NCBI GenBank assembly: GCA_002780895.1
Contig: PEUB01000092.1
Location: 1-49,293 of the forward strand
Direction: 5' to 3'
Length of the DNA: 49,293 bases
Source of the DNA: Nitrospirae bacterium CG02_land_8_20_14_3_00_41_53
GTDB lineage: Bacteria > Nitrospirota > Thermodesulfovibrionia > Thermodesulfovibrionales > SM23-35
The notes below the pieces were generated by a model, which saw nothing but the letters and a program-made list of their open reading frames with translations, was not told where the DNA came from and ran no database searches. Both the position numbers and the translations under genes were made by a program. This document shows, one piece after another, positions 1 to 49,293 of the stretch (positions are counted from its first letter, which is position 1; the number at the start of each line of letters is the position of its first letter).

Positions 1-74
1 GGTTATTAAACGCAGAATTACGACTTGAAGGCTTATTGCTTGAGGCTGTTAAAGCTGCCGCCTTAGCGGCTTAG
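1..74 (+). CDS. C-terminal fragment of an unidentified protein (5' end off the window)
   Basis: The frame starting at base 3 is open from the left edge to a TAG at 72-74 and encodes about 23 residues rich in Leu, Ala and Glu. It ends one base before the convergent acyl-CoA synthetase, which is the expected spacing for a real gene end. The last residues (AAALAA) are encoded by a short GC palindrome at 57-70, so the tail may be repeat-derived. The family cannot be recognised from so few residues, and the frame could also be open by chance. Confidence 0.3.
   Translation, partial: LLNAELRLEGLLLEAVKAAALAA
57..70. repeat. short CCGCC/GGCGG-type hairpin
   Basis: GCCGC-ctta-GCGGC is a perfect 5-bp stem. 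Similar hairpins occur in dnaG (14661-14675), lptG (20303-20316) and before the zinc-ribbon gene (17596-17612). They may be one dispersed family, though stems this short can recur by chance. Confidence 0.35.
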
Positions 75-75
75 T

Positions 76-2805
76 TCAACAGATCATTATACTCTTCTTC
101 AGTTCTTTTAACCCCTTCACCCTCTCCCTTAACTCATTGACAAAGAACTGATAATCATCCATTCCCTCTGGTTTTCTGGAGATGTCTAAGTCATTTTTAT
201 AAAAAGGTCTTCCGAATATGACTTTCATCTCTGTAAATTTCGGCCATATTGCACCACGTGGCAAGGCATCAAATGAGCCTTTGATATAGGCCGGAACAAC
301 GGGCACATTAAGTTCCAGAGACAGTATGCCCACCCCCTTTTTGAATTCCATTATCTCACCATCATAAGACCTCCCCCCTTCAGGGAATATCAAAAGGGAT
401 TTCCCGTTTCTCAGGATATAAGATGACATCTGGAGTGCCTTGCTTAGATAGGTTTCAGGGTCTGCCGGAATAACATGGGCAAGCCTGGCAAATGACTCCT
501 TAAACGTACCTGTAAAGTATTTTTGAAAACCCAAGGGATATAAATCCCTGTATGATTTTGATGGAAGTGCAGCAACAACAGTAAATCCATCAAGATAGCT
601 CGTGTGATTGGGTGTGATGATATAAGGTCCTTTTTCAGGTATATTTTCAAGACCCGCGACTTTTAGTCTGAAAAATATTTCCATGATAATCTTTATCAGC
701 CTTAAACAAATAAGGATTATCAGCCAGTCTAAAAAACCGTGATGAAGTCCAACCTTTTTTCTGTCATCAAAATTAGGCTCTGCATTTAAGATGTCTTTCC
801 ACATTGGCATTTCTTCAATCCTACCAACACCACGTATTCCATATTCTTTTATCCTTGTAACAAGTTCCTCGACAGTCTGTACCTCAGATGCAAAGGTTTC
901 AGGAAGTTTCATTGAGAATGCCTTTTCGAGTGAAACAACAAGTTCTATTCTGGCCAATGAGTCAAACCCGAGGTCAAGCTCAAGATTGTCTGTTGATTGT
1001 ATTTGAATCTTCTCTTTCAGCAAAGATGTTATACATCTAACAACCCTCCTACCTATTTCATCTTCCACGAGTCTTCTGTCCTTACTCTTTGCTCTTCGCT
1101 CTTCGCTCTTTGCTTTTATGAGGTCTTTAATCATGAACCTTCTGAGTTTACCGAGAGGGGTTCTCGGCAAGGAATCAGGATAAATGGTGTATCCTTTTAC
1201 CCTCATATACTGCGGCATATGGAGTGAGATATTATTTACCTCCCATTTCAGGGTCTCATGTAGATTCCCGATCTGTGCCTTTTTTGCATACTCAAAGTCT
1301 GGCACTATTACTGCGTGAAGGGATTCAATAATATCTAATCCCCCCTTGCCCCCCTTTACTAAAGGGGGGGGTAAGGGGATTACACATATTTCCTTAATAA
1401 GAGGGATTTTCATATACTGTTTTTCAACATCCTCTGGATAAACATTTTTCCCTGAGCTTAGAACAATTACTTCTTTTAAGCGTCCTGTTATAAATAGATA
1501 ACCATCATTATCCATATATCCAATGTCTCCGCTAAAAAACCATCCCTCTTTTATTACCTGTTCTGTTGCCTGGGGATTTTTGTAATAGCCCTTCATAACC
1601 ATAGGCCCTTTTATTGTAATCTCACCCTCTTCCATTACACCCAACTCCTCATGACTTTCAGGATCTATTATCTTTATCTCTACAGATGGAAGGGGCCTGC
1701 CCGCAGAACCTGCCTTTCTCTTTGTAATCGGGTTAAATGTAACGACAGGCGAAGTTTCTGTCAGGCCGTAACCCTCAACAACTTTAAAACCAAATGCCTC
1801 AAGGTCTTTCATCACCTCAGGATCAAGTTTTGCACCTCCGCTTCCAAAGAACCTGAACCTTTTACCGAGTGCCCTGTGAATTGATTTGAAAATTAATCTC
1901 CCCATATTGATCCTTGAATTTTTTTTAAGATTCCCACAGAGCTTTAAAATGCCAATCATTATTTTTGGTAAAGGGCCGGGTAATTGCTTTATCCTATTCA
2001 GGATTCCATTTCTTATAAGTTCGAGAAGTTGTGGTACTCCAATAAGAATGGTTACTCCTTTATTCTTTATTGTTGACATGATTTCTGGGCCTTTCAGGCC
2101 TGGTGGGAATGTGATAGAAGCACCTAATAAAACCGGTACAAGGAATGTACACATAAATGGATAGGTGTGATGTAGCGGCAATATTGAAAGAACATTATCA
2201 TTATGTGTAACAATTTCAGCCTTTACAATAGCCTCTGCATCTGAACAGAAGTTTTTATGCGTAAGTTGTACTCCTTTTGGTATGCCTGTTGTGCCAGACG
2301 TGTATATAAGTGATGCAACATCTTCCCCAGAAACTTCCGGGTAATTATTAATTGCCGGGGTTTTGCATATATCCTTAAATTCGGGTGAATCGAAGTTTAT
2401 TAAAGTGAGAAGTGAGAAGTGAGAAGTGAGAAGATCTCTAACTGCTTTTCTTACATTTTCTTCAGTCTTTGAACTATGAAATACTAGTTTTGACCCAGAG
2501 TCAGCAAGAAGATTTTTTATATCATCAGATCCAAGCTGAGCATCTATTGGAACTGCAATCCCTCCTGACAAAGATATGGCAAGATATGAAGTGCACCATT
2601 CTGGCCTGTTCTCAGAAATAATTGCAATCCTGTCGCCCTTTTTTATTTTACTTTTTATAAGATAGGATGCGGTGCCTTTTGTGTTGCTTAAAAGCTCATT
2701 ATATGTGATTATCTTCCATGTCTGATCAAAGTAATTGAAGACGATATTGTCCTTGTATTTAATGGCTGAGTTTGAGAATTGCTTATAAATATTATATCCT
2801 GTCAT
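76..2805 (-). CDS. Fused acyl-CoA synthetase - acyl carrier protein - 1-acylglycerol-phosphate acyltransferase
   Basis: This 909-residue protein joins three activities. Residues 1 to about 560 form an AMP-binding (ANL) acyl-CoA/acyl-ACP synthetase, with the phosphate loop YTSGTTGIPKG at 168-178 and the later SGDIGY and GRLKEVIV motifs. An acyl-carrier domain follows, with its phosphopantetheine serine in GFDSLARIE near residue 613. The C-terminal part is a PlsC-type acyltransferase, with the HX4D motif NHTSYLD near 732 and FPEGGRS near 807. The fusion suggests that a fatty acid is activated, loaded on the tethered carrier and transferred to lysophosphatidate or a similar acceptor at the membrane. 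Two heptamer arrays (near residues 128 and 567) and one GC palindrome (near residue 482) are translated in frame between or within domains. A ribosome site (AAGGA) precedes the ATG. The exact acceptor is unknown. Confidence 0.88.
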   Translation of the reverse strand: MTGYNIYKQFSNSAIKYKDNIVFNYFDQTWKIITYNELLSNTKGTASYLIKSKIKKGDRIAIISENRPEWCTSYLAISLSGGIAVPIDAQLGSDDIKNLLADSGSKLVFHSSKTEENVRKAVRDLLTSHFSLLTLINFDSPEFKDICKTPAINNYPEVSGEDVASLIYTSGTTGIPKGVQLTHKNFCSDAEAIVKAEIVTHNDNVLSILPLHHTYPFMCTFLVPVLLGASITFPPGLKGPEIMSTIKNKGVTILIGVPQLLELIRNGILNRIKQLPGPLPKIMIGILKLCGNLKKNSRINMGRLIFKSIHRALGKRFRFFGSGGAKLDPEVMKDLEAFGFKVVEGYGLTETSPVVTFNPITKRKAGSAGRPLPSVEIKIIDPESHEELGVMEEGEITIKGPMVMKGYYKNPQATEQVIKEGWFFSGDIGYMDNDGYLFITGRLKEVIVLSSGKNVYPEDVEKQYMKIPLIKEICVIPLPPPLVKGGKGGLDIIESLHAVIVPDFEYAKKAQIGNLHETLKWEVNNISLHMPQYMRVKGYTIYPDSLPRTPLGKLRRFMIKDLIKAKSEERRAKSKDRRLVEDEIGRRVVRCITSLLKEKIQIQSTDNLELDLGFDSLARIELVVSLEKAFSMKLPETFASEVQTVEELVTRIKEYGIRGVGRIEEMPMWKDILNAEPNFDDRKKVGLHHGFLDWLIILICLRLIKIIMEIFFRLKVAGLENIPEKGPYIITPNHTSYLDGFTVVAALPSKSYRDLYPLGFQKYFTGTFKESFARLAHVIPADPETYLSKALQMSSYILRNGKSLLIFPEGGRSYDGEIMEFKKGVGILSLELNVPVVPAYIKGSFDALPRGAIWPKFTEMKVIFGRPFYKNDLDISRKPEGMDDYQFFVNELRERVKGLKELKKSIMIC
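1084..1111. repeat. heptamer array (4 units, RCTCTTY) inside the acyl-CoA synthetase fusion
   Basis: Four consecutive 7-bp units (ACTCTTT GCTCTTC GCTCTTC GCTCTTT) lie in the linker between synthetase and carrier domains. On the coding strand they give a Lys/Arg/Glu/Ser-rich segment. The reading frame is kept. Confidence 0.85.
1337..1381. repeat. GC palindrome, AATCCCCC type, in frame in the acyl-CoA synthetase
   Basis: AATC and C-tracts pair with G-tracts and GATT around a TTTAnnAAA centre. It encodes a Pro/Gly/Lys-rich insertion near residue 482, in the synthetase C-terminal subdomain. A close relative lies in holB at 9437-9480. Confidence 0.85.
2404..2431. repeat. heptamer array (4 x AGTGAGA) inside the acyl-CoA synthetase
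   Basis: Four perfect tandem copies of AGTGAGA lie in the N-terminal half of the synthetase. On the coding strand they give the segment LLTSHFSLLTL near residues 125-135. The frame remains open. Confidence 0.9.
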
Positions 2806-2822
2806 ATTCCTTTTAATTATTC

Positions 2823-2851
2823 ATTATCTGAAAAGAGTTATGAAATAGCAA
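2823..2851 (-). promoter_or_regulatory. sigma70-like promoter for the acyl-CoA synthetase fusion
   Basis: Read on the minus strand: TTGCTA, a 17-nt spacer and GATAAT, about 17 nt upstream of the ATG at 2805. It is divergent from the activase promoters. Confidence 0.5.
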
Positions 2852-2879
2852 TATGCTCAAATTATAAAACACCACAATA

Positions 2880-2941
2880 TTGAACCATTAGAGACAAAAG
2901 GTTATAAAAGTTTGAGGAAAAAAATCCGAAATTGTTATAAT
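2880..2941 (+). promoter_or_regulatory. two tandem sigma70-like promoters for the activase fusion
   Basis: The upstream promoter is TTGAAC-17 nt-TATAAA (2880-2908). The downstream one is TTGAGG-18 nt-TATAAT (2912-2941). The second ends 20 nt before the ATG at 2962, leaving room for the GGAG ribosome site seen at about 2952. Confidence 0.5.
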
Positions 2942-2961
2942 TTCAAAAAATTGGAGCAGGG

Positions 2962-5900
2962 ATGAGGTTCATCGGTCTTGATGCAGGCTCTGGTAGTGTG
3001 AAGCTTGTTATCCTTGATGAAAAAGGTAACAGGCTTTACAGTCATTACGAAAGGCACAAGGGGCTCCCGCTCAATGTTGCCCTCGAACTCCTTAAGACAG
3101 TAACGAGTAACAGGCCACTGGTCACTGGTCACTGGTCACTATCAATCACTGGCTCTGCCGGCAAGTTAATCGCTTCCATCCTTGGTATAGTATCTGTCAA
3201 CGAGATTGTCGCCCAGGCATATTCCACACACAAACTCTTTCCCTATATAAGGACGATAATCGAGATGGGAGGGGAGGATTCGAAACTTATACTCTTAGGT
3301 GAAAACGGCCGCTCTGTGAGAGACTTCTCCATGAATTCCGTCTGCGCCGCTGGCACAGGCTCCTTTCTCGACCAGCAGGCAGAAAGACTAAGGCTTACAA
3401 TAGAAGAATTCAGCGAGCTTGCGCTGAAATCAAAAAAGCCACCGAGGATTGCAGGAAGATGTAGTGTATTCGCAAAATCTGACATGATACACCTCCAGCA
3501 GATAGCAACACCCGTTGAAGATATTGTAGCCGGTCTCTGTTTTGCCCTTGCGAGGAACTTCAAAGGCTCTATATTAAAAGGCAGAAAGATGATACCTCCG
3601 GTATCTTTTCAGGGAGGAGTTGCAGCAAATAAAGGGATGGTCAGGGCCTTTAAGGAAATCTTCGAACTCGACGAGCTATTTATCCCTGAGGATTACGCAC
3701 TTACGGGAGCAATCGGCGCTGCTTTAAAGAACATGCATGAGGGCAGGATACAAAATTTTGACCTATCAAAGCTTGAGGAATTTCTAAAATTACCCAGGCC
3801 CATCGAGGCAGGGTACCCGCCCTTGATTGACTCTGATCAAGAATCAAGCATCACCCCCTCCCTCACCCTCCCCCCTCGAGGGGGAGGGCAGGGGTGGGGG
3901 GGCAGACCAAGCTCAGAACGAATTAAGGCATATCTCGGCATTGATATTGGTTCTATCAGCACTAATCTTGCTGTAATAGATGAGTATGGAAAACTCCTCT
4001 CAAAAAGATACCTTATGACAGCAGGCAGGCCTATAGAGGCAGTTAGACAGGGGCTTTCAGAGGTAGGTGAGGAGATTGGAGATAAGGTCCAGATAATGGG
4101 TGTTGGCACAACAGGCTCAGGTAGATACATGATTGCTGACTATGTTGGCGCTGATATGGTAAAGAATGAGATTACAGCCCATGCGGTAGCTGCGGTATTT
4201 ATTGATAAAACTATTGATACGGTCTTTGAGATTGGTGGACAGGACTCAAAATTCATATCACTTAAAGATGGCGTTGTCGTTGACTTCGAGATGAACAAGG
4301 CATGCGCAGCAGGAACAGGTTCTTTTCTCGAGGAACAGGCAGAAAAATTGAATATCTCGATTAAGGGAGAATTTGAAGAGTCTGCGCTTTCCTCTAAAAA
4401 TCCTTGCAGACTTGGCGAAAGGTGTACTGTATTTATGGGAAACTCCCTGTTGGCAAATCTCCAGAAAGGTGTTAACAGGAATGACCTTCTTGCAGGTCTC
4501 TCATATTCTATTGTCCAGAATTATATAAACAGGGTTGTTGCAGGAAAGGCGATAGGTGAAAATATAACTTTTTTAGGTGGTGTTGCCTTTAACAAAGCTG
4601 TTGTTGCTGCATTCGAGAATTACCTCGACAAAAAGATACCTGTTCCATCTCACCACGAGGTCGCTGGCGCAATAGGTATGGCATTAATTGCAATGAGAAA
4701 TGTAAAAGATAAGACTAAATTCAAGGGGTTTGAACTTTCAAAAAGGCCTTACGAGATATCATCATTTGAATGTAAAGGCTGCCCTAATATTTGTGAAATA
4801 AACAGGGTGAAGATTGCTGGCGAAACAGGCTTTCTCTTTTATGGAGGAAGATGCGAAAAATATGATATAAGAAAGAAAAAGACATCCAGCCTCCCCGACC
4901 TCTTTTCATTCAGAGATGAAATGCTGTGGAAAGAACATCTGCAAAGACACTCAATAGTCAATAGTCAACAGTCAGAAGTCAGCCCACCCACCCACCCCTC
5001 CCCCTCGAGGGGGGAGGGTAAGGGAGGGGGTGATAACTCCGAACTCAAAACTCAAAACTCAAAACCGAAGATCGGCATTCCCTATATCTTCTTCTTTCAT
5101 GATTATCTTCCTTTCTGGACAACACTTTTATGGGAGCTCGGATTTGATGTAGAGGTTTCTCCAAAGACGAATAGACAGATCATTAACCTCGGACTTGAAC
5201 GTCTTCTTTCAGAGGCGTGTTTCCCTGTGAAGGTTGCACATGGGCATATCAGCTATTTGCTTGATAAAAGTGTAGATACAATATTTTTACCGAGCTTTAT
5301 TAATCTCAACACACCAGAAGACCGCTTTGATAGGGGGTTTGCCTGCCCTCATATACAGACAATTCCTTACGTCTCAAAGGTTGCATTTGATGGAATAAAC
5401 ATAATTTCTCCGAAAATAAATTTAAGACTTGGCAAGAGATTTCTGTTAAACGAACTCAAGAATGCCTTTAAACCATTCGGCATAAGTAAATCTTCAATAT
5501 CTATAGCGATTGATAATGCACTTAAAGCGCAGGATGAGTTCAATAATGCTATAAAGGCAAAAGGTGATGAATTTTTATCATCAATTAAGGATATTACTAT
5601 CGCGATCATAGGAAGGTCGTATAATGCCCTTGACAATGGCGCAAATCTTGAAATACCTAAAAAACTTGCGGATCTCGGCATTTCTTCAATCCCCATGGAT
5701 TTCCTGCCACTCGAAAGATACACAATCGACAGTGAGTGGCCTAATATGTATTGGAGATCTGGTCAGATGATACTTAAGGCTGCAAGATTTATAAAAGATA
5801 CCCAAAATCTTTATGCTATTTATATAGGGAATTTTTTATGCGGACCTGACTCGTTTATTCTGAAATATTTCAAAAAGGAAATGGGCAGAAAACCCTTCCT

Positions 5901-7245
5901 GCATCTGGAGATTGATGAACACAGTGCAGATGCAGGCATAATAACAAGGTGTGAAGCATTCATTGACAGCATCCAGAACAAGGTTCAAGGTTCAAGGTTC
6001 AAGGTTCAAGGTAAAGATAAAAGTTTAAAGGATATCACATCTAACGCCTTACGTTTCACGTCTCACGTCTCACGTACCATTTACATACCCCGTATGTCAG
6101 ACCATGCATTTGCCCTTGCATCTGCATTTCAGCACTGTGGCATTAATGCCGAGGTTCTCCCTGAGTCTGATAAAGAGACCGCAGACATGGGAAGGAAATA
6201 TGTCTCGGACAAGGGATGTTATCCATGTACAGTCACCACAGGTGATATGATAAAAAAGGTCATGCAACCTGATTTTATCCCTGGGAAAAGTGCCTTTTTC
6301 ATGCCCTCTGGCACAGGCCCGTGTAGATTTGGTCAGTATAATGTATTCCACAGGATGGTTCTTGATAGCATTGGTTATGCGGATGTGCCTATATTTTCAC
6401 CAAACCAGGATACAACTTTTTACAGCGACCTTGGAATTGTTGGCAAGGATTTCACAATGCACGCATGGAGAGGTATTATTGCTTACGAACTTCTTAACAA
6501 ATGCCTCCATGAGGTTAGACCATACGAAAAAAATAAAGGGTTTGCAGATGAGCTATATAAAAATTATCTACAAAAGTTATACCTTTCTTTAAAAAGTAAT
6601 AATGGTAATTTAGAGGAAATCCTGAAGGATATAAGAGAAGACTTTGAGAACCTTCCCAAGCACAAAGACAGAAAACCTCTTATTGGAATAATTGGTGAGA
6701 TATTCGTTAGGTCCCATAAATTCTCTAACGAGAACCTTATAAGAAAGGTTGAGTCATTGGGTGGTGAGGTATGGCTAGCGCCAGTAGAGGAATGGATTTA
6801 CTATATAAACCTCATGGGCTTAAAGAAGGCATTGTTAAAAAAGGAATGGTCTGATATTATTAATTTCCTCTTGAAGAAATTCTTCCAGAAGAGGATAGAG
6901 CATAAACTTGCAAGACATTTTAACGGTTTTCTGAAAACATTGAAAGAGCCTGAAACGAAAGAGATACTTAATAAGGCATCACCTTATCTGCATAGCTCAT
7001 TTGAAGGTGAGGCTATTTTAAGTATCGGGAAATGTATTGATCTTTTAGAAAGAGGGGCCTCGGGCGTTATAAATGCTATGCCCTTTGGTTGCATGCCGGG
7101 TACTATTGTTACTGCAATCTTGAGAGGGGTGTACAGGGACTATGGCGTTCCATACATCAGTATACCTTATGATGGGACAGAGTCACCTTCAACAGACATA
7201 CAGATCGAGGCATTTATGGATCAGGCCAGAGAATATAGCAGATAG
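2962..7245 (+). CDS. Giant acyl-CoA dehydratase activase / HgdB-like fusion protein
   Basis: This 1427-residue protein has two tandem BadF/BadG/BcrA/BcrD-type ASKHA ATPase modules followed by a DUF2229/HgdB-like region. Each ATPase module carries the CAAGTGSF motif (near residues 125 and 446) and a second cysteine motif (GRCSVFAKSD; ERCTVFMGNS near 486). In 2-hydroxyglutaryl-CoA dehydratase and benzoyl-CoA reductase activases these cysteines hold the bridging [4Fe-4S] cluster used for ATP-driven electron injection. The C-terminal half (from about residue 700) contains further conserved cysteines, such as KGCYPCTVT and FGCMPGT, as in dehydratase subunits. Such activase-dehydratase fusions are widespread in anaerobes and their substrate is generally unknown. 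Four separate blocks of repeat DNA are translated within the gene, at about residues 50-60, 297-314, 664-702 and 1006-1038, mostly between domains. Confidence 0.88.
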   Translation: MRFIGLDAGSGSVKLVILDEKGNRLYSHYERHKGLPLNVALELLKTVTSNRPLVTGHWSLSITGSAGKLIASILGIVSVNEIVAQAYSTHKLFPYIRTIIEMGGEDSKLILLGENGRSVRDFSMNSVCAAGTGSFLDQQAERLRLTIEEFSELALKSKKPPRIAGRCSVFAKSDMIHLQQIATPVEDIVAGLCFALARNFKGSILKGRKMIPPVSFQGGVAANKGMVRAFKEIFELDELFIPEDYALTGAIGAALKNMHEGRIQNFDLSKLEEFLKLPRPIEAGYPPLIDSDQESSITPSLTLPPRGGGQGWGGRPSSERIKAYLGIDIGSISTNLAVIDEYGKLLSKRYLMTAGRPIEAVRQGLSEVGEEIGDKVQIMGVGTTGSGRYMIADYVGADMVKNEITAHAVAAVFIDKTIDTVFEIGGQDSKFISLKDGVVVDFEMNKACAAGTGSFLEEQAEKLNISIKGEFEESALSSKNPCRLGERCTVFMGNSLLANLQKGVNRNDLLAGLSYSIVQNYINRVVAGKAIGENITFLGGVAFNKAVVAAFENYLDKKIPVPSHHEVAGAIGMALIAMRNVKDKTKFKGFELSKRPYEISSFECKGCPNICEINRVKIAGETGFLFYGGRCEKYDIRKKKTSSLPDLFSFRDEMLWKEHLQRHSIVNSQQSEVSPPTHPSPSRGEGKGGGDNSELKTQNSKPKIGIPYIFFFHDYLPFWTTLLWELGFDVEVSPKTNRQIINLGLERLLSEACFPVKVAHGHISYLLDKSVDTIFLPSFINLNTPEDRFDRGFACPHIQTIPYVSKVAFDGINIISPKINLRLGKRFLLNELKNAFKPFGISKSSISIAIDNALKAQDEFNNAIKAKGDEFLSSIKDITIAIIGRSYNALDNGANLEIPKKLADLGISSIPMDFLPLERYTIDSEWPNMYWRSGQMILKAARFIKDTQNLYAIYIGNFLCGPDSFILKYFKKEMGRKPFLHLEIDEHSADAGIITRCEAFIDSIQNKVQGSRFKVQGKDKSLKDITSNALRFTSHVSRTIYIPRMSDHAFALASAFQHCGINAEVLPESDKETADMGRKYVSDKGCYPCTVTTGDMIKKVMQPDFIPGKSAFFMPSGTGPCRFGQYNVFHRMVLDSIGYADVPIFSPNQDTTFYSDLGIVGKDFTMHAWRGIIAYELLNKCLHEVRPYEKNKGFADELYKNYLQKLYLSLKSNNGNLEEILKDIREDFENLPKHKDRKPLIGIIGEIFVRSHKFSNENLIRKVESLGGEVWLAPVEEWIYYINLMGLKKALLKKEWSDIINFLLKKFFQKRIEHKLARHFNGFLKTLKEPETKEILNKASPYLHSSFEGEAILSIGKCIDLLERGASGVINAMPFGCMPGTIVTAILRGVYRDYGVPYISIPYDGTESPSTDIQIEAFMDQAREYSR
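3113..3140. repeat. heptamer array (4 x GGYCACT) in the activase gene
   Basis: Units GGCCACT and three GGTCACT copies are in tandem and encode part of the segment PLVTGHWSLSITG in the first ATPase module. Confidence 0.9.
3851..3905. repeat. GC palindrome, CTCGAG-centred, in the activase gene
   Basis: TCACCCC...CCCTCGAGGG...GGGGTGGGG is a long imperfect inverted repeat. It encodes a Pro/Gly/Arg-rich linker between ATPase modules 1 and 2 (residues about 297-314). Confidence 0.9.
4952..5062. repeat. composite element: heptamers - GC palindrome - heptamers, in the activase gene
   Basis: Four CAATAGT-like heptamers (4952-4979) abut a CTCGAG-centred palindrome (about 4983-5033). The palindrome is followed directly by AACTCCG and three AACTCAA heptamers (5035-5062). 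The block is translated as a Ser/Pro/Gly/Lys/Asn-rich linker between the ATPase modules and the DUF2229/HgdB-like region. This is the clearest case of both repeat kinds forming one unit. Confidence 0.92.
5979..6013. repeat. heptamer array (5 x CAAGGTT) in the activase gene
   Basis: Four perfect CAAGGTT units and one CAAGGTA are in tandem. They encode NKVQGSRFKVQG, in frame, near residue 1010. Confidence 0.92.
6044..6071. repeat. heptamer array (4 x ACGTYTC-like) in the activase gene
   Basis: Units ACGCCTT ACGTTTC ACGTCTC ACGTCTC lie 30 bp after the previous array. Together the two arrays flank a short unique segment and insert about 35 residues before the conserved motif YIPRMSDHA. Confidence 0.88.
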
Positions 7246-7320
7246 AATATAGGAGACAGGAGAAAATTTACTTATGCTTTTACTGACTGCTAATTATTGT
7301 TTTTATAAGGAGGTAGATGT

Positions 7321-7419
7321 GTGGGAAACGTTGTAAAATGGCGTAAGAAGAAAATGAGTAAGCATAAACACGACAAACTGAGAAAGAAAACAAAATTCCA
7401 GCGGAGAAAGAGTAAATAA
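7321..7419 (+). CDS. Tiny basic ribosomal protein, bS22 / AURKAIP1-COX24 type
   Basis: A GTG start at 7321 is preceded by a perfect AAGGAGG seven bases upstream (7307-7313). It opens a 32-residue frame ending in TAA. The product begins MGNVVKWRKKKMSKHKH and ends in KFQRRKSK, and is almost wholly Lys/Arg/His. This matches the small COX24/AURKAIP1-domain proteins, including mycobacterial bS22, a 30S ribosomal component. The ATG at 7317 is in another frame and stops quickly, so GTG is the start. It stands alone between the activase gene and the MetE-like gene. Genes this short are often missed in annotation. Confidence 0.78.
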   Translation: MGNVVKWRKKKMSKHKHDKLRKKTKFQRRKSK

Positions 7420-7434
7420 GGCACTGATTAAGAA

Positions 7435-8484
7435 ATGCTCTTAGAATCATACTTGTCCAAATATAAAATGTTTACGCCATTTATGACGACAGGTATTGGA
7501 AGTCTACCATATACGGAACCTGAAAAAGCATGCAAGCTCGTGCTTGATACATTTGACATACCCTTCTGGCCTCAGCTTCCTAAGTTATCATTTCGTGAAT
7601 CAATGATACCCCAGTTCTCTGAAGGTATGCCGTTTATAAAGATTGATGAGCGAAAAGAAACCATATGGATAGAAAGAAACAGAAGTGATGCCCTTACAAG
7701 GTTCTACGAAACCTATTCAGAAGACTGGAAGGTTGCTATTTCTGAAAGCTATGCAAAAGGGCTTTATACATTTATAGGACTGTTAAAGAATAAGAGGTTA
7801 AAAACCCTTAAAGGACAGATTACTGGTCCGCTGACATTTAGCCTCGGACTAAAAGATTCTGTGGGAAGACCAGTCTATTTTGACGAAGAGCTCCGGGAGA
7901 TTTCTCTTATGTTACTTAAGGCAAAGATTAGATGGCAGATAGAAATATTAAAGCCCTATGGTGAAGAAATAATTATATTTATAGATGAGCCTATTCTTTC
8001 TGCACTTGGAAGTACAAGTTATATTGGTGTAGACCCTGAAGAGACCCTGAGATTGTTAAGAGAAATAACAGATGCCATTAAGAATGCAGGGGGTATCCCC
8101 GGGATTCATTGCTGTGGTAAAGCTGACTGGCCATTGGTAATAAACAGTGATATCAGGATTATCAGTTTCGATGCATATGAGTATATTGAGACAATCTCGA
8201 TGTATCCAGCAGAATTCACAGAATTTTTTAAGGGTGGTGGATATCTTGCATGGGGAATCATACCGACAACTGATTCAATAAGAGAAGAAAGCCTTGACTC
8301 GATTAAGAGGCGTTTTGATAACAGCGTGGATAGATTATCGAAGTCAATACCAGCAACCTTGTTATTATCACAGATAATGCTGACACCCTCATGTGGCACA
8401 GGATCAAAGAGTATAGAAGAGACGTTGAAGGTTTTTAAGACTTTGGTTGAATTAAAGGGGTTAATAAAGGGTAGTTCACTATGA
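7435..8484 (+). CDS. MetE C-terminal-like (core methionine synthase / UROD-fold) protein
   Basis: The 349-residue product has the fold signature of cobalamin-independent methionine synthase without the N-terminal half. It begins with the segment TGIGSLPY and keeps GQITGPLTF. Candidate zinc ligands are visible as His and Cys in GIHCCGKAD and as Cys in LTPSCGTGS. Stand-alone core MetE proteins transfer methyl groups from donors such as methylcobamide proteins, or have unassigned roles. The start is uncertain: ATG at 7435 has no clear ribosome site, and ATG at 7468 would begin closer to the conserved TGIGSLP. The stop overlaps the tmk ATG by four bases, so the two are translationally coupled. 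Confidence 0.75.
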   Translation: MLLESYLSKYKMFTPFMTTGIGSLPYTEPEKACKLVLDTFDIPFWPQLPKLSFRESMIPQFSEGMPFIKIDERKETIWIERNRSDALTRFYETYSEDWKVAISESYAKGLYTFIGLLKNKRLKTLKGQITGPLTFSLGLKDSVGRPVYFDEELREISLMLLKAKIRWQIEILKPYGEEIIIFIDEPILSALGSTSYIGVDPEETLRLLREITDAIKNAGGIPGIHCCGKADWPLVINSDIRIISFDAYEYIETISMYPAEFTEFFKGGGYLAWGIIPTTDSIREESLDSIKRRFDNSVDRLSKSIPATLLLSQIMLTPSCGTGSKSIEETLKVFKTLVELKGLIKGSSL

Positions 8485-9101
8485 AAGGAATATTTATTTC
8501 ATTTGAGGGAATTGAAGGTGCGGGTAAGACAATTCAGTCAAAACTCCTTTGTGAATATCTCCTAAAGAAAGGATATAAAGTTATACTTACAGAAGAACCT
8601 GGGGGCACTCGAATTGGGCTCAAGATTAGAGAGTTACTCCTTTCTGTAGAAAATAAGGGGATGACGCCTGTTACAGAATTGTTGCTCTATAATGCTTCGC
8701 GTGCACAACATATAAAGGAGGTTATTCTTCCTGCACTAAAAAGAGGTTTTGTTGTCATAACAGACAGGTTTGTTGATTCGACAGTAGCCTACCAGGGTTA
8801 TGGAAGGGGGATAGATTTAAGTCTCATATATTCTATCGAGAAAGTTGTAACCGGAGGTGTAAAACCTGATATTACAATACTCTTTGACATTGATGCAGAG
8901 ATTGGTTTAAAGAGAAATAGAGGTATTAAAAAGTCAGACAGGTTAGAACTCGAGGATGTAGGGTTTCATAAACGGGTAAGAAGTGGTTATCTCGAGATTG
9001 TATCAAAAGAACCTGAGAGAATAAAATTAATAGATGCCTCAGAGGGCATAGAGGAAATACATAGCAAAATAGTTAGCATAGTTATGGATTTTATTAACTA
9101 A
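8481..9101 (+). CDS. tmk: Thymidylate kinase
   Basis: The protein phosphorylates dTMP to dTDP in the cytoplasm. At 206 residues it has normal family length. The P-loop FEGIEGAGKTIQ lies at residues 7-18, and the DRFVDSTVAYQGYGRG segment holds the Asp-Arg catalytic and dTMP-contact region. The start ATG overlaps the previous stop (ATGA). The tmk-holB pairing is common in bacteria. Its TAA stop (9099-9101) overlaps the outer end of the inverted repeat that fills the gap to holB. Confidence 0.95.
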   Translation: MKGIFISFEGIEGAGKTIQSKLLCEYLLKKGYKVILTEEPGGTRIGLKIRELLLSVENKGMTPVTELLLYNASRAQHIKEVILPALKRGFVVITDRFVDSTVAYQGYGRGIDLSLIYSIEKVVTGGVKPDITILFDIDAEIGLKRNRGIKKSDRLELEDVGFHKRVRSGYLEIVSKEPERIKLIDASEGIEEIHSKIVSIVMDFIN

Positions 9102-9250
9102 GATGCAGACATTGTTCAAAAATTTATTTAACTCGATAAATTTATTGAAAATATCTCTATTTGTTATATTCGATAAAATATTCCGAAAACCATTAGTTAT
9201 AGGTACACTAAGGTATCGAAAAATAAATTTTTCCACAACATCTGCATCTT
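9100..9250. mobile_element. MITE-like AT-rich element with about 38-bp terminal inverted repeats
   Basis: The left arm (9100-9138), starting AAGATGCAGA, pairs with the right arm (9214-9250), ending TCTGCATCTT. The arms share the exact 12-mer pair AAAAATTTATTT / AAATAAATTTTT and the TATCGA end. About 75 bp of AT-rich sequence lies between. No coding sequence is visible, and no clear target duplication was found. It could be a non-autonomous transposon remnant or a large RNA hairpin within the tmk-holB transcript. Confidence 0.55.
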
Positions 9251-9277
9251 CCATTTGTATTATTTGGGTTAATTAAT

Positions 9278-10330
9278 ATGGCGTTCAGAGACATTATAGG
9301 ACAGGACATGGCAATAAACATACTTCTTAGAACCATTCAGAGAGGTAGGTTACCATCGTCGTATCTATTTATAGGAGAATCAGGCATTGGCAAGAAATTT
9401 ACTGCCATCAATCTTGCAAAGGCGGTGAATTGCCTTAATCCCCCCATCCCCCCTTTAGAAAAGGGGGGTGAGGGGGGATTTGATCAGGGGAGGTATGGGG
9501 GGATGAATGAGTATTCACTATTCACTGACTGTTGCGATGAATGTCCCTCGTGTAAGAAGATTAATGCTGGAGTTCATCCTGACTTTTTACTCATTTCACC
9601 TGAAGGTGGTCAGATTAGGATTGAGGAGATACGGGCGGTCAACGACATACTTTCTTTTAAACCGTTTGAGGGCAGGAATAAGGTTGTTATTGCAGATGAA
9701 GCAGATACTATGAATCCATTTGCAGCAAATGCATTTCTTAAAACCCTTGAAGAACCTCCAAAAGACAGCCTGATAATCCTTATATCATCAAACCCCGACC
9801 GCCTGCCAGATACAATAAGGTCTCGATGTTCAAAGGTAAACTTTACGCCCCTTTCTCACGAGGCATGCAGAAAAGTCATAAAGATCAGCAGTCAAAAATA
9901 CAGCAAAAAGACATCTGAAGTACTCTCGACTCTCGTCAGGCTTTCAATGGGAAGGCCGGGTCTTGCAATCGCAGGAAACCTTATAGAAGATAGGGCATGG
10001 TTTATAAAACTCCTGAAAGGGATGCTAAATGTAGAAAAAGATGGTTGGACATCTAAAGAAGAAATGGAAAGATGGTTCGACATTTTACTTATCCTTTTCA
10101 GAGATATGGCTATAATAAAGATAACTCAGGATGAAACAAACCTTATTAATATTGATTTTAAAGACTATTTAAATAAGTTAAGCAGTTCGATAGATTTAAA
10201 GGTTATAATAGAAAATTATCAAAAAATAAATATATTAATGAGATATTTCAAGTTCAATCTAAACAGATCCCTCACATGGAACTATACAGCTTCATTGCTG
10301 AGAAAGACAATGGATGTTAAATATGCCTGA
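9278..10330 (+). CDS. holB: DNA polymerase III delta' subunit
   Basis: This is the clamp-loader delta' subunit, 350 residues. The AAA+ region begins FRDIIGQDMAINIL, with a degenerate Walker A (GESGIGKK), followed by the zinc module and VVIADEADTM, then the SRC motif (TIRSRCSKV). The zinc module normally has a first Cys and then CxxCxxC close by. Here the first Cys (AVNCLN, about residue 50) is separated from CCDECPSC by an inserted GC palindrome plus heptamers of about 30 residues. The reading frame and the later domains are intact, so the protein is probably functional. No strong ribosome site precedes the ATG. Confidence 0.92.
   Translation: MAFRDIIGQDMAINILLRTIQRGRLPSSYLFIGESGIGKKFTAINLAKAVNCLNPPIPPLEKGGEGGFDQGRYGGMNEYSLFTDCCDECPSCKKINAGVHPDFLLISPEGGQIRIEEIRAVNDILSFKPFEGRNKVVIADEADTMNPFAANAFLKTLEEPPKDSLIILISSNPDRLPDTIRSRCSKVNFTPLSHEACRKVIKISSQKYSKKTSEVLSTLVRLSMGRPGLAIAGNLIEDRAWFIKLLKGMLNVEKDGWTSKEEMERWFDILLILFRDMAIIKITQDETNLINIDFKDYLNKLSSSIDLKVIIENYQKINILMRYFKFNLNRSLTWNYTASLLRKTMDVKYA
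9437..9480. repeat. GC palindrome, AATCCCCC type, in holB
   Basis: AATCCCCCC...CCCTTT pairs with AAAAGGGGGG...GGGGGGATT, a near-perfect inverted repeat. It encodes a Pro/Gly/Glu-rich insertion and is the sister of the copy at 1337-1381. Confidence 0.92.
9505..9525. repeat. heptamer array (TATTCAC x 2 plus a degenerate unit) in holB
   Basis: GAATGAG TATTCAC TATTCAC lies 24 bp after the palindrome, repeating the palindrome-heptamer association seen in the activase and cheW genes. Confidence 0.6.
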
Positions 10331-11213
10331 AGTAATCGGAGTACGTTTCAAACCCTGTGGAAAGATATACGACTTTGAGGTAAACGGTATAGATGTAAAC
10401 AAAGGTGACCTTGTAGTCGTAGAGTCAGAGCTCGGCCTCAACATAGGCAATGTCGTCATTGATCGTCATACGGTGGAAGAGTATGAAAGAAAGCTGAAAA
10501 AGATTATTCGCAAGGCAACTGAAGAAGACCTTCATCAGAGACAAGAAAACAGGAACCTCGAGATTGAAGCTATGAATAACTGCCTTGAGAGGATAATGGC
10601 ACGTGGGCTTCCAATGAAGCTTATCTGGACGGAGGTAACCCTTGACAGAAGACGTATTATTTTCTATTTCACCGCAGAAAAGAGGATTGACTTCAGGGAG
10701 CTCGTCAAGGACCTTGCTGCAAAGTTCAAGACAAGGATAGAGATGAGACAGATAGGTGTTAGGGATGAGGCAAAAATGATAGGTAGTTTCGGGATATGTG
10801 GCAGGGAACTATGTTGTACAAGATTCCTGACATCGTTTGAACCTATTTCTATCAAGATGGCAAAGAGGCAGGAACTAGTCCTGAACACGGGTAAGTTATC
10901 CGGAGTCTGCGGAAGGCTCATGTGTTGCCTGGGATTTGAGTATTCTGAGACATTCCCAGAGGACGTTGCCCTGTCAGAGGAAAATTCCATGTCTATTTCC
11001 GAAGATGCAGAGCCACTTGAAATGATTGTCACCTCAAGTGACATTCTTGAAGAAGTAGAAGAACCTGTAGCCCAACCCGGTATTGTCGGGATTGACTCGC
11101 ACCGAGAGTCGCAACGCCCTGCGCCTCAACCTGAACAGCAAGAACATAAAGGAAAATACAAGAAGTTTAAAAGGCACAGGAAAAAACGCAACAGAAAACT
11201 TACTAACCAGTGA
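10323..11213 (+). CDS. ricT: PSP1-domain protein, RicT (YaaT)-like
   Basis: The product has the PSP1 family order: an N-terminal GVRFKPCGKIYDFEV strand region, a helical middle, and the cysteine signatures GRELCCTRFL and GVCGRLMCCLGFEY. In Bacillus the homologue is part of the RicAFT complex, which carries [4Fe-4S] clusters and supports mRNA maturation. Placement after holB is typical. I prefer ATG at 10323 (MPEVIGV) over ATG at 10314 because family members begin there; neither has a strong ribosome site. The C-terminal tail is low-complexity and includes the repeat segment GIDSHRES encoded by 11085-11108. The metG start overlaps its stop. Confidence 0.88.
   Translation: MPEVIGVRFKPCGKIYDFEVNGIDVNKGDLVVVESELGLNIGNVVIDRHTVEEYERKLKKIIRKATEEDLHQRQENRNLEIEAMNNCLERIMARGLPMKLIWTEVTLDRRRIIFYFTAEKRIDFRELVKDLAAKFKTRIEMRQIGVRDEAKMIGSFGICGRELCCTRFLTSFEPISIKMAKRQELVLNTGKLSGVCGRLMCCLGFEYSETFPEDVALSEENSMSISEDAEPLEMIVTSSDILEEVEEPVAQPGIVGIDSHRESQRPAPQPEQQEHKGKYKKFKRHRKKRNRKLTNQ
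11085..11108. repeat. repeat GTCGGGATTGACTCGCA...CGAG near the ricT end
   Basis: This segment matches the one at 14088-14110 near the NIF3 stop, with two or three differences. Both are translated at a protein C-terminus. Confidence 0.6.
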
Positions 11214-12847
11214 GAAATAAGTTTTTCATTACCACACCTATATATTATGTAAATGACATCCCGCATATAGGCCATGCATATACAACTGTGGCAGCCGATA
11301 TCCTTGCGAGATATAACAGGGTAAAAGGCAAAAAGGTATTTTTTTTAACAGGCGCTGATGAGCACGGCCAGAAGGTTGAAAAGGCAGCGCAGGAGAAAAG
11401 CCGGTCACCAAAAGAGCATGCTGACCTTATGGTGGAGAATTACAAAACACTCTGGTCAAAACTCGATATTAAAAACGATGTCTTCATACGCACTACAGAT
11501 TCAGAACATGTAAAGACCGTACAATCGCTACTGCAAAAGTTATGGGAAAAGGGTGAAATAGAAAAAAGGTTATATTCGGGGTGGTACTGCATACCGGATG
11601 AACGATTCTGGACTGATAAGGAAGTCGTAACTGGTAATTGTCCGGATTGTAAAAGGCCTGTAGAACGTATTACCGAGGAAAACTATTTTTTCTTGATGTC
11701 AAAGTACCAGGAAAGGCTTTTAAAATACATTGATGAAAATCCGTATTATATACTTCCAGAAACACGGAAAAATGAGGTTCTCGGGTTTTTAAAAAATAAC
11801 CCACTCGGTGACCTCTGCATATCAAGACCAAAGCATAGACTTTCCTGGGGTATATCACTGCCTTTCGATGACAGCTTTGTAACCTATGTATGGTTTGATG
11901 CACTTATAAATTACTACTCAGCGACAAAGTATCTTGCCCCAGAACACAGAGTACAGGACACAGCCCCCCCCACCCAGCCCTCCCCCTCGAGGGGGGAGGG
12001 GAAGGGTGGGGGTGAAAATCTCACATCTGAAGACTGGTGGCCTCCCGAACATCACCTGATAGGTAAGGACATCCTAATAATACATGCTATTTACTGGTCA
12101 ACTATGCTGATGGCACTTGAATTATCTCTGCCAAAAAACATCTTTGCACATGGGTGGTGGACTGTTGAAGGGAAGAAGATGTCCAAGTCTGTTGGCAATG
12201 TTGTCGACCCTAATAAAGTTGTGGAAAAATACGGTGTTGATGCCTTCAGATACTTTCTTTTCAGGGAAGTACCATTTGGCCTTGATGGAGACTTCTCTGA
12301 TGAGGCAATGATAAAACGTATCAACACTGACCTTGCGAATGACCTTGGAAATCTTCTATACAGGACACTGGTAATGATCGAAAAGTATTTTGAAGGAAAA
12401 ATCCCTCAGCCGCCTCCTTATGACATTAATGGATCAGTTGATGTGCTTAGAGAAATTCACCTTAAAAATCGCATAGAGAGTATCAAGGAAAAATTTGATG
12501 TTTTAATGGAAAAATTATCGTTTGGTCACGCCCTCGATAAAATCTGGGAGGCAATTAATGATGCAAATAAATTAATCGAAGATGAAGCTCCATGGAACCT
12601 GAGGAAGGCAAATAATATTGATAAACTCTCAAGTGTGCTTTATACACTTGCTGAGGCGATTAGAATCATAGCGGTCTATCTCTTCCCTTTTATGCCAGCA
12701 GCAGCAGAAAAGATGTGGGAACAGCTTAATGTTGAAGAAAAACTATCAAAAATAAATCTTGATAATGGCACAAGATGGGGAAGACTGAAACCCGGGACAA
12801 CGATCAGAAAAGGTACGGCACTGTTTCCAAGAATAGAAAAAGGATAA
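11210..12847 (+). CDS. metG: Methionyl-tRNA synthetase
   Basis: A class I synthetase of 545 residues that charges tRNA-Met. The HIGH motif lies in IPHIGHAYTT near residues 18-27 and KMSKS in GKKMSKSVGN near residue 325. The zinc knuckle is incomplete: the first pair reads CIPDE, with Asp in place of the second Cys, while the second pair, CPDC, is present. There is no C-terminal tRNA-binding domain, as in many short bacterial forms. The start is a GTG at 11210 overlapping the ricT TGA. An in-frame heptamer plus palindrome insertion lies between YLAPEHR and DWWPPEHHLIGKD, extending a loop in the catalytic domain before KMSKS. Confidence 0.95.
   Translation: MRNKFFITTPIYYVNDIPHIGHAYTTVAADILARYNRVKGKKVFFLTGADEHGQKVEKAAQEKSRSPKEHADLMVENYKTLWSKLDIKNDVFIRTTDSEHVKTVQSLLQKLWEKGEIEKRLYSGWYCIPDERFWTDKEVVTGNCPDCKRPVERITEENYFFLMSKYQERLLKYIDENPYYILPETRKNEVLGFLKNNPLGDLCISRPKHRLSWGISLPFDDSFVTYVWFDALINYYSATKYLAPEHRVQDTAPPTQPSPSRGEGKGGGENLTSEDWWPPEHHLIGKDILIIHAIYWSTMLMALELSLPKNIFAHGWWTVEGKKMSKSVGNVVDPNKVVEKYGVDAFRYFLFREVPFGLDGDFSDEAMIKRINTDLANDLGNLLYRTLVMIEKYFEGKIPQPPPYDINGSVDVLREIHLKNRIESIKEKFDVLMEKLSFGHALDKIWEAINDANKLIEDEAPWNLRKANNIDKLSSVLYTLAEAIRIIAVYLFPFMPAAAEKMWEQLNVEEKLSKINLDNGTRWGRLKPGTTIRKGTALFPRIEKG
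11940..12015. repeat. composite element: heptamers plus CTCGAG palindrome in metG
   Basis: CAGAACA CAGAGTA CAGGACA (11940-11960) run straight into a CACCC...CCTCGAGG...GGGTGGGGG inverted repeat (11964-12015). The frame is kept and encodes a Pro/Ser/Gly-rich loop. Confidence 0.9.
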
Positions 12848-12864
12848 AAAATAAGGGGTTTACA

Positions 12865-12894
12865 TTGACAAGTGAATTATTGAATTGTTAAAAT
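12865..12894 (+). promoter_or_regulatory. sigma70 promoter for the rpsU-nif3-dnaG-rpoD operon
   Basis: A perfect TTGACA (12865-12870), an 18-nt spacer and TAAAAT (12889-12894). The ribosome site GGGAGGAGGGG lies between it and the rpsU ATG. Confidence 0.65.
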
Positions 12895-12932
12895 TACGTT
12901 CAATTTTTTAAACAGGGAGGAGGGGTATATGG

Positions 12933-13130
12933 ATGCCCTATGTAAGGGTACGTGAGAGTGAATCTTTTGAAAATGCGATTAAAAAGTTTAAAAGACAGTG
13001 TGAAAAAGAAGGAATCCTCTCAGAGATAAAGAAAAGGGAGCATTATGAGAAGCCAAGCGTAAAGAAGAAAAAAAAGGCGATTGCTGCTCGTGAGAAAGCC
13101 ATTAAAAAGGTCAGGCTGGCGGTAAGATGA
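12933..13130 (+). CDS. rpsU: 30S ribosomal protein S21 (first copy)
   Basis: A 65-residue basic protein beginning [19 protein letters not shown], with the S21 signature REHYEKPS and a Lys/Arg-rich tail. A strong GGGAGGAGGGG site precedes the ATG. An out-of-frame ATG at 12929 is ignored. It heads the rpsU-dnaG-rpoD macromolecular synthesis operon, a classical arrangement. A second S21 gene lies at 41092-41298. Confidence 0.93.
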
Positions 13131-13137
13131 GAATCAT

Positions 13138-14115
13138 ATGAAGCTAAGAGACATTTACACAAAGGCCATAGAAACCGGGATAGAAAACGATCCTCGTGGC
13201 AGAGACATAGTCCTGAAGTATCTGGAACGCAGTAAAAAAGACTTTGATGAGCTTAAACCAGATGAAAGGGAACTTTTTGACCAGGAGTCTTTCCAGAATC
13301 CATATTCTGATTCAAGGATTCTCTATGGGACGGGTGATGAAGAGATTAAAAGTATCCTCGTCGGCATAGATATTGAGGTTGGGGAGATACTGCTCGCTGA
13401 TAACCTGAGGTCAAAAGGCAGACGAGTTGACCTCCTCCTTTCGCATCACCCTGAAGGAAGGGCATATGCAAACCTTTATACTGTAATGCAGATGCAGTCA
13501 GATATATTAAACAGATTTGGTGTCCCTATTAATATTGCTGAGGGACTTATGGATGTGAGGATAAAAGAGGTAGAGAGAAAGTTGATGCCAGTTAACCATG
13601 CAAGGGCGGTAGATGCAGCAAGGCTTCTCGGCATCCCCTTCCTTTGTCTTCATACGCCGGCTGACAATATGGTCGCAAGCTATCTCCAGCGTCTATTTGA
13701 TGAAAAGAAACCATATCTTTTGTCTGATGTGCTCGATATTCTCAAAAACATCCCCGAATACAAATCTGCAGGGACAAATAGTGTCAGCCCAAAGATCATT
13801 CTCGGTTCAAAGAACAGGAAGGCTGGAAAGATCTTTGTCGATATGACAGGTGGCACAGAGGGGGCGAAGGATATATTTGAAAGCCTCACAACAGGTGGAG
13901 TGAGCACAATAGTAGCGATGCACATCAGTGAGGATCACCGTAAAGAGGCGGAAAAAAACCACCTGAATGTTATTGTTGCAGGGCATATTTCGAGTGATAC
14001 TATTGGTCTGAACTTACTCATAGATGAGATTTCAAAAGATGATTCATTGGAAATATTAGGGTGCTCCGGGTTCAATAGATTTAGCAGGTCGGAATCGACT
14101 CGCAACCGAGCTTAA
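13138..14115 (+). CDS. NIF3 / DUF34 family metal-binding protein
   Basis: A 325-residue NIF3-like protein. The family folds into two similar halves with a dinuclear metal site. Metal ligands are expected in LLLSHHPEGRAY and in the late AGHISSDTIGLN motif; the middle part contains VDMTGGTEGAKD. Precise function is unsettled for the family (the old GTP cyclohydrolase label is doubtful). It starts seven bases after rpsU and its TAA overlaps the dnaG ATG by one base, so it belongs to the rpsU-dnaG-rpoD operon. The last residues (SESTRNRA) are encoded by a repeat also found in ricT. Confidence 0.8.
   Translation: MKLRDIYTKAIETGIENDPRGRDIVLKYLERSKKDFDELKPDERELFDQESFQNPYSDSRILYGTGDEEIKSILVGIDIEVGEILLADNLRSKGRRVDLLLSHHPEGRAYANLYTVMQMQSDILNRFGVPINIAEGLMDVRIKEVERKLMPVNHARAVDAARLLGIPFLCLHTPADNMVASYLQRLFDEKKPYLLSDVLDILKNIPEYKSAGTNSVSPKIILGSKNRKAGKIFVDMTGGTEGAKDIFESLTTGGVSTIVAMHISEDHRKEAEKNHLNVIVAGHISSDTIGLNLLIDEISKDDSLEILGCSGFNRFSRSESTRNRA
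14088..14110. repeat. repeat GTCGGAATCGACTCGCA...CGAG at the NIF3 C-terminus
   Basis: It is nearly identical to 11085-11108 in ricT and ends three bases before the stop codon. Confidence 0.6.
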
Positions 14116-15815
14116 TGAAGACTGAAAGGCTACTCGAAGAAATAAAGTCTAGAATAGACATCGTTGATTTTATATCCGATTATGTCCAGTTAAAGAAATC
14201 AGGCCAGAACTATAAAGGTCTCTGTCCCTTCCACTCTGAAAAAACCCCCTCGTTTATGGTCAACCAGGCCAAACAGATATTTCACTGTTTCGGATGCGGC
14301 ATTGGCGGTGACGTAATTAGTTTTTTGATGAAACATGACAACCTCTCGTTCAATGAAGCGACAAGATATATTGCTAAAAAGGCTGGTATTGAGATAACCG
14401 AACCCAGGTTTGATAAAGGTACATCTGAAAGGCGTGAAAAAATACTCCATATCCAGAGTGAGGCAATGAAATTTTTTATCAGGAACTTAAAATCTTCAGA
14501 GTCGGCACAGACATATCTTAAGAACAGGGGGGTTAATGAAACATCCATTGATAGTTTTCACATAGGCTATGCGACTAATGAATGGGATGCACTATTTAAA
14601 TATTTAAAAAACAGAGGCTACACCGATTCCTTGATAAAGGATGCCGGGCTTGCTGTCGCTTCCGCCTCAGGCGGAGAAAAAAGTTACAGGGATGTGTTCA
14701 GAGGACGTATTATCTTCCCGATATTTAACCTTCATAATGATGTTATAGCCTTCGGTGGCAGGGTTATGGATGATTCCATGCCAAAGTATCTTAATTCTCC
14801 TGAGACCGAGATATTTAAAAAGGGAGATACCCTATTTGCAATCAACTCGTCAAAGGATGAGATAAGGAAGAAGGGTTATGCCATTATCGTTGAGGGGTAC
14901 CTTGATGCTATAGTATGCCGCCAATACGGGTTTAAAAACACAGTAGCACCGTTAGGGACAGCCCTGACATTACGGCAACTACATAGGCTCAAATTACTGG
15001 CTAAAAAAGTAGTTTTGGTCTTTGACGGCGATGAAGCAGGCATTTCTGCTGCAAGAAGGTCTCTATCAATCGTTTGTGAGAGCGACTTCAGGGCAAGGAT
15101 CTTATTATTACCCGAAGGTGAAGACCCCGATAGTTTTTTGAGGAAAAACGGCAGTCAACCTTTTAAGAAAATGCTTTCCGATACCGTGTCAATGATAGAG
15201 TTTCTCCTGAATACGTCAGTGGAAGATAGAATAGATAATGTAAGGGAAGCACTCGGGATGATCGCAGTGGTAAAGGACCTGATTATAGCGGATGAAATGT
15301 TAGGTGAACTTGCTGACAGGTCAAGGATCAATGAATCTGTCCTTAGAAGTGAACTTAAAAAGATAAAAAGAAAACCTGGTCTACATACTGCTAAAGGATT
15401 CGAGCCAGCCAGAAAAACTTTGGACAGAGAAGAATACCTTCTTTTGAGTGCGATTATTACATTCCCTGAAAAAGCTGATAATGTGATTCCAAAACTCGAC
15501 ATTGAAGACCTAAAGGATGAAACCATCAGATCTATATTTAAAAAAATTAAGACATCTGTAGATAAATTAAATGTAAACTCACTACTAATTAAGTCTGATG
15601 ACACAGAAAGGGCCCTGATTACAGAACTCTCGCTTAACCCTGGATTTGATTTAGAACATGTTGACAGAAATATCAATGACTGTCTGCGTAGAATAGCACA
15701 GCGAAGATTCGAAGAGAGAGGGAAATTGGCATTGTCAAAGGAACCTGACGATGCAGCACTTCATAATTCATTACTGAAAGAAAAGCGTAGACTTATTAAA
15801 GAGGCACATTTATGA
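14115..15815 (+). CDS. dnaG: DNA primase
   Basis: A 566-residue primase that makes RNA primers for replication. The N-terminal CHC2 zinc finger is seen as [11 protein letters not shown] and [10 protein letters not shown] (about residues 37-61). The TOPRIM core has [10 protein letters not shown] and [10 protein letters not shown]. The C-terminal helicase-binding region is present and ends the protein at near-usual length. The ATG overlaps the NIF3 stop by one base, and its own stop overlaps rpoD by four. A short CCGCC/GGCGG hairpin (14661-14675) is translated as part of SASGGE. Confidence 0.96.
14661..14675. repeat. short TCCGCC/GGCGGA hairpin in dnaG
   Basis: A perfect 6-bp stem with a 3-nt loop, in frame. 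Confidence 0.4.
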
Positions 15816-17386
15816 AACATTATTTTGACTATTTTAACGAGTATGATGAAGAGAGAGATGCAATTTTTAAGGCTGATGTGAGTGATGAGGCCATAGAAGA
15901 GGGGAAAAAGATACCTCATTTCATAGAAGGCGAAAAAGACCCTATACGCATCTATCTAAAGGAGATGAGCAGTGTGCCACTGCTCACAAGAGAGGGCGAG
16001 ATTGAGATTGCTAAGAAAATAGAAGATGGAAAAGAGAAAGTTTACAGGGTAACATTTTCGCTGCCCTTTGTTCTGAAAAAACTTATAACCCTAGGCAGGA
16101 TGGTCAGAAATGGAGAGGCCCCGCTTACAGATCTCATTCAGAATAGCGAAGAAGAAATAGAGGAAGACCTGCTCTTGGAGAGAAAAAGATTTTTTGAAAT
16201 TGCAAAGAAAATAAATTACCTGAATCAGAGAAGAAAGGGATATCTTAAAAAATTAAAGGAAAATATACCACTTAATACACCGAATAAAGCTTCTAAGAAA
16301 GTTTCTCACAAGGGGGGAAAATATACCCAGAGCGAATTAATCAAGTTACTCGAAAGAAACAGGGAGCAGATACTTGAAAAAGTACATTCCCTCAGATTAA
16401 AAGAAGACGTTGTAACAGTATTCTCTGAAGAATTGAAACGGTCAGTTGCAGAGGTAGATGCCCTGAATAGGAAGATTATAAGTACAGGGGAAATAGCAAA
16501 ACATTCTCGGTACGAGTCGATTCCGACAGGATTTGATATTGGAAACGAACGTCAGTTGTGTAAAAAGAAAATCGAGAAAAAAGAAATCTTGTTTGGTATG
16601 AAGTTTGATGAGATGAAAAAAGCCCTGAGGGTTCTGATACAGGGTGAGAGGAAAGTATTTGAGGTAAGGAAATCTTTGATAGAAGCCAATCTGCGGCTTG
16701 TAATAAGCATTGCTAAACGATATTTAGGCAGAGGGTTGAGCTTCTCAGACCTTATACAGGAAGGAAATAGCGGGCTTATGAGAGCTGTTGATAAGTTCGA
16801 GTACAAACGCGGCTATAAATTCAGCACATATGCTACATGGTGGATCAGACAGGCGATAACAAGGGCGCTTGCAGATCAGTCGAGAACAATAAGGATACCT
16901 GTACACATGGTTGAGATTATTAACAAGATAACAAAGGTTACAAAGGAACTTGTACAGGAAATGGGGAGGGAGCCAACACCTGTTGAAATTGCTGAGAGAT
17001 TGAAAATTCCTGTTGAAAAGGTGAATGGGATACTAAAGATATCAAAAGAACCTATCTCTCTCGAGACCCCTATCGGGGAAGAAGAAGACAGTCATCTTAG
17101 GGATTTTATAGAGGATAAGGCGATGTTATCGCCACTTGATTTTGCGATACAGGGCGATATGAAAAAAAAGATAGACAAGATTCTGTGCTCGCTAACCCAT
17201 AAGGAAGAAAAGATTATAAGAAAAAGGTTCGGCATCGGTGGAAACATCCCACATACCCTCGAAGAGGTGGGACTGGAATTTGATGTTACCCGTGAGAGAA
17301 TAAGACAGATAGAAGGAAAGGCGATCAGAAAATTAAAACACCCCTCCCGGAGCAAATGGCTCAGGGAATTTATCGAAAAGCCTTGA
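15812..17386 (+). CDS. rpoD: Primary sigma factor (sigma70, RpoD)
   Basis: A 524-residue primary sigma factor. Region 1.2 is seen as [21 protein letters not shown]. Region 2 includes [17 protein letters not shown] and [14 protein letters not shown] (promoter melting and -10 recognition). Region 4 carries the helix-turn-helix [20 protein letters not shown] for the -35 box. Region 1.1 is short or absent, since region 1.2 starts near residue 40. A non-conserved region of about 200 residues separates regions 1.2 and 2. It is the last protein gene of the rpsU operon, overlapping dnaG by four bases. Confidence 0.96.
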
Positions 17387-17444
17387 CCTAAAAATAGCAA
17401 CAAGTTTATAGTAATAAGTCGATACCCAATTTGAGCAATTTTTA

Positions 17445-17520
17445 GGGCCCATAGCTCAGTTGGAAGAGCTACCGGCTCATAACCGGTTGGTCCCAGGTTC
17501 GAGCCCTGGTGGGCCCACCA
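17445..17520 (+). tRNA. tRNA-Met (CAT anticodon)
   Basis: A 76-nt cloverleaf with CCA encoded. Acceptor arms GGGCCCA / TGGGCCC pair fully. The D arm is GCTC...GAGC, the anticodon arm ACCGG-CTCATAA-CCGGT and the T arm CCAGG-TTCGAGC-CCTGG. The G1:C72 pair argues against an initiator. The same anticodon is used by tRNA-Ile2 with lysidine, which cannot be excluded by eye. Confidence 0.9.
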
Positions 17521-17533
17521 GCTCGATACGAAT

Positions 17534-17563
17534 CGATTTCGGCTGATTTCAATCAGGAAATCG
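17534..17563. other. two-part stem-loop after tRNA-Met
   Basis: CGATTTC pairs with GAAATCG and, inside it, CTGATT with AATCAG around a 2-nt loop. There is no T-run, so it is not a clear terminator. It may be a processing signal or a repeat. Confidence 0.45.
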
Positions 17564-17595
17564 GTTAAGGGTTTAAAGTCGAAAGCTTAAAGTAA

Positions 17596-17612
17596 ACCCG
17601 CCAAAGGCGGGT
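17596..17612. repeat. short ACCCGCC/GGCGGGT hairpin
   Basis: A perfect 7-bp stem with an AAA loop, 12 bases before the GTG of the zinc-ribbon gene and close to its ribosome-binding region. Confidence 0.5.
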
Positions 17613-17624
17613 AAAAGAGAAAAG

Positions 17625-18335
17625 GTGAAGGAACAACTCGAACGATTAATAGAACTTCAAAAAATTGATTCAAAAATCCTTGATAAAAAGCGCATGATAG
17701 ATGAGATTCCCTTAAGGATATCCGAAGCAGAATTTCCCCTTAATGAGTCCCAGACTGCTATTGATAAGATAAAACAAAGGCATGACTCCCTTGAATTAAA
17801 GAAACGCGGCAAGGAGAAAGAATTAGATGATATAAATGAAAAGATTAAAAAACTAAAAGCCCGGACTACAGAGATAAAAACAAATAAAGAATATCAGGCA
17901 CATCTAAAGGAGATAGAGTCTATAGACAAGGAGCGTTCTACTGTTGAGGATGAGATACTCATTGTTATGGAGGAGATAGATACCTCTTCAAAAGAAATAG
18001 AATTAGGTAGAGCAAAGTTCAGGACTGAGAAGGATAAGATCGAGGCATTAAAGAAAAAACTTGAGAGCGAAATGTTGGAGGCAGAGAGAGAACTCTTGCC
18101 ACTTAAGGAAGCAAGGTCAAAGATTGTTGGTGTTATTGACGAAGAAATATATAAACGGTATATAAGCTTGTTTGAATCATATAATGGGGTAGCAGTAATA
18201 GAGGCAAAAGATGAAATATGCCAGGGATGCAATATGAACATACCACCCCAGCTCTTTGTCGAAATAAAAAAGGATGAAGAGATTATCCATTGCCCTCAAT
18301 GCCGCAGAATACTCTACTATAAAAACAGCACATAA
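17625..18335 (+). CDS. Coiled-coil C4 zinc-ribbon protein (DUF164 / CdsZ-like)
   Basis: A 236-residue protein. About 170 residues of Lys/Glu-rich coiled coil are followed by a zinc ribbon with CQGCNMNIPP and CPQCRRILYY. Members of this family occur widely and often lie next to the RNase P RNA gene, as here. The chlamydial member CdsZ is known to bind other proteins, but the general role is unclear. The start is a GTG at 17625 with a weak A/G-rich site upstream. An RNA-linked role suggested by the rnpB neighbourhood is only inference. Confidence 0.82.
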   Translation: MKEQLERLIELQKIDSKILDKKRMIDEIPLRISEAEFPLNESQTAIDKIKQRHDSLELKKRGKEKELDDINEKIKKLKARTTEIKTNKEYQAHLKEIESIDKERSTVEDEILIVMEEIDTSSKEIELGRAKFRTEKDKIEALKKKLESEMLEAERELLPLKEARSKIVGVIDEEIYKRYISLFESYNGVAVIEAKDEICQGCNMNIPPQLFVEIKKDEEIIHCPQCRRILYYKNST

Positions 18336-18380
18336 TTTTTTAACACCAAAAGGAAGATAAAACCACAATATAAAAGACTC

Positions 18381-18409
18381 TTCCAAAAAATAAATGCTTA
18401 TTATATAAT
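18381..18409 (+). promoter_or_regulatory. promoter for RNase P RNA
   Basis: TTCCAA-17 nt-TATAAT. Transcription would begin about 12 nt before the predicted 5' end of the mature RNA at 18428. Confidence 0.5.
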
Positions 18410-18449
18410 AATAAGAGATTATTATAGGTCAGAGCAGGAGAGGTGGTCG

Positions 18450-18474
18450 CCCCGCACTTCTGAAAAAAGTGCGG
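18450..18474. repeat. CCCCGCACTTC-type hairpin forming rnpB P3
   Basis: A 25-nt palindromic segment. It is the exact reverse complement of 18565-18589 and related to 41538-41563. Confidence 0.85.
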
Positions 18475-18564
18475 AGAGGAAAGTCCGAACTCTACAGGGC
18501 AAGGCGCTCCATAATACGGAGTGGGGGTAACCCCAAGGAAAGTGCCACAGAAAGGGAAACCGTC

Positions 18565-18589
18565 CCGCACTTTTTTCAGAAGTGCGGGG
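18565..18589. repeat. CCCCGCACTTC-type hairpin forming rnpB P12 (inverted copy)
   Basis: An exact 25-nt reverse complement of the P3 copy. It can form its own hairpin, or could mispair with P3 over all 25 bases. Confidence 0.85.
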
Positions 18590-18711
18590 TAAGGGTGAAA
18601 AGGTGAGGTAAGAGCTCACCAGTTGAGATGGCAACATCTTAAGCTTGGAAAACCCCGCCTTGAGCAAGGTCGAATAGGTTCCGCCTGGAGAAGGGCCCCT
18701 TCGAATCCCCG

Positions 18712-18728
18712 TCCCGACTTTGTCGGGA
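18712..18728. repeat. TCCCGAC/GTCGGGA hairpin in the P16/P17 arm of rnpB
   Basis: A perfect 7-bp stem with a TTT loop, tipping a variable arm of RNase P RNA. Confidence 0.6.
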
Positions 18729-18838
18729 TCGAGGAGGCGGAATGGGTAGCGACCGCAAGAGTCTGGTGGCAACACCGGACCTTAGATGAATGACCACGCA
18801 AACAGAACTCGGCTTATAGCCTGCTCTGACACTTAAAT

Positions 18839-18878
18839 TCACCCTCACCCTAACCCTCTCTCGTCGAGGGAGAGGGAA
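18839..18878. repeat. GC palindrome (CACCCTCACCC...GAGGG) between rnpB and the LysR gene
   Basis: It is related to the CTCGAG-centred family but intergenic and shorter on its right arm. It might end rnpB transcription, although no T-run follows. Confidence 0.65.
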
Positions 18879-18896
18879 CTTTGGGAAAAGATAGAA

Positions 18897-19805
18897 ATGG
18901 AAGATCATAAACTAAAAGTCTTTTGCACAGTAGCCGAGACAAAGAGTTTCTCAAAAACCTCTGAAATTATACATCTCACACAGCCTGCTGTAAGCCTTCA
19001 GATTCAAGCCCTCGAAGAAAGATACGAGACAAAATTATTTGACAGATCATCAAATACTGTTACCTTTACCCCTGCAGGGGAGGTTCTGTATAAACATGCA
19101 AAAGAAATCCTTGCACTTTATGCAGCTGCAGAAAAGGTTATAGGAGAAATAACAGGCCTTGTTAAAGGAAGTATAAATATTGGTGCATCTTCGACTATAG
19201 GTGACTACCTCCTTCCGAGTGTTATCACAGATTTCAGGAAAACGCATCCCAAGATAAAGATACACCTTCTTGTTGGAAATACAAATAGAGTTGTCGAACT
19301 GCTTAATTCAGGCAATATTAACCTTGGCCTTGTAGCTGGTGATGTTACAGGACAGAAGATGTTTGTTGAAAAACTGATCCCCGACGAACTCCTGCTGGTT
19401 GTATCGCCTTCTCATCCCTGGGTAAAGAAGAAAGAAGTCTCTATATCAGACCTTGTAAAGGAACCTTTTATCTTCAGGGAAGCTGGCTCAGGCACAAGAC
19501 AGATTATAGAAAAGTTTTTCAAAAAATATGGGATTACGCCACGGGACATGAAGATATCCATGGTTCTCGGCAGCACAGAGGCTATAAAAGATGCGGTTGA
19601 GAATGGATTGGGTGTCTCGATAATCACACGCTGGGCTGTAAGAAAGGAAATTAAGTATGGAACACTTTATCTGCTTGGATTCAAAGAGGAGAAGATGGTG
19701 AGGAACATTTCACTCGTCATTAACAAGAATTTAGTCTCTTCCCCCGCTGTGGACGCATTCCTTACATGCCTGAAGTCATACCCATTTGATAAGTTGCTGT
19801 CTTAG
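18897..19805 (+). CDS. LysR-family transcriptional regulator
   Basis: A 302-residue regulator. The N-terminal winged helix-turn-helix reads FSKTSEIIHLTQPAVSLQIQ, followed by the LysR linker helix. The C-terminal effector domain has the type-2 periplasmic-binding fold, with the FREAGSGTR motif (about residue 196) that is common in CysB/CysL-like members. The natural inducer cannot be told. It has a GGGAAAAG site upstream and no obvious partner gene: the next gene is convergent after 15 bases. Confidence 0.88.
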   Translation: MEDHKLKVFCTVAETKSFSKTSEIIHLTQPAVSLQIQALEERYETKLFDRSSNTVTFTPAGEVLYKHAKEILALYAAAEKVIGEITGLVKGSINIGASSTIGDYLLPSVITDFRKTHPKIKIHLLVGNTNRVVELLNSGNINLGLVAGDVTGQKMFVEKLIPDELLLVVSPSHPWVKKKEVSISDLVKEPFIFREAGSGTRQIIEKFFKKYGITPRDMKISMVLGSTEAIKDAVENGLGVSIITRWAVRKEIKYGTLYLLGFKEEKMVRNISLVINKNLVSSPAVDAFLTCLKSYPFDKLLS

Positions 19806-19820
19806 AGACAGCGACCAGGT

Positions 19821-20921
19821 CTATTCCTCTATCTTTCTAAATAGATAAACCGCGACTATTCCGAATATTATTGGCACTATCCATGCAGCAATGATTGGCG
19901 GCACCACTCCTGCATATCCCATGGAGAGCATCAGTGTGTATGTAAACCAATAGACAGTACTTATAAGTAGTCCAAGACCTGCTGCGAAAAGGCCTCTGCC
20001 AATCTTGCTATTCATTGAAAGGGATATGCCGAGAAGAATCATAAAGAGGTTTATCAAGGGGTATGATATCTTCGAGTGAAGGTCTACTATGAGTTTGGTG
20101 TTCCTGAACCCTGATTTTTTCAATCTCTGTGTATATCTGTATAATTCACTTATCCCCATCTCTGCTGGTGTTTTAATCTCTTTACTAAAGAAATCAGGAG
20201 ACTCAAGATATAAAAATACCTTCTCCGATATCCTGTCGATCTTTCCACTTTCAATGTCATAAATAATTACATTTTTAAGTTTCCATATACCCTTTGAACC
20301 TTTCCGCCTCAGCGGATCTCCGAGAACTTCTTCCCATTTTGCTTCTTCCGCTTCTATCCTTTCCTTTAGGAAACCTTTCTCAAAAAGGAAAATGCTAACA
20401 CCCTTTGCAAGTCTTTTTTCCGGGATGTAAAGTTCGATCCTGACTGGAGAGCCGTCTGTGGCCTTTAGCCAGAGAGAACCCTCTTTAAATATGATTTTTT
20501 TATCCTTTTTTGTAAGAGTATTTTTTAATTCAGTCGATCTTCTTGAAAAATCAGGAACAACAATCTCTCCAATAATAAAGGCGAATATACTTACCAATAT
20601 GCCAGATATAATAAATGGATAGAAGAGGGCCTTTAATCTCCCACCCGTGGCCTTTATTACTACAAATTCTCTGTTCCTTGATGCCTGGCTGAATATAAAA
20701 AGACTGCATATGAGAACGGCAGCAGGAAGAAGGTAAAGGAGATATTTAGGAAAGTTGAAAAAGGTGTACATCAACAGATTTTTAAAAGAAGGCCTGTTAG
20801 GCATAAAATCGCTTATCTTTTCGATGAGGTCGAGGATACTGAATATGAGGGCAAGTCCCGTACCTATAATGGATAGGAGCTTTAAGAATTCTTTAAGATA
20901 ATGCCTCTGTAATATTAGCAT
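19821..20921 (-). CDS. lptG: LPS export permease LptG
   Basis: A 366-residue YjgP/YjgQ-family membrane protein with N-terminal and C-terminal pairs or triples of transmembrane helices and a beta-jellyroll periplasmic domain between (about residues 125-255). With LptF and the ATPase LptB it extracts LPS from the inner membrane. It is the second gene of an lptF-lptG pair, 56 bases apart, which is why this copy is named LptG; the two paralogues are hard to tell apart by sequence alone. A short CCGC/GCGG hairpin (20303-20316) is translated within the jellyroll region. Confidence 0.87.
   Translation of the reverse strand: MLILQRHYLKEFLKLLSIIGTGLALIFSILDLIEKISDFMPNRPSFKNLLMYTFFNFPKYLLYLLPAAVLICSLFIFSQASRNREFVVIKATGGRLKALFYPFIISGILVSIFAFIIGEIVVPDFSRRSTELKNTLTKKDKKIIFKEGSLWLKATDGSPVRIELYIPEKRLAKGVSIFLFEKGFLKERIEAEEAKWEEVLGDPLRRKGSKGIWKLKNVIIYDIESGKIDRISEKVFLYLESPDFFSKEIKTPAEMGISELYRYTQRLKKSGFRNTKLIVDLHSKISYPLINLFMILLGISLSMNSKIGRGLFAAGLGLLISTVYWFTYTLMLSMGYAGVVPPIIAAWIVPIIFGIVAVYLFRKIEE
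20303..20316. repeat. short TCCGC/GCGGA hairpin in lptG
   Basis: A perfect 5-bp stem, in frame. It is similar to the hairpins in dnaG and near position 60. Confidence 0.3.
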
Positions 20922-20977
20922 TTTTAGTAAAACCCTGAATGTTTCATAATTATTTAAAGCACTAAGGGTTGTGTTAG

Positions 20978-22042
20978 TTACTTATTACTTGCCCTCCTGA
21001 AGAGGTATAGCCCCAATAGTCCTATTATTATTGTAGGTGTCCATGCTCCAACATAATGAGATATCTTACCAGCCTTAACGAGATTTTCACCGTATATCAG
21101 AAGTACATAATAGATAGTGAATACCCCTAACCCCAGGGATAGACCACCAAGTCTGCCAGATTTTCCCCCCATGAGAGAAAGGGGTGGTCCTAAGAAAATA
21201 ATAATTATGCATAATAAAGGCAATGATAGCCTCCTGTGGAGTTCAAGCTGTAGGGATGAAGCATGGTTAGACCCTTCCCTCATCTCCTTTATTAGTTCAA
21301 AAGGGGTAAGCTCTGTATTCTTCCTGGATGGAATATCTGATTCGAGTCTGAGTATCATATTATATCTTTCAAAAAACAATTCAGTTGTACTATCCCCTTT
21401 TGCAATATGAATATATCCTTCTCTAAGGTAAAGGTTTGTATTCAAACCCTCTGACATATATATCTTCCCATCTTTCGCCATCAGGACCTTCGGTTTATTC
21501 TTATCCCTACCATCATATATAAATATGTCTCTGAAGGTGTCTTGAGATGGCTTTTCCCTTATCATAATAACAATGTCTTTGAATAATGTATTGAAAGTGC
21601 CCTCCTCGATTGCCATGGGGAGACGGGCTGTGATGACGCTCTTTATCTCGTTTTTGAGCCATATACTACTTTTTGGTCCAATGTATAAACTCACGGCAAT
21701 GTTCAGAAAAAAGCATAAGGTTCCAAGTATAAAAACTGGTTTCGAAATACCATTAAAGCCCATGCCACTGACTCTTAATATTACAAGTTCATTATCAAGA
21801 TTAAGACGTCCATAAGTAAGAAGCACAGAGAGTAGAAGTGCCATTGGGATTGTAAGTAAAAGTAACTGCGGTTGCAGGTAGAAAATAAGTTTGGCCATAT
21901 CTATCATCGATGCACCGACGCCTGATAGAAATCTGGACAGCTTGAGCAGCTTTTCCATCATCAGGATAAGGTTTAAAAATGCGAGGGTAAGTATAAAGGT
22001 AAAGGTTAATTCCTTTAGTATTGACCTGTGTATTATTTTCAT
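20978..22042 (-). CDS. lptF: LPS export permease LptF
   Basis: A 354-residue paralogue of the downstream lptG product, with the same plan: a helix at about residues 15-35, two more near 60-120, a periplasmic domain to about 255, and three C-terminal helices. It belongs to the LptB2FG exporter, which drives LPS along the Lpt bridge. The presence of the pair shows a Gram-negative envelope with LPS. The segment LRVSGMGFNGISKPV corresponds to the coupling-helix region that contacts LptB. Confidence 0.87.
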   Translation of the reverse strand: MKIIHRSILKELTFTFILTLAFLNLILMMEKLLKLSRFLSGVGASMIDMAKLIFYLQPQLLLLTIPMALLLSVLLTYGRLNLDNELVILRVSGMGFNGISKPVFILGTLCFFLNIAVSLYIGPKSSIWLKNEIKSVITARLPMAIEEGTFNTLFKDIVIMIREKPSQDTFRDIFIYDGRDKNKPKVLMAKDGKIYMSEGLNTNLYLREGYIHIAKGDSTTELFFERYNMILRLESDIPSRKNTELTPFELIKEMREGSNHASSLQLELHRRLSLPLLCIIIIFLGPPLSLMGGKSGRLGGLSLGLGVFTIYYVLLIYGENLVKAGKISHYVGAWTPTIIIGLLGLYLFRRASNK

Positions 22043-22054
22043 AAGACTTGAATA

Positions 22055-22083
22055 ATCATATTAGTTCGAAGGAATTTCGGCAA
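22055..22083 (-). promoter_or_regulatory. sigma70-like promoter for lptF-lptG
   Basis: Minus strand: TTGCCG-17 nt-TATGAT, ending 12 nt before the lptF ATG. The leader is therefore very short. Confidence 0.5.
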
Positions 22084-22103
22084 GAAAAAATTAAGGATTA
22101 AAG

Positions 22104-22130
22104 AGGAGGCTTTTATAAACGCCTCCCCTT
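22104..22130 (-). terminator. hairpin after clpB
   Basis: On the minus strand AAGGGGAGGC pairs with GCCTCCTCTT around a 10-nt loop. Only a short T-run follows, so this is a moderate intrinsic terminator candidate for dnaJ-hspR-clpB. Confidence 0.5.
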
Positions 22131-22133
22131 TAA

Positions 22134-24770
22134 TCATGCTTCTATCTTTACAGCCATATCTTTACTAAACGTAATTTTATCTTTTTCAAAATCAACCTCA
22201 ACTGTATCTCCCTCTTTGAATGTCCTGTCAAGGATTTTCAAGGCAAGGGGATTTAATATCTCTCTCTGCAAAGCCCTCTTTAAAGGTCTTGCTCCGTAAC
22301 CCGGGTCAAAGCCAATATCTGCAAAATACTCTTTGGCAGTATCTGTCAGCTTTATATCAACATTTTTCTCTTTGATATATCTCTTCATCCTGTTCACCTG
22401 TATCTCCACAATCTGTTTTAGAAGTTCCTTAGTCAAAGGGTTAAATACGATAATCTCATCAACCCTATTCAGGAATTCAGGCCTGAAAAATGTCTTCAGG
22501 TCTTCCATAATCTTTTCCTTCAATTCAGCAAAGCTACTGACCCAGTAAGCATCCGGCCTCTTTGCCCTTTCTTCGAGCATCTCCTGTATATGTGCGCCAC
22601 CTATATTTGATGTCATGATGACTACTGTATTTCTGAAATCAACTGTCCTTCCATGGCTGTCAGTCAGCCTTCCATCATCAAGTAGTTGTAACAAAAGGTT
22701 GAATACCTCCGGATGGGCCTTCTCAACCTCATCAAACAAGATTACAGAATAGGGTTTCCTCCTCACAGCCTCAGTGAGCTGTCCACCTTCTTCATAGCCT
22801 ACATACCCCGGAGGTGCACCGATAAGCCTTGAGACTGTGTGTCTTTCCTGATATTCAGACATATCTATTCTTATCATTGCGTTTTCGTCATCAAATAAAA
22901 ACTCTGCAAGCGCTCTTGCAAGCTCAGTCTTTCCAACACCAGTAGGTCCCAAAAAGATAAAAGAGCCTATAGGCCTGTTAGGGTCCTGTATGCCTGCACG
23001 TGCCCTTCTAATTGCATTTGATACTGCCTCAATCGCCTCATCCTGTCCAACAACCCTTTGCCTAAGACGCTCATCCATCTGAAGCAGCTTCTGGACCTCA
23101 CCTTCAAGCATCCGGGATACAGGTATACCTGTCCATTTAGAAACGACCTCTGCAATATCTTCTTCATCTACCTCTTCCTTCAACATCTTCCTTCTCTTCT
23201 GTGCCTCAAAAAGCTTTTTATTTTCTTCTTCAAGCGCCCTCTGGAGTTCGAGTAATTTTCCATATCTGAGCTCTGATGCCTTTGTCAGGTCTCCTTCACG
23301 CTCTGCCCTTTCTGACCCTATCTTTGTCTTCTCAATCTGCTCTTTGTGTTCTCGCATCCTTGCAATAATCTCTTTTTCACTCAACCACTGAGTCCTTAGT
23401 TCATCACGTTTCACCTGAAGCTCAGCCATTTCTTTCACTATCTTGTTGAGTTTATCTTTAGATTCCTTTGATTCCTCTCTCGTTACTGAATGTCTCTCTA
23501 TCTCCATCTGCCTGAGCCTTCTTTCTATCTCATCAAGTTCTATTGGCATACTATCTATCTCCATCCTGAGTTTTGATGCAGACTCATCAATAAGGTCAAT
23601 TGCCTTATCAGGAAGAAACCTGTCTGTGATATATCTGTTTGATAGTACTGCAGCAGAAATCAATGCCGAATCCTTAATCTTTACACCGTGATGAACCTCA
23701 TATCTTTCCTTAAGGCCGCGAAGCATTGATATTGTGTCTTCAACGCTCGGCTCCTTTACAAGTACAGGCTGAAACCTTCTCTCAAGTGCAGTGTCTTTTT
23801 CTATATACTTTCTGTATTCATTAATGGTCGTTGCACCAATACACCTGAGGTCTCCTCTCGCAAGGGGTGGCTTCAAGATATTTGACGCATCAATTGCACC
23901 CTCAGCTGCACCAGCACCAACAATCGTGTGAAGCTCATCTATGAATAAAATAACCTTCCCCTCTGCCTGCTCAATTTCCTTCAAGACCGCCTTCAATCTT
24001 TCCTCAAATTCTCCCCTGAATTTTGAGCCGGCCACGATAGCTCCCATATCGAGCGCAACCACCTTTTTGTCCTTTAATGTCTCCGGCACATCACCTGCAA
24101 CTATCCTCTGTGCAAGCCCCTCTGCAATAGCAGTCTTACCAACGCCAGCCTCTCCAATAAGCACAGGATTATTCTTTGTCCTTCTCGACAGCACCTGTAT
24201 TATCCTTCTTATCTCATCGTCTCTACCGATAACAGGGTCAAGTTTTCCTTTTTTTGCAAGTTCTGTGAGGTCACGGCTGTATCTCTTAAGCGCCTGATAT
24301 TTTTCTTCAGGAGTTGGATTTGTCACGCGCTGTGCGCCCCTTATCTCTCTCATGGCCGAAAGGACCTTATCAGCAGATGCCCCATATCTTTTCAAGAGCT
24401 CAGAACATGGCCCGCCTATTGATATAAGTGAAATAAGAAGATGTTCAACACTCATATATTCATCTGTAAGATGTTCTGCCTCTTTAGTTGCATTTTCAAA
24501 TACCTCTTTTAATCTTGGCGATATATAGATCTGTCCTAAAGGCGTTGCACTAATAACCTTCGGGAACTTATCTATTATCTCTTCAACATCACGTTGCAAT
24601 GAAGCTGTATTAATCCCGAGCCTCTTGAGTATCTGAGAGGCAACGCCTTCTTCGTCCTCAAGTAGCGCCCAGAGCAGATGTTCGGCATCAATCTGCTGAT
24701 TGCCCTTTTTCTCTGCAAACCTCTGCGCCCCTTGTATCGCCTCCTGACTTTTTATCGTAAATTTATCCAT
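22134..24770 (-). CDS. clpB: ClpB disaggregase
   Basis: An 878-residue Hsp100 chaperone that dissolves protein aggregates together with DnaK/DnaJ. The N-domain repeats occupy residues 1-140. The first ATPase has [13 protein letters not shown] and the second [13 protein letters not shown]. Between them lies the long coiled-coil middle domain (about residues 410-530) that marks ClpB rather than ClpA/ClpC. The C-terminal sensor-2 motif is [11 protein letters not shown] good AGAAGGAGGG site precedes the ATG. It is the last gene of the dnaJ-hspR-clpB operon. Confidence 0.96.
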
Positions 24771-24787
24771 TATTAAAAACCCTCCTT

Positions 24788-25138
24788 CTATTCCTCTGAA
24801 AAAATCCTCTTAAACCTCTTGATAAAATCCCTTCTTATATCTTCTTCAAGAAAACTCATCATCTCTTCCATTTCTTTTTGAAAAATCTCTAACCTGTGTC
24901 TGAGTCTCAGAATTATGTCAACCCCTGACCTGTTAACACCGAGCTCTCTTGTAAGCCGAAGGATCATGGCTAATTTCTCAACATCTTCCTCGGAGTAGAG
25001 TCTTGATCTTTTTGTTCTGCAGGGAGTAATCAGTCCTTCCCGTTCATATAGCCGCAATGTCTGGGGATGTACACCCAACATCCTCGATACTACGCTTATC
25101 ATGAATAAAGGTTGTTTTTTATCCTTTGAGTTTATCAC
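24788..25138 (-). CDS. hspR: HspR heat-shock repressor (MerR family)
   Basis: A 116-residue MerR-type protein with the HspR hallmark [19 protein letters not shown] in its winged helix-turn-helix. HspR represses chaperone genes by binding HAIR sites, with DnaK acting as co-repressor in the characterised actinobacterial system. The start is a GTG overlapping the dnaJ stop by four bases. A HAIR-like site lies in front of dnaJ, so the repressor probably controls its own operon. Confidence 0.9.
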
Positions 25139-26220
25139 CTTTGTAATAACCCCTTTCGTGGATTTTCCTTATATAAAGCCTCTATTTCTTTTATGGCATC
25201 TCTTGCCCTGTTATTCATGTCCTTCGGCACCACTATCTTTATGTCAACATACTGGTCACCCCTTAATCCTGTTTTTGCTGAAGGGAACCCCTTTCCTGAT
25301 AGTTTAAACCTTTGGCCACCTTGTGTACCTGGTGGCAGTGTCATTGCTGCTATACCGTCTATTGTAGGAACTTCGATCTTTGCTCCGAGGGCTGTCTCAC
25401 CAAATGTCACAGGTAGATCAAGGTAGATGTCATCACCTTTTCTCTTAAATATCGGATGGTGCCTCACAGTAATTTCTATATGGAGGTCACCTGCCGGGCC
25501 GCCACCTGATCCTGCGCCTCCCATGCCCTTTAATTTAACTCTGGAGCCGGTGTCAACACCTCTTGGTATTTTTACATTGATCGTCTCTGTATGAAAATTC
25601 TTTCCTCTTCCACCACATGAAGGGCAGACCTTTGTTGCCCTCCTGCCACTGCCCTTGCAAGCAGTGCATGGCTGGGACATCATGAAGAAGCCTTTTGATG
25701 TTTTTATGCTTCCCGTGCCTTTACATGTATCGCATATATGGGAAGACTCGGCCCCTGAACCATTACATGACCTGCATGTAACCTCCCTGTTAAATGTGAT
25801 TGTCTTTGTCACGCCTGAGAATGCCTCTTCAAGGGAAAGTTCAAGGCCCATGACCATATCAGACCCTTTAGCATGTATTGCCTCTGACCTTGCCCCAAAG
25901 AGATCAGAAAAAAAATCACCTAACCCACCAAAATCAGAGGTATCTCTGAAATCATAAGTCCTGGACCCTTCGAACCAAGGTCCTCCGCCTCCAAATGGAG
26001 AACTGCCAAACTGGTCATACTCAGCCCTCTTTTTCTGGTCACTTAATACTTCATATGCCTCATTTAGCTCTTTAAATTTATGCTCTGCAGCCTTATCCCC
26101 GGGGTTCAAGTCAGGGTGATATTTGCGCGCAAGTTTTCTGTATGCCTTCTTTATCTCATCCTGAGAGGCGCTTTTACTTACTCCAAGTATATTATAATAA
26201 TCTTTTACAGCAGGAGCCAT
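25135..26220 (-). CDS. dnaJ: Chaperone DnaJ
   Basis: A 361-residue type I Hsp40. The J-domain has the HPD motif in [10 protein letters not shown] (about residues 35-37) and stimulates DnaK ATPase. A Gly/Phe-rich linker ([13 protein letters not shown]) follows. The four zinc motifs are all present: [24 protein letters not shown] and CPSCGGRG. The C-terminal substrate-binding domain ends the protein. No dnaK or grpE is in the window, so this is likely a second, HspR-controlled copy or a split locus. Confidence 0.95.
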
Positions 26221-26240
26221 CTTATACCTTAATAGTTCAT

Positions 26241-26269
26241 ATCATATAACTTGAGTTAATCTTTATCAA
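26241..26269 (-). promoter_or_regulatory. sigma70-like promoter for dnaJ-hspR-clpB
   Basis: Minus strand: TTGATA-17 nt-TATGAT. The -35 box and spacer lie within the HAIR-like operator, a good arrangement for repression. Confidence 0.6.
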
Positions 26270-26270
26270 G
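26250..26270. promoter_or_regulatory. HAIR-like HspR operator
   Basis: CTTGAGT, 7 nt, TATCAAG. The consensus HspR inverted repeat is CTTGAGT-N7-ACTCAAG. The left half is perfect, the right half matches five of seven, and the spacing is exact. It lies 30 bp upstream of dnaJ. Confidence 0.7.
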
Positions 26271-26356
26271 TACTTTGTTATGATACCTTTAATTATATCT
26301 TTAAAATTGTACGGTCAAGATGTTACCGCACAGGGGGAGTTTCACTGATACAATCC

Positions 26357-26923
26357 TCAGTAATCTATTCCTTTCTGCGGCTCTATCCCCTGTCTGTAAG
26401 CATGCTTTATCTCTTTCATTTCTGTAACTGTATGGGCTCTTTTTATCACCTCGGGATGGGCATCCCTTCCGGTTAAAATAAGGTGCATAAGTTGGGGCTT
26501 ATTTTCTATCAATTCCAGTACCTGGGGTAGATCTACAAGTTTCAATTGAAGGGCGTTGTTGATTTCATCAAGAATTAAGATATCAAATTTTTTTGACAGC
26601 ATCTTCTCCTTTGCAAGTTTTAATGCATCCTGAGCATTAGCCCTGTGCTCTTTGTAAGGGTATGGGTTCCCCTTTATTCCACAGAACCCCTTCCCTGTGA
26701 GATGAAGTTCAACATTTGGAGATAGTCTTTTTATTCCGTCAATCTCACCTGAATAGATATCGCCTTTCATAAACTCAATAATGCAGACCCTCATATTGTA
26801 CCCGATAGCCCTCAACGCTATGCCTAATGCAGAGGTTGTTTTCCCTTTCCCGTGCCCGGTTATAACTATAATAAGACCAACCTTTTCTTTCGGTTCAAGG
26901 ACTTTAAGATTGATTTCGTCCAT
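26357..26923 (-). CDS. cobO: Cob(I)alamin adenosyltransferase (CobO/BtuR type)
   Basis: A 188-residue P-loop enzyme of the CobA/CobO/BtuR family that transfers adenosyl from ATP to cob(I)alamin or cobinamide. The nucleotide loop is TGHGKGKTTSALG (about residues 23-35), and DILILDEINNAL carries the acidic motif. The late TGRDAHPEVI motif is typical. It begins 11 bases after hisD, so the two are co-transcribed although they serve different pathways. No cobalamin riboswitch was recognised nearby. Confidence 0.92.
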   Translation of the reverse strand: MDEINLKVLEPKEKVGLIIVITGHGKGKTTSALGIALRAIGYNMRVCIIEFMKGDIYSGEIDGIKRLSPNVELHLTGKGFCGIKGNPYPYKEHRANAQDALKLAKEKMLSKKFDILILDEINNALQLKLVDLPQVLELIENKPQLMHLILTGRDAHPEVIKRAHTVTEMKEIKHAYRQGIEPQKGIDY

Positions 26924-26934
26924 AGATTTGACCT

Positions 26935-28251
26935 CTACTTTTTCCCTTCATGTTCTGTTTTAATCCTTCCATCTCTTACTCTTTCCCTAATCGTTATTGT
27001 ATTTTCATGGGCATTTAAACCTTCTACTGACGCAATTGTCTTAACAGTCTCTGCGAGTTTTGAAAAACCATCCTTTGTGAAACTCAAAAGATTTGAACGT
27101 TTTACAAAATCATAAACGCCGAGTGGTGATGAGAACCTTGCTGTCCCCCCTGTTGGAAGGGTATGGTTCGGGCCTGCTGAATAATCCCCTAATGCCTCAG
27201 GTGTCCACTCTCCAAGAAATATCGCACCCGCATTCTTAATCATAGGTAAAACATTCATTGGCTCTTCAGTCATAACCTCAAGATGTTCAGGTGCGATATG
27301 GTTTGATAGCTCTGCAGCGTCTTTTATATCTTTTGTAATTATTATAGCGCCGTAATTATCAATAGATTTTTTTGCAATCTCTTTTCTCTTTAGCCTGCCA
27401 ACTTGTCTCTCAAGCTCTTTGTCAACAGCATCTGCCACCCTTCTGGAATCAGTTATTAATATAGATGATGCAAACTCATCGTGTTCTGCCTGGCTGAGCA
27501 AGTCAGCTGCAACAAATGCCGGGTTTGCCGAATCGTCTGCAATAATCAATATCTCGCTTGGCCCTGCAATCATATCTATATCCACAATCCCAAAGACCAT
27601 CTTCTTTGCTGTTGCTACATAGATATTCCCGGGACCTACAATCTTATCAACCTTCTTTATCGTCTCTGTTCCATATGCCATTGCCCCAACTGCCTGTGCT
27701 CCGCCAATCTGATAAACCTCTTTAATCCCGAGCAATTTTATTGCAGCCATCACATATGAATTTATCTCGCCCTTTGGAGTAGGTACACATAGGGCTATTT
27801 CTTTTACACCCGCCACCTGAGCAGGGATAATGTTCATCAAAACGGTAGATGGATAGGAAGCCTTACCCCCTGGTATATATACACCGATCCTTCCAATTGG
27901 CATTATCAACTGCCCGAGGGTTGTGTCTCCTTCAGAAAAAGTCCAGGATTCCTCTTTCTGCATTTTATGAAAAGCCTTTATCCTTCTTGCAGAGAGTTTA
28001 ATGGCTTTTACTGCTTTTGCATCTGCCTTTTCTGCATATCTTGATATTTCATCTGGCCTTATTCTCAATCCCTTTGCCTTCAGGAAATCAAATGCCTCTG
28101 TATATCTAAGGACTGCCTTGTCCCCATTTCTCCTCACATCATCAAGGATAGCCTTAACCTTAAGCTCAATCTCCTGACTACCTCCCGCTGCACGTTCCTT
28201 GAGAACCTTGAGGAAAGCCATCATTGCCTTATTGTTTCTTATAACCCTCAT
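26935..28251 (-). CDS. hisD: Histidinol dehydrogenase
   Basis: A 438-residue zinc enzyme that oxidises histidinol to histidine in two NAD-dependent steps. Visible motifs include IPGGKASYPSTVLM, the glycine-rich GPGNIYVATAKK, the metal region SQAEHDEFASSILI, and the catalytic Glu-His pair in IAPEHLEV. Length matches the family. It is separated from hisH (41.6 kb), so histidine genes are scattered. No clear ribosome site precedes the ATG. Confidence 0.95.
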   Translation of the reverse strand: MRVIRNNKAMMAFLKVLKERAAGGSQEIELKVKAILDDVRRNGDKAVLRYTEAFDFLKAKGLRIRPDEISRYAEKADAKAVKAIKLSARRIKAFHKMQKEESWTFSEGDTTLGQLIMPIGRIGVYIPGGKASYPSTVLMNIIPAQVAGVKEIALCVPTPKGEINSYVMAAIKLLGIKEVYQIGGAQAVGAMAYGTETIKKVDKIVGPGNIYVATAKKMVFGIVDIDMIAGPSEILIIADDSANPAFVAADLLSQAEHDEFASSILITDSRRVADAVDKELERQVGRLKRKEIAKKSIDNYGAIIITKDIKDAAELSNHIAPEHLEVMTEEPMNVLPMIKNAGAIFLGEWTPEALGDYSAGPNHTLPTGGTARFSSPLGVYDFVKRSNLLSFTKDGFSKLAETVKTIASVEGLNAHENTITIRERVRDGRIKTEHEGKK

Positions 28252-28298
28252 TGGAGATAATTCTAACCCTTAAGCGCCGATTATTCAAGAATAATGTA

Positions 28299-28307
28299 TG
28301 CTATATT
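28299..28307 (+). promoter_or_regulatory. extended -10 promoter for truA (leaderless candidate)
   Basis: TG-n-TATATT, with the -10 box ending 7 nt before the truA ATG. There is no Shine-Dalgarno, so transcription would start at or next to the ATG. Confidence 0.45.
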
Positions 28308-28314
28308 TTGAACC

Positions 28315-29082
28315 ATGAGAAAAATCAAGCTCCTCCTCGAGTATGACGGCACAGCCTATCAGGGCTGGCAGGTACAGAAAAAGGGGCTCACCATTCAGGG
28401 CGTCGTTGAGGAAAAAATATTAAAAATAACCGGAGAAAGATCGAGGGTTATCGGTGCAAGCAGGACTGATGCAGGCGTTCATGCACTCGGCCAGGTGGCA
28501 GTATTCAGGACTGAATCGAGGCTTGACCCGGAAACCATAAAAAGGGCATTGAATGCCCTGCTCCCTCAGGACATCAGGGTTCTTGATACATCTGAGGTTG
28601 ATGATTCATTTAATCCGAGAGATAGTGCTGTTAAAAAAAGTTACTTTTATATCATCGCAAACCAGAGAGAATCATCAGCATTTATATACAGATATGTATG
28701 GATAATTCAGCAGCCCCTTGAGCTAAAGTCTATGGTAGAAGCAGCGCAGGTACTCATAGGCACGCACGATTTTTCTTCTTTTAGAGGTACTGGCAGCAGC
28801 ATAAAAAATGATATCAGGGAAATTTTTTCTCTGAATGTAGAAAGGTTTTGGGAAATGGATTTTATGACTTCGAGTATAAAGGGCGAATTCATAAAGATTA
28901 GGATAGAGGCTAATGGTTTTCTCAGGCATATGGTCAGGAATATTGTTGGTACCCTTGTTGAGATTGGCAGGGGAAGGTTTACGGCTGAGAGGATACAAGA
29001 GATTCTAAAATCACATGATAGAAGGCTTGCCGGGCCAACTGCCCCTGCAAGCGGCCTTTTCCTTGAAAGGATTGTGTATTAA
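28315..29082 (+). CDS. truA: tRNA pseudouridine synthase A
   Basis: A 255-residue enzyme that converts U38-U40 in the tRNA anticodon arm to pseudouridine. The catalytic Asp is in SRTDAGVHALGQ (about residue 52). LEYDGTAYQGWQ opens the protein and FLRHMVRNIVGTLVEIGRG is the conserved C-terminal segment. It is divergent from hisD, with a 63-bp gap. Confidence 0.95.
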   Translation: MRKIKLLLEYDGTAYQGWQVQKKGLTIQGVVEEKILKITGERSRVIGASRTDAGVHALGQVAVFRTESRLDPETIKRALNALLPQDIRVLDTSEVDDSFNPRDSAVKKSYFYIIANQRESSAFIYRYVWIIQQPLELKSMVEAAQVLIGTHDFSSFRGTGSSIKNDIREIFSLNVERFWEMDFMTSSIKGEFIKIRIEANGFLRHMVRNIVGTLVEIGRGRFTAERIQEILKSHDRRLAGPTAPASGLFLERIVY

Positions 29083-29188
29083 ATACCAAATAGAGGTTTC
29101 TCCTTCAGTAAAAAGTCTGAATCTTTGGAGAAAAATTTATCAGTAAAGCATATAATCTGCTCTTCAACAGATAACAGCATCATATGTA

Positions 29189-29217
29189 TTGACATAAAAT
29201 TGGCCCTTATATAGAAT
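29189..29217 (+). promoter_or_regulatory. sigma70 promoter, leaderless candidate
   Basis: Perfect TTGACA, 17-nt spacer, TAGAAT. The -10 box ends 6 nt before the ATG at 29224 and no ribosome site exists between them. Confidence 0.6.
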
Positions 29218-29223
29218 TTTACT

Positions 29224-29799
29224 ATGAGAAACAAGATATTGCTCGTTGAAGACTCAAAGGTTGTGCAGCAGATGTACAGGAATAAGTTGACATTCGAGCA
29301 ATTCAATGTGCTTACAGCAGATAACGGTATGGAAGCGATTAAGATCCTCTCGCAGGAAAAACCCGACATTATTCTTCTGGATCTTATGATGCCTATCATG
29401 GATGGGTACAAAGTACTTCAGGTTGTAAAAACAGACCCGAAACTTTCGAGCATCCCGGTATTGGTCTTTTCTGCAAAGGGCCAGTCTGATGAAGTAGAGA
29501 AAGCTCTTAACCTCGGCGCTGCAGGTTATATTGTAAAAGCAACCACCAAGCCTAATGAGGTTGTCGAACAAATAAGAAAGGTGCTAAGCCAAAAACCTAA
29601 AGTCCAGGAATTCACACACTATATTGTTGAAGTCAGGGAAAACGCCTATGATGCAAAAAAACTGGCATCAGACTTTAATTTAAATGACCTGAGATGCCAG
29701 AAGTGTCAGGCACCTCTGCTCCTCGATTTGATCCCGGATTTTTCACACGAAACCCCCTGGTTTACCGGAAAATTCTTCTGCCCGAGGTGTCAGAGCTGA
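29224..29799 (+). CDS. CheY-like receiver with C-terminal zinc ribbon
   Basis: The 191-residue product begins with a complete receiver domain: acidic pair VEDS, phospho-acceptor Asp in LLDLMMP (about residue 53), the Thr/Ser-like switch VFSAKG and the conserved Lys in GYIVKA. A linker of about 45 residues leads to a four-cysteine zinc ribbon (CQKCQAP...CPRCQS). No output enzyme or DNA-binding domain is present. It converges on cheB of the chemosensory operon and may feed into that pathway, but this is inference. The start is fixed by the receiver N-terminus. Confidence 0.85.
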   Translation: MRNKILLVEDSKVVQQMYRNKLTFEQFNVLTADNGMEAIKILSQEKPDIILLDLMMPIMDGYKVLQVVKTDPKLSSIPVLVFSAKGQSDEVEKALNLGAAGYIVKATTKPNEVVEQIRKVLSQKPKVQEFTHYIVEVRENAYDAKKLASDFNLNDLRCQKCQAPLLLDLIPDFSHETPWFTGKFFCPRCQS

Positions 29800-29823
29800 C
29801 TTTTTTTCCATTAATCCTCCGCT

Positions 29824-30891
29824 TTACAAATCATCGATCCGCTCTGTTTCCCTGACTAATTTTACTATCTCAACAGGTATCTCAGATATAGGCAAGACCC
29901 TCCCCGCAGCACCTGCTTTTATTACCTCTGAAGGCATACCGAAGACAACAGCAGTATCCTCTGATTCTGCTATAGTATACCCCCCTCTCTTTTTAATTTC
30001 CAGCATCCCTTCTAATCCATCGCTACCCATACCTGTAAGAACAACTCCCATCGTCTTGGGCCCAAAAACTTCTGCAGCAGATGACATCATCATATCAACT
30101 GATGGTATATATTTATCTGTATTCTTTGATTCTTTAATTGTCGCGACTATCCTTTGCCCTTTTTTTCTAAAAAGCATATGGAAACCACCAGGACAAATAA
30201 GAACCTTACCCCTCTCCACCTCGTCACCGTCTCTTGCTTCCTTTACGCGGACCTTTGAAATTCCATTAAGTCTTTCAGCGAATGAGGCAGTAAAACCCCT
30301 TGGCATATGCTGGCTTATCACAATACCTGCTGGGAAATCGGATGGAAGTCTTGTAAGTATTATCTTGAGTGCAGCAGGTCCACCTGTTGATGCCCCGATA
30401 GCGACGGCTTCTATACCATGTTCCAAACTTTCTGAGGATGTCTGTTGAGTTCTCTCTCCCTCAAGAAGTTTGAGGTTTTTACTCAGTCTATCCATACGAA
30501 AGTCTTTTATCCCCTTCACCTTGCTAAGTAAATCCTTCTCCATGTTCTGAAATTCAACTGAGTTCATCTTTGGAGGCTTTGCTATAAAATCAGCTGCACC
30601 GAGTTCGAGTGCCTTAAATACAGTCTTTGAGTCGGAATACGAGCTGACAATTATCACTGGTGTTGGTCTCTTTTTCATCAGCCATCTGAGGAAACTGAAG
30701 CCATCCATCCCAGGCATCTCAAGGTCTAATGTTATAAGGTCAGGCATGAGTTTAAGGGTCTTTGCCATTGCATCTACGCCGTCTGACGAGATACCTGCCA
30801 CCTCGATGCGAGGGTCTTTCTCGAGCATTTTTCTTATCGTCTGCCTGCTATAGGCAGAGTCATCAACAACAAGAACATTAATCTTAGACAT
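29824..30891 (-). CDS. cheB: CheB methylesterase response regulator
   Basis: A 355-residue enzyme that removes methyl groups from receptor glutamates and deamidates glutamines. The receiver domain has Asp in TLDLEMPGMDG. The C-terminal esterase keeps the catalytic triad: Ser in GASTGGP, His in SQHMPRG, Asp in GMGSDG. It overlaps cheR by eight bases and is the last gene of the nine-gene chemosensory operon. Confidence 0.96.
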   Translation of the reverse strand: MSKINVLVVDDSAYSRQTIRKMLEKDPRIEVAGISSDGVDAMAKTLKLMPDLITLDLEMPGMDGFSFLRWLMKKRPTPVIIVSSYSDSKTVFKALELGAADFIAKPPKMNSVEFQNMEKDLLSKVKGIKDFRMDRLSKNLKLLEGERTQQTSSESLEHGIEAVAIGASTGGPAALKIILTRLPSDFPAGIVISQHMPRGFTASFAERLNGISKVRVKEARDGDEVERGKVLICPGGFHMLFRKKGQRIVATIKESKNTDKYIPSVDMMMSSAAEVFGPKTMGVVLTGMGSDGLEGMLEIKKRGGYTIAESEDTAVVFGMPSEVIKAGAAGRVLPISEIPVEIVKLVRETERIDDL

Positions 30892-31768
30892 CTCTATGAA
30901 CCCCTTTTTTTATAGGCTTCTGATAAACCATATCATGTTTAAAATGTCTAAGTGTAAAGGCAGTGGATAGATTTATAAGAGATTCAGCATGGCCTAACAG
31001 GAAATAACCTCCATCCATAAGCCTTTCATGGAATATCTCGATAACTTTTTTCCTTGACTGCTGATCAAAATATATTAACACGTTTCTACAGAATATCACA
31101 TCCATTTTGCCTATCAATTTTACCTTGAAAGGGTCAAGAAGATTTAGATAGCTGAAATTTACATGCTGTTTTACACTGTGTGATATCCTGAAAAGGCTGT
31201 CTTCTTCCTTGAAATATTTGTCAATAAAATAAGGCACTGTTGTCCTGAAGGAGTTCTTTCTGTAAATTCCACTTCTTGCAACCTGTAGTACCCTCTGGTT
31301 TATATCACTTCCTAATATCTCTATATCCCAGTCACAAAAATTGCCATTTTCGATCACGAGCATTGCAATAGTATAAGGCTCCTCGCCTGTAGAACAACCT
31401 GCGGACCATATCCTAAGCCTCTTCTTATCTTTATTTATATCCCTGAGCTCAGTCAGTATCTCCTCGCTGAATGTCTCAAGCTGGCTCTGCTCCCTGAAGA
31501 AATATGTCTCATTAACAGTTAGGATGTCTATTATCGATGCGAGTTCTTCGTCACGATTCCTGTCATAAAGCAGATGCCTGAAATAGTCCCTGAAGCTACT
31601 AAAGTGATGGTTCCTCACCCTCCTTGAAAGCCTCTTCTCAAGGAGATACCTTGACTCATCATCGAAATATATTCCAGAGTAATCCCTTATCAAATCCCTT
31701 ATGAGCCTGAATACATCTTCAGGCAGATGTATTAACTCTTCACTTTCAAACACCGAGGCTCTCTTCAA
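30884..31768 (-). CDS. cheR: CheR receptor methyltransferase
   Basis: A 294-residue SAM-dependent methyltransferase acting on receptor glutamates. The SAM-binding motif WSAGCSTGEEPYT and the late CRNVLIYFD are clear. The N-terminal all-helical CheR domain is complete. The start is uncertain: TTG at 31768 extends 23 bases into the HEAT gene, while GTG at 31753 would overlap it by eight. The pairing with cheB indicates an adapting pathway. Confidence 0.95.
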   Translation of the reverse strand: MKRASVFESEELIHLPEDVFRLIRDLIRDYSGIYFDDESRYLLEKRLSRRVRNHHFSSFRDYFRHLLYDRNRDEELASIIDILTVNETYFFREQSQLETFSEEILTELRDINKDKKRLRIWSAGCSTGEEPYTIAMLVIENGNFCDWDIEILGSDINQRVLQVARSGIYRKNSFRTTVPYFIDKYFKEEDSLFRISHSVKQHVNFSYLNLLDPFKVKLIGKMDVIFCRNVLIYFDQQSRKKVIEIFHERLMDGGYFLLGHAESLINLSTAFTLRHFKHDMVYQKPIKKGVHRDV

Positions 31769-33725
31769 CCACCTTTTTCACTATAGGGTCCTCTTCAAAG
31801 TCGAGGAGTTTTTCGAGTTCCTTCTTTATAACCACTTTCACTTTCGCCATTTTGCCTAACACCTCAACAGCAGACATCCTGGTCGCCCAATCTTCATCTT
31901 TCAGAAAAGGAATCAATTCTTCCTCTACATCATTAAAGGATGAAAGTGCTTTTATTGCGGTTCTTCTGACCTCTCTGTCCTCAGAAACAAGCATCCGGAG
32001 TAAAGCAGATCTTGCCTCGTCTCCACCTATCTTGCTTAAAGACTCTATTGCTGTTGCTACAACAAAACCATTTTTATCAGATAGTAGCTCTATAAGGAGT
32101 TTAACCGCCCTTGCATCTTTGAGCATACCGAGGGCATTTGAGACCGCAACCCTTACAGAGTCGTCTGAATCAGAAAGAAGAAGAGATAGGGACTCGAAGA
32201 TACCTTTACCACCAATATGGCCAAGGCTGAGGGCTGATAATACCCTTATGTCAGGCTCCTCATCTGTAAGCGCAAGGATGAGAAATCTAATGGACTCTTC
32301 TGTTTTAAGATGAGAAAAGGCATCAACAACAGCCTTCCTTACACCAATATTCCCATCCTTAAGTGTAAATCCCAATGCCGGCACCGCCTCAGTAGTGCCT
32401 ATTCTTCCAAGCAGCACAGCCGCATTTTTCCTCAGTGCCGGGTTTGCACTATCAAGTAAATATATTAGTTCAGAGACAGAAAGACCTGACCTTAGATTTG
32501 AAAGTGCATCAACTGCAGCCTCTTGCACATCCTCATATTGATCAGCTAAAAGTCTTTTTATAGGACTTATAGCTTTAAAATTATTGAGTTTTGAAATTGC
32601 TATTACAGCAAGAGAGCGGATATGTCCATCCTCGTTTCCCAGCAGCTTTTCAAGGGTGTCGTAGTAAACAGGAGAGGCTATTCTACCAGCAACCTCGCAT
32701 ATGAACCTTTTCTGGTAAAGGTTATCTGTATCAAAAAGCTTGAGCAGAGATTCTGGTCTGTCCTTGCCTATAAAGACAAGCGCTTTTTTGACATCTTCTT
32801 TGAATTTTTCGTCTTGTGATAGCTCAAGGAGGGGATTGTATGCCCGTTCATCTTTCATCAGGCCGAGTATGAGTATCGCAGATATTCTCACATCAGGTTT
32901 TTTTGACCACGCATGAGTAACGAGTATATCCAGGACCCGATCGCCAAGAAGCCTTTTTATCTCACCTGTTATAAATTCCTCGCTAAGACCTTTATGATAA
33001 AATCTTTCAATTCCCCGAAGGGCGTCTTCCTGTATAGTCTTTGAAGAATCCTCTATAAGGGGGACTACATATCTAAGCGTCTCGGGGTCAGCAATAAGAC
33101 TCAGGGCCTTTATAGCGGGTTCCCTGAGTGTCTTCTTATCCAGTGCCTTTATTAATGATGAGATTGCCTTCCTGTCTCCGATCCTGCCGAGTGCATCAGC
33201 AGCAGGATAGGCTGTCCATATGTCGCCACTTTCGAGTATCTCTATCAGGGCATCTACAACAGATGATTCACCTGCCTTGCCGATATGCTCTATAGCTGTA
33301 GCCCGTACATTTTCATCTTCATCCTTTAATGCATCGAACATGAGTGGCAGGGACCTGCTATCCTTCAATTCCCCCAAGATGTCTATAATGAATTTTCTTA
33401 CATCCTTATTAGGTGTATTGAATGCCTCGATTAAAAAAAGCATTGCCTTTTTATTAAGCCTCACAAGCGCTTCTATCGCGGAATTCCTTGCGCCTGCATT
33501 GTCTTCACGGTAAAGAAGATTTATTAATCCTTCTATGTACGTCTCGACCGGATGCTCCTCGAGAAGTATATCTGCAGCCGTGTTCCTGACCCTCCAACTC
33601 ACGTCCTCCATAGCGCTCAGGAGCAAATTTACATAAATATCACCAGACCTTCCCCTGAGGCTCTTAATGACATCCCTCCTGACCTCAACATCATCGTCTT
33701 TAAGTAGGCTTTCCAGATCCTGCAT
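31746..33725 (-). CDS. HEAT-repeat protein of the chemosensory operon
   Basis: A protein of about 659 residues built almost wholly of HEAT/PBS-lyase-like repeats, roughly twenty units of about 31 residues, with recurring ALGRIGDRKAI-like helices. It has no signal peptide, membrane helix or catalytic motif. Such solenoids bind proteins, so it may act as a scaffold or adaptor for CheW/CheR. I prefer ATG at 33725; an upstream TTG at 33734 adds three residues. It overlaps cheW upstream and cheR downstream, so it is firmly part of the operon. A HEAT protein inside a che operon is uncommon. Confidence 0.85.
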   Translation of the reverse strand: MQDLESLLKDDDVEVRRDVIKSLRGRSGDIYVNLLLSAMEDVSWRVRNTAADILLEEHPVETYIEGLINLLYREDNAGARNSAIEALVRLNKKAMLFLIEAFNTPNKDVRKFIIDILGELKDSRSLPLMFDALKDEDENVRATAIEHIGKAGESSVVDALIEILESGDIWTAYPAADALGRIGDRKAISSLIKALDKKTLREPAIKALSLIADPETLRYVVPLIEDSSKTIQEDALRGIERFYHKGLSEEFITGEIKRLLGDRVLDILVTHAWSKKPDVRISAILILGLMKDERAYNPLLELSQDEKFKEDVKKALVFIGKDRPESLLKLFDTDNLYQKRFICEVAGRIASPVYYDTLEKLLGNEDGHIRSLAVIAISKLNNFKAISPIKRLLADQYEDVQEAAVDALSNLRSGLSVSELIYLLDSANPALRKNAAVLLGRIGTTEAVPALGFTLKDGNIGVRKAVVDAFSHLKTEESIRFLILALTDEEPDIRVLSALSLGHIGGKGIFESLSLLLSDSDDSVRVAVSNALGMLKDARAVKLLIELLSDKNGFVVATAIESLSKIGGDEARSALLRMLVSEDREVRRTAIKALSSFNDVEEELIPFLKDEDWATRMSAVEVLGKMAKVKVVIKKELEKLLDFEEDPIVKKVVEESLGV

Positions 33726-34179
33726 CTTCTTCAAAAATCCCTTCTGATTCCTTTAGTATTATCTTCTCCTCTGATGTAAGGAGATCATCTATGTTAAGAA
33801 GAATTATTATTCTGTCACCTTTTTTCCCCAGACCGGTAAGATACTTTCTTTTTAACCCCTTAAATATAGACGGTGGGCCTATTATCTCTTCAGTGGTGAG
33901 GGAAATTATCTCTTTTATCTCATCTACGAGAAGACCGATTTTCTCGCTATCGTACTGTACTATAATTATACGCTCCTTTTTTACAGAGGGCTGAAAGCCA
34001 AACCGCTTTCTGAGATCAAGAAGAGGTATTACCTCACTCCTAACAGTTATAACACCGGATAGAAAATCGGGAAGTTCAGGCAGCGAATGTATCTTTTGTG
34101 TCTTAAGGATTTCAACAATCCTGTTGATTTCGACACCAAAATCTTCTCCGCCGATCTTAAATACAGCAAACTTTTTCAC
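33700..34179 (-). CDS. cheW: CheW-like coupling protein (first)
   Basis: A 159-residue CheW-domain protein that links receptors to CheA. It reads KFAVFKIGGEDFGVEI at the start, then the GVITVRSEVIPLLDLRKRFG motif and GLLVDEIKEI. A good AAAAGGAGAT site precedes the ATG. It lies between the MCP gene and the HEAT gene. A second CheW-domain protein is encoded upstream of the MCP. Confidence 0.92.
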   Translation of the reverse strand: MKKFAVFKIGGEDFGVEINRIVEILKTQKIHSLPELPDFLSGVITVRSEVIPLLDLRKRFGFQPSVKKERIIIVQYDSEKIGLLVDEIKEIISLTTEEIIGPPSIFKGLKRKYLTGLGKKGDRIIILLNIDDLLTSEEKIILKESEGIFEEDAGSGKPT

Positions 34180-34223
34180 CCCATCTCCTTTTTACCTTTC
34201 AACTAACTTTCTTAACCCTGCTT

Positions 34224-37121
34224 TTATATCAAACCTAACCTTGACATCATATTCCTTACATTTGCATATTCAGCGTCAGATGCCTCTTCAAATCCAGTGT
34301 AACGTCCATATATAGAACCGAGGACTGAAGAACCTTCAGGTGTTGCGTCTGTCAGCGCTGTGAGTGCCGCCCTTATGGAAGCTTTATCCCTTTCAGACAA
34401 GGCCTTGCTGACGCATATACTGAATCCTGGTAAATCTTCAGAGAATTTAATTATCTTGATAGCTTTGTCCCTGAACTTATATGCTATGCTCTCTGTTACA
34501 CCACCAGCGTCAAAGTTACCTTTAAGTACTGCATTTAATACTGCCTCGTGAGGACCGAGATAATCGTAATAAAGTAAATCCTTCAGGTCTATTCCAGCCT
34601 CAAAAAGCATAATCCTTGGTGCTATATAATTGGACAATGAGTGCGGATCTCCAAAGGCAAATGTATGTCCTTTGATGTCTTCAACAGAATTTATATTACT
34701 GTCACTCTTCGCTATAATTACTGAATGATAAGATGATTTCCCTTCTGTCAATGCCTTTACAAGCACATCAACTCCATATTTCTTATTCGCTTCTATATAA
34801 GTGGTTGGCGTCATAAAACAGAGGTGTGTCATGCCTTGACCTATGTCTCTTATGGCGCCCTCGTAATCAGATACCGCTCTCAATTCAATCCTCTTACCGA
34901 TTTTTTTACTAAGGTATTCGGCGAGCGGGTTGAATTTTTTTAATACCTCGACAGGTGATTCACCACCAATAGGCTCAATCCCAAACCCTATAACATCGGC
35001 AGGCGCACTGACAGCTAAACTCTCTTCTAATAACTTAATCCCTTGCATCTCCTTAGTTACAAGTTCAGTGTTTCTGAATAAACCTTTTAGTGATCGGTTA
35101 ATATCGAATACGATGTTCATATTTGCCTTTGGAATATCCTTTATCTTCTCGATAGACCTGAATATCTGGCTCGAACCTGACTTCTGCTCATTAACAGCCC
35201 TGGCAATTTTCTGACTCTTCTCTGACACAAGCTCTATTGCCTCAGATATCTGCTTGGTATTTGTTAGTTGTTCACCAGTTGCTGCCTTAACATGATTAGC
35301 AACATCCCTCATCTTCTCTGTAGCCTTAGTGAGAAGAAGGGCGCCCTTGCTTTGCTCCGAGGTAGCCTTTGCAACCTGAGCTACCATATTTTTTACCTTT
35401 TCCATGGCCTCTGAAACAAGCCTTGTTGCCCTTGCCTGTTCAGCTGTTGAACGCTCGATAGAAAAGGCCATCTCTGCTGATTGTTTAGAGCTCTCTACTA
35501 TCTTCCTCAGGGCATCTCCTGCGTCCTTCGTAACCTTGAAACCCTCCTCTACAGACCTGAGACCTTCATCCATTGCGAGGATAGCATCTCTAACTTCTTG
35601 CTGTACAGCCTGAATAAGTGAGGCTATCTCATGCGTTGAGAAGGATGTCCTCTCCGCAAGATCTTTTATTTCATCAGCAACAACCGAAAAACCCTTGCCA
35701 TGCTCGCCTGCCTGTGCAGCGAGTATGGCTGCATTCAGGGCAAGCAGTGTTGTCTGGTCTGTTACATCATCTATAACATTTAAGATCTTGCCTATTTCAT
35801 CTGACCTCCCACCAAGTTTTCTCATATAATTGGCTGTTTTTTCGACTGATGATTTGATGTTCTGCATTCCTTCTATTGTCTTTTCCACTGAAGCCATCCC
35901 GAATGTGGAGGCATCATTTTTAACCTTTTCCGATAGCATCGCAGATTCTTTGGCACTCTGCTCCACTTCTTTAACAGAAGAAGAAATCTCTTCTGCAGCA
36001 GCAAGTGTCTCTTCTGATGCTGCAGCAAGATCTTCTGCCTTATTGGCTACTTCTTTTATTGTTGCAGACAGTTCTTCGATGGAGGCTGACGTTGAATCAA
36101 CCGTTGTTGAGAGTTCCTGCGCGCTGTTTGCAACCTGACTTATGCTCGTGACCATTTCTTCCATCGAGGCTGCCGTCTCTTCTGTAGAGGTTGCAAGACG
36201 GTCTGTGCTGCCTGAAATCTCTGCTGCTGCTGAATTCATCTGTTCTATAGAAGTCGCTATATTTGCTATTGCTTCTGATTCAAGCTTTGTGCCTTCTGAA
36301 ACTTTCTTGAATTCGACTTCTACTTTTGCGGCAACGTCCGAAGCCCGTTTTGAGCCGTTCTTAACCCTAAGAAGAATACTTCCGAGAGCCTTCACAGATG
36401 TATTGATAGCCTTACTCAGCCTTCCTATCTCATCACTTGTCGTAATATTCAAACTGAGAGATAGGTCTCCATCAGCTAATGATTTAGCAGCTTTTTCGAT
36501 AGTATGTAATGGCACTATCACAAGCTTCCTTAATATAATCCAGAAAAAAAAGGTGCTTACAGCAATGCCAATTATCGAGATGATTGTAGTCCATAAGATA
36601 AAATTCATACTCTTTCCATAAATCTTTTCGAGGGATATTGCAACCTTAACACCGCCTAATATAGCACCTTCCTGGGCATGACATCCCTTACAATAAGGAG
36701 CGTTTTCGAGCGGTTTATAAAAAACAAGAGACTTCTCAGATTTATAAGATAGTGGAGTATTTTTAGCAGAAAGGGCCTGCATGACAGATGATTCGGTTGC
36801 TGGTGAATCTTTCTTAAATGCCTCTTTGCCTTGTAAATTTAATATCTTAATATCCTCAATCCCTTTTACAGTTTTTAGGCCATCAATAATCTGTTTCGAT
36901 ATCGCTGCCTTTTTTTCAACAGACTCATGCATTACCCGGGTAATATCCATTGCGACAATTGTAGCTGTTGCGTCCAAATTTTCTTCGGCTGTAGAATAAA
37001 GATTGTCTCTTACGCGAAAAGATAAAATGCCAGCCCACAGGATGCCAACTACCAAGAGCGATATGACAAAAACCATATACTTTACTTCGAGTCTTTCTCT
37101 TACAAGCCTTACAATCTTCAT
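34224..37121 (-). CDS. Chemoreceptor: heme-c periplasmic sensor, MCP hairpin and C-terminal PhnD-like domain
   Basis: This 965-residue chemoreceptor has an unusual order. A first membrane helix (VFVISLLVVGILWAGIL, about residues 18-34) is followed by a periplasmic domain with the heme-c motif CKGCH (about residues 144-148), as in Tll0287/DUF3365-like sensors. The second membrane helix (ILWTTIISIIGIAVSTFFFW) leads to HAMP and the signalling hairpin, with the tip EHGKGFSVVADEIKDLAERT. About 70 residues after the hairpin comes a phosphonate-transporter PhnD-like type-2 binding domain (from about residue 690 to 950: NPLAEYLSKKIGKRIELRAV, CFMTPTTYIEA, GHTFAFGDPHSLSNY, LGPHEAVLNAV). No membrane helix separates them, so this domain should be cytoplasmic. 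One receptor could sense redox outside and a small molecule or anion inside. Confidence 0.88.
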   Translation of the reverse strand: MKIVRLVRERLEVKYMVFVISLLVVGILWAGILSFRVRDNLYSTAEENLDATATIVAMDITRVMHESVEKKAAISKQIIDGLKTVKGIEDIKILNLQGKEAFKKDSPATESSVMQALSAKNTPLSYKSEKSLVFYKPLENAPYCKGCHAQEGAILGGVKVAISLEKIYGKSMNFILWTTIISIIGIAVSTFFFWIILRKLVIVPLHTIEKAAKSLADGDLSLSLNITTSDEIGRLSKAINTSVKALGSILLRVKNGSKRASDVAAKVEVEFKKVSEGTKLESEAIANIATSIEQMNSAAAEISGSTDRLATSTEETAASMEEMVTSISQVANSAQELSTTVDSTSASIEELSATIKEVANKAEDLAAASEETLAAAEEISSSVKEVEQSAKESAMLSEKVKNDASTFGMASVEKTIEGMQNIKSSVEKTANYMRKLGGRSDEIGKILNVIDDVTDQTTLLALNAAILAAQAGEHGKGFSVVADEIKDLAERTSFSTHEIASLIQAVQQEVRDAILAMDEGLRSVEEGFKVTKDAGDALRKIVESSKQSAEMAFSIERSTAEQARATRLVSEAMEKVKNMVAQVAKATSEQSKGALLLTKATEKMRDVANHVKAATGEQLTNTKQISEAIELVSEKSQKIARAVNEQKSGSSQIFRSIEKIKDIPKANMNIVFDINRSLKGLFRNTELVTKEMQGIKLLEESLAVSAPADVIGFGIEPIGGESPVEVLKKFNPLAEYLSKKIGKRIELRAVSDYEGAIRDIGQGMTHLCFMTPTTYIEANKKYGVDVLVKALTEGKSSYHSVIIAKSDSNINSVEDIKGHTFAFGDPHSLSNYIAPRIMLFEAGIDLKDLLYYDYLGPHEAVLNAVLKGNFDAGGVTESIAYKFRDKAIKIIKFSEDLPGFSICVSKALSERDKASIRAALTALTDATPEGSSVLGSIYGRYTGFEEASDAEYANVRNMMSRLGLI

Positions 37122-37144
37122 AAAGTCCTCCTAATCACTACCCT

Positions 37145-37780
37145 TTAAATCTTTATTGCATCTTCCATGTGTATTATTGATATGAAACGCTTATCTATTA
37201 CAGCTACACCCTCAATAAATCTAATTTCTGTTTCTGTAAGATGAGAAGGTGGTGGTAAGATTTCAGTCTTTGCAATGCGAACAACACCCAGAACCTTGTC
37301 TATTACTGCGCCAATTGGTCCTTTGGTCCCTTTGATTATCAATATCTTTCCCCTGTGGTCAATGTCTGAAGGTTTGTCTTTAAGGAAAAGTTTGGTCTTG
37401 AGGTCTATCACAGGAATAACCTTGCCCCTGAGCGAGGTTATTCCAAGGAGATAGTTCGGCATCTTTGGAACCATTGTTATCCTCTGATATCTTCGTATTT
37501 CCTCGAGCTCAGAGATTCTGAAGGCAAATTCTTCCTTCAAAAGGCTGAAGGTGAGTATCTCGATTATATCGGTTTCTTCTTTTATTTCAGTGTCTACCTT
37601 TTTTACTTTGTGGTCTGTAGTCTGGAGTTCGTAGTCTGGAGTCTGGACCTCGGGGCTTTCACCCCCACCCTTCCCCTCCCCCCTCGAGGGAGAGGGATGG
37701 GTGGGGGGGCTGACTTCTGACTTTTGAGTATCGGCTGTTTCTGTGTCTTTCAGCTTTTTCCTAATTTTCGCGATATCCAT
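37145..37780 (-). CDS. cheW: CheW-like coupling protein (second), with repeat-derived N-terminal tail
   Basis: A 211-residue protein. The C-terminal 140 residues are a normal CheW domain (ILTFSLLKEEFAFRI; GITSLRGKVIPVIDLKTK; GAVIDKVLGVVRI). The first 70 residues contain a heptamer-palindrome-heptamer element translated as a Pro/Ser/Gly/Lys-rich segment, inserted about 20 residues after the start. The gene overlaps the ATPase gene upstream by 20 bases. Like the other CheW it should couple receptor and CheA; the tail probably adds a flexible arm. Confidence 0.9.
   Translation of the reverse strand: MDIAKIRKKLKDTETADTQKSEVSPPTHPSPSRGEGKGGGESPEVQTPDYELQTTDHKVKKVDTEIKEETDIIEILTFSLLKEEFAFRISELEEIRRYQRITMVPKMPNYLLGITSLRGKVIPVIDLKTKLFLKDKPSDIDHRGKILIIKGTKGPIGAVIDKVLGVVRIAKTEILPPPSHLTETEIRFIEGVAVIDKRFISIIHMEDAIKI
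37611..37730. repeat. composite element: heptamers - GC palindrome - heptamers, in cheW
   Basis: Six TAGTCTG/GAGTCTG-like heptamers (37611-37652) precede a CTCGAG-centred palindrome (about 37659-37709). CTGACTT CTGACTT TTGAGTA (37710-37730) follows it directly. It has the same architecture as 4952-5062 in the activase gene. Confidence 0.9.
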
Positions 37781-38579
37781 TCAAGCCGAGCTCCTTTGCT
37801 GCATCTTTAATAAGAGATTCGTCTATAATCCGCAGTTCTTTACCAAATCCATCAAGAAGGGCAGAGGTAGCAAGACTGTTTATCACCCTCGGTATCCCGC
37901 ATGAGTATTGATAAAGTCGTTTCAGGGCTCCGTCTGTAAACAGAGTCTCTTCCATACCCGATACCCTTAATCTGTGCTCTACATAGCCTCTTATGTCACT
38001 TTCAGTTAAGGGTCTAAGATGATAGAAAAGCCCTATCCTCTGCCTTAATGGGAGATATGTCTTGTGGTTCAACCTCCTCCTCAAGTCTGTCTGGCCGACA
38101 AGTATAAGGCTGAGAAGGTTTGTGTAGTCAAGCTGGAAGTTCGTAAGGAGCCTTATCTCCTCAAAGGTATCCTTATTAGGTATCAGCTGTGCCTCGTCTA
38201 TTATAATTACCGGGGATATCCCTGTCTCGTAGTCCTTGTAGACCTTTTCATAAATTGTATCAAGCAGGTTGTCCTTAAAATTGTAAGGGACATCCATATT
38301 AAAACGCTTTGCAACTGTCCTCAAAAATTGAACTGGCGTAAGTCGCGGATTTATTATAAGTATTACCCTGTACTTTTCGCCGAGGGAATCCATCAGTGCC
38401 CGCGTAAGTGTAGTCTTGCCACTGCCGACCTCTCCTGTAAGCAAGATTAACTCCTTCTCCTCAACAGCATATTGCAACCTCGCCAGTGCCTCCTCATGAT
38501 TCTTGCTTAGAAAAAGGAATTTCGGGTCAGGTGTCTTAGTAAAAGGTCTCTGCTTTAACCCGTAGAATTCCTCATACAT
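37761..38579 (-). CDS. ExeA/GspA-type AAA+ ATPase in the chemosensory operon
   Basis: A 272-residue AAA+ ATPase. It begins MYEEFYGLKQRPFTKTPDP, the typical ExeA/GspA-like opening, with Walker A GEVGSGKTTLTRA (about residues 46-58) and Walker B PVIIIDEAQLI. Sensor motif LVGQTDLRRRL and arginine-finger LRQRIGLFYHL are present. It lacks the membrane anchor and peptidoglycan-binding tail of full ExeA. It overlaps cheA by eight bases and cheW by 20, so it is made together with them. Its role in chemosensing is unknown; it might assemble or place the array, or act on a pilus or secretion machine. Confidence 0.88.
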   Translation of the reverse strand: MYEEFYGLKQRPFTKTPDPKFLFLSKNHEEALARLQYAVEEKELILLTGEVGSGKTTLTRALMDSLGEKYRVILIINPRLTPVQFLRTVAKRFNMDVPYNFKDNLLDTIYEKVYKDYETGISPVIIIDEAQLIPNKDTFEEIRLLTNFQLDYTNLLSLILVGQTDLRRRLNHKTYLPLRQRIGLFYHLRPLTESDIRGYVEHRLRVSGMEETLFTDGALKRLYQYSCGIPRVINSLATSALLDGFGKELRIIDESLIKDAAKELGLNGYREN

Positions 38580-40533
38580 ATGACATGCCTTCCTGCTTTA
38601 TTAAAGATTTTTCTATAAGAGACTCAACATCAAGGACGAGAATGACCTCATGCTTCCCTATCTCTGCAGCTCCTGCAAAACCACTCACGCCTTTAAAATA
38701 TTCACCCAGCGACTTTATCACGATCTCTGGTTGCCCCAGGATCTCATCTACAAGAAGTCCTAATTTTCTCATGCCAAGCCCTACAATAACAGCAAATGAC
38801 CTGTCGCTTTGGGCAGTTTCCAAGTTAAATATTTTCCCGACATTCATTATCGGAAGCATTTCGCCTCTGATATAATAAACATCTTTATGCTCTATAGTCT
38901 GAATATCTTTATGCTCTATTAAAATGGTCTCGGATATCGCTGTCAAAGGTAAGGCAAACTTCTCTTTACCAACCCTTACAATAAGTGCCTTTATTATTGC
39001 AAGGGTAATCGGAAGTGTAAGTGTAAAGGTTGTCCCTTCATCCTTTTTCGTGTAGACCTCTGTAAAGCCGCCAAGTATGGAAAGTTTTTCCTTGACAACA
39101 TCCAGGCCGACACCCCTTCCAGAGATCTCACTCGCGACCTCCTTTGTGCTAAAACCAGGGGCAAATATGAAATCAATAATCTCTCTTTCTTCGAGATTGG
39201 CATCGGGTTCAAGCAGCTCCTTTTCTATAGCCTTCTTCCTGACCTTTTCTACATCTATGCCTTTGCCGTCATCTATCACCTCGATCACTACATGACTTCC
39301 CCTCTGAAATGCCTTTAAAACAATTCTGCCATGTTCTTTCTTACCCTTTGTCTTACGCTCTTCAACTGTCTCTAACCCGTGGTCGATGGAATTTCTCACC
39401 AGGTGCATAAGTGGATCAACTATCTCCTCAGCCAATGATTTATCAAGCTCAGTATCCTCGCCATACAGCGAAAGGTCTATCTCCTTTTCTATCTCCCTCG
39501 AATAACGCCTGATTACCTGCGCAAGCCTGGAGAATATCTGACCTATTGGAACCATCCTTATTGCAAGGACCTCATCCTGTAGCTCTGCGAGCCTCCTTTC
39601 AAATGTTTGCGAAATCTTATGAATATCACGTATAAAAGGAGAATAGCGGTGTACCTCGGACATTTCTGATCCGATCCTTTTTACAGCGTCTTTTGCAAGG
39701 GTAAGCTCCCCTATTGTATTGAGTATCCTGTCAAGTTTATCTATATCAACCCTTACAGTGGTTGTTGCACTTTTTATAGACCGTTCCTGTTTTTTCTGCG
39801 GTTGGGGTCCGGTTTGCTTTGACTGGACGAGTACTTCTATATCGCCCCCTGTTTCTTCCTTTAGCTCATTCAGGTGGTCACCGCTGGCAAACATAAGGTT
39901 GAACCCGATAGAGCCGTTAGGCACCTCCGCGGACGTAGGTAGAGTGGATATAAGCTCCCCTCTCGATTTTATTGTTTTTGTTATTTCCTCGAGTGACGTG
40001 TCAAAGGTGGAAAGTTCAAATATTGCCTTCAAGAGGTAGATACTTTTGCCATCTTTTATACTCGTCTTAAGCCTGTGTTCCTCATATTCTGAGAGTACCT
40101 TTATTATAGAATCGTCAATAAGGCCCTTAATATTAGGACCCCTAGCGCTCTCCTTTATTGATGACCTGAAAGACGTTATCTCATTAATATGCTCTGTTAA
40201 ATCCTGTTCCTTATCTTCCTTAACCGCGTCAACGGCAGATCTCAGTATGTCGAGATTCTTAAAAAGGAAATTTATTACATTATCAGTCACTTCTATCTTT
40301 CCAAGTCTTATGTCATCTAATAATGATTCGAGGGCGTGACTGAGGTTTGTTATACCCTGGCTTCCAAAGAGCCCTGAAAGCCCTTTGAGTGTATGCATCG
40401 AACGAAAGAATGCATTGACCGTATCCGGGTTCAAAGCTGTCTGATATGTATCCTGAATCTCGAGAATCATCTGCTGGGACTCGAACAATAGGTCCTCAGC
40501 CTCTGCTATAAATTCCTTCTTAGATGCTTTCAT
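38572..40533 (-). CDS. cheA: CheA histidine kinase
   Basis: A 653-residue chemotaxis kinase. The N-terminal HPt domain has the phospho-acceptor His in SMHTLKGLSGLFG (about residue 48). There is a poorly conserved middle with no clear CheY-binding P2. The dimer domain (from about 255) is followed by the ATPase with N-box HLVRNSIDHGLE, G1 DDGKGIDVEK and G2 GRGVGLDVVKEKL. The C-terminal CheW-like domain ends the protein. No receiver is fused; the receiver is the adjacent cheY, whose stop overlaps the start. Confidence 0.95.
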   Translation of the reverse strand: MKASKKEFIAEAEDLLFESQQMILEIQDTYQTALNPDTVNAFFRSMHTLKGLSGLFGSQGITNLSHALESLLDDIRLGKIEVTDNVINFLFKNLDILRSAVDAVKEDKEQDLTEHINEITSFRSSIKESARGPNIKGLIDDSIIKVLSEYEEHRLKTSIKDGKSIYLLKAIFELSTFDTSLEEITKTIKSRGELISTLPTSAEVPNGSIGFNLMFASGDHLNELKEETGGDIEVLVQSKQTGPQPQKKQERSIKSATTTVRVDIDKLDRILNTIGELTLAKDAVKRIGSEMSEVHRYSPFIRDIHKISQTFERRLAELQDEVLAIRMVPIGQIFSRLAQVIRRYSREIEKEIDLSLYGEDTELDKSLAEEIVDPLMHLVRNSIDHGLETVEERKTKGKKEHGRIVLKAFQRGSHVVIEVIDDGKGIDVEKVRKKAIEKELLEPDANLEEREIIDFIFAPGFSTKEVASEISGRGVGLDVVKEKLSILGGFTEVYTKKDEGTTFTLTLPITLAIIKALIVRVGKEKFALPLTAISETILIEHKDIQTIEHKDVYYIRGEMLPIMNVGKIFNLETAQSDRSFAVIVGLGMRKLGLLVDEILGQPEIVIKSLGEYFKGVSGFAGAAEIGKHEVILVLDVESLIEKSLIKQEGMSYV

Positions 40534-40915
40534 ACATTATTGCCTGTCTTATAACTTCCTGAAGTTCATGTGCTTTAAAAGGCTTAGTAATATACGCCTT
40601 AGCACCCAATGCCATGCCCCTCTTTTTGTCCTTCTCGCTTCTCTCTGTGGTAACTATTATCAAAGGCAGGTGGCTGTATCTTGGATTATTCTTCATGAAG
40701 TTTATTAGCTCAAGACCATTTATATCAGGCATATTTATATCAGTTATAACAAGATCAAATTCTTGTGTCGGTAAGAGTTTCAAGGCATCAAAGCCGGAAC
40801 CAGCCTCGACTGTATTAAAGTCTCCCATTTCTTCTATAACAGCCCTGATGAGTGCCCTTGTTGTTGTGGAATCTTCAACAATTAGAATAGACTTGGTGGA
40901 TTGTTCACTTTGCAT
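40520..40915 (-). CDS. cheY: CheY response regulator
   Basis: A 131-residue single-domain receiver: acidic residues in IVEDSTT, phospho-Asp in DLVITDINMPDING (about residue 58), Thr switch VTTERSEK and Lys in YITKPFKAHEL. It is the first gene of the operon and overlaps cheA by 14 bases. No Shine-Dalgarno is obvious before the ATG. Output could be motility (flagellar or type IV pilus) or another response; no motility genes are in the window. Confidence 0.93.
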   Translation of the reverse strand: MQSEQSTKSILIVEDSTTTRALIRAVIEEMGDFNTVEAGSGFDALKLLPTQEFDLVITDINMPDINGLELINFMKNNPRYSHLPLIIVTTERSEKDKKRGMALGAKAYITKPFKAHELQEVIRQAIMYESI

Positions 40916-40970
40916 CTTGTATAAATCTTAACAGATTAAAATAAAAAAAACATTATAGTTTGGATGCATT

Positions 40971-40984
40971 ACTACAGCTGTAGT
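40971..40984. promoter_or_regulatory. 14-bp perfect palindrome at the che operon start site
   Basis: ACTACAGCTGTAGT reads the same on both strands and begins two bases after the -10 box of the che promoter. It would cover the transcription start, a usual operator position. Confidence 0.5.
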
Positions 40985-40986
40985 CG

Positions 40987-41016
40987 AGTATATCAGGTAA
41001 AATTATGGTGTGTCAA
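40987..41016 (-). promoter_or_regulatory. sigma70 promoter for the chemosensory operon
   Basis: Minus strand: perfect TTGACA, 18-nt spacer, TATACT. A second perfect TATAAT (40952-40957) lies nearer to cheY. The leader from the first start is about 65 nt. Confidence 0.62.
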
Positions 41017-41091
41017 CGAAGTGTATATCTAACGAAAGATGTATTTATAATCAGAAAGATATAAGATGTGGCAGTTACTTTAGGATAAAAC

Positions 41092-41298
41092 CTATCTGAT
41101 CGGTTTGTGCTGCCTTCTCAGCCTTGCGTTCTTAATTCTTCTCTTTTGCGCTTCTCTTTGCTTTCTTCTCAGCTTGATAGAGGGTTTCTCATAGAACCGC
41201 CTCTCTTTGAGTTCTCTCAGAAGGCCGTCCTTCTGGATCTGTCGTTTTAGAATCTTTAAAGCCCTTTCAATGTCATTTCCGTTTACTCTTATCTCCAA
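41092..41298 (-). CDS. rpsU: 30S ribosomal protein S21 (second copy)
   Basis: A 68-residue S21 paralogue: MEIRVNGNDIERALKILKR, then the signature RRFYEKPSIKLRRK and a basic tail. The start is a TTG at 41298, since an in-frame TAA lies directly before it; GAAGGAAGGG about ten bases upstream serves as ribosome site. It differs clearly from the first S21 (12933-13130). The leader holds two small stem-loops (CCAA/TTGG and TTCGT/ACGAA), and farther upstream an intrinsic terminator. Confidence 0.9.
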   Translation of the reverse strand: MEIRVNGNDIERALKILKRQIQKDGLLRELKERRFYEKPSIKLRRKQREAQKRRIKNARLRRQHKPIR

Positions 41299-41408
41299 TT
41301 ATCTGATTCCCTTCCTTCGTCGTAACGAAACCAAATCCCTTGGCCTCATTAAACTATTTCACTGTCCCGTTGTATATCATTACATTATCTTTGTAATTTG
41401 GTCTTACT

Positions 41409-41450
41409 AAAAAAAAGGCCGCAGCGTCTAAAGTCTTTGCGGCCTTTATT
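41409..41450 (-). terminator. intrinsic terminator, possibly two-way
   Basis: GGCCGCA pairs with TGCGGCC. On the minus strand nine T follow the stem; on the plus strand TTTATTT does. It lies between the two divergent genes and ahead of rpsU, so it could attenuate an rpsU leader. Confidence 0.75.
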
Positions 41451-41476
41451 TAACAAAAACTTCCAAAACTGTAGCT

Positions 41477-41506
41477 ATTTTGGCATGCGGCACAACAAAA
41501 TGTCAA
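41477..41506 (-). promoter_or_regulatory. candidate minus-strand promoter upstream of the terminator
   Basis: TTGACA-18 nt-CAAAAT. A start near 41470 would make a transcript of only about 60 nt if stopped at the hairpin, or a long rpsU leader if read through. Confidence 0.3.
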
Positions 41507-41515
41507 ATAAATCCA

Positions 41516-41592
41516 AGCACCTTGACCGCAGGGTATTCCCCGACACTTCTCGGAAGTGCGGGGTATTCTCAAGGTGCTGGATAAACTTTTTT
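41516..41592 (+). terminator. large stem-loop with an inner GC palindrome and a late T-run
   Basis: AGCACCTTGA (41516-41525) pairs perfectly with TCAAGGTGCT (41569-41578). The inner part is the hairpin CCCCGACACTTC...GAAGTGCGGGG. TTTTTT follows after eight bases. It could be a terminator or a structured RNA. Confidence 0.5.
41538..41563. repeat. CCCCGCACTTC-type hairpin upstream of hisH
   Basis: The same family as the two copies in rnpB, with a few changes on the left arm. Confidence 0.7.
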
Positions 41593-41623
41593 AGAATTGC
41601 GTCCTGAGAACTCCTATCTATTG

Positions 41624-41629
41624 TATAAT
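41624..41629 (+). promoter_or_regulatory. -10 box for hisH (leaderless candidate)
   Basis: A perfect TATAAT six bases before the hisH ATG. No good -35 at 17 nt and no ribosome site. Confidence 0.5.
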
Positions 41630-41635
41630 AAAAAC

Positions 41636-42247
41636 ATGATTGCGATTGTGGATTATGGAATGGGGAACCTTAGGAGTGTTGAGAAAGGGTTCCTTAAAGT
41701 AGGGCTTAATGCGAGGGTTGTATCAGACCCAAGGGCAGTGGATAATGCTCAGGGAGTTGTACTTCCAGGCGTCGGAGCATTTAGAGATTGCATGAAAAAC
41801 CTTAAGGGAATGTCACTCATTGAATCAGTTGTGAGGTCAATTCGGAAAGGCAAGCCGTATCTCGGCATCTGCCTTGGACTTCAGGTTTTGTTCACTGAAT
41901 CAGAGGAATTCGGCATTCACAAGGGGTTTGATATCTTAAAGGGGAAGGTTGTTAGATTTCAGATAAATCTTAAGGTGCCGCATATGGGCTGGAATAATGT
42001 GAAAATTCAAAGAAGGCCGCCGATTTTTGACGGCATACAAGACAAGGCATTTTTCTATTTTGTCCACTCCTTCTATGTCGTGCCTGATGATAATGATGTA
42101 GTTGCAACAACGACTGATTATGGTATAACCTTTGCTTCTATGGTCTGGAAGGAGAATATCTTTGCAACCCAGTTTCACCCTGAAAAGAGTCAGGAAACTG
42201 GTCTAAGGATATTAAAAAATTTTGGAGATTTTGTCAGGAAGGCTTAG
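41636..42247 (+). CDS. hisH: Imidazole glycerol phosphate synthase, glutaminase subunit
   Basis: A 203-residue class I glutamine amidotransferase that supplies ammonia to HisF. The opening IAIVDYGMGNLRSVEKG fixes the start at ATG 41636; an in-frame TTG 39 bases upstream is unlikely. Catalytic Cys lies in YLGICLGLQVLF (about residue 82) and the His-Glu pair in ATQFHPEKSQ. No hisF or other his genes adjoin. It converges on the GGDEF gene after eight bases. Confidence 0.95.
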   Translation: MIAIVDYGMGNLRSVEKGFLKVGLNARVVSDPRAVDNAQGVVLPGVGAFRDCMKNLKGMSLIESVVRSIRKGKPYLGICLGLQVLFTESEEFGIHKGFDILKGKVVRFQINLKVPHMGWNNVKIQRRPPIFDGIQDKAFFYFVHSFYVVPDDNDVVATTTDYGITFASMVWKENIFATQFHPEKSQETGLRILKNFGDFVRKA

Positions 42248-42255
42248 AATATCTT

Positions 42256-44256
42256 CTACCTGCCCCATAAAACCGTCTTATCCTTGCCCTCCATCTTTCC
42301 CCTGTAGAGCGCCTTATCAGAATTCCGTATTAGTTCCTTCCTGTCCTTCCCATCAGATGGAAATGTTGCTACACCTATGCTTGTGGTAATGTTATTCCTA
42401 GGAAAGACCTTCCAGGTGCAGGGCAATTGTTCCTTGATGGACCTCCTTATCCTTTCAGCAACCAAGAATGCCTCCTCTTTCTCTGTCTGGGGCATGATGA
42501 GTGCAAACTCCTCTCCTCCAAATCTGGCTATTACATCAATAACACGCAGGCTTTCCTTTGCTATATTAGCGATATTTTTTAATGCCTCATCACCTGCAAG
42601 ATGGCCCTCTGTGTCATTGAAGAGTTTAAAGTCATCTATGTCTATCATAGCCAGCGAAAAGGATAGGTTGTGACGCTGAGAACGCTGGAGTTCTTCAAAA
42701 AACCTCTCCTCGAAATACCGTCTGTTGAAAATACCAGTTAAGGAGTCTGTGATGCTGAGCTCCCGAAGATGTCCTGCGAGGCTCCAGTACATTGACCTTT
42801 CGAGTGCGATAGATGCGTATGATGCAAATGAGCGGAGTATTGCCATGTCCTCTTCTAAGAAAACCTCTCCTGTTATCTTGTCGGCGATGTTAAGCACCCC
42901 TATGGTCTCATCCCCTATCTTAAGTGGTATGCTTATGAATGAGCCCGTCCTGTAATTCGGCCTCCTCCTGAGCTGAATCCTCTCGTCTTTTTCGATATCA
43001 TCCACTATGAGTGGTATACCTTCACTGAATACCTTACCTGCAATACCCTCGCCTATCTTGATCTTTATTTCCCTGAGGAGACCTTTGTTTATCCCCTTTG
43101 CAGCCTTTATGGTGAGGAAGTCCTCTTCAAACAGCATTAAAGAGCCCTTCTCTGCATCTGTCAGATTCACTGAGGTGTCCACTATGGTCTCATAAAGCAT
43201 CTCTGGTTCCTTAACAGGGTTGAGGCGTGTGGCAGCTATATTCAATACATCTATATCCTTTATCCGTTTGTCATAAATTCCCTGCAGCTCTATGAGTCTG
43301 AAGATGAAACCTGTAATCCTGCATAGATCTGAAATAATATCCGCATCCTCCTGTTTGATATTGGAGTTAAAGGTGCCCAGGAGTCCGGTTACCTTACCAT
43401 CCGATTTTATAGGGAATACATAAATAGATGTGACCTCATCACTTAAACCTAATCTTAATATCTCCATCACATCTTCAGAATATAAAGGCCTCTGTTTTTC
43501 AACCACCTCGGATACCATACCTGAAACTTTTAATGGCACTGATTGCAGATGTTCTTTCAGCCTGCCTGCAGCCCTTCGAGGCCTGAATAATGGTGAGCCT
43601 GCCGAATCATCCTTAATCATGACAGAGATACTATCTGCATTGAACAGGAAAAGCATAATATCAACTAAAATGTCATAGACCCCATCTGCCTGTTTATCTA
43701 ACTTCATGTCAGATATCAGGCTGAGGATGGTCTTCATTGACCTGTACCTCTTCTCATTCAGGATGCCTTCATAGCTGCTCTTGAGAAAAAGATTAAATAT
43801 GGACTGGATATGCCTCGCAGTATCCTGAATGTCTGCATAATCCCTGATGATAATCTCCTGAGACCATGATTTAAGTTGGTTTAAAGGCAGACCATAAGAC
43901 TCTGCATCCTTTACATAAAGATCCTCAAACTCCTTCTGAGAAAGGTATACACCACCACCTGCGACAACAAAGACTGAATCATCAACACGGAGAGGTATAA
44001 AGAAATGGTACTGCCCTGAAGGACCTTTAAAGATAGATACGTTCCTTCTTTGAATCGCCTTCTCTATACACCCCTTTAAAAAGTCGTTATATTCATCCCG
44101 GCCCCTCGAGGATGACCTGATAACTGACAAAAGCTTATTCTCTTTAATAGGAGGCAGGATGATATTCCCTTTCTCTCCGTAAATGGAAAGAGAGAGACCT
44201 GTCAGGTTTGAGAGGTAGGTCTGCAAAGAAGATATGTTGTTATCAATAAACTCCAT
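42256..44256 (-). CDS. Diguanylate cyclase with PocR-like and two GAF sensor domains
   Basis: A 666-residue soluble protein. The N-terminus (about 1-150) resembles a PocR sensory domain (LSNLTGLSLSIYGEKGN; FFIPLRVDDSVFVVAGGGVYLS). Two GAF domains follow (about 175-325 and 345-490). The GGDEF domain has the active motif FGGEEFALI and, five residues before it, the RxxD inhibitory site (RVID), so it should make c-di-GMP and be feedback-inhibited. It is downstream of a pilZ gene on the same strand, pairing a c-di-GMP producer with a receptor. Confidence 0.9.
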   Translation of the reverse strand: MEFIDNNISSLQTYLSNLTGLSLSIYGEKGNIILPPIKENKLLSVIRSSSRGRDEYNDFLKGCIEKAIQRRNVSIFKGPSGQYHFFIPLRVDDSVFVVAGGGVYLSQKEFEDLYVKDAESYGLPLNQLKSWSQEIIIRDYADIQDTARHIQSIFNLFLKSSYEGILNEKRYRSMKTILSLISDMKLDKQADGVYDILVDIMLFLFNADSISVMIKDDSAGSPLFRPRRAAGRLKEHLQSVPLKVSGMVSEVVEKQRPLYSEDVMEILRLGLSDEVTSIYVFPIKSDGKVTGLLGTFNSNIKQEDADIISDLCRITGFIFRLIELQGIYDKRIKDIDVLNIAATRLNPVKEPEMLYETIVDTSVNLTDAEKGSLMLFEEDFLTIKAAKGINKGLLREIKIKIGEGIAGKVFSEGIPLIVDDIEKDERIQLRRRPNYRTGSFISIPLKIGDETIGVLNIADKITGEVFLEEDMAILRSFASYASIALERSMYWSLAGHLRELSITDSLTGIFNRRYFEERFFEELQRSQRHNLSFSLAMIDIDDFKLFNDTEGHLAGDEALKNIANIAKESLRVIDVIARFGGEEFALIMPQTEKEEAFLVAERIRRSIKEQLPCTWKVFPRNNITTSIGVATFPSDGKDRKELIRNSDKALYRGKMEGKDKTVLWGR

Positions 44257-44325
44257 GGGTACCTCGTGACTCCTTGTAAAGTTGTTGCATTAAGCTCATG
44301 ATACTCAATTTTAATAAAGTGATGG

Positions 44326-44634
44326 CTATATCATAAACCTTAGGCCGACCTGGTATTCCCCGGGCATCTCTTCTCTCACCCATCTAACCTGTGCCAGGAC
44401 CGGTATCGTGACTGGAGGCTCGGATAACGGGAACCATACCTGAAGCACAGTCCCTTCCTCAAGCGCCTGTCTCTCCGTCCGGATCCTCATCCCGCCGCTA
44501 CTTAAGTTTAAGATCTCACCGTGGACGGCAACCTTATCCGGAGGACGCCCTGACTCACCCAATGCCATATAGCTTACAGGGCGGGTGTAAGGATAACGAA
44601 TACTCACTCTCTTCTCCTCCGTCTGCCAACCCAT
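44326..44634 (-). CDS. PilZ-domain c-di-GMP receptor
   Basis: A 102-residue single PilZ domain. The c-di-GMP motifs are present: RxxxR in KRVSIRYPY near the start and NxSxxG in LNLSSGGMRI. The start is ATG at 44634 (MGWQTEEKR), because GGAGG lies eight bases before it; an ATG five codons upstream overlaps that ribosome site and is rejected. Its neighbour downstream makes c-di-GMP, so the two likely form a small module acting on motility or surface growth. Confidence 0.9.
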   Translation of the reverse strand: MGWQTEEKRVSIRYPYTRPVSYMALGESGRPPDKVAVHGEILNLSSGGMRIRTERQALEEGTVLQVWFPLSEPPVTIPVLAQVRWVREEMPGEYQVGLRFMI

Positions 44635-44647
44635 ATGGGAATCCTCC

Positions 44648-44717
44648 ATCTGGTATTTGTGAAAACTTTACATTTACATTTTATCTGGAATTTGTAAAAC
44701 ACATTACATTACATTCT
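44648..44717. repeat. tandem 35-bp imperfect direct repeat before pilZ
   Basis: Copies 44648-44682 and 44683-44717 both begin ATCTGG and end in TTACATT-like sequence. They share most positions, with one small shift. They lie in the divergent gap between pilZ (-) and the LuxR gene (+) and could be binding sites. Confidence 0.6.
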
Positions 44718-44823
44718 CTTCGCCCTTGTGTAAATAACCAAAATTGGGTCGGCTCTAAAGAGGCCACCCAAAAGTGTATATACCGAGCTTGATTTCCTAT
44801 GAATCTTATGATATATGTAAATC

Positions 44824-45444
44824 ATGGTTGACATCTCTTCTGACAGGATTCAGGGGATATCGTCTCCTCCCGCCGCTTTCATTTTCTATCGTCCACAGAC
44901 CGAGGCGGCGAAGGAACAGGTGTTCTACAACGCAGAGACCTATCACATCCTTTCTCTGTCATCTTCACTTTCAAAAGAGGAGACGTCCTCCTTCCCTGAT
45001 ATCTCTTTCCTTTGTTCAAGATGGAAAGAGTTACTCGACAAAGAGCTTGATGAGCTGAAGGAGTCTGGCGAAGGTGAGAAGGGGACAGGTTTTATTGATA
45101 TGCTTCAGAGCCGGCGGAGGCGATATACCGTGAAGGGTATAGTCCTCTCAGGCCAACCATCAGCATTACAGCAACAAGAGAAACAGTATTTATTCATTCT
45201 CGAAAGGTTCAATCCAGATAGTGTGAATCTTTCCATGATTTTTCGGCAATGGAATCTTAATCATCGGGAAGAGGATATAGCGCGATTGCTCCTCGCAGAC
45301 CGCAGTAATAAGGAGATAGCTCATGCCCTTGGTTTGAGCCTCAATACGGTTAAGGGGTACATGAAGCTTTTGATGCGAAAGCTTGGCGTCAACAGTCGTG
45401 CAGGAATCATTGCCAACTTCCTCACCGGAAGGAATCCCTCCTGA
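44824..45444 (+). CDS. LuxR-type helix-turn-helix regulator
   Basis: A 206-residue protein. The C-terminal 65 residues are a LuxR/NarL DNA-binding domain (HREEDIARLLLADRSNKEIAHALGLSLNTVKGYMKLLMRKLGV). The first 130 residues match no domain I recognise: there is no receiver aspartate motif or known autoinducer-binding pattern. It is divergent from pilZ and may control it. No clear ribosome site precedes the ATG at 44824, so the start is open. Confidence 0.82.
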   Translation: MVDISSDRIQGISSPPAAFIFYRPQTEAAKEQVFYNAETYHILSLSSSLSKEETSSFPDISFLCSRWKELLDKELDELKESGEGEKGTGFIDMLQSRRRRYTVKGIVLSGQPSALQQQEKQYLFILERFNPDSVNLSMIFRQWNLNHREEDIARLLLADRSNKEIAHALGLSLNTVKGYMKLLMRKLGVNSRAGIIANFLTGRNPS

Positions 45445-45500
45445 CCCGAAAAGGTGGCAGGATTACACTATAGTGAAGGCATTAAATAAAATTACATAAT

Positions 45501-45590
45501 TCACCCTCCCCCAACCCCTCCCGTTAAGGGAGGGGTATAGTAAAACAGTTCCCTCTCCCCTTGCGGGAGAGGGGTAGGGTGAGGGGGATA
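45501..45590. repeat. two adjacent GC palindromes between the LuxR gene and folK
   Basis: The first hairpin (CCCCTCCC-gttaa-GGGAGGGG, 45501-45537) and the second (CCCTCTCCCC...GGGAGAGGGG, 45549-45590) have outer arms (TCACCCTCCCCC and GGGTGAGGGGGA) that also pair, making a double-headed inverted repeat. They belong to the GC palindrome family and may terminate both converging genes. Confidence 0.75.
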
Positions 45591-45611
45591 TAAACTTATT
45601 TTTTGCTTTCA

Positions 45612-46076
45612 CTATATATCTTTTTGTAACTGCTGCAAAAGGTCGCCGATACTCAATTTTAATAATGGATGCTTTATATCAGGTGCAATCTCACATAGAG
45701 GCCTTAAGACAAAATCCCTCTCATGCATTAACGGATGTGGGATTTTTAGATTTTTGTTGTTTAAGACAATATTGTCAAAAAGTAAAATATCAAGGTCAAT
45801 AATACGCGGCCCCCATTTTGATGAATCTTTTCTGCCCATCTCTCTTTCAGTATCCTTTAACATTCTTAAGAGCTCCTCCGGCTTAAGTCCTGTCTCTATT
45901 TCTATTGCCATATTTATAAACAGTGGTTGATCTTTTACACCCCACGGCTCGGTCTCATATAGAGAAGAGCGCTTCGTGACAATGATTCCTTTTTCTTGCA
46001 GAAGTTCTATTGCGCGTAGACAGTTTTCCTGCCTGTTGCCGAGATTAGAGCCAATACCAATGTAAACAACAGACAT
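45612..46076 (-). CDS. folK: 6-hydroxymethyl-dihydropterin pyrophosphokinase
   Basis: A 154-residue folate-synthesis kinase that pyrophosphorylates hydroxymethyl-dihydropterin. Motifs: IGIGSNLGNRQENC at the start, LYETEPWG, and WGPRIIDLDILLFDN with the magnesium-binding Asp pair. PHPLMHERDFVLRPL completes the site. It lies two bases after dapL, so the two are co-transcribed. Confidence 0.95.
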   Translation of the reverse strand: MSVVYIGIGSNLGNRQENCLRAIELLQEKGIIVTKRSSLYETEPWGVKDQPLFINMAIEIETGLKPEELLRMLKDTEREMGRKDSSKWGPRIIDLDILLFDNIVLNNKNLKIPHPLMHERDFVLRPLCEIAPDIKHPLLKLSIGDLLQQLQKDI

Positions 46077-46078
46077 TT

Positions 46079-47251
46079 TTAAAGGATTCCACTAATCCTC
46101 TTGACTGCCTCTTGAATCCTATCCACAGGTGCTGTTAATGCAAATCTTACATAACCTTCTCCAGTTTCTCCAAACCCATTACCAGGCGTTGCAAGCACCC
46201 CTGCTTTGTCAAGCATGTGTGTTACCAAGCCCATTGAATCAAAATGAGAAGGTACTTTTACCCATATATAAAAGGTAGCCTTCGGCTTAATAAGATGCAT
46301 ACCAAGTTTTCTTAATCCGTTGTAAAGTACATCCCTCCTTTCATGGTAAGTCTTCCTTATTGCTGACAGGATATCATTGTCCATACCAAGGGCAACTATG
46401 GCTGCCTCCTGTATGGCCTGAAAAACGCCTGAATCAAGGTTTGTCTTTACCTTTCCGAGACCTGCTAAGACTTCCCTGTTTCCAACAGCAAAACCTATCC
46501 TCCAACCCGTCATATTATATGTCTTTGAAAGTGAATGAAACTCGATGCCCACATCCTTTGCATTGGGTGCCTGCATAAAACTTAAAGGCTCCTTATCATA
46601 GTATATCTCTGTGTACGAGGCATCGTGGCAGACAATGATGTTGTATTTTGAGGCAATTTTTACCACCTCTTTATAAAATTTTGTTGGTGCAATTGCTGAG
46701 GTAGGATTATTGGGATAGTTTATAAAAATGAGTTTTGTCTTAAGTAATACCTTTTTTGGTATTATGTCGAAATCAGGCAGAAAATCATTTTCTTCCCCGA
46801 GAGGCATTGTGTAGCTCCTCCCGCCGGCAAACAAGGTGCCAGTTGAATAAACAGGATACCCGGGTGATGGTACAAGCACTGTATCCCCTGGATTTACAAA
46901 TGCCAAAGGGATATGGCCTATACCTTCCTTCGAACCAATTAATGAGAGCACCTCTGTCTGAGGGTCAAGTTTAACACCGAATCTCTTTTTATACCATCTC
47001 GCAACAGCCTCTCTAAAAGATAGCATACCTTCGTATGACGGATATCGGTGGTTAAAAGGTTTTTCAACAGCTTCTTTCATAGCATTAACTATGAGAGACG
47101 GCGTAGGGATATCCGGGTCACCGATGCTCAGATCTATGAGGTCAGCACCCTTCTCTATTGCCTTCTGTTTCATCCTGTCTATAGAGGCAAAAAGGTAAGG
47201 TGGAAGATACTTAATGCGAGAGGCGAATTCAAAAGGAACCCTTTTCTTCAA
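46079..47251 (-). CDS. dapL: LL-diaminopimelate aminotransferase
   Basis: A PLP-dependent class I aminotransferase of about 390 residues. DLSIGDPDIPTP near residue 42, NYPNNPTSAIAP (PLP contact) and the Schiff-base Lys in SLSKTYNMTGWRIG are clear. The N-terminus FASRIKYLPPYLFASIDRMK fits DapL, which makes LL-diaminopimelate directly from tetrahydrodipicolinate for lysine and cell wall; general aspartate-type aminotransferase activity cannot be excluded. I take TTG at 47251 as the start, because the AGGAGG site overlaps the GTG two codons upstream and lies five bases before the TTG. Confidence 0.85.
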   Translation of the reverse strand: MKKRVPFEFASRIKYLPPYLFASIDRMKQKAIEKGADLIDLSIGDPDIPTPSLIVNAMKEAVEKPFNHRYPSYEGMLSFREAVARWYKKRFGVKLDPQTEVLSLIGSKEGIGHIPLAFVNPGDTVLVPSPGYPVYSTGTLFAGGRSYTMPLGEENDFLPDFDIIPKKVLLKTKLIFINYPNNPTSAIAPTKFYKEVVKIASKYNIIVCHDASYTEIYYDKEPLSFMQAPNAKDVGIEFHSLSKTYNMTGWRIGFAVGNREVLAGLGKVKTNLDSGVFQAIQEAAIVALGMDNDILSAIRKTYHERRDVLYNGLRKLGMHLIKPKATFYIWVKVPSHFDSMGLVTHMLDKAGVLATPGNGFGETGEGYVRFALTAPVDRIQEAVKRISGIL

Positions 47252-47278
47252 GACCACCTCCTGTGTTTTTCCCTAACT

Positions 47279-47307
47279 ATTATATACCATGTGCTATAAC
47301 CTGTTAA
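47279..47307 (-). promoter_or_regulatory. sigma70 promoter for dapL-folK
   Basis: Minus strand: TTAACA-17 nt-TATAAT, close to consensus, with a short leader holding AGGAGG. Confidence 0.68.
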
Positions 47308-47370
47308 AAAGGTTAAGCTAAAATACCTGATAACATGAGGAAGACTCTGGACAAAAATTTGTCATGAGAC

Positions 47371-47406
47371 AAAGATAGGGCACTAAAATTTTAGTGCCCT
47401 ATCTTT
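47371..47406 (-). terminator. perfect 36-bp palindrome terminator
   Basis: Eighteen bases beginning AAAGATAGGGCACTAAAA are followed at once by their exact reverse complement. It lies 10 bases after the stop of the small exported protein. The T-run after the stem is short (TTT), so strength is uncertain. It works equally on both strands. Confidence 0.65.
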
Positions 47407-47415
47407 TAAGTAAGA

Positions 47416-47832
47416 TTATTTTGCTGACTTTGCTGGCTTTGCTGGCACTGTCTTTTTCTCTGCAGGCCGGATAGTGATACTTTTTGCAGCAATACTTTTT
47501 GCTACATTCTTGCCATCAATCTCGGTGTACTTAGCCTTTACCTTATCACCAACCATTATATCAGCAAGGGCTTTCTTTTCTTTACCGATCTTTATAACGG
47601 TTTTGTCATTTGTTGAAAGTACCACCTCTTTTTTCTTACTCTTTACAGTAAGGGTCCCAGCTGTTGCATCAACAGTGACAACCTCGCCTGAAACCTGCTT
47701 TACTTTTGCCGGTGCCTCTTTCTTTTCAGCAGGTGCAGTTGCAGTTGCTGCCTTCTTCTCCGCTGCAAAGGATATCGAGGTAAGGGCAAATACAAAGAGT
47801 ACTGCAACGATAATCGCTATTGCCTTTTTCAT
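47416..47832 (-). CDS. Small exported Lys/Ala-rich protein with DUF5666-like core
   Basis: A 138-residue protein. The signal peptide is MKKAIAIIVAVLFVFALTSI followed by SFAAE, with cleavage probably after SFA. The core VSGEVVTVDATAGTLTVKSK...IMVGDKVKAKYTEIDGKNVAKSI is a small beta-domain of the DUF5666/OB-like kind, flanked by Lys/Ala/Pro-rich ends. The start is ATG 47832: an AAAGGAGGTGAT ribosome site, complementary to the whole 16S 3' end, lies eight bases before it and contains the GTG that would otherwise extend the frame. It is likely abundant in the periplasm. Role unknown. Confidence 0.8.
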   Translation of the reverse strand: MKKAIAIIVAVLFVFALTSISFAAEKKAATATAPAEKKEAPAKVKQVSGEVVTVDATAGTLTVKSKKKEVVLSTNDKTVIKIGKEKKALADIMVGDKVKAKYTEIDGKNVAKSIAAKSITIRPAEKKTVPAKPAKSAK

Positions 47833-47972
47833 CAAAATCACCTCCTTTCATCATAGAGTGTATTCGGTTTATAACCCAAACTATTACCTTCAAAGATAAT
47901 TAATATACAATAAGTATGCCAGGTTGGAAGTACCTAATAACTATAGGATATATATAAATACCCTCTATATTT

Positions 47973-48009
47973 TATCCTTTTTTAGGGAAGGGTATCCTTT
48001 TTTAGGGAA
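47973..48009. repeat. 20-bp tandem duplication at the end of the NtrC-type gene
   Basis: TATCCTTTTTTAGGGAA occurs twice with period 20 (47973-47989 and 47993-48009). It covers the stop codon, so the last residues of the regulator are duplicated sequence. Confidence 0.8.
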
Positions 48010-49293
48010 TTGAGATTAAATTTCTCCCACCTGTACCAGAAGGTCTTATAGCTCATTCCAAGAAGCCTTGCTGCCTTTGTTGCAACGCCGTTTGCCTTTA
48101 ACATGGCCTTTTTTAGGAGTTCTTTTTCAAGCTCCTCAAACATTATTCCTTCGTCCGGGAGATCGAAATCAGTAATTCCCATCCCCTGTGAAAACCTGAG
48201 TTCACTCTTTATATCTTTAAGGTTTATAAATGGACTCTCGCTCATAAGTACTGCACGTTCTATGACAGATTCGAGTTGTCTTATATTCCCTGGCCAGTGA
48301 TATTCGATAAGTGCCTTCATTGCATTTTCTTCCACTCCCTTAACTCTCTTTCCAAATTCTTGGTTATATTTCTTTATGAAAAATTCTGTTAGTGCAAAGA
48401 TGTCTTCCTTTCTTTCGCGTAAAGGTGGAAGTTCTATAGTCACCACTTTCAGCCTGTAGTATAGATCTTCTCTAAAATCTCTTTTCTGCAATTCTTTTTC
48501 AAGGTCTTTATTTGTAGCAGCGATAATTCTAATATCAACCCTGATCGTATCCCTTCCCCCAAGTCTCCTTATCTCTTTGTCCTGCAGTACACGTAATATT
48601 TTAGACTGTGTCATCTGGGGTAAGTCTCCCACCTCATCCAGAAAAAATGTGCCGCCGTTTGTAGCCTCGATAAGCCCTATTTTCCTTGAAAGTGCACCAG
48701 TAAATGCCCCTGGTTCATAGCCAAAAAGTTCGCTTTCAAGAAGGTTCTCTGGAATTGCAGCGCAATTTATTGCTGTGAATGGTTTTGTTCGCCTCGAGCT
48801 GTTGTAGTGTATAGCCCTTGCCCCAAGTTCCTTGCCCGTGCCACTTTCACCGAGTATAAGCACAGTTACAGTGCTTGAAGAAACCTTTTTCATAATCTCT
48901 ACTGCTTCCACCATTTTTATTGAACTGCCGATAATACCTTCTATTTTGAACCTGTCAAATAGAGCCTTCTGAAGCTGTAAATTTTCTTTCAAAAGTTCAA
49001 CCCTTTCAACCGCCCTTTTAACCGTTATCAAAAGTACATCCTTATCAAGAGGCTTGGTGAGATAGTCAAATGCCCCCTTTTTAATTGCCTCTACAGCCGA
49101 GGATATTGTGCCGTATGCAGTCATGATGACCACTGATGGCTCAAAAGGCTCTCTGGGAATGGAACCAATAAATTCTATACCGTCCATCCTTTCCATCTTG
49201 AGGTCAGTAAGGACTACGTCGGGGGTAAACTCCTTCACAATCCTCAGTCCTTCCTCAGATGATGAAGCAGTATATGTCTCATATCCTTCATCA
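47982..49293 (-). CDS. NtrC-family sigma54 response regulator (5' end off the window)
   Basis: The open frame continues past the right edge, so the first 25-35 residues of the receiver are missing. Visible parts: phospho-Asp in VVLTDLKMERMDG, switch Thr in IMTAYG and Lys in YLTKPL. The AAA+ domain follows, with Walker A GESGTGKELGA, the sigma54 contact loop GAFTGA (present and intact), Walker B GTFFLDEVGDL and the R-finger region. A Fis-type helix-turn-helix ends the protein (GVATKAARLLGMSYKTFWYR). It activates sigma54 promoters; the sensor kinase is probably just beyond the window. Confidence 0.94.
   Translation of the reverse strand, partial: DEGYETYTASSSEEGLRIVKEFTPDVVLTDLKMERMDGIEFIGSIPREPFEPSVVIMTAYGTISSAVEAIKKGAFDYLTKPLDKDVLLITVKRAVERVELLKENLQLQKALFDRFKIEGIIGSSIKMVEAVEIMKKVSSSTVTVLILGESGTGKELGARAIHYNSSRRTKPFTAINCAAIPENLLESELFGYEPGAFTGALSRKIGLIEATNGGTFFLDEVGDLPQMTQSKILRVLQDKEIRRLGGRDTIRVDIRIIAATNKDLEKELQKRDFREDLYYRLKVVTIELPPLRERKEDIFALTEFFIKKYNQEFGKRVKGVEENAMKALIEYHWPGNIRQLESVIERAVLMSESPFINLKDIKSELRFSQGMGITDFDLPDEGIMFEELEKELLKKAMLKANGVATKAARLLGMSYKTFWYRWEKFNLNSLKKDTLP

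Follow-up and report, generated by a model that had tools for sequence, protein, structure and literature searches.

Background

Palindromic elements of Rickettsia, and others similar to them, are hairpins of selfish appearance that are tolerated in frame inside protein genes. These coding palindromes make up families with a sequence consensus and, to our knowledge, contain no heptamer arrays. The small dispersed repeats of cyanobacteria are likewise very small repeated elements that are probably mobile.

Heptanucleotide repeats have been described in several bacteria, including Calothrix, Nostoc, Xanthomonas (unit GGGAATC) and Beggiatoaceae (unit TAACTGA) (PMC4692102, PMC4679880). The GGGAATC arrays of Xanthomonas make up ca. 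70 convergent pairs that could form inverted repeats, and they are 89-93% intergenic (PMC4692102, PMC4679880). As cited in these two papers, a heptamer excess in bacteria has been known since 2007, and the idea that it is related to the contact of the polymerase with DNA is credited to Mrazek and co-workers.

The window analysed here, i.e. the whole stretch of 49,293 nucleotides, belongs to a Nitrospirota genome of 2.0 Mb in 159 contigs. A sequence-only reading had drawn attention to heptamer arrays in it, an observation that is confirmed below and whose interpretation is supported in part. We propose, with some but not high confidence, that the arrays are arms of hairpin mini-elements that are dispersed in the genome and replaced as entire units, unlike ordinary slipping microsatellites.

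Results and discussion

Period-7 arrays in the window, its genome and relatives

The first 7.3 kb of the window contain two divergent genes, both with open frames, in which there are seven period-7 arrays along with three GC-rich palindromes. Gene 1 (76..2805, minus strand) encodes a fusion of AMP-binding, phosphopantetheine-binding (PP-binding) and acyltransferase domains of 909 aa, with a frame that is open across two arrays and one palindrome. Gene 2 (2962..7245, plus strand) encodes an acyl-CoA dehydratase activase-type protein of 1427 aa, with two BcrAD_BadFG domains, DUF2229 and HGD-D, whose nearest named relatives are in Nitrospirota/Thermodesulfovibrionales metagenome genomes.

All five arrays named in the sequence-only reading are present. 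Gene 1 contains, on the minus strand, 4.3 copies of a unit that reads CTCTTYG on the plus strand (1085-1114), in the linker from the AMP-binding to the PP-binding domain, and the flagged solitary array, with 4.4 exact copies of AAGTGAG (CTCACTT on the coding strand; 2403-2433). Gene 2 contains, on the plus strand, 3.6 copies of CACTGGT at residues 50-55 (3116-3140, site A), where relatives have other units, and two arrays in the linker called site F, namely 4.9 copies of CAAGGTT (5979-6012) and an array of ACGTYTC (6051-6075). Two further arrays, also on the plus strand, had been missed: TCAATAG/TCAACAG/TCAGAAG (4951-4982) and AACTCAA (5035-5065), which flank a GC-rich palindrome as the left and right arrays of a composite element in the linker called site D.

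Counting exact period runs of at least 10 matches, the window has seven at period 7, whereas all other periods from 2 to 30 have between none and two. The genome-wide scan by period that had been suggested as a check gave the expected peak: sampled stretches of this genome totalling 860 kb had 38 runs of at least 10 matches at period 7, whereas none of the other periods between 3 and 21 had more than 15, and for runs of at least 14 matches the figures were 16 and at most 5; order-3 Markov shuffles of this sample gave 3 and 0 runs, respectively. In 944 kb around the orthologues of gene 2, the exact runs of at least 14 matches were mostly of period 7 (42 runs), followed by periods 8 (17) and 14 (7), with 0-2 for each other period and none in shuffles. 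In 100 kb of Escherichia coli, periods 3 to 15 were all without such runs. Thus, the abundance of period-7 arrays with many different units greatly exceeds chance expectation in the window as well as in the 860-kb genome sample and in 80 relatives.

The period is fixed and the unit is nearly free. Among 174 arrays there are 98 distinct heptamers, counted with a simple array finder over loci that lack phylogenetic independence; the claim that no unit is shared was nearly right, the exception being a mild ACTC/GAGT bias. Period-8 arrays are also present in some relatives. Units of 8 bases (TTCACCCA, AAGTGTCA, CTTCCGCG) are seen in L014, L025, L028, L033, L043 and L064, at protein positions that match those of 7-base units in relatives. 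At 47420-47446 the window also has an array of period 9, with three copies of TTTGCTGGC.

A period-7 excess could arise if ordinary slippage during replication favoured a step of 7 bases, set by the length of DNA held by the polymerase, in which case the arrays would be simple microsatellites. This explanation agrees with the known bacterial excess and with the published hypothesis (PMC4692102, PMC4679880). As a general account of these arrays we nevertheless consider it fairly unlikely, for reasons that appear with the pairing and the turnover of the arrays.

Placement in genes and coding selection

The arrays of gene 2 are confined to a few places. Of 137 arrays found in its orthologues, 129 lie at six fixed positions within 1348 core columns, near window residues 50, 290, 575, 665, 875 and 1010, most of them between or beside domains. 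At one and the same position different species have different units, even 7-mers in some and 8-mers in others. The linker array of gene 1 at 1085-1114 is also variable, with units of the AGAGCGA type in the window, AGAGCAA in the relative L007 and AAAAGTY in the relative L006. Such constancy of site with unrelated units is not predicted by slippage.

The arrays had been said to lie always inside proteins. This is true for all seven in the window, whereas, of the 39 arrays in the genome sample, 28 are contained completely in ORFs and 5 in part; since 84% of the sample is coding, coding DNA is avoided only mildly. Arrays located in genes are subject to coding selection, as had been proposed: every in-frame stop that a perfect array would imply is altered (26/26), whereas in the two remaining frames the figure is 11/64. 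An example is found at 4951-4982, where the third unit is TCAACAG and TCAATAG would have given an in-frame TAG.

Selection could go further, the 7-base units being kept for the heptapeptide repeats that they encode as spacers between domains. The location of the arrays of the studied genes, mostly between domains and with the frame kept, fits such functional linkers. However, the peptides are completely different between relatives, the arrays span no more than about 12 residues, 11 of the 39 arrays of the genome sample are not wholly in ORFs, and elements of the same type are found between tRNA genes, all of which makes this explanation very improbable.

It might also be argued that the arrays are artefacts of assembly or sequencing, given that most of the genomes are metagenome assemblies and that a relative in a single contig of 2.69 Mb has only a weak period-7 peak (6 runs vs at most 3). 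Against this, gene 2 is in one open frame with near-full coverage in 79 of 80 orthologues, the remaining one being cut by a contig end; in-frame stops are avoided; the arrays recur, with open frames, across many separately assembled genomes; and two genomes close to each other, G020 and G021, have conserved arrays that differ by point changes. We regard an artefact as hardly credible.

Inverted pairs and GC-rich palindromes

The description of the arrays as stand-alone was mostly wrong, as many of them form inverted-complement pairs or flank GC-rich palindromes. If uniform placement is presumed, ca. 1.3 adjacent pairs of arrays are expected in the genome sample and 7.7 in the 80 relatives, where 14 and 61, respectively, were found. 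In the pairs of the genome sample the inverted similarity of the two units is 4.86 of 7 positions, in comparison with 3.82 after permutation of the right arms, and none of 2000 permutations reached the observed value; in the relatives their own observed value was likewise reached by none of 2000, and in the combined set the figures are 4.57 and 3.81 (0/2000; 2/2000 for 8-mers). The same permutation of arm complementarity gave p = 0.004 in stretches of G020 and G021. The direct similarity of paired arms shows no excess over the permuted level. In a scan of the array flanks, the inverted match was 0.44 vs 0.13 after shuffling (8-mers, 0.53 vs 0.07). Because left and right roles are kept in the permutation, a common left or right consensus cannot explain the match, which is between the two arms of a single element.

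The match is most often partial, with a mode of 5/7, and perfect complementarity (7/7) is seen in just 3 of 72 pairs. In the window, the two adjacent arrays of site D, and likewise those of site F, are complementary at 3/7 only (the second array of site F is not a complement of the first), and a composite copy at 37613-37750 (minus strand), made of a short AGTCAGA array, a CTCGAG palindrome and a CTCCAGA array, has units that are inverted-complementary at 5/7. RNA folds of single arrays of the window were mostly non-significant unless a GC-rich palindrome was included.

A stem of 5 bp plus a 2-base internal loop was considered as the cause of period 7 and rejected, as the proportion of pairs with adjacent mismatches (16 of 33) is close to that seen after permutation. 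On the strand read, the mismatches between paired arms comprise 17 A-C and 5 G-U, so that on the opposite strand wobble pairs would be preserved. This hints at a preference for one strand, although coding constraint could be the cause.

Arrays are also associated with palindromes: 13 of the 39 arrays of the genome sample lie at most 60 bp from the core of a GC-rich palindrome, vs 1.0 expected. Counted by pattern, as a strict palindrome finder missed most elements, there are 144 such cores in the 860 kb, 86 of them inside ORFs, and those of the CTCGAG type often have heptamer runs on one or both sides. The window contains GC-rich palindromes at 1338-1384, 3853-3900, 4983-5033, 9440-9480, 11965-12018, 37650-37714 and 45515-45590. 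The first, with a core of the TTTACTAAA type, is missing from L006 and L007 at that site. The second, with a core of the CTCGAG type, is at linker site B, where many relatives have paired heptamer arms. The third, with a CTCGAG core, separates the two arrays of site D, and related copies of it recur widely in the genome; at 11945-12030 (plus strand) a degenerate composite copy has repeats of the ACAGAAC type adjoining a CTCGAG palindrome.

There are several families of GC-rich palindromes (AATCCCCCC...TTTACTAAA...GGGGGGATT; CCCTCCCCCTCGAGGGGGAGGG; ACACACCCCTTAATCCCCTC...), and within ORFs they yield odd peptides, e.g. PLPPPLVKGGKGG. Compound palindrome clusters bounded by CTAAATTGAGCGATT / AATCGCTCAATTTAG are found at L103:10087-10400 and L096:16860-17110; they look like a larger, MITE-like element in which palindromes are repeated in tandem.

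Slippage accounts for the internal homogeneity of the arms, but it predicts neither inverted-complement partners nor an association with palindromes.

The solitary array at 2403-2433

As the flagged array has no inverted partner, it represents either local expansion or an element with a single arm. No array is present at this site in L006 or L007. In comparison with L007 the window protein has seven additional residues, which correspond to 21 bp or three units, so that the extra bases supposed to restore the frame after an addition of 28 bp are not needed here. A net gain of 21 bp resembles local expansion and is a point in favour of slippage, which is a possible origin for the solitary arrays and leaves the rest unexplained. 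Solitary arrays such as this one may be local 21-bp expansions or remnants of elements that have kept one arm.

Turnover between relatives

At array sites, differences are seen within several pairs of orthologues whose amino-acid identity exceeds 88%. L021 and L064, with 89% nucleotide identity, have 7-mers and 8-mers, respectively, at the same sites. Among the few close pairs of genomes in the sample, G020 and G021 were compared over shared stretches with ca. 94% identity. Three sites have different elements in the two genomes (L264/L081, L270/L279 and L272/L280). The L270/L279 site is located between two tRNA genes, with flanks that are 98.7 and 100% identical, and holds arms AGTGAAT...TTCACTG in one genome and AGATTTC...AATCCAA in the other, each folding on itself; the flanks of L272/L280 are weaker (81-88% identical). 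Hairpin elements of this kind are seen in gaps next to tRNA genes at L270:4350-4750, on both sides of one tRNA gene, and in L225 (G021). On the other hand, five arrays common to G020 and G021, a small sample, are unchanged in length and differ by point changes only. Neither whole-element differences between near-identical flanks nor a constant copy number in five shared arrays at ca. 94% identity would be expected from slippage.

Copies of the swapped elements are found elsewhere in the same genome, but they are diverged (74-86% identity). A search in the same genome for a near-identical donor of the swapped elements found none, the best candidates being 82-86% identical. Since the shared arrays differ at about 2-7 of 45-80 bases, a donor that was copied around the time of the G020/G021 split could by now look appreciably diverged. 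Units at distant sites of one genome are more alike than those of different genomes: 15.5% match at 6 or more of 7 positions, vs 5.3% between genomes, and for 8-mers 70% match at 6 or more of 8 positions, vs 17%.

It can also be the case that no donor is involved and that the elements are rewritten in place, hairpin breakage or template switching being followed by fold-back copying of about 7-8 bases that writes both arms. The covariation of arms with nearly arbitrary units, the joint difference of both arms between sister genomes, the failure to find a near-identical donor and the restriction to periods 7 or 8 are consistent with this. If de novo rewriting took place, the elements would form a class in which period and fold are passed on and the sequence is written anew. 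However, the resemblance between distant units of one genome and the presence of full-length diverged copies elsewhere argue for copying between places, and perfect complementarity of the arms is rarely seen. We judge rewriting in place to be unlikely.

The sequence-only reading had taken a common period with variable units to suggest a copying mechanism and not descent from one sequence. It was right that the period is fixed and the unit nearly free; descent may nevertheless play a part, in view of the persistence of sites across species as their content changes and of the copies with 74-86% identity dispersed within a genome.

A model for the arrays

In the hairpin reading that we prefer, the arrays would be the arms, complete or reduced to one, of mini-elements of ca. 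35-130 bp. An element would consist of a run of 3-5 units of 7 bases (8 in some genomes) and a second run, with units that approximate the inverted complement of the first (mode 5/7), the two being separated by a spacer or by a GC-rich palindrome, so that one strand could fold back; its identity would reside in period and fold and not in sequence. Elements would sit where they are tolerated, in protein linkers and in gaps between genes, and a new whole element would replace an old one at the same place, perhaps copied in from another element of the genome and perhaps after breakage that depends on the hairpin.

The period, the pairing and covariation of the arms, the constancy of sites, the differences in whole elements between sister genomes, the diverged copies and the coding selection are results of the analysis, whereas three parts of this model are inferred. 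The hairpin itself might drive replacement by attracting breakage or insertion, and the replacing content might come from other elements. An enzyme may be involved, and circumstantial evidence makes a transposase of the REP type (Y1) one candidate: the genome of the window has six Y1_Tnp matches over the cut-off, and one Y1 protein tested against the REP-associated family REP_Tyr_transpos scored 73 bits (cut-off, 80). An enrichment of palindromes near the Y1 genes of this genome was not clear. Reverse transcriptases gave three matches in the same genome.

Relation to known systems

A heptamer excess in bacteria is already known; the architecture described here and its turnover appear to be new. 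A literature search found no paper on this architecture in Nitrospirota, with thin coverage of subscription journals. Exchange of whole elements, with flanks and copy number kept, is a testable alternative to a grip of the polymerase, and pairs of close relatives provide the material for such tests. In this reading, protein linkers are rewritten by DNA elements of nearly free sequence. This affects annotation, for instance that of unusual linker peptides (ELRVMSYEL, SRITHHASR), and bears on models of how small repeats persist.

The arrays resemble the bacterial heptanucleotide repeats in their 7-base unit, low copy number and dispersal, and in the excess of 7-base tandem repeats over other periods. 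The known repeats, however, have one or a few units per genome, and those of the Xanthomonas/Nostoc type are mainly intergenic with one dominant unit, while here there are dozens of units, mostly in ORFs. Also unlike the known repeats, here arms covary, GC-rich palindromes are associated with them, and sites are fixed while their content is exchanged.

With REP/REPIN sequences, which are moved by RAYTs (REP-associated tyrosine transposases), they share the small size and the dispersed short inverted repeats, as well as the presence of Y1_Tnp genes in the genome. REP/REPIN have a conserved palindrome and, at the foot of its stem, a short tag, whereas the heptamer arms are arrays of free units with almost no common sequence; the GC-rich palindromes do share sequence. 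In addition, and unlike REP/REPIN, the elements described here are often found in coding DNA.

The small dispersed repeats of cyanobacteria are similar by description, being very small and probably mobile. Also by description, the palindromic elements of Rickettsia are hairpins in frame within protein genes, and here too insertions inside ORFs leave the frame unbroken. In contrast to the Rickettsia elements, however, the sequence of those reported here is free, and what is kept is the period and the fold.

Follow-up and report, generated by a model that had tools for sequence, protein, structure and literature searches.

The window, a stretch of DNA of 49,293 nucleotides from a Nitrospirota bacterium, raises the question of what separates two successive genes of one operon. 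In the window, tmk (thymidylate kinase; ORF at 8481–9101, plus strand), which has orthologues in 26 of 31 genomes, ends with the stop codon TAA at 9099–9101, and the next operon gene, holB (DNA polymerase III delta prime subunit; ORF at 9278–10330, plus strand), which lies downstream of tmk in relatives too, starts at 9278. An earlier note read the intervening sequence as a MITE, and this reading is supported by further copies, empty sites and a target duplication. We consider it probable that the MITE entered a TTAA between tmk and holB by cut-and-paste, with an IS1380-family transposase as the most likely mover acting in trans.

Boundaries and structure of the element

Based on the alignment of copies with their flanks, the body of this multi-copy MITE spans 171 bp of non-coding sequence at 9098–9268 on the plus strand, with a G+C content of 26% compared with 41% for the window. 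Comparison with empty sites places the two 4-bp TTAA copies of the target duplication at 9094–9097 on the left and at 9269–9272 on the right. The limits proposed earlier, 9100–9250, were slightly off, since the body reaches 9268 and a TTAA lies on each side. The element is short, lacks a transposase gene and has terminal inverted repeats, as a MITE should. Its interior is AT-rich and non-coding, as had been noted; a single frame of notable size lies on the minus strand (KKFIFRYLSVPLTDGF...), and its reading as a small conserved protein was rejected because stops and frameshifts break it in most copies.

Inverted-repeat detection and alignment define a left subterminal arm at 9100–9129 (plus strand) and a right one at 9221–9250 (minus strand). 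These arms are 30 nt long without gaps, 87% complementary and spaced by 91 nt; thus, the inverted ends reported earlier are real, whereas the 38 bp attributed to them reduce to an ungapped arm of 30 bp. Approximately 20 bp outside the inner arm, the end motif recurs in the alignment as an outer copy that forms the right terminus at 9257–9268 (minus strand), which reads GTATTATTTGGG (consensus GCATTATTTGGG). In the aligned copies, the consensus runs from CCC(A/G)AATAATGCAGACATTGCTCAAAAATTTATTTAACTCGAT through an interior of variable sequence to AAGGTATCGAAAAATAAATTTTTTCACAACATCTGCATTATTCAATTGCATTATTTGGG, and TTAA lies at either side; the true termini are CCC(A/G)AATAATGCA... and ...GCATTATTTGGG. 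The left tip of the window copy is eroded, showing CTAAGATGCAGA where the consensus has CCCAAATAATGCAGA. In addition, AAGATGCAGA, previously taken as the start of the element, is an altered form of the subterminal TAATGCAGA that is private to the window copy, and the true terminus lies elsewhere.

The stretch has a predicted RNA fold of −38.5 kcal/mol, compared with a mean of −16.7 for shuffled sequences (z = −7.1), and 0 of 200 shuffles were as stable. Such a stable fold between two genes of one operon would suit a conserved structured intergenic RNA or a cis-regulatory element of the tmk-holB operon rather than a transposon. However, no Rfam covariance model matched the element at gathering scores (only RNase P and one tRNA were matched in the window), and the copies at unrelated loci, the target duplications and the empty sites in relatives refute this explanation, to which we assign a negligible chance.

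Copies and target duplication

Similarity searches of the own genome (2.0 Mb in 159 contigs), with positions 9095–9256 as the query, revealed five full copies at 84–91% identity, the window copy included, plus fragments. The other full copies lie on contigs C69 (two), C78 and C13, and a partial copy lies on C122; judged from the surrounding ORFs, all copies in this genome are intergenic. The element was matched in 22 of the 61 genomes searched, its own genome counted, and several of these contain at least a dozen copies. Several copies among the 61 genomes lie at contig ends, as expected because repeats break assemblies. The end motif occurs 21 times forward and 24 times reverse in genome G005 and, with at most two mismatches, 80 times in each direction in genome G009 (2.9 Mb), compared with 0 and 0 for the backwards control in both. 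The search for other copies with matching ends that the earlier note had proposed was therefore positive in the own genome and in relatives.

Identical 4-bp flanks were observed in 29 of the 39 distinct complete elements of the wider family, and in 24 they are TTAA/TTAA, a share that is inflated by the picking of some loci with a TTAA-containing pattern. In the subset found by plain similarity (loci up to L087), 7 of 12 complete elements have identical flanks. The five elements with identical non-TTAA flanks carry TCAA, TACA, TGTT, TTTA and ATAA. TTAA is itself a palindrome and might in theory belong to the inverted repeat, but the matching non-TTAA flanks point to an exact target duplication.

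The tmk-holB junction with and without the element

Removal of the element and one TTAA in silico restores the junction GAT TTT ATT AAT TAA t ATGGCG. In the close relative G009, whose tmk is 81% identical to that of the window, the uninterrupted site reads GAT TAC ATA AAT TAG a ATGGCG, which corresponds to the reconstructed window site in codons and spacing. Empty sites are present in other relatives as well: the spacing between tmk and holB is 1 bp in G009, G013 and G028 and 4 bp in G004, and the two genes overlap in several relatives. Thus, the description of the element as exactly filling the gap is nearly right, since without it and one TTAA the genes lie 1 bp apart. A single copy in the genome together with conservation between tmk and holB in relatives had been named as contrary evidence, and neither was found.

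The overlap of the tmk stop with the left end was also confirmed, as the TAA at 9099–9101 lies within the first bases of the element. In the reconstruction, the C-terminus of Tmk, SKIVSIVMDFIN, is left unchanged by the insertion. A consensus-ended copy at this junction would extend Tmk by 11 residues (PNNADIVQKFI); because the left end is eroded in the window copy, the stop directly follows the native C-terminus. By analogy with precedents (PMC10969869), the insertion might alter holB expression, through loss of tight coupling or through the hairpin that the tmk-holB mRNA would contain.

Other sequence occupies tmk-holB gaps of 91–217 bp in G011, G005, G031 and G001. In G029, the gap (L155) is filled by a different repeat with ends GGCATGGCAGG..., which has 40 matches in that genome. 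A common origin of the junction repeats of G029 and G001 and the window MITE was considered and rejected, since 8 of 200 shuffles reached the alignment score for G029 and 14 of 200 reached that for G001. The tmk-holB junction seems to be repeatedly tolerant of insertions.

Subfamilies with common ends and the candidate transposase

Several MITE subfamilies with unrelated interiors have the common end TTAA-CCC(A/G)AA(T/A)AATGCA. A 207-bp subfamily is present in G009 and in the own genome (C51, C120 and C153), where at least three copies are flanked by TTAA or ATAA duplications; the own-genome copies (CCCGAAAACTGCATTTATCTGATGACCAAGGCAGGCATATA...) were seen at L206 619–833, L207 1109–1323 and L208 825–1039. 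Furthermore, G009 carries a type of approximately 126–225 bp, the own genome a 51-bp type (C95), and G029 types of 56–84 bp. These subfamilies were most likely mobilised in trans by a DDE transposase of the IS1380 family, which would cut the non-autonomous element out and paste it into TTAA, as between tmk and holB, with duplication of the target.

Four copies of TTAACCCAAATAATGCAGTTAGATATTCATAAAATC in G001, which start TTAACCCAAATAATGCAGTTAGATATT, run to contig ends, and in two cases the copy extends as far as an ORF, MHSKCTTKIEINKVGIEFTEKKITAYGGFSLLAAFFEKIHLREAIG.... The 70-aa N-terminus of this ORF weakly matches NF033539 (transpos_IS1380) with an E value of 0.0011, and it aligns by BLASTP (E 4e-6) with the full IS1380 transposase of G016, which itself matches NF033539 at 1.8e-72. 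Relatives of it in G009 and G003 have the ends TTAACCCGAAAACTGCAGTTAAC and TTAACCCGAAAAATGCAGTTACC. Partial IS1380-like copies with the 14-bp MITE end, or a near match to it, and a TTAA target are present in G001, G003 and G009, all of them truncated or cut by contig ends. Complete IS1380 elements were found in G002 and G016, with ends CCCAGATAATTCAT and CCCAAATTACGCAAGGG, and a CTAG borders the G002 element at either end. Other PF13701 matches in relatives were rejected as partners because their ends differ.

The search for an autonomous transposase with matching ends thus yielded a candidate, which is incomplete and lies in other genomes. No complete autonomous element with these ends was found by protein searches of 61 and then 231 genomes or by scans of genome contigs and viral contigs. 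PF13701 had no match in the own genome or in the MITE-richest genomes (G005, G009, G012 and G018). Because the MITE-rich genomes lack PF13701 matches, the IS1380 link rests on the ends, mostly those in other genomes; as judged from sequence, the link of this MITE group to IS1380 is likely but provisional. The own genome would no longer encode the transposase, and because none of the IS1380 type was found there, its copies are probably immobile relics. A transposase in the host would be a requirement for mobility today, which a relic MITE does not share. A search by sequence for solved structures of an IS1380 transposase returned none.

Alternatively, a transposase from a different family could have moved the MITE, again leaving 4-bp TTAA duplications, and the resemblance of the MITE ends to those of IS1380 would then reflect convergence on a short motif. 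The window MITE and the IS have only approximately 14 bp and the target in common, without the longer subterminal sequence of the IS, and this shortness, together with the missing full autonomous copy and the MITE-rich genomes without an IS1380 transposase, would fit such a mover. In contrast, CCC(A/G)AATAATGCAG and the TTAA target are common to several IS1380-like copies, and a G009 MITE subfamily starting TTAACCCGAAAAATGCAGTTAGATTTT resembles the G001 IS end over approximately 25 bp. Moreover, full IS1380 elements from the same bacterial family have CCCA-type ends, one with an intact 4-bp duplication. We therefore regard a mover from another family as unlikely and favour the IS1380-family transposase acting in trans.

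A further repeat with the common end, TTAACCCAAAAAATGCAGTTTAAGTAGACATACTTGTAGAGC..., reaches contig ends in G001 (L224 from 1478, L189 and L199) and also occurs at L177 in G003. No convincing open frame was seen within 250 bp of it. It may represent the opposite end of an autonomous element.

Comparison with known systems

Similar to the IS1380 family (NF033539, PF13701), the window MITE group has ends starting with CCC, a short target duplication and multiple copies, and IS1380-like elements of a related MAG have its 14-bp end and TTAA target. In contrast, the window element, at 171 bp, encodes nothing and has only the tip of the end in common with the family. IS1247, a published IS1380 member, is listed with a 5-bp repeat (PMC3281130), compared with 4 bp in the window MITE group.

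In eukaryotes, piggyBac duplicates TTAA on insertion, TCAA and TAAA being among the rare exceptions, and has CCC-type termini (PMC10813416); IS1380 is taken as its distant prokaryotic relative (PMC10140906; PMC10813416). The window element resembles piggyBac and its MITEs in eukaryotes in its TTAA target duplication with exceptions and in its CCC-type ends. However, it is prokaryotic, no piggyBac protein accompanies it, and the similarity of the ends is one of pattern only.

Correia/NEMIS, ERIC, RUP and BOX elements are small, palindromic, intergenic, multi-copy and mobilised in trans, and they can form long hairpins in mRNA. The window MITE is likewise small, palindromic, intergenic, multi-copy and able to form a long hairpin, whereas its ends and target site are different. 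Correia/NEMIS and ERIC elements have been shown to act as hairpins in RNA processing or regulation, and RNase III cleavage at MITE arms has been reviewed (PMC10969869); this processing serves only as a precedent for the hairpin predicted here from sequence.

A MITE is an ordinary kind of element; the novelty lies in this family, in a bacterial TTAA/CCC signature and in IS1380 as the probable partner. This large bacterial MITE family is apparently undescribed: the IS1380 passages of several works treating both IS1380 and MITEs describe no such group, and the literature searched contained no paper joining MITE, Nitrospira and IS1380. The result is a high-copy bacterial MITE group with a TTAA target and CCC ends, features best known from piggyBac, and with a provisional tie to IS1380. 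It might offer a natural system for studying target choice and excision by bacterial relatives of piggyBac.

Co-variation of the arms

Across 16 copies, the 30 stem pairs are kept in 98.5% of cells and seven pairs have changed on both sides, a degree of pairing reached by 0 of 500 shuffles and by no slid register. Among 73 copies, 53 Watson-Crick double changes were observed, and all double changes number 58 compared with 15 expected by independence; these counts are inflated by the relatedness of the copies, much of the change being common to whole subfamilies. Private compensatory double changes occur in single copies (L003, L004, L250 and others). The window copy has AAGATG/CATCTT in its arms compared with TAATG/CATTA in the consensus.

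This conservation of pairing might indicate that the element, mobile in origin, is now retained at the tmk-holB junction as a hairpin with a role in regulation or RNA processing, through RNase III cleavage or the tuning of holB. The very stable fold, the paired arms and the precedents of RNase III cleavage at MITE arms would agree with such a role. However, only 25 of the 131 single-sided changes in the 73 copies yield G-U, below the approximately 33 expected (half of the 67 observed transitions yielding G-U), and because G-U changes are not over-represented, selection on RNA pairing is not visible. Furthermore, most junctions of relatives lack the element, and no promoter-like sites were found in its region. 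Collectively, a retained hairpin function appears quite improbable, and the results hint that the co-variation of the arms arises from a DNA process, either variant masters or arm-to-arm copying, and not from selection on RNA. Template switching between the arms possibly underlies the private double changes.

More speculatively, the elements might form a Nitrospirota MITE superfamily with piggyBac-like TTAA|CCC ends, driven by a transposase of the IS1380 clade with piggyBac-like chemistry (precise TTAA excision), the arms being kept complementary after insertion by template switching at quasi-palindromes. We hold this combined picture only tentatively and think it rather doubtful as a whole. 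If arm-to-arm copying does occur, the elements would be natural recorders of hairpin-templated mutation.

Other small repeats

Some MITE copies are nested mosaics that contain other small repeats, as observed at L096 (near 5800–5500), L099 (3919–3660) and L106 (3111–3265). Separately, G+C-rich palindromic repeats lie in frame within genes, including one at 9437–9480 of the window within holB (HolB ...PPIPPLEKGGEGGF...) and others (...PPTHPSPSRGEGKGGG...) in the ORFs at 2962–7245 and 11210–12847 and at L002 702–1472. These palindromes appear as if they were a second class of small repeat, able to enter coding sequence and be translated.
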